From Betaproteobacteria bacterium (GTDB taxonomy: Bacteria > Pseudomonadota > Gammaproteobacteria > Burkholderiales > SG8-41): a stretch of DNA of 43,573 nt. The stretch covers positions 1 through 43,573 of the forward strand of contig CANKUB010000027.1 of NCBI GenBank assembly GCA_947486575.1. Direction: 5' to 3'. The position numbers and the translations under genes are program-made. Below the pieces are notes generated by a model. It was given only the letters and a program-made list of their open reading frames with translations. It was not told the DNA's origin and searched no databases. Below, piece after piece: positions 1 through 43,573 of the stretch. The number at the start of each line of letters is the position of its first letter. Position 1 is the first letter of the stretch.

Positions 1-194
1 GACCAACCGAAAAATTCCAGGCCCATAGCGACATTGTGGCTTTCTGGATGCGGAAGGGATCGTAATTTACTCCTGCGTGCATCCATAGCTCACCTGTTCA
101 ATCCTCGAATTATTCTTCGGGGCAATAACCGACTGCAATGCGTCCACGCCAGAAATTGGCGTCTATGCAAAACCGAGTTTTTCAACACAATAGG
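1..194. repeat. MITE-like element, copy 1 (left end outside window)
   Basis: This stretch is about 97% identical to 4012-4205 in the same orientation; I count about five mismatches over 194 bases. Its right end carries the same tail (AGTTTTTCAACACAATAGG) that forms the right terminal inverted repeat of the second copy. No transposase ORF lies inside. The left terminus would lie before base 1, so this copy is cut by the window edge. Confidence 0.85.
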
Positions 195-268
195 CCACAA
201 CCAGCCGATCATTGCTTTAGCGTAGCCGTAATAAGATCGGCCGCCCCACTCCGAAACCTGCCCGACGA

Positions 269-395
269 CCTATGCGTGCAATTCGGCCTGAGCCGCCGTT
301 GGTTCCTTGTGACATGGGCGACCGGTGCCTCGGTTACCGGCCATTGCCCTAAAGTAAGATTGGATGGCCGCTGTCTAGGACGACGAATGCGCGCC
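269..395. repeat. Degenerate intergenic repeat, copy a
   Basis: Bases 269-302 match the reverse complement of 1307-1340 at 31 of 34 positions. Bases 309-393 match 1030-1117 in the same orientation, sharing GTGACATGGGCGACCGGTG and TGGCCGCTGTCTAG. It is one of four copies in this window of a ~110-bp repeat built around GCGGCC(A/G)TTCG-like cores. No coding potential is seen. Confidence 0.7.
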
Positions 396-596
396 CCCGA
401 CCCACTCTGGCCTTCGGCTTTCTCCATACTGGTCTTCACGTTGTTCCCGCCGATCCCGTACTGATCACCTACACTGGTTTCGCATTTACCTGTGCATGTC
501 GAGCAACAGTGGAGGTCATTGATAATTCGGCTCAAACCTCAGAATTAGTCAAATTTTGGTTGGCGGCGACATGTAACCCGTTCGACAGCCGGGTAC

Positions 597-621
597 AAAC
601 TGCAAATTTCCGATGCAGTTT
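597..621. repeat. Perfect 8-bp inverted repeat upstream of small ORF
   Basis: AAACTGCA at 597-604 and TGCAGTTT at 614-621 are perfect inverted arms with a 9-base spacer. The site lies about 130 bp upstream of the small gene at 752. It could be an operator or simply a small hairpin. I see no convincing sigma-70 promoter near it. Confidence 0.35.
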
Positions 622-751
622 AAGCTTCTTGTAAGACCCATGTAAGGTTTCGGATAAATGATTATTCCGTTCGTGTGGTAATTGTTGTTTAGAACTCTTA
701 TGTTCGACGATGTTACTTATTCACATCCATAGTCGTTTACAGGAGACTCAA

Positions 752-916
752 ATGGCAGACCAGCAACACAGTGCGCAGTCAGGAACAGCGCCAACAACTC
801 TCACCGGAAGACGTTTCATAGACATGAGCTTTTCTGAAAAGATAGTCTTTATCGGAAAAGCATTCGTCATGTTGTGCACTGGTGGATTCGTGTACCCCAA
901 TATTTGGGTCGATTAG
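752..916 (+). CDS. Small conserved-looking hypothetical protein (54 aa)
   Basis: A 54-residue ORF begins at ATG 752 behind a strong ribosome-binding site (AGGAGA at 741-746, 5 bases before the ATG). The first ~25 residues are polar (MADQQHSAQSGTAPTT...). The C-terminal half, MSFSEKIVFIGKAFVMLCTGGF, reads as one short hydrophobic segment of about 18-20 residues ending in YPNIWVD. This suggests a single-pass inner-membrane or membrane-associated peptide. An in-frame upstream ATG at 710 would add 14 residues but has no comparable ribosome-binding site. The gene sits alone between repeat copies a and b. I do not recognise a named family, and the function is unknown. The ribosome-binding site and residue composition make it likelier to be real than the other short ORFs nearby. 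Confidence 0.65.
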   Translation: MADQQHSAQSGTAPTTLTGRRFIDMSFSEKIVFIGKAFVMLCTGGFVYPNIWVD

Positions 917-1029
917 CGCGTTACCGTCGCTGCGAGGAGAATCTATTCACGACTCTTCCTCGGAGGCGAAATTGCCGCACCGAGCGGCCTCGCGCGGTGA
1001 CTGCCCCCGACCCCTGTCGTTGGCGCCGT

Positions 1030-1117
1030 GTGACATGGGCGACCGGTGTCCGTCGGTTACCAGCCATTGCTCAAAATGGTAGGTCGAATGGCCGCTGTCT
1101 AGAGCGATGAATGCGTG
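1030..1117. repeat. Degenerate intergenic repeat, copy b
   Basis: Same orientation as copy a: it shares GTGACATGGGCGACCGGTG, the CGGTTACC(A/G)GCCATTGC core and ATGGCCGCTGTCTAG. It is followed directly by the hairpin at 1120-1210, and then by an inverted copy (1207-1340). Confidence 0.65.
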
Positions 1118-1119
1118 CT

Positions 1120-1210
1120 CCCGTTAAGGTTGTCCGACGCCTGCCCGCTAGCAGCGTTGAGCATGCGCAAGTCCGCGCCTCAGGGCAGGCGTCGGACAAC
1201 CCTTAACGGG
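1120..1210. repeat. Long hairpin with 27/28-bp arms
   Basis: The left arm at 1120-1146 (starting CCCGTTAAGG, ending CGCCTGCCC) and the right arm at 1183-1210 are exact reverse complements apart from one extra base in the right arm, with a 36-base loop. There is no T-run after either arm, so it is not a standard terminator. It sits exactly between two inverted copies of the local repeat family, which suggests a palindromic insertion or a composite repeat end. Confidence 0.8.
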
Positions 1211-1340
1211 TACTGACATACCCTGATGTTGCAAGCGGCCGTTCGATCCGACTTTTTCACCTACGTCCGCTGACCTTCGCATTGCAGCCCTTCGTGGCAC
1301 GGACCGCCAACGGCGGCTGAGGCCGAGTTGCACTCATAGG
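1207..1340. repeat. Degenerate intergenic repeat, copy c (inverted relative to a and b)
   Basis: It aligns in the same orientation with 4207-4317. Shared blocks are CGGGTACTG, GCAAGCGGCCGTTCGA, CACCTACG.CCGCTGAC, TTGCAGCC.TTCGTGGC and CGCCAACGGCGG. Its 3' third is the reverse complement of 269-302. No ORF with a ribosome-binding site is present. Confidence 0.75.
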
Positions 1341-1399
1341 CCGTTCGGCAGGTTTCCGACTGAAGTAGCAGGCGTCCTGGTAATCCGGCATGGGCCGGA

Positions 1400-2389
1400 T
1401 TACTCTGCTTTGATGTTTGCGTCCTGTACTACTTTGGCCCAACGCTTAATCTCAGACACCATGGCACCACCGAATTCCTGTGGAGTACTGGCGATGATCT
1501 CGAGTCCCATGGTTGAAAAGCGCTCCTGATGAACGGGATCGCGCAGAATACGGCTAATTTCCGACTGGAGCTTGTCGATGAGCGGCTTGGGGGTACGCCG
1601 CGGTGCGAGTATGCCTTGCCAGTCTCGCACCACGGTGTTGGGCACGCCAGCCTCGGCCATGGTTTGCACGTCAGGCAGTTGCGCGGAGCGTTCCCTGGAG
1701 GCCACCGCCAGTGCACGGAGCCGCCCCGCACGGACGAAGGCGAGCGAGGACGTCATCGAAGCGAAGCTCATCGTAACAGTGCCGCTCAGCAGATCGGCTA
1801 TCGCCGGACCGCCACCTTTGTAGGGAATGTGAGTGAGCTTCACGCCGCTATTGAGCGCGAAAAACTCCCCAATCAGATGCGGCGCGCCGCCGATACCTGA
1901 TGATGCAAAATTGAGCGCACCCGGTTTCTCTTTGGCCTGAGCGATTATGTCTTTCACGGAACGTATCGACGATTTGGCATTGACTACCAGCACATTGCCG
2001 ACGGCCGCCGTCATGGTCACGGGTTCGAAATCCTTTATCGGGTCGTAGGGCATCTTGAGCAGACTGGGATTGACCGAATGGCGGATCGAGATCAATACCA
2101 GCGTGTAGCCGTCCGGGTTGGCCTTGGCGGCCAGGTCGGTGCCGATGATCTCCGCTGCGCCAGGGCGATTATCGACCAGCACCTGCTGGCCCCAGCGTTC
2201 AGTGAGGCCAGCACCGACGATGCGCGCCACGCCGTCACTGCTGCCTCCGGGCGGCACGGGCACCAGCAGACGTATGGGGCGTGTGGGATAGGTAGCGCCA
2301 GACTGTGCGTGAGTGCCGGGGTGCACAGAAATCAATACCCCTGCTGCTACCAGTGCCATTATATTGCGCTTCAGGATGTTATCTTTCAT
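1400..2389 (-). CDS. Bug/TctC family tripartite tricarboxylate receptor (periplasmic binding protein)
   Basis: About 329 residues, a normal length for Bug receptors of the TTT/TctC superfamily, which bind small carboxylated solutes in the periplasm. The start MKDNILKRN is followed by a hydrophobic stretch (IMALVAAGVLISV) and a signal-peptidase-like THAQ site. The family signatures follow: YPTRPIRLLVPVPPGG at the N-terminus, VDNRPGA, ANPDGYTL, a THIPYKG motif mid-protein, and a C-terminal ERFSTMGLEII region. An alternative ATG at 2431 has a GGCGGA-type ribosome-binding site and would overlap the preceding gene's stop. I prefer 2389 because of the signal peptide. It lies just downstream of the asparaginase-like gene on the same strand and probably shares its transcript. 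No tctA or tctB transporter genes are nearby. Some Bug proteins are known to bind aspartate, which would fit the neighbour, but the ligand here is inference. Confidence 0.9.
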   Translation of the reverse strand: MKDNILKRNIMALVAAGVLISVHPGTHAQSGATYPTRPIRLLVPVPPGGSSDGVARIVGAGLTERWGQQVLVDNRPGAAEIIGTDLAAKANPDGYTLVLISIRHSVNPSLLKMPYDPIKDFEPVTMTAAVGNVLVVNAKSSIRSVKDIIAQAKEKPGALNFASSGIGGAPHLIGEFFALNSGVKLTHIPYKGGGPAIADLLSGTVTMSFASMTSSLAFVRAGRLRALAVASRERSAQLPDVQTMAEAGVPNTVVRDWQGILAPRRTPKPLIDKLQSEISRILRDPVHQERFSTMGLEIIASTPQEFGGAMVSEIKRWAKVVQDANIKAE

Positions 2390-2423
2390 GACGTGTTTTG
2401 GATAATTTGTGAAAATGGTCTGC

Positions 2424-3407
2424 TCAGGCATTTGCAAAGATTTCCGCCAGTTGCGCGCGATCTTGCGTTTGGGCAAGCGCTACCATAAGCAAGATGCGTG
2501 CCTTGATGCCGCTGAGAAATCCTCCCGCTATGGCACCGTGCGCCATGACGCTCTTGAGCGAACCGAGGTAGCCCTTGGAGGCATAGGGCGGTCCGGCCAG
2601 ATGGCGGGAAGTCACCACCACCGGAATCCCGGCGGCCAGCGCATCGCACACCCCATGGTAGAAAGGTAAGTTCATATTGCCGGCACCGACAGCGTCGACG
2701 ACGATGCCATCGACGCGCGCGGCGATGCATGCGCGCAGCAGCAAATCGTTCGCGCCCTGCGTATTGACCACGAGTTGCACGTTCTGTTTGACGTGATCCA
2801 CCTCAAGGTGCGGGCGGCGGCGCGGGTGCGCGAACCAGGTCACGCCGGATTTGGATACCATCCCAATCTTGCCGCCATCGCGTGAGGTAAACGCGTCAAG
2901 GCTCAGCGTATCCGCCTTGACCACATAGCGCGCTGCGTGGATCTGTCCGCCCACACACACCATCACGCCGCGTGCAGCGGCAAGCGGATCGGCGGCAATC
3001 ATTGCGGCATACAGAATATTCCGTGGGCCATCGGCATCTTTCTCATCGAAATCGCGCTGCGCACCGGTGACCACAATCGGCTTGTCCGAGCCTACGGTCA
3101 AATCGAGCAGATAGGCGGTTTGTTCCAGTGTTGCGGTACCGTGGGTGACCACCGCACCGGATGCTGCATTGTCCACAAGCACTGCACGCAACGTGTCGCG
3201 CAGCCCGAACACCGTCGGTGTATCGATCACCGCGCTGTTGACACGCGAATGTTCACGCGCACGAATGTCGGCAACAGCAGCAAGCTCTGGCACGTTCGCA
3301 ACGAGTTCTTCTGCGCTTGCTGCCGCGACGTGCCCGCCCAGAGCCGCATCGTACTTGGATGCGATCGTGCCGCCCGTGCCTACGATCCAGACTATCGGTT
3401 TGCTCAT
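2424..3407 (-). CDS. L-asparaginase-like amidohydrolase (asparaginase/glutaminase family), catalytic Asp replaced
   Basis: 327 residues, the expected length for a bacterial type I/II L-asparaginase, which hydrolyses asparagine to aspartate and ammonia. The start MSKPIVW at 3407 has an AGGGTATCACC-ATG leader. The first active-site motif TGGTIAS is intact at residues 11-17 (nucleophile Thr14). The second motif reads THGTATLEQTA at residues 88-98: Thr91 is present, but the aspartate expected next to it (Asp90 in E. coli AnsB) is Ala92, codon GCA at 3132-3134. DGPRN (127-131) and a lysine matching Lys162 of AnsB (Lys164, YVVKADT) are kept. There is no signal peptide, so it is probably cytoplasmic. 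It is followed by the Bug receptor. The missing aspartate suggests altered substrate use or weak asparaginase activity, so I do not give it a gene symbol. Confidence 0.88.
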   Translation of the reverse strand: MSKPIVWIVGTGGTIASKYDAALGGHVAAASAEELVANVPELAAVADIRAREHSRVNSAVIDTPTVFGLRDTLRAVLVDNAASGAVVTHGTATLEQTAYLLDLTVGSDKPIVVTGAQRDFDEKDADGPRNILYAAMIAADPLAAARGVMVCVGGQIHAARYVVKADTLSLDAFTSRDGGKIGMVSKSGVTWFAHPRRRPHLEVDHVKQNVQLVVNTQGANDLLLRACIAARVDGIVVDAVGAGNMNLPFYHGVCDALAAGIPVVVTSRHLAGPPYASKGYLGSLKSVMAHGAIAGGFLSGIKARILLMVALAQTQDRAQLAEIFANA

Positions 3408-3608
3408 GGTGATACCCTGATATTGGCGCGCGCTTTTAACTGACCAGTTGTATTTGCCGAAAACATGCACTTTTTTGCAGAACGGGCTACGCTTCTTTGG
3501 ATAAGTCTACCAGACCGTGTTGTGGTTTCGCCCCTGTTGTAATTCTTGCGGCCCATGGGTGAGCGTGACCCATTGCACGAAACGCACCGCTTGCGCGATA
3601 CTCACTGC

Positions 3609-3632
3609 GCCAACGCCAACGCCAACGCCAAC
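3609..3632. repeat. Hexanucleotide tandem repeat (GCCAAC)x4
   Basis: Four perfect GCCAAC units in a row at the 5' edge of the transposase remnant. In that reading frame they encode alternating Ala-Asn. Confidence 0.8.
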
Positions 3633-3914
3633 GGCTTCAGCCCGTACGCCGGGGTGCGCTGTGATGCCAAGGATCGCCAAGGTATCGAACAACTGTGCCG
3701 CTACATCACGCGCCGGGCGATCTCCAACGAGCGCCTTGCCATCAACCGCGAAGGCAACGTGGTACTCAAGTTGAAAATACCCTGGCGCAACGGCACACCA
3801 CCACTTGCGCTCACCCAGATGGCATTAGTGCAGCGGCTGGGGGCGGTCGGGCGCAGGCCAAGGCTGCACCTGATACGATTTAGTGGTGTCCATGCTTCGA
3901 ATGCAAAGCTGTGA
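3630..3914 (+). pseudogene. IS91-type (Y2/IS801-like) transposase, C-terminal remnant
   Basis: The frame reads NGFSPYAGVRCDAKDRQ, then EQLCRYITRRAISNERL, LKIPWRNGTPPLALT, and PRPRLHL-type residues (RRPRLHLIRFSGVHASNAKL) before a TGA. This order matches the C-terminal part of IS91/IS801-family transposases: FSLHAGV, LCRYI.RP, L..PYRDGT and PRPR..L.RFHGV..PN. Only about 95 codons are recognisable. The N-terminal zinc-binding and catalytic tyrosine regions are absent, and the reading ends early. It is therefore a dead fragment. It lies beside the MITE-like element at 3981, consistent with an old landing zone for mobile DNA. Confidence 0.8.
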
Positions 3915-3980
3915 TCACGGGTTGTGCCTGTATCCGTAAATTGAATGCCTCATAGCAGACTGTCTTCGCGGTCAGCAAAG

Positions 3981-4207
3981 GGTCTATTCTGTTGAAAAAG
4001 TCCATTTTTGAGACCAACCGAAAAATTCCAGGCCCATAGCGACATTGTGGCTTTCTGGATGGGGAAGGGATCGTAATTTACTCCTGCGTGCATCCATGGC
4101 TCACCTGTTCAATCCTCGAATTATTCTTCGGGGCAATAACCGACTGCAATGCGTCCACGCTAGAAATTGGCGTCTATGCAATTCCGAGTTTTTCAACACA
4201 ATAGGTC
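3981..4207. mobile_element. MITE-like element, copy 2 (complete)
   Basis: A ~227-bp unit with 21-bp imperfect terminal inverted repeats. The left end (3981-4001) reads GGTCTATTCTGTTGAAAAAGT. The reverse complement of the right end (4187-4207) matches it at 17 of 21 positions. The interior (4012-4205) repeats bases 1-194 of the window. No transposase is encoded. I cannot see a clear target-site duplication. The ends resemble those of IS elements ending in TGTTGAAAAA, but I cannot name the parent. Confidence 0.7.
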
Positions 4208-4317
4208 GGGTACTGCCATAGCCTGACGCAGCAAGCGGCCGTTCGAATCAACTTTCACACCTACGACCGCTGACTACGTTGCAGCCGTTCGTGGCTCTGA
4301 TCGCCAACGGCGGTTGA
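4207..4317. repeat. Degenerate intergenic repeat, copy d
   Basis: Same orientation as copy c (1207-1340), with shared blocks such as GCAAGCGGCCGTTCGA and CGCCAACGGCGG. It begins exactly at the right end of the MITE-like element, so the element probably inserted at or next to this repeat. The following stretch to 4442 holds nothing I can recognise. Confidence 0.7.
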
Positions 4318-4442
4318 ATCCGCCCCGAACAGCTGCCGGTCGGCTGCACCGACCCGTATGACCGCAGAGGGTTGATTCGACACATTCAGGTACCGCAAAA
4401 GCAGTCGTCACGTCGGGCCGACCCAAGGCACGTTTTCACTGA

Positions 4443-5090
4443 TCAGGACACGCTTTCCCCGGTGCGCGTTACCAGATGCCCGAGACGACGCTTTACCAGA
4501 TTCACCAAGGCGAACCCGGCCTGCAGGGCAATGCCGAAGCAGGCGATGCCGATGGCGAAGAGGATAAATTTATCGCTGGGCGACGGCAAGCGCTCAGCTT
4601 CGCGCAGGATCACCGCGATGCCCTCGCCGACGCCGATGGCCGCCCCGGCGCTCGACGACATCACCAGCACGAAGTACGAGCGCGTGACATTCGGCAGAAA
4701 TAACAGCGCCGCCAGTGGTGCACCGCTACGTAGATGCCGCAGGGCCTCGACGCCGTTGTCGGCAACATAAGCGGCTGCGTAGGGCACCAGCGACAGCGCT
4801 ACGGTCATTACGCCGGAGAGCGCAATGCTGTAGCCAAACAGCGTCGCGTCGCGCGCAATGATATTGAACAGAAAGAACATCACGACAAAAGTCGGTGCCG
4901 CGCGCATCAGCCCGATCAGTGCCGCCGCAACTGCACTGGCCATGCGACCGCCAAGACGCGCTCGTGCCAATGGCGCACCCAGCGCTAGCCCGATCACCAG
5001 CGCAATAGCGGCGATCTTGAAATTGACCACCATGCCCACGAAAAGGTGCGGCAGAAAAACAGACACCATGTGTTCGGCGTAGAGGCTCAT
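4443..5090 (-). CDS. Polar amino-acid ABC transporter permease (HisM/GlnP-like)
   Basis: 215 residues, typical for a single-domain permease of the His/Glu/Gln/Arg importer family, located in the inner membrane. Hydrophobic segments occur at about residues 12-38, 48-75, 85-110, 120-145 and 180-205. The cytoplasmic loop that contacts the ATPase appears as SAGAAIGVGEGIAVILREAE, at the place where family members have the EAA-type loop. The start ATG overlaps the stop of the upstream fused permease gene by four bases (ATGA), so the two are translationally coupled and probably form the heteromeric membrane core. No ATP-binding subunit gene lies next to them in this window. Confidence 0.88.
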   Translation of the reverse strand: MSLYAEHMVSVFLPHLFVGMVVNFKIAAIALVIGLALGAPLARARLGGRMASAVAAALIGLMRAAPTFVVMFFLFNIIARDATLFGYSIALSGVMTVALSLVPYAAAYVADNGVEALRHLRSGAPLAALLFLPNVTRSYFVLVMSSSAGAAIGVGEGIAVILREAERLPSPSDKFILFAIGIACFGIALQAGFALVNLVKRRLGHLVTRTGESVS

Positions 5091-6760
5091 GGGGTTGCCT
5101 GCCGCTGTTCGAGATACGCGCGCAACTTGCCGCATAGATGCACCACGATGGCGACGACCACGAGGTAGTAAATCAGCAGTAGTGAGTAGGTGGTGGCGCG
5201 ACCGCTGGCAAACGCGGTGATGTCGGTGAGCGCGCTCAAGAGTTCGGGCGCGCCGATGAAACTGGCTATCGGCGTGCCTTTGGTGGCATTGATCAGAAAC
5301 GAAACAATCTGTGTCGCCGAGCGGCTGACCGCCGCACTGAATAGGCCCGCATTGCCGGGCATCGGGACGCGCTCGGCGCGCAACGTTTGCATCGCCTCGG
5401 CGATTGCCTGCGCGGCATTGCTGCCGTTGGTGAGTCCCAGCGCCAGAATCGCAGCACATAACGCAACCGCAGACGAGTAGGCGAAGAACGTCTGGGCAAT
5501 GGCAGCGCCTATCACCAGCGTTAGTACGACGGGCGAGCTTTGCATGGTCACCGTCAGCGCGCGTGTCGTCCAGCGCAGCAGTCGATGGCGTGACCCCAGT
5601 GCCGCGCCGAGCAGCAAGGCGAAGCCGAGGGTTGCTGCCAGCGCGCCCGCGATCAGAATCAGTGAATTGACGATGCCCGCCTTGAACAGCGACCATGCGG
5701 GCGCGGTTTTGAACATGGGTAACGCGAGGCTGATACCGGTGTGTTTCTCGGCCCAGCGCTCGAATGCTGTGACACTGGCCGCGAATGGGGTGGCTTGCAG
5801 CGCGGTGTCGAGTGCGGGCAATACGCAGGCGGCATCGGCGTTGCCCTTGGCCGTGTTGCATGCCGCACGCTGCCAGACATCTCGCTGCGCTTCGAGAAAA
5901 CCGGTGGCGATGCGATTGGTGCGGGCGATGTCGAGGAATACGCCGTCGCGATGGAATATCTGGCTGATCAGATCAAGCGCGGCGGCGAGCCGGTCGCTGC
6001 CGCTGCGCGCTACCGCCATGCCCCACGGCACCTGGCTGAAACCAAATTTTTCAGACTGGCGCAGGGCGAAGGCGGGGTCGGTGAAATGGAACGCAAAAAA
6101 GCTGTCGTCCTGCGCGGCCAGTGTGCAGGTCTCGTCGCGCAGGCGTTCGGGCAGAGCGCCTGAGTCGTCGAACAGCATCAGGCGTGCGCCGTGCGAGACG
6201 ATCTGCGCGTTTGAGCCATTGCCGATGGTGACGCAGATGGTGCGCCCGGCGATGTCGCGCCAATCCGTCACCGCGAGTGCGCGCGGCCCCACGAGGACGG
6301 TCTGTGATTGATAGTAATGCGGGCGGATGAAGCGGGCCTGCCCGTCGCGCTGGGTGTTGTGGCCCATGGTCGCTATGGTGAGGTCGATGCGATCTTCGGC
6401 GAGCAGCGCAATGCGATTGGCAGGCGTTACTCTGGAGAATTCGATGGTGATGGCCAGACGCCTGGCGATAGCCTGCGCGACATCGACGTCGTAGCCCTTG
6501 CGCGTGGCGCCTTCGCGGGTGCCGAACAAGGGGTAGTTTTCGCGCACACTGACACGCATTTGCTTGTCGCAGAGGATGCGCACCAGCCGGTCTATGCCCG
6601 GTTTGCTGCATCCCCCCGGAGCGGCGGCTGCCGCGCGGGCCTCGGCAAGCAGTCGCGCCAGGGCAGCGTCGGGCGTAGTGTCTTGCTGGGCTTGTGATGT
6701 TATGGCGGTGAACAGGCCCGCGAGCAAACCCAAAGCCGCAAGCAGCACGCGCAAACGCAT
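5087..6760 (-). CDS. Amino-acid ABC transporter: periplasmic binding protein fused to permease
   Basis: 557 residues, about the sum of a binding protein and a permease. Residues 1-25 form a signal sequence or anchor (MRLRVLLAALGLLAGLFTAI). Residues ~65-300 are a family 3 solute-binding domain: MRVSVRENYPLFGTREG, then KGYDVDVAQAIARRL, DRIDLTIATM and GRTICVTIGNGSNA. Residues ~360-557 are a HisM/GlnP-type permease with about five hydrophobic segments and an ATPase-contact loop around INATKGTPIASFIGAPEL. Such fusions are known in Gram-positive GlnPQ-like importers but are unusual in Proteobacteria. The binding domain is covalently held to the membrane core. I chose the start at 6760 over upstream 6838 because the signal sequence begins there. 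It follows the methyltransferase by 22 bp and overlaps the next permease by four bases. Confidence 0.85.
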   Translation of the reverse strand: MRLRVLLAALGLLAGLFTAITSQAQQDTTPDAALARLLAEARAAAAAPGGCSKPGIDRLVRILCDKQMRVSVRENYPLFGTREGATRKGYDVDVAQAIARRLAITIEFSRVTPANRIALLAEDRIDLTIATMGHNTQRDGQARFIRPHYYQSQTVLVGPRALAVTDWRDIAGRTICVTIGNGSNAQIVSHGARLMLFDDSGALPERLRDETCTLAAQDDSFFAFHFTDPAFALRQSEKFGFSQVPWGMAVARSGSDRLAAALDLISQIFHRDGVFLDIARTNRIATGFLEAQRDVWQRAACNTAKGNADAACVLPALDTALQATPFAASVTAFERWAEKHTGISLALPMFKTAPAWSLFKAGIVNSLILIAGALAATLGFALLLGAALGSRHRLLRWTTRALTVTMQSSPVVLTLVIGAAIAQTFFAYSSAVALCAAILALGLTNGSNAAQAIAEAMQTLRAERVPMPGNAGLFSAAVSRSATQIVSFLINATKGTPIASFIGAPELLSALTDITAFASGRATTYSLLLIYYLVVVAIVVHLCGKLRAYLEQRQATP

Positions 6761-6782
6761 TAAGCCGCGCGCAAACCGCAGG

Positions 6783-7493
6783 TCAGACAAAATTTTCTGC
6801 CGCGCCGATTTCAACAATATGCATATCGGCAAAAGCATGCGGCCCGTAGCAATGAATGGTGCGCCCAGTCTCCGCAGCCAGTACGCCGGGCGTCAGTAGC
6901 GCCAGTTTTACGTCGGGTATATTGACCAGAAACGTATGTTCGATGCGTAGTGCCAAGCCCTGGCGTTGCAATATCGCGCGTGAGGATTCCACACTGACAA
7001 AGGCGTTGTGTGTGATCACCGCGCGCCCGCCGGGCGCAAGATGTTGTGCCAAACCCTCCAGGAATAGATTCAGCAACTGGCGCCCATCGGCGCCGCCGCA
7101 ACTCCAGGTTGACAGGCGGCCCTTGACTTCGATGGGCAGCATCGGAAAGTGTGGCAGATTGGCGACGATCAAATCAAAGCGGCGGCCCGCTGTGGGCAGC
7201 CACATATCGCCGCGCTCGATCTTGGCAATATCCGCGTAGCCCAGCTCTCGCAACAGCGTCAAGCCTTCATCAATGGCATCGTCTTCAATGTCCACGCCAA
7301 ACAGCGAGGCAGCGCCCATCGCACCGAGTGCGGCGAGCACGACGCCACTGCCAGAGCCGATTTCGAGCACGGCGGCCCCGCGCACCTGCGCTGCGCTGCC
7401 ACGCAGCACCTGGATTAGCGCAGAGGTGTATTCGCTAGGGCGCAGCGCGGCGCGCGGCGCGCGGGCGGGGATGGAGGCGGTCGTGGGTGTCAC
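6783..7493 (-). CDS. Class I SAM-dependent methyltransferase (HemK/RsmC-like fold)
   Basis: 236 residues starting at GTG. Motif I is VLEIGSGSGVVLAAL (residues ~42-56), the glycine-rich SAM-binding loop, followed by an acidic end of strand 2 (FGVDIEDDAI). The catalytic-loop position reads LIVANLPHFP, i.e. N-L-P-H in place of the NPPY of N-methyltransferases such as PrmC. The C-terminal half has the usual LAPGGRAVITHN strand. The substrate cannot be named from sequence. It lies 22 bp upstream of the fused importer gene on the same strand and may be co-transcribed, though the functional link is unclear. Confidence 0.75.
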   Translation of the reverse strand: MTPTTASIPARAPRAALRPSEYTSALIQVLRGSAAQVRGAAVLEIGSGSGVVLAALGAMGAASLFGVDIEDDAIDEGLTLLRELGYADIAKIERGDMWLPTAGRRFDLIVANLPHFPMLPIEVKGRLSTWSCGGADGRQLLNLFLEGLAQHLAPGGRAVITHNAFVSVESSRAILQRQGLALRIEHTFLVNIPDVKLALLTPGVLAAETGRTIHCYGPHAFADMHIVEIGAAENFV

Positions 7494-7589
7494 TGATGGA
7501 GACCCAGCGACTGGAGATGGCCGGGATAAATTTTCGAAACGTAAGCTATTGATTTTATTGAAAGATTATTGTCTGCAAAAATAACTTTT

Positions 7590-9695
7590 TCACGGAACAT
7601 CGTGAGTGGCATGGTTTGCACTGCCCGCCAGCCGCCTCGCCAGCGTGAGCGCAACGGGGTCTGTGGGAAACTCAGCGAGAATGTCGTTATAGCGTTGCAG
7701 CGCCAGCGCGCTATCTCCCGCGATGAGTGTCGCGTAAGCATCGCGTGTCAGCTTGCACAAGCGGATTGCTGCTGCGTCTGGTTCCAAATCCGCTCCGGCG
7801 CCGTACGCGCCCATCACCTCATAGATGGCGATGTGGCCCCGCCGACCCTTGACCGCAGCGTCATCAACCGGGCGCATGCAGAGCCGCTCGCCAGCCTCTT
7901 TGTAGACGCTGTGGCTGACACAGATCAGGGTGCCGTATTCCTTGTTGGTGCCTTCAAGGCGCGCGGCAATGTTCACGCCATCGCCCATCGCCGTATAGCT
8001 GATGCGCTCTGCCGAGCCGATATTGCCGACCAGCACGGCGTCGCTGTGGATGCCGATACGCACATTCAGCGGTTTAAGCCCTTCCGCCACCCAATGGGCA
8101 TTGAGCGTCTTCATGCCCTGCTGGATGCGCAACGCTGCCACGCATGCGCGCCAGGCGTGATCGTCCAGATGCACTGGCGCACCCCAGAACGCCATCACGC
8201 CATCGCCGATGAATTTATCGACGGTGCCAGACTCCTGATTGATCGATTTGGTAACCACCTCCAGATACGCCGATACGCGCAGCAACAATTCCTGTGACGG
8301 CAATTCCTCGGATAGGGTCGAGAAGGATTCAAGGTCTGAGAAAAATATGGTCAGGAACCGGCTGTGCCCGCCGATGGCGAGTTTTTGATTGGAGTCAAGA
8401 AGCTGGCGCACCAACCCCACCGGCACGAAGGCGGCGAACGAGCTGACCAGCGCATCCAGCGTGTGTATCGCCTTGGACAGCACCGCGACTTCACGGATGG
8501 GCGACTCCAGCAGCGGCAGCGGTTCGCCGCCGAGATCCTGAATCTTGGTGACTTTGGTGGCCAGTTGTTCAAGCGGCGCGGAGATCACTTTCGACAGGAT
8601 ATAGATGACCAGCAACTGGAGGCTGATCGCGATCAGCCCGAACAGCAGCAGTATCCGATTTTTATGATCAAATTCGCGGGTGAAATCGTCGAGCGGTGTG
8701 ATAACGAAAAGCTGCCATTTCTTGCCAAACTGCGGCGGCAGATTCGACAGCCCTGCAACGTACTGCTTATCGGCATTGACAAAGGTGAACAGCTTTTCGC
8801 CGTGATCCTGCCGCGAGCTGAAGGCGATGGCAGGCAGCTTGTTGCCGAGCGACGTAATGTGCTGTAGTTCGACCTTGCCGTTATCGTTGGCATAGGTTTT
8901 CGCGCGCTCGGAATTAGCGATCACACGGCCTTGATGGTCGAGCAGGTAGCTCAGGGTTCCGGGGCTGATCTTGTGTTGCGAGAGATATTCGGACAACACA
9001 TCCAGCGTGATGTCGGCAGCAGCCACGCCAGCCATTTGTCCATTGCGGTAGAACGGTGCGGCAATGGTAAAGCCGATCAGCCCCAGCGCCGCGAAGACAT
9101 CGGGGTCGGAAACCATGGGCACGCCTTCCTTTACCGCTGAGCGGTACCACAAGCGCTGGCGCGGATCGTAACTTGTCACCTGATCGGTTCTTCCGACCTC
9201 CTTGTCACTTGCGTCAAGGAAGCGATAGCGATCAACCGGCGGAGATTTTTTGGGCGCATCAATCCAGCGATAAGCGAATTTGCTGCCGGTCGGCGGCAGC
9301 TTGTCCTGGATTTTGACAGCCGGATCAATCCGCCGCGCCTGCCGGAAGGAAGCGTCTTCCATGACGATGAATACGCTGGTGACGGTTTCGCTGTAGCGCG
9401 TGATGCCGAGCAGATACTTTACCGCGCGATTGTCGCTGTAGAAATCGGGCTGCTCGCTGCCGATGGCTGCTGCACTGGCCACCAGTGATTTGATCGGGGC
9501 AAACACATTCTGGATGCTGTCGATAGCATCGATGCGAAACCGCTCGATCAGTGCGTTGGCGTTGGCGCGCGCAATGCGCTCGTTCGACACATAGCTGACA
9601 GCCACCATGACGGCAAAGACCGGCAACGTCAGTATCACAAACAAGGTCAGGATACTTGGCCGCAGCCGCAGTTTTTTCGCCGAATCTTGATTCAT
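7590..9695 (-). CDS. Membrane class III adenylate cyclase with Cache sensor and HAMP
   Basis: 701 residues. The start MNQDSAKK at 9695 gives a short cytoplasmic tail and a first membrane segment at ~14-35. Residues ~45-343 form a periplasmic Cache-type sensory domain (YDPRQRLWYRSAVKEG, a typical dCache signature, near 176-191). A second membrane segment at ~348-368 leads into a HAMP linker (SKVISAPLEQLATKV). The cyclase domain (~445-628) holds the metal aspartates in FFSDLESF (Asp454) and FIGDGVMAFWGAP (Asp498). It also has Lys494 for purine recognition and MGDGVNIAARLEG (Asp572, Asn575, Arg579). These residues fit an active, ATP-specific enzyme making cAMP in response to an extracytoplasmic ligand. 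A C-terminal ~70-residue helical tail may be one TPR-like pair. It is a lone gene between ntrX and the methyltransferase. Confidence 0.92.
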   Translation of the reverse strand: MNQDSAKKLRLRPSILTLFVILTLPVFAVMVAVSYVSNERIARANANALIERFRIDAIDSIQNVFAPIKSLVASAAAIGSEQPDFYSDNRAVKYLLGITRYSETVTSVFIVMEDASFRQARRIDPAVKIQDKLPPTGSKFAYRWIDAPKKSPPVDRYRFLDASDKEVGRTDQVTSYDPRQRLWYRSAVKEGVPMVSDPDVFAALGLIGFTIAAPFYRNGQMAGVAAADITLDVLSEYLSQHKISPGTLSYLLDHQGRVIANSERAKTYANDNGKVELQHITSLGNKLPAIAFSSRQDHGEKLFTFVNADKQYVAGLSNLPPQFGKKWQLFVITPLDDFTREFDHKNRILLLFGLIAISLQLLVIYILSKVISAPLEQLATKVTKIQDLGGEPLPLLESPIREVAVLSKAIHTLDALVSSFAAFVPVGLVRQLLDSNQKLAIGGHSRFLTIFFSDLESFSTLSEELPSQELLLRVSAYLEVVTKSINQESGTVDKFIGDGVMAFWGAPVHLDDHAWRACVAALRIQQGMKTLNAHWVAEGLKPLNVRIGIHSDAVLVGNIGSAERISYTAMGDGVNIAARLEGTNKEYGTLICVSHSVYKEAGERLCMRPVDDAAVKGRRGHIAIYEVMGAYGAGADLEPDAAAIRLCKLTRDAYATLIAGDSALALQRYNDILAEFPTDPVALTLARRLAGSANHATHDVP

Positions 9696-9864
9696 GAGTG
9701 GGTTGTTCTTGCGTCGGATCGAAGAAATTTCAGTATAGGTGAAAATGGATTTACTGTCGCAGAAAAACCATCTTTCCCTTTGTTTTATTGATATTTTTGT
9801 TGATGTGCCCACGGATGGCGCTTGCCTGCTTGCGGCTATCGGACGCTGCAATCTGACGCAGATT

Positions 9865-11115
9865 TCATTCTTCGCGCCGCGCCAGCTTCACCCCGAGCTG
9901 TTTCAACTTACGATACAGGTGCGTGCGTTCCAGCCCCACCACTTCGGCCACGCGGCTGATATTGCCGCCTTCTTTGCCGAGGTGATACTCAAAGTAGGCG
10001 CGTTCGAATTCGTCGCGCGCTTCGCGCAGCGGTTGGTCAAACGCGAGCACCTGCTGCGCGGGTTCGTGGGCGGGTTCCGGCAGTGCGCGCGCTACGTCGT
10101 CGGCGGAAATTTCATCGGTGTGCGCGGTTTGTGCGAGCGTGCGCACCACGCTTTCGAGTTGCGTGACGTTGCCCGGCCAGTCGAAATTGCGCAGCAGATT
10201 CAGTGCGGCCGTGGATAACTGGCGTGACGCAATCTCTTTGGCCTCTATCATGCGATTAAGAATCAACCCGGCCAGTTCAGGAATGTCTTCGCGATGCTGG
10301 CGCAAACTCGGCACGGTAATGGTCATCGCCGACAGCAGTTCGTAAAGTTTGGCGTCAAACGTGCCGTCGGCGGCCACGTCGGCCAATGCGCGCGATGCGC
10401 CACACACCACGCGCGTGTTGTAACGCGGCACTTTTGCGAGTAACAGCAGCAGGCCTTTTTGCTCGCTGCGTGAGAGCGTTGCGACGTCGTGGATGAACAG
10501 CGTGCCGTCGCGCGCCTGATTCAGGATTTCAATCGGTTGCTCGGCCAGTTGCGCGGTTGTTTCGGGCGTTACCCACGGTGTGTTGCGCGTGTGCAGCACG
10601 CGTGCGCATACCTCGATGCCGCAGCCCGGCTCGCCGACCAGCACCACTGAAGAACGCATGGCGGCGATACGTTCCAGCCGCTGCTTTAAATCCACAATCA
10701 GCGGCGAACGGCCCAGTGCCGCCAGCGAGGCACCGGGCTTGGGCAGTAATGCGCCATGCTTTAACGCGCGACCGACGGTGGACAGCAGCTTTTGCAGCGC
10801 GATGGGTTTTTCGAGAAAGTCGTAGGCGCCAATGCGGGTGGCTTCAACGGCGGTGTCGATGGTGCCGTGGCCGGACATCATCACCACCGGCATGGTGAGC
10901 AGGCCGCTGCTAGCCCACTCTTTAAGCAGCGTGATGCCATCGGTATCGGGCATCCAGATATCCAGCAACACCAGATCGGGCCGGGCTTCCTGCCGTCGCG
11001 AGCGCGCCTCGGTGGCGTTTTGCGCCAGCTCGATTTTGTAGCCTTCGTCAGAAAGAATTTCCGACAGCAGCTCGCGAATGCCGATTTCGTCGTCTACAAC
11101 CAATATGTGTTGCAT
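9865..11115 (-). CDS. ntrX: NtrX-type response regulator with degenerate AAA+ domain
   Basis: 416 residues, partner of the NtrY kinase encoded just upstream. The receiver domain (1-120) is intact: acidic DDE at 8-10, phospho-acceptor Asp52 (LLDIWMP), Ser81 and Lys103. The central AAA+ domain (~135-320) is eroded. Walker A reads GEPGCGIE (161-168) instead of G-E-x-G-x-G-K-E, so the nucleotide-binding lysine is Ile167. The Walker B region is TLFIHDV instead of LFLDE. No GAFTGA loop for sigma-54 contact is visible. A Fis-type HTH closes the protein (GNISRVAEVVGLERTHLYRKL). Start: GGAAGG eight bases before the ATG. It therefore probably binds DNA on phosphorylation without remodelling sigma-54 polymerase, an inference from the missing residues. 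Confidence 0.9.
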   Translation of the reverse strand: MQHILVVDDEIGIRELLSEILSDEGYKIELAQNATEARSRRQEARPDLVLLDIWMPDTDGITLLKEWASSGLLTMPVVMMSGHGTIDTAVEATRIGAYDFLEKPIALQKLLSTVGRALKHGALLPKPGASLAALGRSPLIVDLKQRLERIAAMRSSVVLVGEPGCGIEVCARVLHTRNTPWVTPETTAQLAEQPIEILNQARDGTLFIHDVATLSRSEQKGLLLLLAKVPRYNTRVVCGASRALADVAADGTFDAKLYELLSAMTITVPSLRQHREDIPELAGLILNRMIEAKEIASRQLSTAALNLLRNFDWPGNVTQLESVVRTLAQTAHTDEISADDVARALPEPAHEPAQQVLAFDQPLREARDEFERAYFEYHLGKEGGNISRVAEVVGLERTHLYRKLKQLGVKLARREE

Positions 11116-11193
11116 GACTGGTTACCTTCCTTGTTTCAACGCTGGGCTATACAAATTATTTAATAAAAACAATCAGTTATGAAACTCCATCTT

Positions 11194-13395
11194 TTATGCT
11201 GCGGTCCGCTCGCGTGCGTACCGCAGCGCAGAGGCTGGCACCGGCAGCGTAATCATCACGCGCGCGCCGTGCGGCTCAACGTTGCTGATGGCGACGCTGC
11301 CGCCGTGCTCTTCGATGATTTTTTTCACGATCACCAGGCCGAGACCGGTGCCTTTTTTCTTGGTCGTTACGTAAGGCTCAAACGCGCGCTTCATCAGATG
11401 TTCGGGGAAACCGCTGCCGTTGTCGGTCACGCTGAAACGAATGGTGCTGGCGTCACTGGCGCTGACGACGTCAATGCGCGGCACGCTCGTCTCACTCAGC
11501 GCGTCCTGCGCATTTTGCAGCAGATTGTGTATCACTTGCCGCAACTGCGCGGCATCGCCAACAATGTGCGGCAACAATTCTGCCAGATCGAGTTTGATGC
11601 TGGAGCCGAGCGATTCATAAAGCGTCAGCACTTCATGCACCAGCGCATTCAGATCCAGTTCGCGCATCGCAGGGTCGGGCGCACGGGCGTACTGGCTGAA
11701 CGCATCCACCATGCGTTTTAGCGCGGCCACTTGGTTGACAATGGTTTGTGTGGAGCGGCCCAGCATGCCCGCATCGGCTTCGTCGAGCTTGGAGGCGAGC
11801 TTCATTTGCAGGCGTTCGGCCGATAATTGTATCGGTGTCAGCGGGTTTTTGATTTCATGCGCCAGCCGCCGCGCCACTTCGGCCCACGCCGCATCGCGCT
11901 GCGCCTGCAGCACGTCGGTCACGTCGTCGAACACCACCACGCATCCGCCCGTGCTGTGGGGCAGCGGCTTGCCGCGCAACAACAATTGCTGCTCGCCGGT
12001 GGGCAGCGTGCGCACCACCTGACGCTCCCATTCCGCGTCGGCCGCTTCAGCAAAGCCCGCCTGAATTTCCAGCCCCAGCACGCGCAAGTTTTCATCAATG
12101 CCACCCCATTGCGCGGTTTTAAGATGGAGCAGTGCGTTACCTTGCAGGCCCAAAATTGCCGACGCGCTGGGGTTCGCACTTTGCAACGTCAGCGCGTCAT
12201 CGAACACCAGCACACCCGCCGACAAGTGCGCAAGAATACTTTCCAGATACGCTTTGGATTTGTTGACCTCTGCCTGATTACGCTCGGCCTCGCTGCGCGC
12301 GTCTTCGAGTTGATGCGTCATGCTGTTGAACGATTGCGTCAACTGGCCGAGCTCATCGCGACTGGCTACTGCTGCGCGACGGCTGAAGTCACCCTGCGCC
12401 ACCGCGCGTGTGCCTTCGACCAGTGCGTTCAATGGTGCGGATAACTCCTCCGATAAATAAATCGCCGCAGCCAGTGCGGCCAGCAGCGACAGCAGCAAGG
12501 TCAGCGTGAGCGTAATGCCATAGAGGCGCTTCAGGCCGAGACGGCCCACCAGCAACTCCTGATATTCGCGATAGCCCGACTGTACAATTTCGGCGTTTTG
12601 TGCCAGGCGTTGCGGCACAAAATAAATCAGTTGCAGCGCGCGGGATTCATCGGCCAGTGACAATAAATTGACCGGCGTTACCACGCGCAGCAAAAGCCCG
12701 CGTTCAGGCGTGGCGTCCGCCACCGCATAGACTTGCTGCGTACGCAGCAGCCGCAAGGCTTCGGGCGGCAGGGCTTCGGGAATGACGGTGGTGCGTTCAT
12801 TGCCCGCGGTGGCGATGACCTTGCCGCGCAGGGTATACAACGTCGCCTCATGCGCGCCCGCCTGTTCGCGCAGCGTATTGAGCATCACGGCATGTTCGGC
12901 GGCGGGGCGGTTGGTCAATTGCAGCGACATTGCACTGGCCTTGGCCTTCAGGTCTTTGAGCATATTGTCGAGCACATCCTGCGAGAGCCTGAGTCCGCCC
13001 TCGAGTGCTTTATCCACTTTGACATCGAACCACGATTCGATACTCTTGCCCAGGTACTGCATCGACATGCCGTAGAGCAACGCGCCGGGCACGATCGCCA
13101 TCAGTGACAGCAGCAGCACCAGACGCAGAGTGAGCTTGGCGCCGAATACACCGGCCTTCAAGCGCCGCCGCAGCATGACAATCTGGTGGATTACCAGCGC
13201 TGCCAGCAGTGCAGCGATGGCGCCGTTCAGCATCAGCAGCCCTTGATAGTGTTGGGCAAACAACGCGGTATTGGCGCTGGCCGTCGCGAGCAAAAACAGG
13301 CTCACCGCGCTCAAGCCCACCAGCAACACGATGGCGTGGCGTCGGCGGCGCGATGGCGCAGCGCTACCGAGCATTTGCAGGGCGCTGGGTGTCAT
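11194..13395 (-). CDS. ntrY: NtrY-type sensor histidine kinase
   Basis: 733 residues. Three N-terminal membrane segments lie at ~21-42, 50-74 and 89-111, and a fourth at ~293-316. An extracytoplasmic region lies between the third and fourth. HAMP follows (~316-370, ELSAPLNALVEGTRAVAQGDF), then a PAS-like domain (~380-500). The HisKA box is VARRLAHEIKNPLTPIQLSA with phospho-accepting His513. The ATPase domain has DNGSGFPEHL (N/G1) and KKKGTGLGLVIVKKI (G2). The start ATG overlaps the DUF4390 gene's stop (ATGA). It is the sensor for NtrX, classically linked to nitrogen, redox or envelope signals. The signal here is not deducible from sequence. Confidence 0.93.
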   Translation of the reverse strand: MTPSALQMLGSAAPSRRRRHAIVLLVGLSAVSLFLLATASANTALFAQHYQGLLMLNGAIAALLAALVIHQIVMLRRRLKAGVFGAKLTLRLVLLLSLMAIVPGALLYGMSMQYLGKSIESWFDVKVDKALEGGLRLSQDVLDNMLKDLKAKASAMSLQLTNRPAAEHAVMLNTLREQAGAHEATLYTLRGKVIATAGNERTTVIPEALPPEALRLLRTQQVYAVADATPERGLLLRVVTPVNLLSLADESRALQLIYFVPQRLAQNAEIVQSGYREYQELLVGRLGLKRLYGITLTLTLLLSLLAALAAAIYLSEELSAPLNALVEGTRAVAQGDFSRRAAVASRDELGQLTQSFNSMTHQLEDARSEAERNQAEVNKSKAYLESILAHLSAGVLVFDDALTLQSANPSASAILGLQGNALLHLKTAQWGGIDENLRVLGLEIQAGFAEAADAEWERQVVRTLPTGEQQLLLRGKPLPHSTGGCVVVFDDVTDVLQAQRDAAWAEVARRLAHEIKNPLTPIQLSAERLQMKLASKLDEADAGMLGRSTQTIVNQVAALKRMVDAFSQYARAPDPAMRELDLNALVHEVLTLYESLGSSIKLDLAELLPHIVGDAAQLRQVIHNLLQNAQDALSETSVPRIDVVSASDASTIRFSVTDNGSGFPEHLMKRAFEPYVTTKKKGTGLGLVIVKKIIEEHGGSVAISNVEPHGARVMITLPVPASALRYARERTAA

Positions 13396-13994
13396 GGCGT
13401 CACCGTCCAGCGGTACCAGTCTGAGTTGATGTTCCAGTCGCGCCCCGTATGCAGCTGAAAGGGTTTGGGTAACAGTGTGGTGTCGAGCCGCAGCCGCAGT
13501 TGCGCGGCGTAGGCGGTGTCTTTGCGCAGCGTGCCGTCGATATCCTGACGGCGGCGTATGCGGCTCATGTAATCCAGCGCTTCCTTCAGGCTGGAAAAGT
13601 TTTGATACAGCGCGCCCACACCCACGCGATACTGCCGCGTCAGTGTGTTGTAGGTGAGCCGTTGCTGTTGTTGCAGCGAGGCAAGTTTTTCGTTGGTCCA
13701 ATACCAGCGCGCGCGCATCAGCTCGAATTCCAGCGCGAAATACAGCGGCACCCCCTTGTGCAGGGCGTCATCCAGCGCTGACGTGAGCTGGATGTTGAAT
13801 TCCGCTTCGAGCAGATAGCCTTCTTCAGAGGCATTCAGCGCGGCTTTGCGCACCTCGATGCCTTCGGCGTGGGCGACAGCCGTCACGCATGCGCCTGTCG
13901 CCAGCGCGCAGCACACAATCAGACGCAGCGCCAGCCGCCAGGCCGCGCTAAGTTTTTTGCATGAGTGCGTAATAAAACCCGTCGTGAACGGCAT
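13392..13994 (-). CDS. DUF4390 family protein, exported
   Basis: 200 residues. The N-terminus is basic, followed by a hydrophobic stretch (LALRLIVCCALATGACVTAVAHA), giving a Sec-type signal peptide cleaved near AHAEG. The mature part matches the DUF4390 family found between rsmB and ntrY in Betaproteobacteria: EAEFNIQLTSALDDALHKGVPLYFALEFELMR and RWYWTNEKLASLQQQQRLTYN. Function is unknown. The conserved position suggests an accessory periplasmic role for NtrY signalling (inference). The start at 13994 overlaps rsmB by 47 bp. A later GTG within the hydrophobic core would destroy the signal peptide, so I keep the long start. It overlaps ntrY by four bases. Confidence 0.85.
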   Translation of the reverse strand: MPFTTGFITHSCKKLSAAWRLALRLIVCCALATGACVTAVAHAEGIEVRKAALNASEEGYLLEAEFNIQLTSALDDALHKGVPLYFALEFELMRARWYWTNEKLASLQQQQRLTYNTLTRQYRVGVGALYQNFSSLKEALDYMSRIRRRQDIDGTLRKDTAYAAQLRLRLDTTLLPKPFQLHTGRDWNINSDWYRWTVTP

Positions 13995-15246
13995 CTGGCA
14001 GTATCTGGCCCGCTGGCTGTTCGTTTAAATCGTTGTCGGCTGGAAATTCATCGCGGGGAAGCGCCTGTAACCGGGCGTCAGCGTGGCGCTCCATAAAGCG
14101 CTCGATCTGCGTGTGATTTTCTTCCCGGAATACAGAACACGTCACATACAGGAATTTACCACCAGCAGCCAACAGCCGCCACAATCCATCAATCACCGCT
14201 TGCTGGCGCGCGGCAAATTGCGCGATGTCGGATTCGCGCCGCGTCCATTTAATATCGGGATGGCGGCGCGTGACGCCTGATGCGCTGCACGGCACGTCAG
14301 CGAGGATGCGGTCGAACGGCACGCCGTCCCACCACGCTGCCGGGTCTGCCGCGTCGCCGCACAGTACGCTGGCTTTGAGTTGCAGCCGTTGCAGGTTGGC
14401 TTCGATGCGCGGCAGCCGCGCGGCATCGTTGTCCAGCGCGGTAAGTGCTACATCAGCGAGTTCGAGGATATGCGCGGTTTTGCCGCCGGGGGCGGCGCAG
14501 GCGTCGAGCACACGCATGCCGTTTTGCGCGTCGAGCAGCGGTGCCGCACGTTGGGCAGAGGCGTCTTGCACGGACACCTCGCCGTCGCTGAAACCCGGTA
14601 ACCGCTGCACGGGCATGGGTTTTTCAAGGACTACGGCGTGCGTCTCCAGCGCGCTGCTAACGATGCCCGCCGTGGCGAGGCGGGCGAGGTAGTCATCACG
14701 CGAGATGCGTCGCGGATTGACACGCAAGGTCATCGGTGCGTGCTGGTTACCCGCCTGCAAAATGTTAGCGAATTCAATAGGATACTGCTTGCGTATCTTG
14801 TTTATCCACCACGGCGCATACGAATAGCGTCCTTCATCGGTTTGCTGACTGGCGGCCTGCAATTCCGTTTTGCGCCGCAAAAAACTGCGCAGCACCGCGT
14901 TGATCAAGCCCTTGGCGGCTGGCGCAGGCAGCGCCACGCAGGCTTGCACTGCCTGATCGACCACGGCGTGCGGGGCGGCGTGGGTGTGTAGCAATTGATA
15001 GAGGCCGATGCGCAGCAACTGCCGCAGGCGCTCGTCGCGCAGCGGTTTGGTGAGCAGGGGCGCGAGCATGGCGTCGAGCGCGCCTTTGTAGCGCAGCACG
15101 CCGTAGCACAGGTCTTGCACCAGCGCGCGCTGGTGCGGATTATCCGCCGGGATCTGGCGCCATACGGCGGTCAGTTCCGCATCAAGATTGCGGCCTGCCA
15201 GCACCCGATCCAGTACACTCACTGCCAGCAGTTGTGCGTGTTGCAT
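13948..15246 (-). CDS. rsmB: 16S rRNA (cytosine967-C5)-methyltransferase RsmB
   Basis: 432 residues, the standard length for RsmB/Sun. The N-terminal NusB-like RNA-binding domain spans residues ~1-135 (NPHQRALVQDLCYGVLRY; HAAPHAVVDQAVQ). The C-terminal Rossmann methyltransferase domain follows, with SAM motif I VLDACAAPGGKTAHILEL. Both catalytic cysteine motifs are present: DVPCSASGVTRRHPDIKW (motif IV) and YVTCSVFREEN (motif VI, nucleophile). It methylates C967 of 16S rRNA in the cytoplasm. The ATG overlaps the fmt stop by one base (TGATG), so translation is coupled. Confidence 0.95.
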   Translation of the reverse strand: MQHAQLLAVSVLDRVLAGRNLDAELTAVWRQIPADNPHQRALVQDLCYGVLRYKGALDAMLAPLLTKPLRDERLRQLLRIGLYQLLHTHAAPHAVVDQAVQACVALPAPAAKGLINAVLRSFLRRKTELQAASQQTDEGRYSYAPWWINKIRKQYPIEFANILQAGNQHAPMTLRVNPRRISRDDYLARLATAGIVSSALETHAVVLEKPMPVQRLPGFSDGEVSVQDASAQRAAPLLDAQNGMRVLDACAAPGGKTAHILELADVALTALDNDAARLPRIEANLQRLQLKASVLCGDAADPAAWWDGVPFDRILADVPCSASGVTRRHPDIKWTRRESDIAQFAARQQAVIDGLWRLLAAGGKFLYVTCSVFREENHTQIERFMERHADARLQALPRDEFPADNDLNEQPAGQILPDAVHDGFYYALMQKT

Positions 15247-16163
15247 CAGTGGCCGAATTGTGAATTGCGTTTGAGTAAAAATCCCTTGAGGAACGTAGCA
15301 GCGGCGAGCCGTTTGCCGCCCGCGCGTTGCAATTCCAGCACCTTCAGCGCGCCTTGTCCGCAGGCAATGACGATTTCGTCGGGCGCATTGCTGCACAGCG
15401 TGCCCGGTGCTTGCGCTGCGTGATCTGCCATTTCTGCGCGCCAGATTTTGATGCGCTCAGGGCCGAGCGTCGCTACTGCACCGGGAAACGGGTTGTAGGC
15501 GCGCACGCGGCGGGCGATTTCGATGGCGGATTCGTCCCAGTCGATGAGGGCTTCGTCTTTGGTGAGCTTGGCGGCGTAGGTGGCGAGCGTTGCGTCTTGT
15601 GGCGTGGGCGTGGGCAGGTTTTGCAACGCTTCGACGATGAGTTCGCCGCCGAGCACGGCCAGGCGGTCGTGCAGTTCACCGGCGGATTCATTTCCGCCGA
15701 TAGTTATAGCGCGCTTTAACAGCATGGCGCCGGTGTCGAGGCCCGCATCCATTTGCATGATGGTGACGCCGGTGTCGAGGTCTCCCGCCAGAATCGCGCG
15801 TTGAATGGGTGCCGCACCGCGCCAACGCGGTAACAGCGACGCATGAATATTGATGCAGCCCAGACGCGGAATCGCCAGAATCTCCGGCGGCAAAATCAGC
15901 CCGTAGGCGGCGACGATCATCGCATCGGCTTTGGCGGCGGCGATTAAATCGCGCGCGTCTGCGGTTTTGAGGGTGAGCGGTTGCTCTACTTTAAGTATTT
16001 GTTTTAAAGCATATTTTTTTACATCGGAAGTCGCGAGCTTGAGGCCGCGCCCGGCAGGGCGGTCAGGCTGAGTAAGCACTAACACGAACTCATGGCCTGC
16101 CGTGATCAGCGCGTCGAGAGCGACCGCAGCGAACTCAGGTGTGCCGGCGAAAATCAGCCGCAT
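15246..16163 (-). CDS. fmt: Methionyl-tRNA formyltransferase
   Basis: 305 residues, close to the usual ~310. Family hallmarks in order: [31 protein letters not shown], and the active-site block [20 protein letters not shown] containing Asn, His and the SLLPRWRG loop. [19 protein letters not shown] follows, and then the C-terminal OB-like tRNA-binding domain. It formylates initiator Met-tRNA using 10-formyl-tetrahydrofolate. It lies downstream of def (56-bp gap) and is coupled to rsmB, the classic def-fmt-rsmB order. Confidence 0.97.
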
Positions 16164-16218
16164 GGGGCATTCAGCATGAGAAATTATGTCTTAAAAACAA
16201 AAGGTTAAATTATTGTGA

Positions 16219-16722
16219 CTACTCGGTATCGCGCTGCCGCTTCTTAAGCTTGGCGAGGATACGCTGTTGTTTCATGCGTGACAGCCTTTCGACGAAAACC
16301 TTGCCCTCCAGATGATCCATTTCGTGCTGGATGCACACCGCCTCCAGTCCGTCGGCCTCGTGCTCGAATGTGGCGCCGGTCGCGTCGAGGGCACGCACGC
16401 GCACGTGCTGCGCGCGCTGGGTCTTTTCGTAAATGCCGGGCACCGACAGGCAGCCTTCTTCGCAATCCGCCACGCCGTTGGCTTCGACGATTTCGGGGTT
16501 GATAAACACGCGCAGATTGTCGCGCGCAGGCGAGGTGTCGATGACAATAATGCGCTGGTGGACGTCCACCTGTGTTGCGGCGAGACCAACACCCGGCGCA
16601 CCATACATGGTGTCGCCCATGTCTTTGATTAAATTACGAATTTCGTCATTTACCCGCAGCACGGGTGTGGCCACCGTGTGCAGGCGCTTATCGGGGTACA
16701 GTAAAATAGTGAGCTTGGACAC
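16219..16722 (-). CDS. def: Peptide deformylase
   Basis: 167 residues. All three deformylase motifs are intact: GVGLAATQ (motif 1), EGCLSVPG (motif 2, metal Cys) and HEMDHLEG (motif 3, two metal His and the catalytic Glu). It removes the N-formyl group from nascent proteins using Fe(II). The predicted start is GTG at 16722 with no strong ribosome-binding site. It is first gene of the minus-strand chain, divergent from the LysM gene with ~160 bp between them that should hold both promoters; I could not place a clear -35/-10 pair there. Confidence 0.97.
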
Positions 16723-16883
16723 AAAAAGTCTTGCTAATAGAAGTAACTAGATGCAGAATTTAATCCAAAGTATGATGTTGCGCCGGTACAACAAACAATC
16801 TTTGTTTCGCTGAGGTTGTGTTGCGCGGGCTACGGCTGCCTTACTGATAACTCCACAGCCGTAATATCCATCGAGGTGACGCT

Positions 16884-18026
16884 ATGTACATGAAAAACCG
16901 CATTATATCGCTGCTGTTGGCCTTTGCTTCGGCAGCTTTCGCCGTTGGCGCAGGCGCGCAGGCATTGCAGGGTCTGAAGCCCGACGCGCCTGAGCGCTAT
17001 ACCGTAGAGCGTGGCGATACGCTGTGGGGCATTTCCGGGCGCTATCTGGACAAGCCGTGGGATTGGCCGCAATTGTGGAATATGAACCGCCAGCAAATCC
17101 GCAACCCGCACCGTATTTACCCTGGCGATGTGCTGGTGCTGGATCGCACCACGGGCCGTTTGCGTGTAGAAACCGTCGCCATGTCGCCGCGCGTGCGCAT
17201 CGAAGACCTCAAAGACGCCGTGCCCACCATTCCGCCGTCGGTGATTGAGCCGTTTATTTCGCGCCCGATGGTCATCACTGAAAACGAGCTCGACAGCGCG
17301 CCTAAAATCATCGCTACCGAAGAATCGCGGGTGGTGGTTGGTGCTGGCAACATTGCGTATGTCAAAGGCCTTGCCAAAGAAAAAGGCGACAGTTGGCACA
17401 TCTATCGACGTGGCGACAAGCTGGTTGATCCCGATACCGGCGCGTTACTCGGCTATTTGGGTTTGTATCTGGGCGAAGCGCGGGTGCGGGCTTTCGGCGA
17501 TATCAGCCGCATTGAAATCATCAAATCCACCCAGGAAATCTACACGGGTGACAGCCTGGTGCCTATTACTATAGAGCCGCCGGTATTTGCCTACGCGCCA
17601 CGCGCGCCAGCGGGCAAAGTGCAGGGCCGGGTGATGGCGCTGAACGATAATCTGTATGAAACCGGGCGCTATTCGGTGGTGTCGTTGTCGCGCGGCTCCA
17701 AAGACGGCCTCGAAGTCGGGCACGTTCTTGCGTTATATCGCAGCCCGAATACCGCGCGGTATTCGCTGCGTACCAGCTCCATGCTGGGCCGCACCGGCCC
17801 CACGGGCAATGACGGGCGACGGCTGTATTACGAAGAGCAACTCAACGTGCGCGACAGCCCGTTATTCAACACGCAAAAGCCGATCAATGATGCCGATCTC
17901 GCCAAATTGCCGGATGAGCGTTACGGACTAGTGATGGTATTTCGCGCGTTCGAGCGCGCCTCGTTTGGGTTGGTGATGCAGTCGAAGCTGCCGGTAGCCA
18001 TCGACGATATCGTTACCACGCCCTGA
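16884..18026 (+). CDS. LysM peptidoglycan-binding domain protein, exported
   Basis: 380 residues. The signal peptide is MYMKNRIISLLLAFASAAFAVGAGAQA. A LysM domain follows at ~38-84 (YTVERGDTLWGISGRYL...NRQQIRNPHRIYPGDVLVLD), which binds peptidoglycan glycan chains. The remaining ~290 residues have no catalytic motif that I recognise. This LysM protein is commonly found divergent from def and upstream of dprA in Betaproteobacteria. The start could be ATG 16884 or 16890; GAGGTG at 16875-16880 fits either. Probable role: periplasmic cell-wall-associated protein. Confidence 0.88.
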   Translation: MYMKNRIISLLLAFASAAFAVGAGAQALQGLKPDAPERYTVERGDTLWGISGRYLDKPWDWPQLWNMNRQQIRNPHRIYPGDVLVLDRTTGRLRVETVAMSPRVRIEDLKDAVPTIPPSVIEPFISRPMVITENELDSAPKIIATEESRVVVGAGNIAYVKGLAKEKGDSWHIYRRGDKLVDPDTGALLGYLGLYLGEARVRAFGDISRIEIIKSTQEIYTGDSLVPITIEPPVFAYAPRAPAGKVQGRVMALNDNLYETGRYSVVSLSRGSKDGLEVGHVLALYRSPNTARYSLRTSSMLGRTGPTGNDGRRLYYEEQLNVRDSPLFNTQKPINDADLAKLPDERYGLVMVFRAFERASFGLVMQSKLPVAIDDIVTTP

Positions 18027-18033
18027 TATTTTT

Positions 18034-18060
18034 CTGCCGCTACCGCCGCGCGGGCGGCAG
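18034..18060. repeat. GC-rich hairpin downstream of the LysM gene
   Basis: CTGCCGC (18034-18040) and GCGGCAG (18054-18060) are perfect inverted arms just after the stop at 18026. There is no T-run on the plus-strand side, so it is at best a weak or rho-assisted terminator or an mRNA 3'-end stabiliser. Confidence 0.4.
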
Positions 18061-18101
18061 CGCCCTACCGTCCCTATCGTTCCTGTTCTTTTGTTCTTTC
18101 G

Positions 18102-19190
18102 ATGCCGCTTGCCCCTGACATAGCCGCGTGGCTGCGCCTGTCGCTAACCACAGGCCTTGGTGGGGAAGCCTTCCGCAAATTACTGATAGCGTTCGGCGGG
18201 CCCGAACAGGTGCTGGGCGCCAGCCGCACCGCGCTCACCACCGTTGTCACGGGTAAACTCGCTGATGCCATACTGGATGGCGACGTATACAGCGAACCCG
18301 CCGTCGTCGAAGCCTGGCTCAATGACAGTAACAATCATGTTGTCACGCTGGCTGACAGCGAATACCCGCAGGCGCTGCTGCTGACACCCGATCCGCCGCC
18401 GTTGATTTATGTAAAAGGCCGCGTGGATTTGCTGAATAAAGCAGCGATTGCGGTTGTCGGCAGCCGCAACGCCACCGCGCAAGGCAAACTCACGGCGGAA
18501 TCCTTTTCAACCGCATTGAGCAACGCCGGCTTATGCGTGGTGAGCGGCTTGGCGCTGGGTATTGACGCCGCAGCGCATCGCGGCGGGCTGGCAGGATTGT
18601 CATCCACCATCGCCATCGTCGGCACTGGCCTCGATAAAGTATATCCCGCGCGCAATCGCGATCTCGCGCACGCTATCGCGGAAAAGGGCGCTATTGTTTC
18701 AGAGTTCGCGCTGGGTACGCCGCCGCTGGCCGCGAATTTTCCGCGCCGTAACCGCCTGATCAGTGGCATGACGCGCGGCTGTCTGGTGGTGGAGGCGGCG
18801 CTCTCCAGTGGCTCGCTGATCACCGCGCGCCTCAGCAATGAGCTGGGCAAAGACGTATTCGCCATTCCTGGTTCCATCCACTCAACACTGTCAAAAGGCT
18901 GTCACGTACTGATTAAACAAGGCGCCAAGCTGGTGGACGACGCGGCGGATATATTGAGCGAGCTGCGCTTGCCGCTGCCCGCTGGCGGTGCTGGCAGCAC
19001 TACCACGGACGATTCAGCCCAATCAAACCACCCGCTATTCGCTCACATGGCGTTTGATCCGTGCGACATCGACACCCTCGCCGGCCGTGCCGGATTGCCC
19101 GTGCACGAAGTCAGTGCGGCGCTGATTGAGCTCGAAATGGCGGGCGTAGTCGCCGGACTGCCTGGCGGGCTGTGGCAGAGAATATTGTAA
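18102..19190 (+). CDS. dprA: DNA-processing protein DprA
   Basis: 362 residues, the usual length. The N-terminal SAM-like helical region spans ~1-80. The Rossmann-like DprA domain follows, with VVGSRNATAQGKLTAE (118-133), VVSGLALGIDAAAHRGGL (146-163), NFPRRNRLISG (212-222) and a C-terminal SGSLITARLSNELGKDVFAIPG block. A winged-helix domain occupies the last ~60 residues (CDIDTLAGRAGLPVHEVSAAL). DprA loads RecA on incoming single-stranded DNA in natural transformation. No strong ribosome-binding site is visible before the ATG. A 192-bp gap with no recognised feature separates it from topB. Confidence 0.95.
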   Translation: MPLAPDIAAWLRLSLTTGLGGEAFRKLLIAFGGPEQVLGASRTALTTVVTGKLADAILDGDVYSEPAVVEAWLNDSNNHVVTLADSEYPQALLLTPDPPPLIYVKGRVDLLNKAAIAVVGSRNATAQGKLTAESFSTALSNAGLCVVSGLALGIDAAAHRGGLAGLSSTIAIVGTGLDKVYPARNRDLAHAIAEKGAIVSEFALGTPPLAANFPRRNRLISGMTRGCLVVEAALSSGSLITARLSNELGKDVFAIPGSIHSTLSKGCHVLIKQGAKLVDDAADILSELRLPLPAGGAGSTTTDDSAQSNHPLFAHMAFDPCDIDTLAGRAGLPVHEVSAALIELEMAGVVAGLPGGLWQRIL

Positions 19191-19382
19191 CTATTTGTTT
19201 TTATTGAATTATTTTCGTTATGAGATAGCCAATTTTGGGCTAACCGTGACGGATTGGCTTGCTTTCGCGCCCGGTTTGTTCTTATTATCTGCGCCTCTTT
19301 TTGCACCGCAACGTGCGGTGCCCTATACACAGTCCTTATCACAGCCCTTATGCAGTTTATGCGCGAGTGTTCATAAAAAACC

Positions 19383-21941
19383 ATGTCAAAACAACTAATT
19401 ATCGCGGAAAAGCCCTCAGTGGCCAGCGATATTGCGCGCGTATTGGGCGGCTTCAAGCGCCACGACGATTTTTTTGAGAGCGACGATTTTGTGCTGTCCT
19501 CCGCTGTCGGCCACCTGGTACAGATTGCCGTGCCGGATGAGTTTGAAGTCAAGCGCGGCAAATGGTCGTTTGCCAACCTGCCGGTGATTCCGCCGCACTT
19601 TGATCTGCTGCCGATTGAGAAATCCGAGGCGCGGTTGAAGCTTCTGACCAAGCTCCTCAAACGTAAAGATGTCACGGGCGTCATCAACGCCTGCGACGCG
19701 GGCCGCGAGGGCGAACTGATTTTTCGCTACATCGCCAGTCACGCGGGCAGCAAAAAACCGGTGCAGCGTTTGTGGCTGCAATCGATGACGGCGGGTTCGA
19801 TCAAAGAAGGTTTCAAACACCTGCGCAGCGACGACGAAATGCTGCCGTTGGCCGACGCGGCCATTTGCCGCTCGGAAGCCGACTGGCTGGTCGGCATAAA
19901 CGGCACGCGCGCGATGACCGCATTCAACTCCAAAAGCGGAGGCTTTCACAAAACCCCGGTGGGCCGCGTGCAAACGCCAACGCTGGCGATTCTTGTAGAG
20001 CGCGAAGAAAAAATCAAACGCTTCGTGCCCAAAGATTATTGGGAAGTTCACGGCACCTTCGGCGTCACTGCTGGTGAGTACACCGGACGCTGGATTGACG
20101 AAAATTTCGCCAAAGCGAAAAAAGACGCCAAGGAAAACGAAGGCGATCCAGATCTACGCGCCGAGCGTCTGTGGGATGCCAATCGCGCCGCAGCGATCAA
20201 AGCCAAATGCGAAGGCAAGCCCGGCGAGATCGAAGAAGAAAGCAAACCCACAACGCAAGCGTCGCCGCTGTTGTTCGACTTGACGAGTTTGCAGCGCGCC
20301 GCCAACGGACGGTTTGGTTTTTCAGCGCGCACTACGCTGTCACTCGCGCAATCTTTGTACGAAAAGCACAAAGTGCTGACGTATCCGCGCACGGATGCGC
20401 GCGCACTGCCCGAAGATTATCTCGATACGGTGAAAGAAACACTGAAGGTATTATCCGATTCGGAATACGCTCCTTTTGCCAAAAAAATATTGAAACAAGG
20501 CTGGGTCAAACCCACCAAGCGCATTTTCAATAACGCAAAAATTTCCGACCACTTTGCGATTATCCCCACCGGACAGCCGCCCAAAGCGCTGAACGAAATC
20601 GAAACCAAGTTATACGACTTGGTGGTGCGCCAGTTTCTCGCGGTGTTCTACCCCAGCGCGGAATACATGGTGACCACGCGCATCACGCGCGTCGAGCAGG
20701 AGGCCTTCAAGAGCGAAGGCAAAGTGCTGGTCAACGCTGGCTGGCTGGAAGTGCATGGCAAAGCTGCGGCAGGCGATGATGAATCGCCCAATCTGGTAGC
20801 GGTGAAAAAAGGCGAAAAAGCCAAGACTGAAAAAATTGATGTGCTCGCCACACAAACCAAACCGCCCGCACGCTTTAACGAAGCCACGCTGCTGTCCGCT
20901 ATGGAAGGCGCTGGCAAGTTGGTGGAAGACGAAGAGCTGCGCGACGCGATGAAAGAGCGCGGCCTTGGCACGCCAGCCACGCGCGCCGTCACCATCGAAA
21001 AGTTAATCGCCGAAGAATACCTGCTGCGACTCGGTCGCGAACTGCAGGCCACACCCAAGGCGTTTGCGCTGATTACGCTGCTGCGTGGCCTGGAAATCCC
21101 TGAGCTCGCTTCGCCCGAAATGACCGGCGAATGGGAATACAAGTTAAAGCAAATGGAGCAGGGCAAGTTAAAACGCGACACCTTCATGCGCGAGATTGGC
21201 AAGATGACGCGCCACATTGTCGAGCGCGCCAAAGCGCACGACAGCGAGTCCGTGCCCGGCGACTACGTTACGCTACAGGCCAAATGCCCCAGTTGCGGCG
21301 GCACGATCAAAGAGAACTACAAAAAATTCCAGTGCGAGAAGTGCGAATTCTCGCTGTGGCGGATCCTCGCGGGGCGGCAGTTTGAATCGACGGAAATCGA
21401 CGAGCTGATTGCCAAAAAGAGTATCGGTCCACTGCAAGGTTTTCGTTCGCGTCTGGGGCGCCCGTTTGCCGCCAACATCAAGTTAAACAGCGAATTCAAA
21501 CTCGAATTTGATTTCGGCCAGGCCAACGAAGACGCCGAGCCCGTCGACTTCACCGGTCAGGAATCCATCGGTGTATGCCCCAAATGTGGCGGCAACGTCT
21601 ACTCACATGGCATGGCTTACCTGTGTGAGAAAGCCGCCGCGCAACCGCGCACCTGCGATTTCCGCACTGGCAAAATCATTCTTCAACGCAACATCGAGCC
21701 AGAGCAGGTCACCAAGTTGCTGAAAGACGGCAAGACGGATTTGCTGCATAAATTCATCAGTAAAAAGGGGCGGCCATTCTCCGCGTTTCTGGTGCGTGGC
21801 AGCGACGGCAAAGTGTCGTTTGAGTTTGCGCCGCGTGAGGCCAAGGTTACGAAAGCCGGGGCGAAGTCAGTAACGAAAGATGCGGACGAAAAACCAGTGG
21901 CTAAAAAGAAGGCTGCACCTCGGGCGCGTAAGGCGGCGTAA
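19383..21941 (+). CDS. topB: DNA topoisomerase III (type IA)
   Basis: 852 residues, longer than E. coli TopB (~650) because of C-terminal zinc-type repeats and a basic tail. The Toprim domain has IIAEKPSVASDIARVLGGF and the metal motif DAGREGE (105-111). PVGRVQTPTLAILVERE follows, and then the catalytic tyrosine Tyr334 in TYPRTDARALPEDY. C-terminal Topo-type zinc modules: CPSCGGTIKENYKKFQCEKCEF at ~633-654 and CPKCGGNVYS...CDF further on. The tail is Lys/Ala-rich (KPVAKKKAAPRARKAA). It relaxes and decatenates DNA by single-strand passage. This long C-terminal architecture is common in betaproteobacterial TopB. Confidence 0.95.
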   Translation: MSKQLIIAEKPSVASDIARVLGGFKRHDDFFESDDFVLSSAVGHLVQIAVPDEFEVKRGKWSFANLPVIPPHFDLLPIEKSEARLKLLTKLLKRKDVTGVINACDAGREGELIFRYIASHAGSKKPVQRLWLQSMTAGSIKEGFKHLRSDDEMLPLADAAICRSEADWLVGINGTRAMTAFNSKSGGFHKTPVGRVQTPTLAILVEREEKIKRFVPKDYWEVHGTFGVTAGEYTGRWIDENFAKAKKDAKENEGDPDLRAERLWDANRAAAIKAKCEGKPGEIEEESKPTTQASPLLFDLTSLQRAANGRFGFSARTTLSLAQSLYEKHKVLTYPRTDARALPEDYLDTVKETLKVLSDSEYAPFAKKILKQGWVKPTKRIFNNAKISDHFAIIPTGQPPKALNEIETKLYDLVVRQFLAVFYPSAEYMVTTRITRVEQEAFKSEGKVLVNAGWLEVHGKAAAGDDESPNLVAVKKGEKAKTEKIDVLATQTKPPARFNEATLLSAMEGAGKLVEDEELRDAMKERGLGTPATRAVTIEKLIAEEYLLRLGRELQATPKAFALITLLRGLEIPELASPEMTGEWEYKLKQMEQGKLKRDTFMREIGKMTRHIVERAKAHDSESVPGDYVTLQAKCPSCGGTIKENYKKFQCEKCEFSLWRILAGRQFESTEIDELIAKKSIGPLQGFRSRLGRPFAANIKLNSEFKLEFDFGQANEDAEPVDFTGQESIGVCPKCGGNVYSHGMAYLCEKAAAQPRTCDFRTGKIILQRNIEPEQVTKLLKDGKTDLLHKFISKKGRPFSAFLVRGSDGKVSFEFAPREAKVTKAGAKSVTKDADEKPVAKKKAAPRARKAA

Positions 21942-21943
21942 GC

Positions 21944-22939
21944 CTAATCCGTCGCCTTAATCCCCGCCGCCTTCACCGCCTTACCCCACCGCTCGACTTC
22001 GGCTTTCATGAATTTGCCGAAAGCCTCCGGTGCCATCGGCGTGGGGTCGTAGCCGCGATCGCTCAATTGTTTGGCGGCGTCGCTGCCACTCAATATTTTG
22101 GTGAACACGCTATTGAGTTGCGTGATGATCGGTTGTGGCGTATTCGCGGGGGCCATCAAACCGTACCAGCCGCTGATCGCGAAACCTTTGTAGCCGGATT
22201 CATCCAGCGTCGGCAATTCAGGCAGTTCACGTGTGCGCTTAAGGGTGGTGACGGCCAGCGCGCGGATTTTGCCTGAGCGAATTTGCGGAATGGCTGCGCC
22301 AGGGCCGGAGAACAGGGTTTGCACTTCGCCACCGAGTGCGGCTGTCATTGCGGGGCCGCTGCCGCGATACGGTATGTGGGTGATTTTAACTTTGGCGGTT
22401 TGGTAAAACACTTCTTGTGCCAGATGCGATGTGACGTTGCCGGAGCCGAAGTTGAACCCGTTGGGTTTGGCCTGCGCAAGTTTGATGAAATCCGCCAGTG
22501 TTTTGGCGGGCACCGACGGATGCACCGAAACAATATACGGCTGCTCGATCAGCATGGTGATCGGTGCGAAATCGCGGCTGACATCGAACGGCACCTGTGC
22601 GTACATCCACGGCGCAACAGTCGTCGCGCCAATTTCGGCGACGATTAAAGTGTAGCCGTCGGGCGTGGCTTTTGCGCCGATGGCGGTGCCGCCGGTGCCT
22701 TGCGCGCCGCCGCGATTATCGATCAGCAGTTGTTGGCCGAGTGCCGCCGTGACCGCTGGTTGCAGGATGCGCGAAACCAGATCGGTGCCGCCGCCGGGTG
22801 GGAACGGCACGATCAGGCGGATGGGCTTGTTGGGGTAGGCGCCAGCCGCGCCACCGGCTTTTTCGGCGGCCAATAACGATTGCGATGACAGCGCCACGCT
22901 TGCGGCCAAGGCGGCCAGCACACTAAACCACTTGTTCAT
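21944..22939 (-). CDS. Bug/TctC family tripartite tricarboxylate receptor
   Basis: 331 residues. The start MNKWFSVLAALAASVALSS at 22939 has GGGAGC as ribosome-binding site and a clear signal peptide cleaved near LLAAEK. Signatures: YPNKPIRLIVPFPPGGGTD, IDNRGGAQGTGG, ATPDGYTL, THIPYRGSGPA and GWYGLMAPANTP. It is a periplasmic solute receptor; its ligand is unknown and no TctAB membrane genes are nearby. It ends two bases from the topB stop (convergent) and is divergent from the HTH-aminotransferase gene, with an A+T-rich 185-bp shared upstream region. Confidence 0.92.
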   Translation of the reverse strand: MNKWFSVLAALAASVALSSQSLLAAEKAGGAAGAYPNKPIRLIVPFPPGGGTDLVSRILQPAVTAALGQQLLIDNRGGAQGTGGTAIGAKATPDGYTLIVAEIGATTVAPWMYAQVPFDVSRDFAPITMLIEQPYIVSVHPSVPAKTLADFIKLAQAKPNGFNFGSGNVTSHLAQEVFYQTAKVKITHIPYRGSGPAMTAALGGEVQTLFSGPGAAIPQIRSGKIRALAVTTLKRTRELPELPTLDESGYKGFAISGWYGLMAPANTPQPIITQLNSVFTKILSGSDAAKQLSDRGYDPTPMAPEAFGKFMKAEVERWGKAVKAAGIKATD

Positions 22940-23088
22940 AAAAGCTCCCAGGTTGGATCGTGGCGCGAAGTTAACACGGCTTTGCCTTGTGTAAAAGCCG
23001 CCAGCCCAAAACAATCAATGTGGTGCAATAAATAAAAAATCTTTAAAAACATATAGTTAATAAATACACTTAAAATGAAAATCTCAAA

Positions 23089-23117
23089 TTGTCAAACTAA
23101 TTTTGCCATGTTATTAT
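23089..23117 (+). promoter_or_regulatory. Sigma-70 promoter giving an apparently leaderless HTH-aminotransferase mRNA
   Basis: TTGTCA (23089-23094), a 17-base spacer, and TATTAT (23112-23117). This is five of six matches to both hexamers with ideal spacing. Transcription would start about seven bases after the -10, at ~23124-23125, which is the A of the start codon at 23125. No ribosome-binding site precedes that ATG. The predicted mRNA is therefore leaderless, as for phage lambda cI from PRM. Confidence 0.7.
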
Positions 23118-23124
23118 TACACCC

Positions 23125-24651
23125 ATGAATTGCGCAGAACGCCTTGTAGAACTTTTCGGTAGCCAGGCCGAAGTTGCCCGCCGCTTTAGTTTGGATCGCG
23201 CGGTGGTTAACAATTGGGTGAAGTCCGGCTACGTACCGGCGCGCTGGGCAATGGAAGTAGAGCAAGTCACCAACGGTGAAGTCACTGCCGCTGAAATTTT
23301 GAATGACGCAACAGCACGCAAACCGATCCGGCTGAAATCGCGGCCCGACGGCGAAAATCTTTACGCATTGAACCAATCCAACTCTGGGAGCGACACCATG
23401 AGCAACATCTATTTACCTGCCAAACGCATCAGCTCGTTCCATCCGCCGCAGCGCACCTTGCTCGGCCCCGGCCCGACGGAGATTCATCCGCGCGTGCTGA
23501 CCACCATGAGCCAGCCCGCCATCGGTTATCTTGATCCGGTTTTTGTGGACATGATGGAAGAGTTGAAATCACTGCTGCGCTATGTGTATCAAACCAAAAA
23601 TCCGCTGACGTTCCCGATCTCCGGCCCTGGCTCGGTGGGCATGGAATTTTGTTTTGTGAACATGGTTGCGCCCGGCGACAAAGTGATTGTGTGCCGCAAC
23701 GGCGTGTTCGGCGGCCGCATGATTGAAAATGTTGAGCGCTGCGGCGCAACGGCAATTGTGGTTGAAGACAAATGGGGCGAGCCGGTTGATCCGCAAAAAC
23801 TGGAAGATGCGCTGAAAGCGAACCCGGATGTGCGGCTGGTGGCGTTTGTGCACGCCGAGACTTCCACCGGCGTGTTGTCGGATGCGAAAACGCTGGTAGA
23901 AATAGCCCATAAATATAACGCGCTGACAATTGTGGATGCCGTGACGTCGCTTGGCGGTGTTGAAGTTCGCGTCGATGACTGGAAATTTGACGCGGTGTAT
24001 TCCGCCAGCCAGAAATGCCTGTCTTGCACGCCGGGTTTGTCGCCGGTGTCGATCAGCGAGCGCGTGGTCGATTTCGTCAAAGGCCGCAAAGACAAAATAC
24101 ATAGCTGGTTCATGGACATGAATCTGCTGCTGGGCTATTGGGGCGCGACCACTCGCACTTATCACCACACTGCACCGACCAACTCGCTGTTCGGCCTGCA
24201 TGAAGCGCTGCTGCTGATCCGTGAAGAAGGCCTGGAAAACTGCTGGGCGCGCCACAAGCGCCACCACATCGCGTTGAAGGCCGGCCTCGAAGCGATGGGC
24301 CTTAAATTTCTGGTAGACCCGAAGTACCAAGTACCGGAAATGAATGCCGTGTTTTGCGCGCCGGGTGTGGACGAAGCCAAAGTGCGCAAGACGCTGCTCG
24401 ACGAATTCGGCCTGGAAATCGGCGCGGGCCTGGGGCCGCTGGCAGGCAAAATCTGGCGCTTTGGTTTGATGGGTTACTCGTGCCGCCCCGACAACGTGAT
24501 GCTGTGCCTGTCGGCGCTGGGTTCAGTGCTGGAAGACATGGGTTACGCCGTGCATGTGGGCGATGCAGAATCTGCTGCACATGGTGCGTATGCGGCGATG
24601 CACGCCACTGAGGCTGCGGCCAAGAAGCGCAAAACCGCCAAAGCTGCCTGA
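23125..24651 (+). CDS. YdaS/Cro-type HTH domain fused to class V (alanine-glyoxylate-type) aminotransferase
   Basis: 508 codons with no internal stop. Residues 1-~62 are a YdaS/Cro-like helix-turn-helix (LFGSQAEVARRFSLDRAVVN, then NWVKSGYVPARWAMEVEQVT), the type found in phage repressors and antitoxins. A polar linker (~63-91) leads to a complete class V aminotransferase: LLGPGPTEIHPRV, FPISGPGSVGMEF, VDAVTSLGGV (Asp271, PLP ring) and PLP lysine Lys297 in SASQKCLSCTPGLSP. The C-terminus is Lys/Ala-rich. The enzyme probably transaminates small amino acids to glyoxylate-type acceptors. ATG 23398 (residue 92) has its own ribosome-binding site (GGGAG, seven-base spacing) and would give a normal 417-residue enzyme. 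Two products, repressor-enzyme and enzyme, are thus possible from one ORF. Alternatively, two genes became joined by loss of the first stop. It abuts the convergent TfoX gene with no gap. Confidence 0.85.
   Translation: MNCAERLVELFGSQAEVARRFSLDRAVVNNWVKSGYVPARWAMEVEQVTNGEVTAAEILNDATARKPIRLKSRPDGENLYALNQSNSGSDTMSNIYLPAKRISSFHPPQRTLLGPGPTEIHPRVLTTMSQPAIGYLDPVFVDMMEELKSLLRYVYQTKNPLTFPISGPGSVGMEFCFVNMVAPGDKVIVCRNGVFGGRMIENVERCGATAIVVEDKWGEPVDPQKLEDALKANPDVRLVAFVHAETSTGVLSDAKTLVEIAHKYNALTIVDAVTSLGGVEVRVDDWKFDAVYSASQKCLSCTPGLSPVSISERVVDFVKGRKDKIHSWFMDMNLLLGYWGATTRTYHHTAPTNSLFGLHEALLLIREEGLENCWARHKRHHIALKAGLEAMGLKFLVDPKYQVPEMNAVFCAPGVDEAKVRKTLLDEFGLEIGAGLGPLAGKIWRFGLMGYSCRPDNVMLCLSALGSVLEDMGYAVHVGDAESAAHGAYAAMHATEAAAKKRKTAKAA
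23386..23400 (+). promoter_or_regulatory. Internal ribosome-binding site and ATG for the free aminotransferase
   Basis: GGGAG at 23386-23390 lies seven bases before ATG 23398, in frame with the long ORF. It begins MSNIYLPAKRISSF, where the aminotransferase homology starts. This decides where a stand-alone enzyme would begin, and is stronger than the leaderless context at 23125. Confidence 0.7.
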
Positions 24652-25059
24652 TTATTTGGCAGGTGTTCTGATGGCCGGCCGCGAAGATTTTTTCTTCGCA
24701 GCCGGTTTCTTTTTGGTGGCCGCTTTTTTCGCATGCGCTCGCAGGGTAGCCTCAAGCGCCCGCCGCGCCCACGGCAACATCAAATGTGGCGCATCCATTG
24801 CATCACCGGGTGCGCGCCGATAGTTCATGGTCATGTCTTTGCCGTCTTTGCTGTAAACAAACGGCGCGCAGTCTTCTGCATCGAACGCAGCGCGCGTGAC
24901 TTCATCTGCTTTCAGGTAAAGCTCGTCGTCAACGACAATCCCCATGAACAAGCCATCAATATAAACGCCGTGGCCGCCGAACATGCGCTTTGTGACGACA
25001 TGTCCCGCAGGCGCCAGCAGTTCGGCTACGTGATCGATAAAATCGCTGGTGCTGGGCAT
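24652..25059 (-). CDS. TfoX N-terminal domain protein
   Basis: 135 residues. Residues ~5-100 match the TfoX_N fold: FIDHVAELLAPAGHVVTKRMFGGHGVYIDG, then LYLKADE and FVYSKDGKDMTMNYRRAP. The C-terminal TfoX domain is absent, as is normal for single-domain versions. The last ~30 residues are a Lys/Ala/Pro-rich, histone-H1-like tail (KKPAAKKKSSRP). Full-length TfoX/Sxy regulates competence genes; single-domain relatives have no firm role, so I give no gene symbol. The ATG overlaps the mgtE stop by one base (TGATG), so they are co-transcribed. The gene abuts the aminotransferase stop with zero bases between them. Confidence 0.88.
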   Translation of the reverse strand: MPSTSDFIDHVAELLAPAGHVVTKRMFGGHGVYIDGLFMGIVVDDELYLKADEVTRAAFDAEDCAPFVYSKDGKDMTMNYRRAPGDAMDAPHLMLPWARRALEATLRAHAKKAATKKKPAAKKKSSRPAIRTPAK

Positions 25060-26297
25060 CAGCGTATTAGCAAGGTTGCCAGGCCGAGCAATAAGCCCAT
25101 GCTCACCACATCGGTTGCCGTTGTCAAAAAGATGCTCGACGCCGTGGCCGGATCAGCGCCGAATTTTTTCAACGTTAGCGGAATCATCGCGCCGCAAATG
25201 CCGCTGACTACGCACGCGCCCACCAGTGCCATCCACACCACGCCCGCCAGCGCCAATGCGTGCGGCGATTTCTGAATCGTGGCGTAGGTGAACATGCCGA
25301 GCGCAGCGATGAGTCCGGTAAACGCGCCGTTGAACAGGCCGAGCGTTGCTTCTTTCATCACCAGCATGCGTTCCGCACCGGGCTTTAATTCACCGAGCGT
25401 TAAGCCACGCAAGGTGACGGCCAGCGCCTGACAGCCGGTGTTGCCTGATTGCCCGGCGAGCACTGGCAAAAACGCCGCCAGTACCACCAGCTTTTCCACC
25501 GTGCCCTCAAAAATGCCCACCACAGCACCCGCAGCAAATGCGGTAAGCAGATTCAGTTGCAGCCACGGATGGCGAAACTTGAAACTTTGTGACCAGCGCG
25601 TGGCGAGACGTTCCTCTTTTTCCACACCCACCATCGTGCCGGCCTGCGCGGTGATGTCGAAAGCTTGCTCCTGAAACATCGCTTGCCCGCGCACCAGGCC
25701 GATCAACACACCTTGCGCGTCGCACACCGGATACACCGGGTAGTGGCGATCAAGCACCAGTTTCATTGCATCCGCCAGCGGCAATTCGGGCGTTAACGAA
25801 AACGCATCACGCAGCATCAACGCATCCAGCCGCGTGGCATCGTCGGCAAACAACAGATCGCGCATAGTGATAACGCCGAGCAATTTGCCTGCGGCGTCGG
25901 TGACGTAACCGTAGGTGATGAACGCGGCTTTCACCAGCGTGCGCAATTCGGCGACCGTTTGCGCCACAGTCATTTCCGGCGGAAAAACGGCCAGTGCTGG
26001 CTCCATCATGCGCCCGATGCTGCCGTCGCCATACGTTTGATTGCGTTGCCACTGACGTGCGGTTTCGGGCGGCACGGCGTGCATCACACCATCAACCAAC
26101 CCGTGCGGCAACTCAGCAAGAATATCCTGCGTGAAAGCGGGGCTTAAGTCCGCGAGGACTGCGGCGATCGTCGCAGCGGGGCGTTCTTGCAGCATCGCTG
26201 CGGCCGATGCCGCAGACAGCGATTGCACGCGCGACGCCAACTCTTTATGTACGGGGCTGCCGGTTGCGGACGTGGTTTCGGCGCTACTGGTGGCCAT
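25059..26297 (-). CDS. mgtE: Magnesium transporter MgtE
   Basis: 412 residues, near the short end of the family. Order: N-terminal superhelical domain (~20-105), two CBS domains (~115-225, with TYGYVTDAAGKLLGVITMRDLL and YPVYPVCDAQGVLIGLV), a connecting helix, and the C-terminal five-helix pore domain (~265-412). The pore carries LAGQSGNTGCQALAVTLRG and the family's conserved ATASSIFLTTATDVVSMG with the Mg-site Asp. It is an inner-membrane Mg2+ channel closed by cytosolic Mg2+ bound at the N/CBS domains. Start ATG 26297 has GGGAG seven bases upstream. It is first gene of a pair with the TfoX-N gene. Confidence 0.93.
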   Translation of the reverse strand: MATSSAETTSATGSPVHKELASRVQSLSAASAAAMLQERPAATIAAVLADLSPAFTQDILAELPHGLVDGVMHAVPPETARQWQRNQTYGDGSIGRMMEPALAVFPPEMTVAQTVAELRTLVKAAFITYGYVTDAAGKLLGVITMRDLLFADDATRLDALMLRDAFSLTPELPLADAMKLVLDRHYPVYPVCDAQGVLIGLVRGQAMFQEQAFDITAQAGTMVGVEKEERLATRWSQSFKFRHPWLQLNLLTAFAAGAVVGIFEGTVEKLVVLAAFLPVLAGQSGNTGCQALAVTLRGLTLGELKPGAERMLVMKEATLGLFNGAFTGLIAALGMFTYATIQKSPHALALAGVVWMALVGACVVSGICGAMIPLTLKKFGADPATASSIFLTTATDVVSMGLLLGLATLLIR

Positions 26298-26371
26298 GCG
26301 GCACTCCCTATTGGATACGCAATTTACGCATGGTAGCAGTTTGTATTGCGTTCAGGTTTATACTATAACCA

Positions 26372-26389
26372 ATTGTTTTTAAACAATTA
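26372..26389. repeat. A+T-rich palindrome
   Basis: AATTGTTT (26372-26379) and AAACAATT (26382-26389) are perfect arms around TT, lying between mgtE (leftward) and the duplicated metF fragment. It could be an operator for the mgtE promoter or an insertion-junction sequence. No supporting hexamers are certain. Confidence 0.35.
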
Positions 26390-26400
26390 TTTGTGTAAAA

Positions 26401-26512
26401 GTTTGAGTCGTTTCCAGATCGTCGTAGTCAGCGCCGCCATGATTCATGGTGTAAAAATGCAGCCCCGGCGCGCCTGCTTTGAACAAGTCTCTCGCAGCGC
26501 TTGGTAACGACT
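26401..26512 (-). pseudogene. Degenerate duplicate of the metF 3' end
   Basis: These bases align with 29271-29381 (the 3' end of metF) in the same orientation. They share GATTCATGGTGTAAAA and GCAGCCCCGGCGC blocks, with two single-base insertions (one in GCCATGATT, one in TCTCTCGC). In metF frame the fragment still reads GLHFYTMN. It lacks the rest of the gene. The LysR ORF runs into it in another frame. Confidence 0.85.
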
Positions 26513-27486
26513 TTCACGCACACACGCTCAGCTCGACCATCTTTTGCCATTGTTTTCGCCACTTCTCGCGCGGTCTCGATAAACAGTTTTACCGCCGGAC
26601 TGAGCGTGCGGTTCTTGAGCGTGAGGATCGCCACGGGTAACTTGAGCGCCATATCCACCGGTAACTCCTTGATGGGCCTTCCGGCGGCGCCGTAGCGGTA
26701 AACCGAGCCCGGTATGCAAGAAATGTAGTCGCCCGATGCCAACAAGGCGAGACGCAAATTCATTGAGGTCGTGTACATGGCAACGCGCGGCAGCCGACCG
26801 GTCTTGGCTAATATGGTTTCGGATATTCGAGCCTGCGTGGCGTTACCCGGCTCGCCATAAAGCCACCCTTCGTCCATCAGATCCGCCAGTGCAACCTTGC
26901 GTCGGCGTGCCCAGGGATTTTGTGCGCCGGTGACTACGGTAAATGCATCCTCAAACAGGGTTTCCGAATGCAGATCGTCATCCCCTTGCGCCCGCGTGGA
27001 TCTGCCGATCAACAGGTCCAGTTTGCGTTCGCTCAGGACGTGAACATTCTCTGAAGGGTTTACCTCGTTCGCATGCACAATGATTTTCGGATGCTGTTGC
27101 GCGAGCCGCTGAATCACCGCAGGCAATAATCCATGTAAAAGCGCTTCCATGCCTCCCACCCATACGTCACCCGCACCGGATTTCGCATGGAATTCAATGT
27201 CGCGCATGCCCTGCTTTAACGCATCGAACGCTTCGGCGCCGCGCTTCACCAGAATTTCGCCGAAGACCGTCGGCACGACCCCCTGCGTGCTGCGGTCAAA
27301 CAGCCGCACACCCACGGCGTCTTCGAGATCGGCGATGGCTTGTGATACCGTGGGTTGGGTAGTGGAAAGCTGGGCCGCCGCCTTCGCCATGCTGCCGTGC
27401 TGCGCGACACTGGCCAGTATTTGCAGGTCGCGCAGCTTGAGGCGGCGGCCGATGTGACTGTCGGTGTCTTTTGCATTCTGGGACAT
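26428..27486 (-). CDS. LysR-family transcriptional regulator with C-terminus running into a metF fragment
   Basis: 352 residues, 30-40 longer than most LysR proteins. The winged HTH is at ~18-78 (LRDLQILASVAQHGSMAKAA, TTQPTVSQAIADLEDAV, FDRSTQGVVPTVFG). The effector-binding domain spans ~100-315 (WVGGMEALLHGLLPAVI, LDLLIGRSTRAQG, LASGDYISCIPGSV). The last ~27 residues, ending RRAGAAFLHHESWRR, are encoded by the duplicated metF 3' fragment read in a non-native frame, so the original stop appears lost. It is divergent from a Bug receptor pseudogene, a classic LysR/Bug arrangement, and presumably controlled it and the VOC gene in response to an aromatic or carboxylate effector (inference). Confidence 0.85.
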   Translation of the reverse strand: MSQNAKDTDSHIGRRLKLRDLQILASVAQHGSMAKAAAQLSTTQPTVSQAIADLEDAVGVRLFDRSTQGVVPTVFGEILVKRGAEAFDALKQGMRDIEFHAKSGAGDVWVGGMEALLHGLLPAVIQRLAQQHPKIIVHANEVNPSENVHVLSERKLDLLIGRSTRAQGDDDLHSETLFEDAFTVVTGAQNPWARRRKVALADLMDEGWLYGEPGNATQARISETILAKTGRLPRVAMYTTSMNLRLALLASGDYISCIPGSVYRYGAAGRPIKELPVDMALKLPVAILTLKNRTLSPAVKLFIETAREVAKTMAKDGRAERVCVKVVTKRCERLVQSRRAGAAFLHHESWRR

Positions 27487-27502
27487 TGCGATTTCCTATA
27501 GG

Positions 27503-27534
27503 GGTATAGCGGCTATACCTGTATTGCAAAATAC
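27503..27534. promoter_or_regulatory. Candidate LysR binding sites between divergent genes
   Basis: GGTATAG-CGG-CTATACC (27503-27519) is a perfect 7-bp inverted repeat that contains the T-N11-A form of LysR boxes. Next to it is GTATT-GCAA-AATAC (27521-27534), a second perfect palindrome. The pair fits the recognition-site plus activation-site layout of LysR regulators. It lies 17 bp before the LysR start codon and about 110 bp before the divergent gene. Confidence 0.6.
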
Positions 27535-27644
27535 TGGGTTCCCATGGAGGGTGTGGGCTGTCATATTGTTTACACCAGCAGCAGAACAAGATTTTACGCA
27601 TGTTTTTCCCTGCCAACGGTGTTACTCAAATCAGGAGGTCTCAA

Positions 27645-28678
27645 TTGAACTTCGATGCCAGCAGCAAACGCCTAATATCCTCGGCCACATTTAAGCGGGT
27701 TTTATCGACCATCAGTTTTATCGCGGCCACCTTGGGTTATACGGGTGCGCAAGCTGCTGAACCGGCCGCTTCGACAGACTCAGGACAGGCGTGGCCAACC
27801 AAGCCCGTCAGGGTGGTGGTTACCGCCGCGGCCGGCATCCCCGATTTACTCGCGCGTGCCATTGGCGAAAAATTGGCGCAATACAACGGCCAGCCGTTCG
27901 TGGTCGACAGCCGGCCCGGCGCCTCCGGCAATCTGGCCGCAGGCATCGTCGCCCGCGCCAATCCCGATGGTTACCACGTGTTGTTTACGCCCGGTAGCGT
28001 ATTGACGATGAACCCGAGCCTCTATAAAGAGATGCTCTTCGACGCGGAATCCTTTGCGCCGGTGTCGTTGCTTGTGGACACGGCGGTGTTACTGGTCGTG
28101 CATGCCAAGAATCCCGCAAAGAATCTCGGCGAGCTCATTGCAGCGGCTAAGCGTGAGCCGGGGAAGATGAATTTTTCTTCGCCCGGTGCGGGCAGTTCGC
28201 TGCATCTGACGACCGAGCTGTTCCAGCGCGTTGCGGGCGTCACCGTTCAACACATTGCTTACAAAGGCCCCGAGTATGTGATTGCGGTGATGTCAGGGCA
28301 GGCCACCGGCATGTTCGTAACCCGCCGGCCGTGATACCGTAGATCAAAGCCGGCACACTACGGGCGCTGGCGGTAGCGGGTGCTAAACGGGTTCCGCAGT
28401 TGCCCGATGTGCCCACCACCGCCGAGGCTGGGCTGGCCGGCCTGGACGTTTCGTCCTGGTTCGGGACCGTAGTTCCCGCCAAGACGCCACGCCAAGTGGT
28501 TACACAGTTGAGCACGCAGATTGCAAAGGCGATGCGCGAGCCAGATGTGCAGCAGCGGCTGATGGATTTAGGCGTGCGCCCGATAGGCAGCAATCCCGAG
28601 GAGTTCGGCGAGTTCCTGAAAAAGGACAGGGTCAAGTGGGATGGCGTGATTCGCGCCGCGAACATACGGCTTGATTGA
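27645..28678 (+). pseudogene. Bug/TctC family receptor, inactivated by frameshift and nonsense mutation
   Basis: The likely start is TTG 27645 behind AGGAGG (27633-27638, six-base spacing). The N-terminal signal peptide and WPTKPVRVVVTAAAG, VDSRPGASGNLAAG, ANPDGYHVLF and HIAYKGPEYVIAVMSGQA are intact. At ~28318 one base is missing, and the frame stops at 28334. Downstream the correct frame resumes one base over, giving NPPAVIP, then TAG (28340-28342) where family members have CAG, then IKAGTLRALAVAG and the normal C-terminus to 28678. There are thus two independent lesions. An intact ancestor would have about 344 residues. It was probably an operon with the VOC gene 29 bp downstream, under the divergent LysR. 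Confidence 0.9.
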
Positions 28679-28707
28679 CTTAGTCCGCTGACCAAGAAAG
28701 GTTCAAT

Positions 28708-29264
28708 ATGCCTGTCGATATCAATGCACTACGCGCTGCCATTCCCCATACGCAGCCCCTTTTCATGATCAAAAAGCTGGGGCATGTGGTGTTAAGGTCA
28801 CCGACTTGCACCGTTCACTGGCCTTTTACGCGGGCGTTCTGGGCTTTGAAGTCTCGGACATTCTCGGCGAGGATATGATGCCAGGTGGCATGATCTTTCT
28901 GCGTTGCAATCCCGATCATCACGGCATTGCGCTGGTCGGTGGGGCACCGGGGCCTGCCGACCAGCACGAGTTGCACCACGTCGCATTTGAGGCGGGTTCG
29001 CTTGACGATGTTTTTCGTGCTCGCGACCAACTGCGCGAACACGGGGTCACCATCGTTTTTGAGGGGCGGCGGCGTGCAGGTGCGCAAGTGGCGATAGAAT
29101 TTCTCGATCCTGATGGCCACAACATCGAATTCTATTGGGACATGGACCAGATCGGCTTGGATGGGATATCGCGTCCACCCCATGAATGGCGCGGCGCGAA
29201 ATCGCTCGAAGAAGCCGTTGCGCACCCGCCGCGTGGAAAGCAGACGCAGATTCGCGGCGGGTAG
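28708..29264 (+). pseudogene. VOC-family (glyoxalase/dioxygenase superfamily) protein, frameshifted
   Basis: ATG 28708 follows an AAAGG ribosome-binding site. The first ~29 codons read to FMIKKLGHVVL. One base is then missing near 28795 (TTAAGG where TTAAAGG would be in frame). The remainder continues in the other frame as VTDLHRSLAFYAGVLGFEVS, then GGMIFLRCNPDHHGIALVG, HELHHVAFEAGSLDDVFRA and EFLDPDGHNIEFYWDMDQIG. These are the paired beta-alpha-beta-beta-beta modules and metal-ligand positions (His, Glu) of the VOC superfamily, close to ring-cleavage dioxygenase-like members. The loss is one A in an A-run, so a sequencing error must be excluded. It ends two bases before the convergent metF stop. 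Confidence 0.82.
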
Positions 29265-29266
29265 CC

Positions 29267-30112
29267 TTATAGCTTTAGCCGCTTCCAGATTGCCGTCGTC
29301 AGCGCCGCCTGATTCATGGTGTAAAAGTGCAGCCCCGGCGCACCGGCTTTGAGCAAGTCTTCGCAGAGCCGGGTAACCACATCCAGACCAAACGCGCGGA
29401 TGGAATCGGTATCGTCGCCGTAACCCTCGAGCTTCTTGCGTATCCAACGCGGGATTTCCGCGCCGCAGGCGTCAGAAAAGCGTGCCAGTTGCGAAAAGCG
29501 GCCAATGGGCATGATTCCCGGCACAATGGGAATGGTGATGCCCATTTTTTCGCACTGCTCGATGAAGTGGTAGTAGCAATCGGTGTTGTAAAAATATTGC
29601 GTGATGGCTGAATCGGCGCCCGCTTCGACTTTGCGCTTGAAATTCTTCAGGTCATCGAGCGCGCTTCTCGCTTGCGGGTGATACTCGGGATACGCTGCAA
29701 CTTCGATCACAAAGTGACTGCCGAATTCTTTGCGAATGAAGGCGACCAATTCATTGGCGAAATGAAACTCGCCCGCCGATGCCGTGCCTGACGGCAGGTC
29801 GCCGCGCAGCGCCACTACGTGCTTGATGCCGTTGTCTTTGTATTGCTGCAAGGTACCGCGCAGGCCAGCGTGCGTGGAACCGATGCACGAAATGTGCGGC
29901 GCTGCGGCGTGGCCGGCCGCCCGCAGATCGAGCACCGCCTTTAAGGTGCGGGCTTGGGTAGAACCGCCCGCGCCGTAGGTTACTGAAAAAAACTTCGGCT
30001 TCAACAGCGCTAATTCACTGGCGGTAACCGCGAGCTTTTCCGCGCCCTCATCCGTATTGGGCGGGAAAAATTCGAAGCTGTAGGTGCGGGGATGTTTGGT
30101 TTGTGATTGCAT
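29267..30112 (-). CDS. metF: Methylenetetrahydrofolate reductase
   Basis: 281 residues, standard for the bacterial catalytic-only enzyme. Motifs: SFEFFPPNTDEG (residues 12-23), FFSVTYGAGGST (41-52), HISCIGSTHAG, VVALRGDLPSG, FVIEVAAYPEYHP, DSAITQYFYNTDCY and GIMPIGRFSQL. It is an FAD enzyme that reduces 5,10-methylene-THF to 5-methyl-THF for methionine synthesis. With ahcY and metK nearby it forms a methyl-cycle cluster. Its last ~37 codons are duplicated at 26401-26512. Confidence 0.97.
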   Translation of the reverse strand: MQSQTKHPRTYSFEFFPPNTDEGAEKLAVTASELALLKPKFFSVTYGAGGSTQARTLKAVLDLRAAGHAAAPHISCIGSTHAGLRGTLQQYKDNGIKHVVALRGDLPSGTASAGEFHFANELVAFIRKEFGSHFVIEVAAYPEYHPQARSALDDLKNFKRKVEAGADSAITQYFYNTDCYYHFIEQCEKMGITIPIVPGIMPIGRFSQLARFSDACGAEIPRWIRKKLEGYGDDTDSIRAFGLDVVTRLCEDLLKAGAPGLHFYTMNQAALTTAIWKRLKL

Positions 30113-30146
30113 GGTAGATAGTTGAAATGGCTCGTGTGAGGTGTGT

Positions 30147-30569
30147 TTATGCCGTCTGAAATGGATTAAGCACGCGCACGCCGCCGTAATCCTGCCCGTG
30201 CGACAGATCTTCGCTCACCAGCACATTTGCGCCCAAGCGGCGCGCGCCGGCAAGTATGGCTGCGTCCCAATAGGCGACGCCGTAGCGGTTTTTGATTTGC
30301 AACGCGAGGCGTATCAGCGGAACGTCAATGCTGATCACGGGGCGGCTGCTGGCAATTTCTTCGATCATGGCAAGTGCTTCGTCATGCTTTAAGTCGTGCG
30401 GCGTGCGAATGGCGTTGACGTAGAACTCTTGCAGTACCTGCACTGAAATGCCCCAATCTTCGCGAGCGATCCACTCGCGCGCAGTACGTGCCTTGGCCGC
30501 ATCGCGGGGTGTTTTTGAAAACGCATAAAGAAAAATATTTGAATCGAGACAATAGGGTGTGGCCATCAT
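30147..30569 (-). CDS. PIN-domain toxin (VapC/FitB-type ribonuclease)
   Basis: 140 residues. The PIN-domain acids are all present: Asp in YCLDSNIFLYAF (N-terminus), Glu in VLQEFYVNAI, Asp in YWDAAILAGA and a fourth acid in LVSEDLSHG. These hold Mg2+ for RNA cleavage. The start is one of two tandem ATGs (30569 or 30566). It lies 16 bp downstream of the antitoxin gene on the same strand, the normal antitoxin-first order. The target RNA is not predictable. Confidence 0.9.
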   Translation of the reverse strand: MMATPYCLDSNIFLYAFSKTPRDAAKARTAREWIAREDWGISVQVLQEFYVNAIRTPHDLKHDEALAMIEEIASSRPVISIDVPLIRLALQIKNRYGVAYWDAAILAGARRLGANVLVSEDLSHGQDYGGVRVLNPFQTA

Positions 30570-30585
30570 TGCCCGCCCGCGCTAT

Positions 30586-30921
30586 TCATACGCCGGCGTT
30601 GCGCAGGGCGATGCGGTCATGCGCCTGTTCACGCGTGAGGCGTGTGGTGGTATCGATGCCCTGTTCGCCTGCGATCATGCTCAAGCGTGCGAGCAGGTTG
30701 TCAGTACGCGTTGCTTCAAGCGCGTAAGCCATGCCGCCGGGATCGGCGGCGTGAAACGATGTTTTGCGAGTGCTATTGCTGGATGGGCCGCCGTCGTTAG
30801 CCGCCGATTCCAGTATGGCCATCAACTCGCCTTGCAACGAGCGATGATTGCGCTCGGCACGCGCCCGCAGTTTGGCGGCCAGCGCGTCAGGCACGTTTTT
30901 GACGGAAAGGTTTACTTGCAT
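30586..30921 (-). CDS. FitA-like (Arc/RHH) antitoxin of the PIN toxin
   Basis: 111 residues from ATG 30921, which has GGAGG four bases upstream; a GTG at 30942 would add seven residues. The N-terminal ribbon-helix-helix is MQVNLSVKNVPDALAAKL, then RARAERNHRSLQGELMAIL, the FitA/Arc signature with the pattern (strand) NLSVKNVP and the (helix) SLQGELMAIL. The C-terminal half is polar and probably disordered until it wraps the toxin. It should repress its own promoter through the palindrome at 30935-30973. Confidence 0.88.
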   Translation of the reverse strand: MQVNLSVKNVPDALAAKLRARAERNHRSLQGELMAILESAANDGGPSSNSTRKTSFHAADPGGMAYALEATRTDNLLARLSMIAGEQGIDTTTRLTREQAHDRIALRNAGV

Positions 30922-30934
30922 GACGCCTCCAATT

Positions 30935-30973
30935 AGATTCACAATGGCTCCATTTTGGATCCATTGTGAATCT
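30935..30973. promoter_or_regulatory. Perfect operator palindrome of the toxin-antitoxin operon
   Basis: AGATTCACAATGG (30935-30947) and its exact reverse complement (30961-30973) are separated by 13 bases, just upstream of the antitoxin start. The geometry suits binding by a FitAB-type RHH antitoxin-toxin complex. Confidence 0.85.
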
Positions 30974-30980
30974 TGGTCAA
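30952..30980 (-). promoter_or_regulatory. Sigma-70 promoter of the toxin-antitoxin operon
   Basis: On the minus strand, TTGACC (30980-30975), a 17-base spacer, and CAAAAT (30957-30952). The -10 sits between the two operator arms and one arm covers the spacer, so repressor binding would block polymerase. Confidence 0.65.
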
Positions 30981-30999
30981 GGCATAAAAACGGTTTTCC

Positions 31000-32412
31000 T
31001 TAGTAGCGGTAATGATCCGACTTGAACGGGCCGTCCATCGACAGATGCAGGTATTCCGCCTGTTTTTCGTTGAGCTTGGTTAATTGCACGCCGAGTTTTT
31101 TCAGGTGCAGGCTCGCGACTTTTTCGTCGAGGTGCTTGGGCAGCACGTACACTTCGTTCTTGTACTTGCTTCCTTGCGTGAACAATTCAAGTTGCGCAAG
31201 TGTTTGATTTGTAAAAGAATTTGACATCACGAACGACGGGTGGCCGGTGCCGCAGCCGAGGTTCACCAGGCGTCCTTCGGCCAGAATGATCAGGCGCTTG
31301 CCGTCGGGGAAAATCACATGATCAACCTGCGGTTTGATGTTTTCCCACTTGTATTGCTTGAGTGCGGCGATTTCAATTTCGGAATCGAAGTGGCCGATGT
31401 TGCACACAATAGCGTTGTGCTTCATTTTCCGCATATGATCGTGATGGATCACGCCGAGATTGCCGGTGGCGGTTACGAAGATATCGGCCTTGTCGGCGGC
31501 GTAATCCATGGTCACCACGCGGAAGCCTTCCATCGCCGCTTGCAGCGCGCAGATCGGGTCGATTTCTGTCACCCATACTTGCGCCGACAACGCGCGCAGT
31601 GCCTGCGCACTGCCTTTGCCCACATCGCCAAAGCCGCACACCAACGCCACTTTGCCAGCGATCATCACGTCAGTGGCGCGCTTGATCGCGTCAACCAGCG
31701 ATTCGCGGCAGCCATAAAGGTTGTCGAATTTGGATTTGGTCACCGAGTCGTTAACGTTGATTGCGGGAAACGGCAGGCGGCCTTCCTTCTGCATCTGATA
31801 CAGGCGATGCACGCCAGTGGTGGTTTCTTCGGTTACGCCTTTGATGTTCTTCTCGATGTTCGAGTAGAAACCGGGTTTTTCCTTCAGTGTTTTGCGCATG
31901 GCGGCGAACAGAACCACTTCTTCTTCATTCGTACCTTCGGGCGGCTGCGTTTTGTTGCGCTCGTGTTGCGCGCCCAGCGTCACCAGCAGCGTGGCGTCGC
32001 CGCCGTCGTCCAGAATCATATTGGGGGTGCCGCCGTCGTTCCATTCGAGAATGCGGTGGGTGTAATCCCAATAGTCTTCCAGTGTCTCACCTTTGTAGGC
32101 AAACACCGGAATGCCGCTGGCGGCTATGGCCGATGCGGCGTGATCCTGCGTCGAGAAAATATTGCACGAAGCCCAGCGGATATCTGCGCCCAGCTCGGCC
32201 AGTGTTTCGATCAGCACAGCGGTCTGGATGGTCATGTGTAGCGAGCCGGCGATGCGCGCGCCTTTCAGCGGCTGCTTGCCTTTGTATTCCTCGCGGATCG
32301 CCATCAGACCGGGCATTTCGGTCTCGGCAATGGCGATTTCCTTGCGGCCGAAGTCGGCCAGCTTGATGTCGGCTACTATGAAATCTTTAAAATCTTTGGA
32401 CGGGGCGCTCAT
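31000..32412 (-). CDS. ahcY: S-adenosylhomocysteine hydrolase
   Basis: 470 residues, the long bacterial form. The start ATG 32412 has GGAGAG upstream; a GTG directly before it is less likely. Motifs: [56 protein letters not shown] and the NAD-binding [20 protein letters not shown]. The C-terminal lid ends in KSDHYRY, including the Lys and Tyr that contact NAD of the neighbouring subunit. It splits SAH into adenosine and homocysteine in the cytoplasm, clearing the inhibitor made by methyltransferases. It is preceded by an SAH riboswitch, so expression should rise with SAH. Confidence 0.98.
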
Positions 32413-32444
32413 CACGCTCTCCTTTCAGTGTTATGAAAAAAGTT

Positions 32445-32541
32445 CGTGAGCGCCGTTGCGGGGGTTTTTGTGTAAACCCAGCGCCGAGCCTGGCAAAGTA
32501 AAGTGAAAAACCTTTGAACTTTGTCGCAACGCTCCTCGGCG
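32445..32541 (-). ncRNA. SAH riboswitch upstream of ahcY
   Basis: Read on the minus strand, the leader has GCCGAGGAGCGTTGCGAC, then a variable stem region, then TGCCAGGCTCGGC, and finally CGCAACGGCGCTCACG. CCGAG pairs with CTCGG (P1-type helix), and GAGCGTTGCG pairs with CGCAACGGCGCTC, forming the pseudoknotted layout of the SAH riboswitch known from Ralstonia and other Betaproteobacteria ahcY leaders. It ends ~30 bases before the ahcY ribosome-binding site, which suggests translational or read-through control. SAH binding activates expression in characterised examples. Confidence 0.9.
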
Positions 32542-32549
32542 AGGGCGGC

Positions 32550-32577
32550 ATTATAACCCAACCGGCGTAACGGGCAA
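32550..32577 (-). promoter_or_regulatory. Sigma-70 promoter of the riboswitch-ahcY transcript
   Basis: Minus strand: TTGCCC (32577-32572), 16-base spacer, and a perfect TATAAT (32555-32550). The start would be near 32543, immediately before the first riboswitch stem. Confidence 0.8.
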
Positions 32578-32652
32578 GTTGGAATTTTATTTAAAAACAG
32601 CGAGTTGTGACAAAATCACGGTTTAAATCCGTTTCCAGTTCAGGGAGCTTTT

Positions 32653-33618
32653 GTGATCAGGCTGATTTACGCAGGTTTGGCGCTGTTTGGCGCAGCAACT
32701 CATCCGTCGCACGCGCAGAGTTTTCCGAGTAAACCGGTGCGCATCGTCGTGCCGTTTCCGGCGGGCGGCCCCATCGACATGACCACGCGGCCACTGGCGC
32801 AAAAAATGAGTGAAGGTCTGGGCGCACCCGTCGTGATCGATAATCGCGGCGGCGCCAACGGCAATATCGGCGCGGAGAATGTGGCCAAGTCACCGGCTGA
32901 TGGTTACTCGATGGTGGTGGGCGCCGGCGGCGGATTCGCTATTGGTCCGCATCTTTACAAGAAATTGCCGTTCGACGTGTTCAGGGATTTCACGCCGGTA
33001 AGCCTGTTTGTGACACTGCCGCAATTGCTGGTGGTGCATCCGCAGTTGCCGGTTAAGACGGTGAAGGAACTGGCGGCTCTCGCGAAGGCGAAGCCCAATC
33101 AACTGAGCTTCGGATCGTCCGGATATGGCAGCACGCCGCACCTGGCGATGGAGCTGCTAATGCGCGCGGCGGACATTAAGATGACGCACGTACCCTACAA
33201 AGGCATGGGGCCGGCGACGATGGACTTGATGGGCGGCCAGTTGCAGCTGACCTTCGCCGATATGCCTGTGCTGCTGCAACAGGTGAAGGGCGGAAAGCTG
33301 CGTCCGCTCGCAGTGGGCACGCCCAAACGTTCGGCTAACCTGCCGGAGGTTCCCTCCATGGCCGAAGCCGGTTTTCCCAAGGTAGAAGCTTACAACTGGT
33401 ATGGATTGTTCGCGCCGGCGGGTACGCCCAAGGACATCGTTGCACGTCTCAATGCCGAGACGGTTAAAGCCATGAACCACCCCGAAATGAAGAGCTTCGT
33501 GCAAAGCGTGGGTACGGAAGCTGCTGCAGGCACGCCAGAGCAATTGGGCGCACTGCACAAACGTGAATTCGAAAAGTGGGGTGTCGTGGTTAAGGCAATT
33601 GGCGTAACGCTGGAATAA
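32653..33618 (+). CDS. Bug/TctC family tripartite tricarboxylate receptor
   Basis: 321 residues from GTG 32653, with GGGAG (32643-32647) as ribosome-binding site. The signal peptide is MIRLIYAGLALFGAATHPSHAQ. Signatures: FPSKPVRIVVPFPAGGPID, VIDNRGGANGNIGAENVA, SPADGYSMVV, THVPYKGMGPATMDLMGG, YNWYGLFAPAGTP and a C-terminal EFEKWGVVV. It is a periplasmic receptor of unknown ligand, divergent from ahcY and convergent with another Bug gene 34 bp away. The two paralogues are clearly distinct in sequence, so this is not a recent tandem duplication. Confidence 0.92.
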   Translation: MIRLIYAGLALFGAATHPSHAQSFPSKPVRIVVPFPAGGPIDMTTRPLAQKMSEGLGAPVVIDNRGGANGNIGAENVAKSPADGYSMVVGAGGGFAIGPHLYKKLPFDVFRDFTPVSLFVTLPQLLVVHPQLPVKTVKELAALAKAKPNQLSFGSSGYGSTPHLAMELLMRAADIKMTHVPYKGMGPATMDLMGGQLQLTFADMPVLLQQVKGGKLRPLAVGTPKRSANLPEVPSMAEAGFPKVEAYNWYGLFAPAGTPKDIVARLNAETVKAMNHPEMKSFVQSVGTEAAAGTPEQLGALHKREFEKWGVVVKAIGVTLE

Positions 33619-33652
33619 TTAAAAATTCTTTAATGATCAAATAGTTATTTGG

Positions 33653-34609
33653 TTAATCCGCCTTCGCTCCTGACGCCTTGACTGCTGCACCAAAGCGCGC
33701 CGTTTCAGAACGAATGAGCTTGCCGAATTCGTCTGGCGTACCGCCCCAGGGATCAACGCCCTGTTCGATCAGACGCTTGCTGATTTCCGGTGAGCGGATA
33801 ATGCGCGTGACTTCGCCGGCGATTTTGTCCACTGTCGCGCGCGGCGTTTTTGCCGGCGCGACGATGCCCGTCCAGTTGCCCATCACGAATTCCTTGTAGC
33901 CCTGCTCGATAAACGTTGGTACATCGGGAATGAATGAATGGCGTTTTTCGGTCATTGCGCCGATTACACGCAGGCGTCCACCCTTGGTGTGCGGCATCAG
34001 TTCAGGAATGGCGTTGATCATCACATGGGATTGGCCTGAAATCAGATCGGGGACTGCTGGTCCAACCCCCTTGTAGGGCACGTGGGTGGAATCGATTTTC
34101 GCGGTCACTTTGAACATTTCCATCGCAAGGTGACTGATGACACCTACACCCCCCGATGCGTAAACCAAACGATTGCCTTTGGCCCAAGTGACTAGCTCGG
34201 CAACATTTTTGGCGGGCAGCCCGGCGTGAATTACCATGATGAGCGAGGAATTTCCCAACACAACCACCGGCGCCAAGTCGCGTTCCAGGCTGTAGTCGAG
34301 CTTGCTGTAGAGTGTTTGCGAAATCGTATGCGCCGTGCTGATGTTCATGAACGTATAGCCGTCGGGCGTGGATTTCGCCACAAGGCCCGCGGCCAAATTG
34401 CCGCCTGCGCCGGGGCGGTTATCCACAATGACCGGCTGGCCCCAGGTATCGTTGAGTTTTTGCGCAATAATGCGTGCCAGCAGATCATTAATGCCGCCGG
34501 GCGCAAAGCCGACGATGTAGCGTATGGGACGTACGGGATAGTCCGCGGCAACGCCATGGCCAGTCAATGCAAGGGCCGCCAGCGCGCTTGCCAGATTTCG
34601 AAAATTCAC
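33653..34609 (-). CDS. Bug/TctC family tripartite tricarboxylate receptor
   Basis: 318 residues from GTG 34609 (GGAGT upstream). The signal peptide is MNFRNLASALAALALTGHGVAA. Signatures: YPVRPIRYIVGFAPGGIND, VDNRPGAGGNLAAGLVA, STPDGYTFM, THVPYKGVGPAVPDLISGQ and NWTGIVAPAKTPR. Ligand unknown. It is downstream of the metK terminator, so it needs its own promoter, and converges with the Bug gene at 32653. Confidence 0.92.
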   Translation of the reverse strand: MNFRNLASALAALALTGHGVAADYPVRPIRYIVGFAPGGINDLLARIIAQKLNDTWGQPVIVDNRPGAGGNLAAGLVAKSTPDGYTFMNISTAHTISQTLYSKLDYSLERDLAPVVVLGNSSLIMVIHAGLPAKNVAELVTWAKGNRLVYASGGVGVISHLAMEMFKVTAKIDSTHVPYKGVGPAVPDLISGQSHVMINAIPELMPHTKGGRLRVIGAMTEKRHSFIPDVPTFIEQGYKEFVMGNWTGIVAPAKTPRATVDKIAGEVTRIIRSPEISKRLIEQGVDPWGGTPDEFGKLIRSETARFGAAVKASGAKAD

Positions 34610-34692
34610 AGTTGAACTCCGTTAGGCATTCTATGAGTGACACTGTAGCTGCAGGCGTTGCAAGTGGTCAATTGGCAATGCTATACCGCAAT

Positions 34693-34715
34693 AAAAAACG
34701 CCGGCTGCGCCGACG
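34693..34715 (-). terminator. Rho-independent terminator of metK
   Basis: On the minus strand CGTCGGC-GCA-GCCGGCG forms a 7-bp stem (one G-U pair) with a 3-base loop, followed by TTTTTT (34698-34693). It lies 26 bases past the metK stop. Confidence 0.85.
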
Positions 34716-34740
34716 CTTTCTTGTAACCTGATGGATGACA

Positions 34741-35907
34741 TTACTTAATGCCGGCATCCGCTTTGAGGGCGGCTGCTTTATCCGTAGCTTCCCACGTAAA
34801 CTCTGGTTCCTCGCGGCCAAAATGTCCATAGGCCGAGGTTTTTTCGTAAATCGGGCGCAGCAGGTTGAGTGACTGAATAATGCCTTTCGGACGCAGGTCG
34901 AAATGCTTCTCGACCAGCTTGCCGATTTTCTCATCCGCAATTTTACCGGTGCCGAAGGTTTCGACCAGCACACTCACCGGCTTGGCGATGCCAATCGCGT
35001 AGGCCACCTGAATTTCGCACTTGCTGGCGAGGCCAGCGGCAACGATATTTTTCGCCACATAGCGCGCGGCGTAGGCAGCCGATCTATCCACTTTGGACGG
35101 GTCTTTTCCGGAGAACGCGCCGCCGCCATGACGCGAATAGCCGCCATAGGTGTCAACGATAATCTTGCGGCCCGTCAGGCCACAGTCGCCCTTGGGTCCG
35201 CCGATTTCAAAGGTGCCGGTCGGGTTGACGTGGTAGGCAATTTTGCCTTTCATCAGATGCTTGGGCAGCACCGGCATGATCACCTGCTCGATCACCGCGC
35301 CGCGAATTTCTTCGTGCGACATGCCTGGCGCGTGCTGGGTCGAAAGCACCACGGCATCGATGCCATCCGCTTTGCCATTGACGTAACGCACGGTGACCTG
35401 CGATTTGGCATCGGGGCGCAGCCAGGGCAGACGGCCATCGCGGCGCAATTCCGATTGCCGCTCGACCAGCCGGTGCGACAGATAAATCGGCAGCGGCATC
35501 AGTTGCGGAGTTTCGTCGCAGGCAAAACCAAACATCAAGCCCTGATCACCCGCGCCCTGATCGAGATCGAGACCGGTGCCTTCGTTCACTCCCTGCGCAA
35601 TATTCTGCGATTGCTGGCCGTATTGCACGAGCACCGTGCAGGTATCCGCATCAAATCCGAGCGACGGATCGTTATAGCCAATGCGGCGTATGGTATTGCG
35701 CGCAATCGCAGCGTAATCAACTTTCGCGCCAGTGGTGATCTCGCCAGCCAGCACCACCAGATTGTCTTTGACCAGTGTTTCGGCGGCTACGCGCGAGCGT
35801 TTGTCTTGCACAATCAATGCGTCCAGTACGGCATCGGAAATGGCGTCCGCAACTTTATCGGGATGGCCTTCGGAAACGGATTCAGAGGTAAACAGGAAAT
35901 CGCTCAT
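34741..35907 (-). CDS. metK: S-adenosylmethionine synthetase
   Basis: 388 residues, the standard length. The start [18 protein letters not shown] at 35907 (a longer upstream frame lacks homology). Motifs: [17 protein letters not shown] with the catalytic His, [35 protein letters not shown] (hexapeptide signature), [20 protein letters not shown] and the P-loop-like [19 protein letters not shown]. It makes SAM from methionine and ATP. It is divergent from lpxL, has its own terminator, and completes the methyl cycle with metF and ahcY. No SAM riboswitch is visible in the short 86-bp leader. Confidence 0.98.
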
Positions 35908-35993
35908 GGCGTTAGATATAGGTATTAAAGGTTTAATGGGTTGAGTAAAAACGCATAGAATACCATGAAGTCCTTGATTCTTTGTGATAATCC

Positions 35994-36833
35994 ATGATTC
36001 ACCTGCTGATTCAATGTGTTGGCCGCCTGCCATTGCGGGCGCTGCATGCCATCGGCGAGGTCGCGGGATGGCTCACTTACTGGTGCTCGCCTACCTATGC
36101 CCGGCGCCTGCGTGAGAACCTGAGTGGCAGTGGCTTATGTTCCGGCGACAGTTATAAATCCCTGCAAAAACAAAACGTTGCAGAAACCGGTAAAGGCGCC
36201 CTGGAATTGACCGCGTTGTGGTTTGCGCCAGACGAGTCGATACAGCGCTGGGCGCATTGCGATACCTGGGCCTTGGTTGAGCGCGCGCGCAAGCTTGGGC
36301 AAGGTGTGATTTTTTTGACCCCACACCTGGGCGGCTTTGAAATTTGTGCGCAGTATATTGCGCAGCGCACGCCAATCACGGTGCTGTATCGCCCACCGAA
36401 ACTGCGCTGGCTCGAACCGTTGATGATCGCAGGCCGCAGTCGCTGGGGCGCACAAGTTGCACCGACGAACCTGCGCGGCGTGCGGCAGTTTTACAAAGCG
36501 CTACAACGCGGCGAAGCGGTGGGCTTGCTGCCCGATCAAAACCCCGGTGCAGGCGAAGGCGCATGGGCCGATTTTTTTGGCCGCCCGGCGTATACCATGA
36601 CGTTGGTGAGCCGCCTGCAAAAAGCCACCAGCGCGCTGCTGGTGATGGTGCATGCCGAACGCTTGCCGCGTGGCGCGGGTTATCAATTGTATTTTGACGT
36701 GCTGCCGTCCGCAGATTTTGATGAAATCGCGTTGAATCGCGCAATTGAGGCTGTTGTGCGGCGCTGCCCGGCGCAGTATTTGTGGGGGTATAACCGCTAT
36801 AAGGTTCCGGCGGGCGCAAAGGTGCCAGCGTGA
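35994..36833 (+). CDS. Lipid A biosynthesis lauroyl-type acyltransferase (LpxL/HtrB family), first copy
   Basis: 279 residues, slightly shorter than E. coli LpxL (~306). The N-terminal hydrophobic helix anchors it in the inner membrane. The active-site HX4E motif appears as TPHLGGFE, followed by [13 protein letters not shown], the substrate motif [13 protein letters not shown] (usually D-Q...), and [16 protein letters not shown]. It transfers a secondary acyl chain from acyl-ACP to lipid A. The start ATG 35994 has no strong ribosome-binding site. The stop overlaps the next acyltransferase start by one base (TGATG). Which lipid A position it acylates is not clear from sequence. Confidence 0.9.
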
Positions 36834-37699
36834 TGCGCATGGGGCTTTTTACTGTCTGGCTGCTGCACTGGCTGCCATTGGCGCTGCTTGCGCCGCTAGG
36901 CCGCGCCGTCGGCAGGCTGCTCTACGCCATTGCGCGTGAGCGGCGCAATGTTACGCTGACCAATCTTGAATTGTGCTTTCCTGAATGGAGTGAGGTCCGA
37001 CGCCATCGCATCGCGCGTAGTCATTTTCAGGTGGTGGCGCGCTGCTTTCTGGAGCATGGCATTTTGTGGTGGTCGTCGAAAGAGCGCATTCAGGCGATGG
37101 TGCGTGTGGTCGGCATCGAGCACTGGCAAGCGGTCGCCGATAAGCCGGTGATCTGGTTGGCCCCGCATTTCGCCGGGCTCGACATGGGTGGCTCGCGCAT
37201 CATTACCGAGTGGCGCGGCGTTTCGGTTTACAGTCAGCAAAAAAGTCCGGTGTTCGACAAAGTGCTGCGCCACGGGCGTACGCGCTTTGTCACGCCGGTG
37301 CTGTATTCACGGCAGGACGGTATCCGCCCGGTGGTGAAAGCCATGCGCGGCGGTTTACCGCTGTATTATTTGCCGGACATGGATTTAGGCGCGCGTGATG
37401 CGCTGTTCGTGCCGTTCTTTAACGTGCCTGCGGCGACTATTACAGGCCTTGCGCGCATGGCGCGTCTGGCGCGCGCGGTGGTGGTGCCTGCGGTAACGCG
37501 GCAATTACCTGGCGCACAAGGCTACGAGTTACGTTTTTACCCGGCATGGGAAAATTACCCGACGGATGACGTCGAGGCCGACACGCGCCGCATGAATGCT
37601 TTCATCGAAGATAGGGTTCGCGAGATGCCTGAGCAATATTACTGGGTACACAAGCGCTTCAAGACGCGCCCGCCGGGGGAAAAGAGTCCGTATGAATAA
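36833..37699 (+). CDS. Lipid A biosynthesis acyltransferase (LpxL family), second copy
   Basis: 288 residues from ATG 36833, immediately after GTG and overlapping the preceding stop. ATG 36839 is an alternative. The N-terminal membrane helix is VWLLHWLPLALLAPLG. The active-site motif reads APHFAGLDMGG, i.e. HX4D, a known variant of HX4E. YLPDMDLGARDALFVPFFNVPA follows, then the typical C-terminal EQYYWVHKRFKTRP. With the first copy it probably adds the two secondary acyl chains of lipid A. The two copies are only distantly similar, so they are old paralogues. It overlaps the GNAT gene by eight bases. Confidence 0.9.
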   Translation: MRMGLFTVWLLHWLPLALLAPLGRAVGRLLYAIARERRNVTLTNLELCFPEWSEVRRHRIARSHFQVVARCFLEHGILWWSSKERIQAMVRVVGIEHWQAVADKPVIWLAPHFAGLDMGGSRIITEWRGVSVYSQQKSPVFDKVLRHGRTRFVTPVLYSRQDGIRPVVKAMRGGLPLYYLPDMDLGARDALFVPFFNVPAATITGLARMARLARAVVVPAVTRQLPGAQGYELRFYPAWENYPTDDVEADTRRMNAFIEDRVREMPEQYYWVHKRFKTRPPGEKSPYE

Positions 37700-38204
37700 A
37701 ACCGCTGAAATTCGCGCACTGCGTGAGAGTGAAGTGGCGCTACTTGCCGCGCTTGCCGGTGAAATCTGGCGCGCGCATTATCCGGGCATTATCAGCGCCG
37801 CGCAGATAGAATACATGCTTGACGAGCGCTACGATGAAGCGCTGATCTGCAATGAATTAAAACGCCGCGATTTGTGGTGGGACGTGCTGTTGCTGAATGG
37901 ACAAATGAGTGGTTACACCTCGTATTTTTTGGCCGATGCGCCTGATACCATCAAAATCGACAAGCTGTATTTGCATCCGCGTGCGCAGCGGCTGGGTTAT
38001 GGCGGGCAGTTGATGGATCACATCGCCAGCCGCATGGCCGCGCAAGGCTGCAAGCGACTGACCCTTGCGGTGAACCGGCAGAACAAAACCGCGATCGCTG
38101 CGTATCGCAGGCATGGCTTTGTCATCACCAACACATCGCTCAAGAAAATTGGTGGCGGGTTCTGGATGGACGATTACATCATGACAAAAACAGTGTTGGT
38201 CTAA
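37692..38204 (+). CDS. GNAT-family N-acetyltransferase
   Basis: 170 residues from ATG 37692, inside the end of the preceding gene. The acetyl-CoA pyrophosphate loop reads LHPRAQRLGYGGQLMDHI (R-x-x-G-x-G/A), preceded by strand 4 IKIDKLYL. The tail NRQNKTAIAAYRRHGFVITN is the classic GNAT motif B. The substrate is unknown. It sits in the lpxL-dapF operon with zero bases before dapF, so it is co-translated with that gene. Confidence 0.88.
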   Translation: MNKTAEIRALRESEVALLAALAGEIWRAHYPGIISAAQIEYMLDERYDEALICNELKRRDLWWDVLLLNGQMSGYTSYFLADAPDTIKIDKLYLHPRAQRLGYGGQLMDHIASRMAAQGCKRLTLAVNRQNKTAIAAYRRHGFVITNTSLKKIGGGFWMDDYIMTKTVLV

Positions 38205-39053
38205 ATGCTGCTCAAGTTCACCAAAATGCACGGGCTGGGTAACGACTTTGTGGTGTTCGACGCTACCGCGCAACCATTGCAACTCTCCGCGCAGCAATTG
38301 CGCGCGCTGGCCGACCGGCATTTCGGCGTGGGCTGTGATCAGATTTTGCTGGTGGAAAAACCGCGCAGCGCGGACACTGATTTTTACTATCGCATTTTCA
38401 ACGCCGATGGCGGCGAGGTGGAGCAATGCGGCAACGGCGCGCGCTGCTTTGTGCGTTTTGTTCACGACAAAAATCTCACGCACAAAACGCGCATTCGTGT
38501 GGGCACACTGGGCGGCGTGATCGAGCCGCAGTTGGAAGCTGATGGGCAAGTCACTGTGGACATGGGCGCGCCGGTTTTTGATCCCCTGAAAATCCCCTTT
38601 GATGCACCGGAACAGGCGCTCACTTTTGATATGACTTGCGATTTAGAGGTCAATAAAAAATTGATTAAAATCAATAGCTTATCGATAGGTAATCCGCACG
38701 CCGTGCAAGTGGTTTCCAGCATTGATGAAGCACCGGTGGCGAGCGACGGGCCGTTGATTGAAGCGCACGTGCGCTTTCCCCGGCGCGTCAACGCAGGGTT
38801 CATGCAAGTCGTCAGCCGCAGTCACATAAAATTGCGTGTCTATGAGCGCGGTGCGGGCGAAACACTGGCTTGTGGCACCGGTGCTTGCGCTGCGGTGGTT
38901 GCGGGCGTACAACGCGGATTGCTGAACGCTGGCAGCCGCGTGCGCGTCACCATGCGCGGCGGCGATCTCGTGATCTCGTGGGCGGGCCTGGGCCAGCCGG
39001 TGATGATGACGGGCCCGGCTGTTACCGTATTTGAAGGCAAGGTAGCGCTATAG
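38205..39053 (+). CDS. dapF: Diaminopimelate epimerase
   Basis: 282 residues. The ATG directly follows the TAA of the GNAT gene. Both catalytic cysteines are in place: Cys75 in QCGNGARC and Cys223 in [19 protein letters not shown] at the N-terminus, SIGNPHAV and ERGAGET complete the signature. It interconverts LL- and meso-diaminopimelate for lysine and peptidoglycan synthesis. Confidence 0.97.
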
Positions 39054-39080
39054 AAGCGCTGCCAATAATCAGGGATAACC

Positions 39081-39731
39081 ATGAATTCAGAAGACGTAGC
39101 CGCCTACCTGCAAGAACATCCCGAATTTTTCGAGGAATACGCCGAGATGATTGCGGGGATCAACATTCCGCATCCACACGGCGGGCGCACCATCCCGATC
39201 AGCGAACGGCAGATTTTGACCTTGCGCGACAAAGGTAAACAACTCGAGGGCAAGCTGCGTGAAATCATCCAGTTCGGTGAAGAAAACGACGTGCTCAGCG
39301 AAAAAATGCACAAAATTTCACTCGCATTGCTGCGTGCGCCGAATGCGGCCGCTGTGATTCGAACTGCAATGCAACACTTGCGCGAAGATTTCGCGGTGCC
39401 ACATGTGTGCATGCGTTTGTGGCGTGGCGCATCACTTGACCAGCCTGAATTTGCAGCGGTGAGTGATGTGACGCGCAGTTTTGCCAGCGGCCTCACGGCA
39501 CCGAATTGCAGCGCCGAGCCGGCTGCCGATACCATTGCATTGTTCGGAGCGGCAGCGCCTTTGTTGAGTTCGTACGCCTATGTTCCGCTGCGTGATGGTG
39601 AAACCTTCGGCTTGCTGGCACTGGCGAGCGAAGAACCGCGCCGCTACTACCCCGGCATGGGTACGCTGTACCTGTCGCGGCTCGGTGACTTGATCGGCTG
39701 TGCACTTGCGGCGCATTTGGCCGCGACGTAG
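39081..39731 (+). CDS. DUF484 family protein
   Basis: 216 residues. The N-terminus has the family start SEDVAAYLQEHPEFFEEYAE, then PHPHGGRTIPISERQILTLRDK, a short helical coiled stretch (~45-80), and a GAF-like domain (~85-210) ending GLLALASEEPRRYYPGMGTLYLSRLGD. DUF484 genes regularly lie between dapF and xerC in Proteobacteria. The biochemical role is unknown. The ribosome-binding site is AGGGA before ATG 39081. Confidence 0.92.
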   Translation: MNSEDVAAYLQEHPEFFEEYAEMIAGINIPHPHGGRTIPISERQILTLRDKGKQLEGKLREIIQFGEENDVLSEKMHKISLALLRAPNAAAVIRTAMQHLREDFAVPHVCMRLWRGASLDQPEFAAVSDVTRSFASGLTAPNCSAEPAADTIALFGAAAPLLSSYAYVPLRDGETFGLLALASEEPRRYYPGMGTLYLSRLGDLIGCALAAHLAAT

Positions 39732-39765
39732 AAGCCGCAGTACATTTGGCCGTCGCGTAAAACCT

Positions 39766-40662
39766 GTGAAGGGTATTGCCCATCAGCATCAACGGGATTA
39801 CCTGTCGTATCTTACGCAAGAGCGGCGCTTGAGCGCCAACACGGCGGCGAGTTACAAGCGCGACATCGACGAATTGATTGAGCTTGTCGGCGCAGGCAAT
39901 CTCGGTGAGTTGCAGTCGCACCAGATACGCCGCTTTGCCGCGCAACTGCACGCGCGCGGCCTCGGTGGGCGCTCCATCGCGCGCATGCTGTCTGCGTGGC
40001 GCGGGTTTTATCACTATCTCGTGCGCGACCACAGCTTTAAAACCAACCCCTGTATGGGCGTGCGTGCGCCCAAATCCGCCAAGCGCCTGCCGCACGCGCT
40101 GTCGCCGGACGAAGCCACGCAGTTGATGAGCATCGCTGAAGACGACGCACTGGCGTTGCGCGACAAAGCCATGTTTGAATTATTTTATTCTTCGGGCTTG
40201 CGGCTATCCGAGTTGACCAGTCTGACGCTTGGCGATGTAGATGCCAGCGACGGCACCGTACGCGTCACCGGCAAAGGCAACAAAACGCGCGTGGTGCCGG
40301 TGGGCCGCCATGCGCTGGCCGCTATCGACGCATGGCTTGCGCCGCGCGCGTTACTGGCGAGCGGCGACGAAACAGCACTTTTTCTTGGACAAAACGGCAA
40401 CCCCTTAGGCGTGCGCGCGGTGCAACTGCGGCTGAAACAGTGGGCACTAAAACTGGGGCTGGACAGCAGCCTGCATCCGCACATGCTGCGCCACTCGTTC
40501 GCTTCGCACGTGCTGCAATCTAGCGGTGATCTGCGCGCCGTTCAGGAGATGCTGGGGCACGCGAGTATTTCCACCACACAGGTTTACACGCAACTGGATT
40601 TTCAGCATCTGGCAAAGGTTTACGATGCGGCGCATCCGCGAGCGCATCGTAAAGACAAATGA
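39766..40662 (+). CDS. xerC: Tyrosine recombinase XerC
   Basis: 298 residues from GTG 39766. A longer frame from 39700 (GTG) overlaps DUF484, but its extra 22 residues are arginine-rich and unlike the family. The N-terminal SAM-like core-binding domain is ~8-90. The catalytic residues are all present in numbering from 39766: Arg146 (GLRLSEL), Lys170 (GKGNKTR), His239 and Arg242 (HMLRHSF), His265 (LGHASI) and nucleophile Tyr274 (VYTQLD). With XerD it resolves chromosome dimers at dif. It overlaps the next gene by four bases (ATGA). Confidence 0.93.
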   Translation: MKGIAHQHQRDYLSYLTQERRLSANTAASYKRDIDELIELVGAGNLGELQSHQIRRFAAQLHARGLGGRSIARMLSAWRGFYHYLVRDHSFKTNPCMGVRAPKSAKRLPHALSPDEATQLMSIAEDDALALRDKAMFELFYSSGLRLSELTSLTLGDVDASDGTVRVTGKGNKTRVVPVGRHALAAIDAWLAPRALLASGDETALFLGQNGNPLGVRAVQLRLKQWALKLGLDSSLHPHMLRHSFASHVLQSSGDLRAVQEMLGHASISTTQVYTQLDFQHLAKVYDAAHPRAHRKDK

Positions 40663-41840
40663 CGCCACTCATACTCAAACCGGGCCGCGAGAAATCGCTG
40701 AAACGCCATCACCCGTGGGTGTTCGCCGGGGCGATTGCGCGCGTTGAAGGTGATCCCGAATCGGGCGAAACCGTTGAACTGCGCTCGGCGGAAGGTGCGT
40801 TCCTTGCCGTCGCTGCGTACAGCCCGCAATCGCAAATTCGCGCACGGGTGTGGGCGTGGGAAGAACGCGACATCGATACGGCGTTTTTTTGCGAACGTAT
40901 TACGCAGGCGGCGCAAGCGCGCGAAAAACTTTTAGCCAGCAGCGTTACCAACAGCGCGCGCTTGGTGCATGGCGAATCCGACGGCTTGCCAGGTGTAATC
41001 GCTGATCAATACGGCGACACCGTGGTGGTGCAGTTACTCGCAGCGGGAGCAGAACGCTGGCGCGACGCGATTGCCGATGCGTTTGCAGCGTTGCCGATTG
41101 TTACGCGGGTATGGGAGCGCTCCGACGCCGATGTGCGCACACTCGAAGGCCTGCCCTCACGCAGCGGTTTGTTACGCGGCCCTGCGGCTGCAGGGCCAAT
41201 CATCATTCATGAACATGGCTTGCAGTTCCGGGTTGAATTCGAAGCTGGGCACAAAACCGGCTACTATCTGGATCAACGCGATAACCATCTGTTTTTAAAA
41301 GATATTTCAAAAGGTGCTGTAGTGCTCGATTGCTTTTGCTATAGCGGCGGTTTTGCGCTGCACGCACTGGCGGGCGGCGCACGCAGCGTCACCGCCATTG
41401 ACAGTTCGGACCCGGCGTTGGCAACGGCACGGGAGAATGCAACGCTCAATAATTTACCGCAAGCGGAATGGATCGAAGGCGATGTGTTCCAAACGCTGCG
41501 CAAATTTCGTGATGCGGGCAAGCGCTTCGACATCATCGTACTAGACCCACCCAAACTCGCGCCCACTGCCGCGCACGCTGAAAAAGCGGCGCGTGCCTAC
41601 AAGGACGCCAACCTGCTCGGCTTCAAATTGCTCAACCCTGGCGGTGTGTTAATGACGTATTCGTGTTCCGGCGGCATATCGCCAGACTTGTTCCAGAAGA
41701 TTGTCGCGGGCGCTGCGCTGGACGCCGGCGTCAACGCGCGCGTGGAAGCGTGGCATCACGCAGCGGCAGATCATCCACTGGCGCTGAACTTTCCGGAAGG
41801 CGAATATCTCAAGGGGCTGGTGTGTCGCCTTGCCTCGTGA
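40659..41840 (+). CDS. RlmI-type 23S rRNA (cytosine-C5) methyltransferase
   Basis: 393 residues. The N-terminal PUA-like domain is LILKPGREKSLKRHHPWVFAGAI. A beta-hairpin linker (GESDGLPGVIADQYG, GHKTGYYLDQRDNH) leads into the Rossmann domain, with motif I VLDCFCYSGGFALHAL, motif IV LDPPKLAPTAAH and motif VI TYSCSGGI, where the catalytic cysteine sits. This order is that of RlmI (m5C1962 of 23S rRNA). The PUA plus YLDQR signatures favour RlmI over RlmL/K. It is translationally coupled to xerC. Confidence 0.88.
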   Translation: MTPLILKPGREKSLKRHHPWVFAGAIARVEGDPESGETVELRSAEGAFLAVAAYSPQSQIRARVWAWEERDIDTAFFCERITQAAQAREKLLASSVTNSARLVHGESDGLPGVIADQYGDTVVVQLLAAGAERWRDAIADAFAALPIVTRVWERSDADVRTLEGLPSRSGLLRGPAAAGPIIIHEHGLQFRVEFEAGHKTGYYLDQRDNHLFLKDISKGAVVLDCFCYSGGFALHALAGGARSVTAIDSSDPALATARENATLNNLPQAEWIEGDVFQTLRKFRDAGKRFDIIVLDPPKLAPTAAHAEKAARAYKDANLLGFKLLNPGGVLMTYSCSGGISPDLFQKIVAGAALDAGVNARVEAWHHAAADHPLALNFPEGEYLKGLVCRLAS

Positions 41841-41950
41841 CGAAATCAGTTGGTGAAAATAATCCAAGAAGCACCCTGCCGATGCAGTCGCAACGGGCAG
41901 ACTTTGTTGCTGGCTGATCGTGTCCGTTCACGTCATGGGAGGTGTTGCAC

Positions 41951-42889
41951 ATGCTGATTCGCCATCCATCCAATATCAAGCCCTCTGAAATTACGCCGCA
42001 AGATATTTATGCCAATCGCCGCCGCTGGCTTGCGGCGGCAGGCGCGCTGGGCGTGGGCAGCATGCTGGGCGCAACTCCGTTTGCGCATGCACAAGATCCG
42101 TTTGCCGCGCTGATCAAAAGTCCGCTCAGTACTTCTGGCGAAGCACTTACGCCGCTGAAAGACGTGATCGCCTCCACGCGTTTTCGTGAACTCGAAGAAA
42201 ACATTGTTGCAAACAGCGTCGGACTGGCCACCCGTCCGTGGACGGTCACCGTCGAAGGTGAGGTACACAAGCCGCGCACTTTTGATATTGATGATCTCAT
42301 GCGCTTGGCGCCGCTGGAGGAGCGCATCTACCGCATGCGCTGTACCGAAGGCTGGTCGCTGGTGATTCCGTATACGGGTTATCCTTTTGCGGAAATTGCC
42401 AAACGCGTCGAACCGACGGGCAACGCGAAATTCGTGGAATTCACCTCGATACTTGATCCTAAAAATCTGCGCGGTCAGCGTGAAGTGAAATATATTTCGT
42501 GGCCGTACGTTGAAGGGCTGCGCATCGACGAAGCGATGCATCCGCTGACGCTTGTGGCACTGGGCATTTACGGTGCGCCGCTGCCCAAGGCCAACGGTGC
42601 GCCGCTGGCGATCCGCGTGCCGTGGAAGTACGGCATCAAAAGCCCCAAGGCCGTGGTGCGCATCCGCTTTACCGAGCAGCTGCCGCAAACGGTGTGGACG
42701 AAACATTATCCGTCATCGCACAGTTTTTGGTCGAATGTAAATCCCGATGTGTCGCCGCGCCTGTTTCGCAGCCGGGCAACCGAGCGACGTGTGGGCGAAA
42801 GCGGTTCGAGGCCCACGCTGATGTTCAACGGCTATGCGCAGCAAGTGGCGCACCTTTATGCCGGGATGGATCCGCGCGCGATGTTTTGA
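41951..42889 (+). CDS. msrP: Periplasmic protein-methionine-sulfoxide reductase catalytic subunit MsrP (YedY)
   Basis: 312 residues. The start ATG 41951 has GGGAGG eight bases upstream; a GTG at 41942 is part of that leader. The twin-arginine signal is NRRRWLAAAGALGVGS (Arg23-25), cleaved near AHAQ. The molybdopterin domain has GWSLVIPYTGYPF and the Mo ligand Cys131 in RMRCTEGW. HPLTLVALGIYG, LAIRVPWKYGIKSPK and SFWSNVNPDV complete the family pattern. It repairs oxidised methionines in periplasmic proteins using electrons from a membrane heme partner. Two bases separate it from the cytochrome gene, so they form one operon. Confidence 0.95.
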   Translation: MLIRHPSNIKPSEITPQDIYANRRRWLAAAGALGVGSMLGATPFAHAQDPFAALIKSPLSTSGEALTPLKDVIASTRFRELEENIVANSVGLATRPWTVTVEGEVHKPRTFDIDDLMRLAPLEERIYRMRCTEGWSLVIPYTGYPFAEIAKRVEPTGNAKFVEFTSILDPKNLRGQREVKYISWPYVEGLRIDEAMHPLTLVALGIYGAPLPKANGAPLAIRVPWKYGIKSPKAVVRIRFTEQLPQTVWTKHYPSSHSFWSNVNPDVSPRLFRSRATERRVGESGSRPTLMFNGYAQQVAHLYAGMDPRAMF

Positions 42890-42891
42890 GC

Positions 42892-43422
42892 ATGGCAGCG
42901 CGCGAAGCCACCGTACGCGTATGGGACGCCGCTGTGCGCTGCGCTCACTGGCTGCTGGCAGCAACCGCGACAAGCGCTTATTTTGTGCCTGCTGTGCCGC
43001 TGGACACCCACCGCGCGCTGGGCTATGCGGCGCTGGCTGCCGCTGTGTTTCGCGTGAGCTGGGGATTCATCGGCAGCGCGAACGCGCGCTTTGCGAATTT
43101 TGTCCCTTGCGTGCCCGCACTGACTGCCTACCTGTGTGCAATGGGCAGGCGGCGTGAGCCGCGCATGCTCGGCCACAACCCTGCCGGTGCGGTGATGATA
43201 TTGCTGCTGCTCGGTTTGGTGCTCACGCTGGGCGCAAGCGGTTGGATGATTACGCAGCCCGCGTGGCGCGACTGGCGCTTGCTGGAAGACGTCCACTTGC
43301 TGGCCGCGCATGCCCTGATGCTGGCGGCGGCTTTACATGTGCTGGGCGTGATGTACACAAGCTTGCGGCATCGCGAAAATCTGCTGCTGGCGATGTTTAC
43401 GGGACTTAAACGCCGCGAGTAG
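42892..43422 (+). CDS. Cytochrome b561-type membrane protein, probable electron donor to MsrP
   Basis: 176 residues. Histidines that can bind two b hemes occur in RVWDAAVRCAHWLLA, DTHRALGYAAL and VHLLAAHALMLAAALHVLG. About four membrane segments lie near residues 15-37, 40-60, 95-117 and 135-160. It fits the Ni/Fe-hydrogenase type b-cytochrome (b561) family rather than MsrQ, the ferric-reductase-like partner of MsrP in E. coli, whose sequence pattern I do not see. It ends four bases before the convergent yidD stop. Confidence 0.85.
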   Translation: MAAREATVRVWDAAVRCAHWLLAATATSAYFVPAVPLDTHRALGYAALAAAVFRVSWGFIGSANARFANFVPCVPALTAYLCAMGRRREPRMLGHNPAGAVMILLLLGLVLTLGASGWMITQPAWRDWRLLEDVHLLAAHALMLAAALHVLGVMYTSLRHRENLLLAMFTGLKRRE

Positions 43423-43426
43423 GTGG

Positions 43427-43573
43427 CTAGCGGCGGCGCACTTTCGGCACTTCGTCGATTCCACCCTGACACCACGGATTACATCGTGCGATACGCTTCG
43501 CCCCCAGCCAGCCGCCGCGCAGCGCACCATGGCGCTCAATCGCTTCTTTGGCGTAGCTTGAACACGTTGGATA
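43427..43573 (-). CDS. yidD: Membrane protein insertion efficiency factor YidD (5' end outside window)
   Basis: The last 48 residues of a protein that enters from the right edge. They read [18 protein letters not shown], then [20 protein letters not shown], then [10 protein letters not shown]. The CSSYA, W-L-x-x-KRI-RC-P and GG-D-VP signatures are diagnostic of the small (~70-90 residue) YidD family that assists membrane-protein insertion near YidC. YidD is usually coded between rnpA and yidC; here it lies beside msrP, so it is displaced or a second copy. The stop is CTA (43427-43429) read on the minus strand. Confidence 0.93.

Follow-up and report, generated by a model that had tools for sequence, protein, structure and literature searches.

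In regulators of the MocR/GabR type, which form a subfamily of GntR proteins, a DNA-binding domain some 60 residues long stands at the N-terminus and is connected by a linker to a PLP-dependent enzyme domain of fold type I (PMC6677901, PMC4944035); some MocR clusters also hold a minority of Aminotran_5 matches (PMC6677901). BzdR is a helix-turn-helix (HTH) protein fused to a shikimate-kinase-like domain; it is reported to control benzoate-degradation genes, and, according to the same study, losing the kinase activity was essential and transcription factors are held to have arisen from enzymes that acquired DNA-binding domains (PMC3602430). In the window, by which we mean the whole analysed stretch of 43,573 nucleotides, an enzyme and a DNA-binding domain are likewise joined in one gene product, and, as in MocR/GabR, an N-terminal DNA-binding domain is followed by a linker and a PLP enzyme domain of fold type I. 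NadR also unites an HTH with NAD enzymes in one chain, the enzyme being other than that of the fusion described here. To our knowledge, intermediates that keep catalysis have seldom been described. No published description of the fusion was found in the open-access literature, most subscription papers lying outside its coverage.

The preliminary description, which was made from the sequence letters, had proposed that a phage-type HTH is fused in frame to a class V aminotransferase, in a manner similar in concept to MocR but with another HTH and another enzyme class, and the Pfam results bear out both points. The ORF runs from ATG to TGA with zero internal stops (Table 1) and joins a Cro/YdaS-type HTH and a complete class V aminotransferase in one chain. 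Residues 6-62 match PF15943 (YdaS) with 45 bits, or 49.2 bits when the N-terminal piece is taken alone, at a cut-off of 30, and residues 141-435 match PF00266 (Aminotran_5) with 80.5 bits. The PF00155 model is also above its cut-off of 19.7 in this protein, at 26.9 bits vs. 80.5 for PF00266, and the P22_Cro model gives the HTH 23-27 bits, which is below its cut-off of 30.2. Among the Pfam matches of the protein (E up to 1), a GntR match is absent and the YdaS and Cro models match instead. On this evidence, the fusion is not a MocR protein, as it has neither a GntR-type winged HTH nor an enzyme domain closest to class I/II: its HTH is of the Cro/YdaS type, whereas that of MocR is a GntR winged HTH, and its best enzyme match is Aminotran_5, whereas that of MocR is Aminotran_1_2. 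Unlike MocR, the fusion also has a conserved internal start for a predicted free enzyme. When compared with the YdaS-YdaT module, the rest of the chain beyond the HTH is aminotransferase, and the "toxin" label of PF15943 is not to be read as a functional assignment here. The enzyme scores far under the cut-offs of the NCBIfam equivalogs BhcA and PhnW.

Table 1. Features of the fusion gene and its surroundings (positions in the window)
Feature	Positions	Strand	Basis or remarks
21-bp dyad, putative operator TTGTCAAACTAATTTTGCCAT	23089..23109	+	axis 23099; in 101/101 unique fusion loci
Sigma-70-type promoter (predicted)	23089..23117	+	-35 TTGTCA 23089-23094, 17-nt spacer with TG, -10 TATTAT 23112-23117
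Full-length HTH-aminotransferase, 508 aa	23125..24651	+	ORF; open frames of relatives
Cro/YdaS-type HTH domain, residues 1-65, five predicted helices	23125..23319	+	PF15943; model like Xfaso 1 Cro 3bd1
Linker	23320..23385	+	basic stretch, roughly RKPxRLKSRPDG, that is conserved, followed by residues 79-87, which vary; dN/dS
Internal Shine-Dalgarno-like GGGAG	23386..23390	+	codon conservation
Predicted short product, class V aminotransferase, 417 aa	23398..24651	+	Met92 in 90/90 and 33/33
Predicted PLP lysine K297 (SASQKCL)	24013..24015	+	invariant in 33/33; aligns with SQK of 1vjo
Possible terminator: hairpin with a U-rich stretch behind the stop codon	24670..24714	+	overlaps the end of the convergent gene

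The sequence passes the family cut-off of the Cro/YdaS type and carries the predicted lysine and cofactor residues of class V. Residues K297, D271, Q296, YHHT 346-349, and R445, which we take to have catalytic or cofactor roles in this enzyme, are invariant in 33/33 aligned sequences. The nearest solved enzyme is the alanine-glyoxylate aminotransferase 1vjo, homologous to the fusion over residues 104-469, followed by PucG 3isl; unlike in the fusion, the HTH part has no match in those chains. Modelled alone, the HTH is predicted to have a five-helix, Cro-like fold (pLDDT 75.8), the nearest to which is that of Xfaso 1 Cro 3bd1 (Foldseek E 4e-4, TM 0.84-0.85 by target). All three PDB chains found by the structure search at E <= 0.001 are those of 3bd1, which the HTH sequence profile finds as well (E 2e-5), and the solved YdaS 8c7k reaches just E 0.33. 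In phage Cro, as predicted here, an HTH of this fold goes with a palindromic site over a promoter; however, Cro is a free small protein, and the HTH of the fusion is a part of a host enzyme. The AlphaFold2 model of the full chain was poor (pLDDT 62) and was discarded for the enzyme and the domain arrangement.

The fusion is widely kept among the relatives of the source genome. In a search of 100 relatives, 85 had some match, and the fusion was present in 13/13 other genomes of the same genus, in 37/46 other genomes of the family (in three of the 37 it is truncated or divided at contig ends), and in a single genome from each of another five families (G064, G069, G071, G088, and G098), i.e., in 6 of the 41 families sampled. 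The same six families were recovered in a sample of 300 genomes of the order, 37 of which had the HTH; the open frame was of at least 506 aa in 36 of them and cut by the sequence end in one, seven of the 37 genomes being judged by frame length alone. When named genomes were scanned with the HTH profile, 148 relatives were obtained, and in the best 80 of these the frame continues through the linker into the enzyme in 80/80, two of them having been read by eye outside the script pattern (L112, which lies at the end of a contig, and L140, in which a residue differs); 78 of the 80 are titled MAG. The full set of fusion loci comprised 165, or 101 unique ones after the removal of copies (an earlier set comprised 55, including the window). 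A stop between the HTH and the enzyme, which the preliminary description had named as a refuting result, was found in none of the 100 unique loci that reach the enzyme, and the remaining one (L176, from genome G213) breaks off with its sequence after 83 residues. The HTH frame of G213 (94 aa), which continues to the sequence end without a stop, was the sole short HTH frame of the order sample, and we rejected it as a candidate for an unfused HTH relative. In G052 and G022, one TGA each was flagged in the aligned stretch, yet the open frames are of 512 and 509 aa. As the fusion is possibly of few origins, these locus counts do not represent independent events.

In a class-level sample of 369 genomes, the HTH was matched in the window's own genome alone, and therefore the fusion seems to be confined to one bacterial order. 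None of the 548 matching records of a plasmid collection reaches 60% identity, and among the 20 matches listed, 19 start no earlier than residue 99 and one starts at residue 56. A search of the source genome for another YdaS-type HTH gave one weak match, below the cut-off. This genome also encodes a distant class V paralogue of 32% identity near a contig end (G000:C133:12201-12824), and many relatives likewise have paralogues with about this identity. Several metagenome bins titled Bordetella parapertussis or Chitinophaga pinensis (L077, L080, L086-L089, L125, and others) carry a fusion like those of uncultured Burkholderiales, and their titles look wrong.

Selection on the fusion was assessed in 90 nearly full-length unique loci, a set without truncated loci and without L179, whose Arg codon CGG before the ATG did not fit the pattern of the ribosome-binding site (RBS). 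The dN/dS values obtained from 700 random pairs by a simple counting method are 0.116 (HTH), 0.172 (residues 63-78), 0.315 (linker residues 79-87), and 0.126 (enzyme), and they are rough, since synonymous sites are near saturation and the counting is simple. Judged from these comparisons of related sequences, the fusion is real and selected. One could imagine that the enzyme part has degenerated to a mere sensor, for which BzdR provides a reported precedent (PMC3602430). However, the fusion, unlike BzdR as described there, keeps its active-site residues, and the only dyad found is at its own promoter. The invariance of the residues named above as catalytic, the low dN/dS of the enzyme, and the retention of the RBS for a free enzyme make such degeneration very improbable.

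The promoter of the fusion gene contains the dyad TTGTCAAAnTnATTTTGnCA in 101/101 unique fusion loci, at a distance of 13-219 nt from the ATG. Sequences upstream of the fusion agree with TTGTCAAAATAATTTTGTCATG at 14-22 of 22 positions (14 in one locus, 16 in five, and at least 17 in 95; n = 101), while only 0.3% of Markov-resampled upstream regions (n = 2020) reach 16 matches and 0.1% reach 17. Bases 2-7 of the dyad are invariant in the 101 loci, and bases 15 and 17 are almost invariant. About the central axis, the pairing is 0.747 vs. 0.17-0.44 at the other axes tried, the weak pairs being 1/21, 4/18, and 9/13 (in 0.17, 0.36, and 0.50 of loci, respectively). The left arm of the dyad contains the -35 hexamer and the right arm lies inside the spacer, with the TG and the TAnnnT -10 element next to it; TG and TAnnnT are kept across the 101 loci. 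The spacer of plain promoters is not usually conserved. A promoter scan of 22940-24760 on both strands gave one promoter-like match, which alone is no evidence, since shuffled sequences give 1.2 on average.

The dyad goes with the HTH. In enzyme-only orthologues, among which L002 (a paralogue), L069 (a fusion cut at its start), and L070 (from genome G014) were not counted, the best dyad score is 10-15 of 22, which is at chance level in 12/12; the weakest fusion dyad (L184, 14 of 22) is no better than the best of these scores (L064, 15). Genome G014, without the HTH, is also without the dyad (score 13). With at most one mismatch allowed, exactly one dyad is present in 48 of the 60 family genomes and none in 12, and the reversed-pattern control gave one match in the same 60 genomes. 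All 48 single dyads are at the fusion, 46 of them directly upstream by coordinates and two (G031 and G717) by reading: that of G031 is on another contig, which bears the N-terminus missing from its fusion, and that of G717 precedes MNCAERLV. The 12 genomes without a match include two in which the fusion has a more diverged dyad (G020 and G029), nine without a complete fusion, and G716. In the source genome, the fusion dyad is the only match with zero mismatches. The other four need three mismatches and are no commoner than those of the reversed control (8), and a wider regulon built on them was rejected. The link between dyad and HTH is correlative, and the dyad might belong to an unrelated host regulator, the HTH acting elsewhere or just aiding dimerisation; yet dyad and HTH occur together in the 101 fusion loci and are both missing in the 12 enzyme-only loci and G014, and the dyad occurs once per genome, at the fusion promoter, in most family genomes, which renders an unrelated regulator quite unlikely. 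The self-regulation put forward in the preliminary description is strongly suggested by a putative operator that overlaps the promoter, co-occurs with the HTH, and is found only at the fusion gene. Its further idea, that bound PLP or substrate adjusts the DNA binding, drew support from none of the results.

The start of the long form has a leader that differs among the loci. The end of the dyad and the first ATG are 13-17 nt apart in 38 of the 101 loci, among them that of the window, and the transcript is therefore expected to start at or beside this ATG. A Shine-Dalgarno (SD) sequence before it was found in 0/38 of these short-leader loci, and in 11 of the other 63, which have a longer leader. 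In the window, the first ATG follows the end of the -10 element at a distance of 7 nt, and for this reason the mRNA that gives the long form is probably leaderless there, a reading that rests on the consensus promoter and fits 38/101 loci. The lambda cI message is an example of a leaderless repressor message. At the other end of the gene, the RNA fold of 24646-24720 has a z of -3.1, and a scan for consensus terminators around the fusion gene found none.

The second start predicted within the gene, the ATG of codon 92, is preceded by GGGAG. This codon is ATG in 90/90 loci, as well as in L179, which was left out for its RBS, and Met92 is present in 33/33 aligned sequences. Of 100 anchored loci, 99 have an SD-like sequence in front of it and one has CGGAG, compared with an SD-like sequence at 20 of 1500 other in-frame ATGs taken as a control. 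In alignment column 88, Gly is present in 88 loci and always encoded by GGG (79) or GGA (9), the two codons that make up 16.6% of the 3659 other Gly codons of the gene, and the next residue, where Ser, is encoded by AGT or AGC in 70/70. Synonymous divergence of codons 88-91 (0.363) is the lowest among the windows listed, compared with 0.52 for the whole enzyme and 0.61-0.71 for the neighbouring parts, single enzyme windows also being low (0.40-0.43). Part of the window's internal RBS lies in the paired region of a weak hairpin (-6.3 kcal/mol) that is no stronger than those of shuffled sequences. Enzyme-only orthologues have an ATG, their likely start, at the position of the internal start, one of them (L061) with nearly the same site, GGGAGACACC-ATG. 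They thus appear to start at the same place, and the internal site was probably inherited, which would suit the view that ATG and RBS are remnants of an ancestral start in an autoregulated fusion whose only product in quantity is that of 508 aa. However, a remnant would be expected to decay, yet the RBS codons keep GGG/GGA and AGY while linker residues 79-87 vary, and two loci in which Gly has changed to Arg (AGG) still keep AGGAG. We consider a single-product gene unlikely on these grounds. The conservation of the internal start and RBS at the nucleotide level makes it very likely that the 417-aa free enzyme, the possibility of which was raised in the preliminary description, is made as well.

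On an enzyme tree of 53 rows (41 fusions and 12 enzyme-only forms) rooted at midpoint, most enzyme-only forms lie outside the fusions, and the fusion/enzyme-only label needs three changes; one gain and two losses of the HTH are possible. The enzyme-only gene L055 (G081) is nested among fusions with weak support (82/70) and may have lost its HTH. In the family member G014 (L070, G014:C6:41008-46251), there is no HTH match, the enzyme frame is broken, and ttcA adjoins it, which is either gene decay or an assembly error. Matches to PHROG repressors are all that points to a phage origin of the HTH. The neighbourhood of the fusion varies and includes TtcA, pteridine reductase, MetF, and adenosylhomocysteinase (NCBIfam), MgtE below the cut-off, and a Bug-type receptor assigned by eye; it is at best a weak hint at one-carbon metabolism. 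Two genes near the fusion resemble, by eye, Bug/TctC-type solute receptors (21944-22945, minus strand, and 27600-28334, plus strand); the former has no NCBIfam match, and its relative lies divergently beside the fusion in 29 loci. Lysine/alanine-rich tails end three neighbours, namely a topoisomerase-like gene and a TfoX-like one (both by eye) and the fusion (21900-21941, 24616-24648, and 24652-24720).

We consider it probable that the fusion gene encodes an autorepressing metabolic enzyme in two products, a long HTH-enzyme and a short enzyme. The long product, a Cro-type HTH joined to an aminotransferase of the alanine-glyoxylate type, would bind as a dimer to the 21-bp dyad over the -35 element and spacer of its own promoter and thereby block transcription, and the short product, translated from codon 92 by means of the conserved RBS, would be the ordinary working enzyme. 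The long form is expected to be less abundant than the short one. As class V aminotransferases form dimers, long and short chains may mix, in which case the total enzyme, and possibly its ligand state too, would determine the available quantity of paired HTH. The HTH could also activate rather than repress. More tentatively, and with appreciably less confidence than in autorepression itself, one may picture an enzyme-repressor mid-way to a regulator, in which a long form made sparingly from a leaderless message and a plentiful short form would build mixed dimers, and the amount of enzyme or its ligand would titrate the HTH at a single operator, as an enzyme rheostat.

Results of our analysis present the fusion as a conserved case in which intact active-site residues are combined with a single predicted operator at the gene's own promoter and with preservation of the start of a free enzyme. 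It may serve as a small system for direct tests of enzyme dosage, ligand sensing, and DNA binding.
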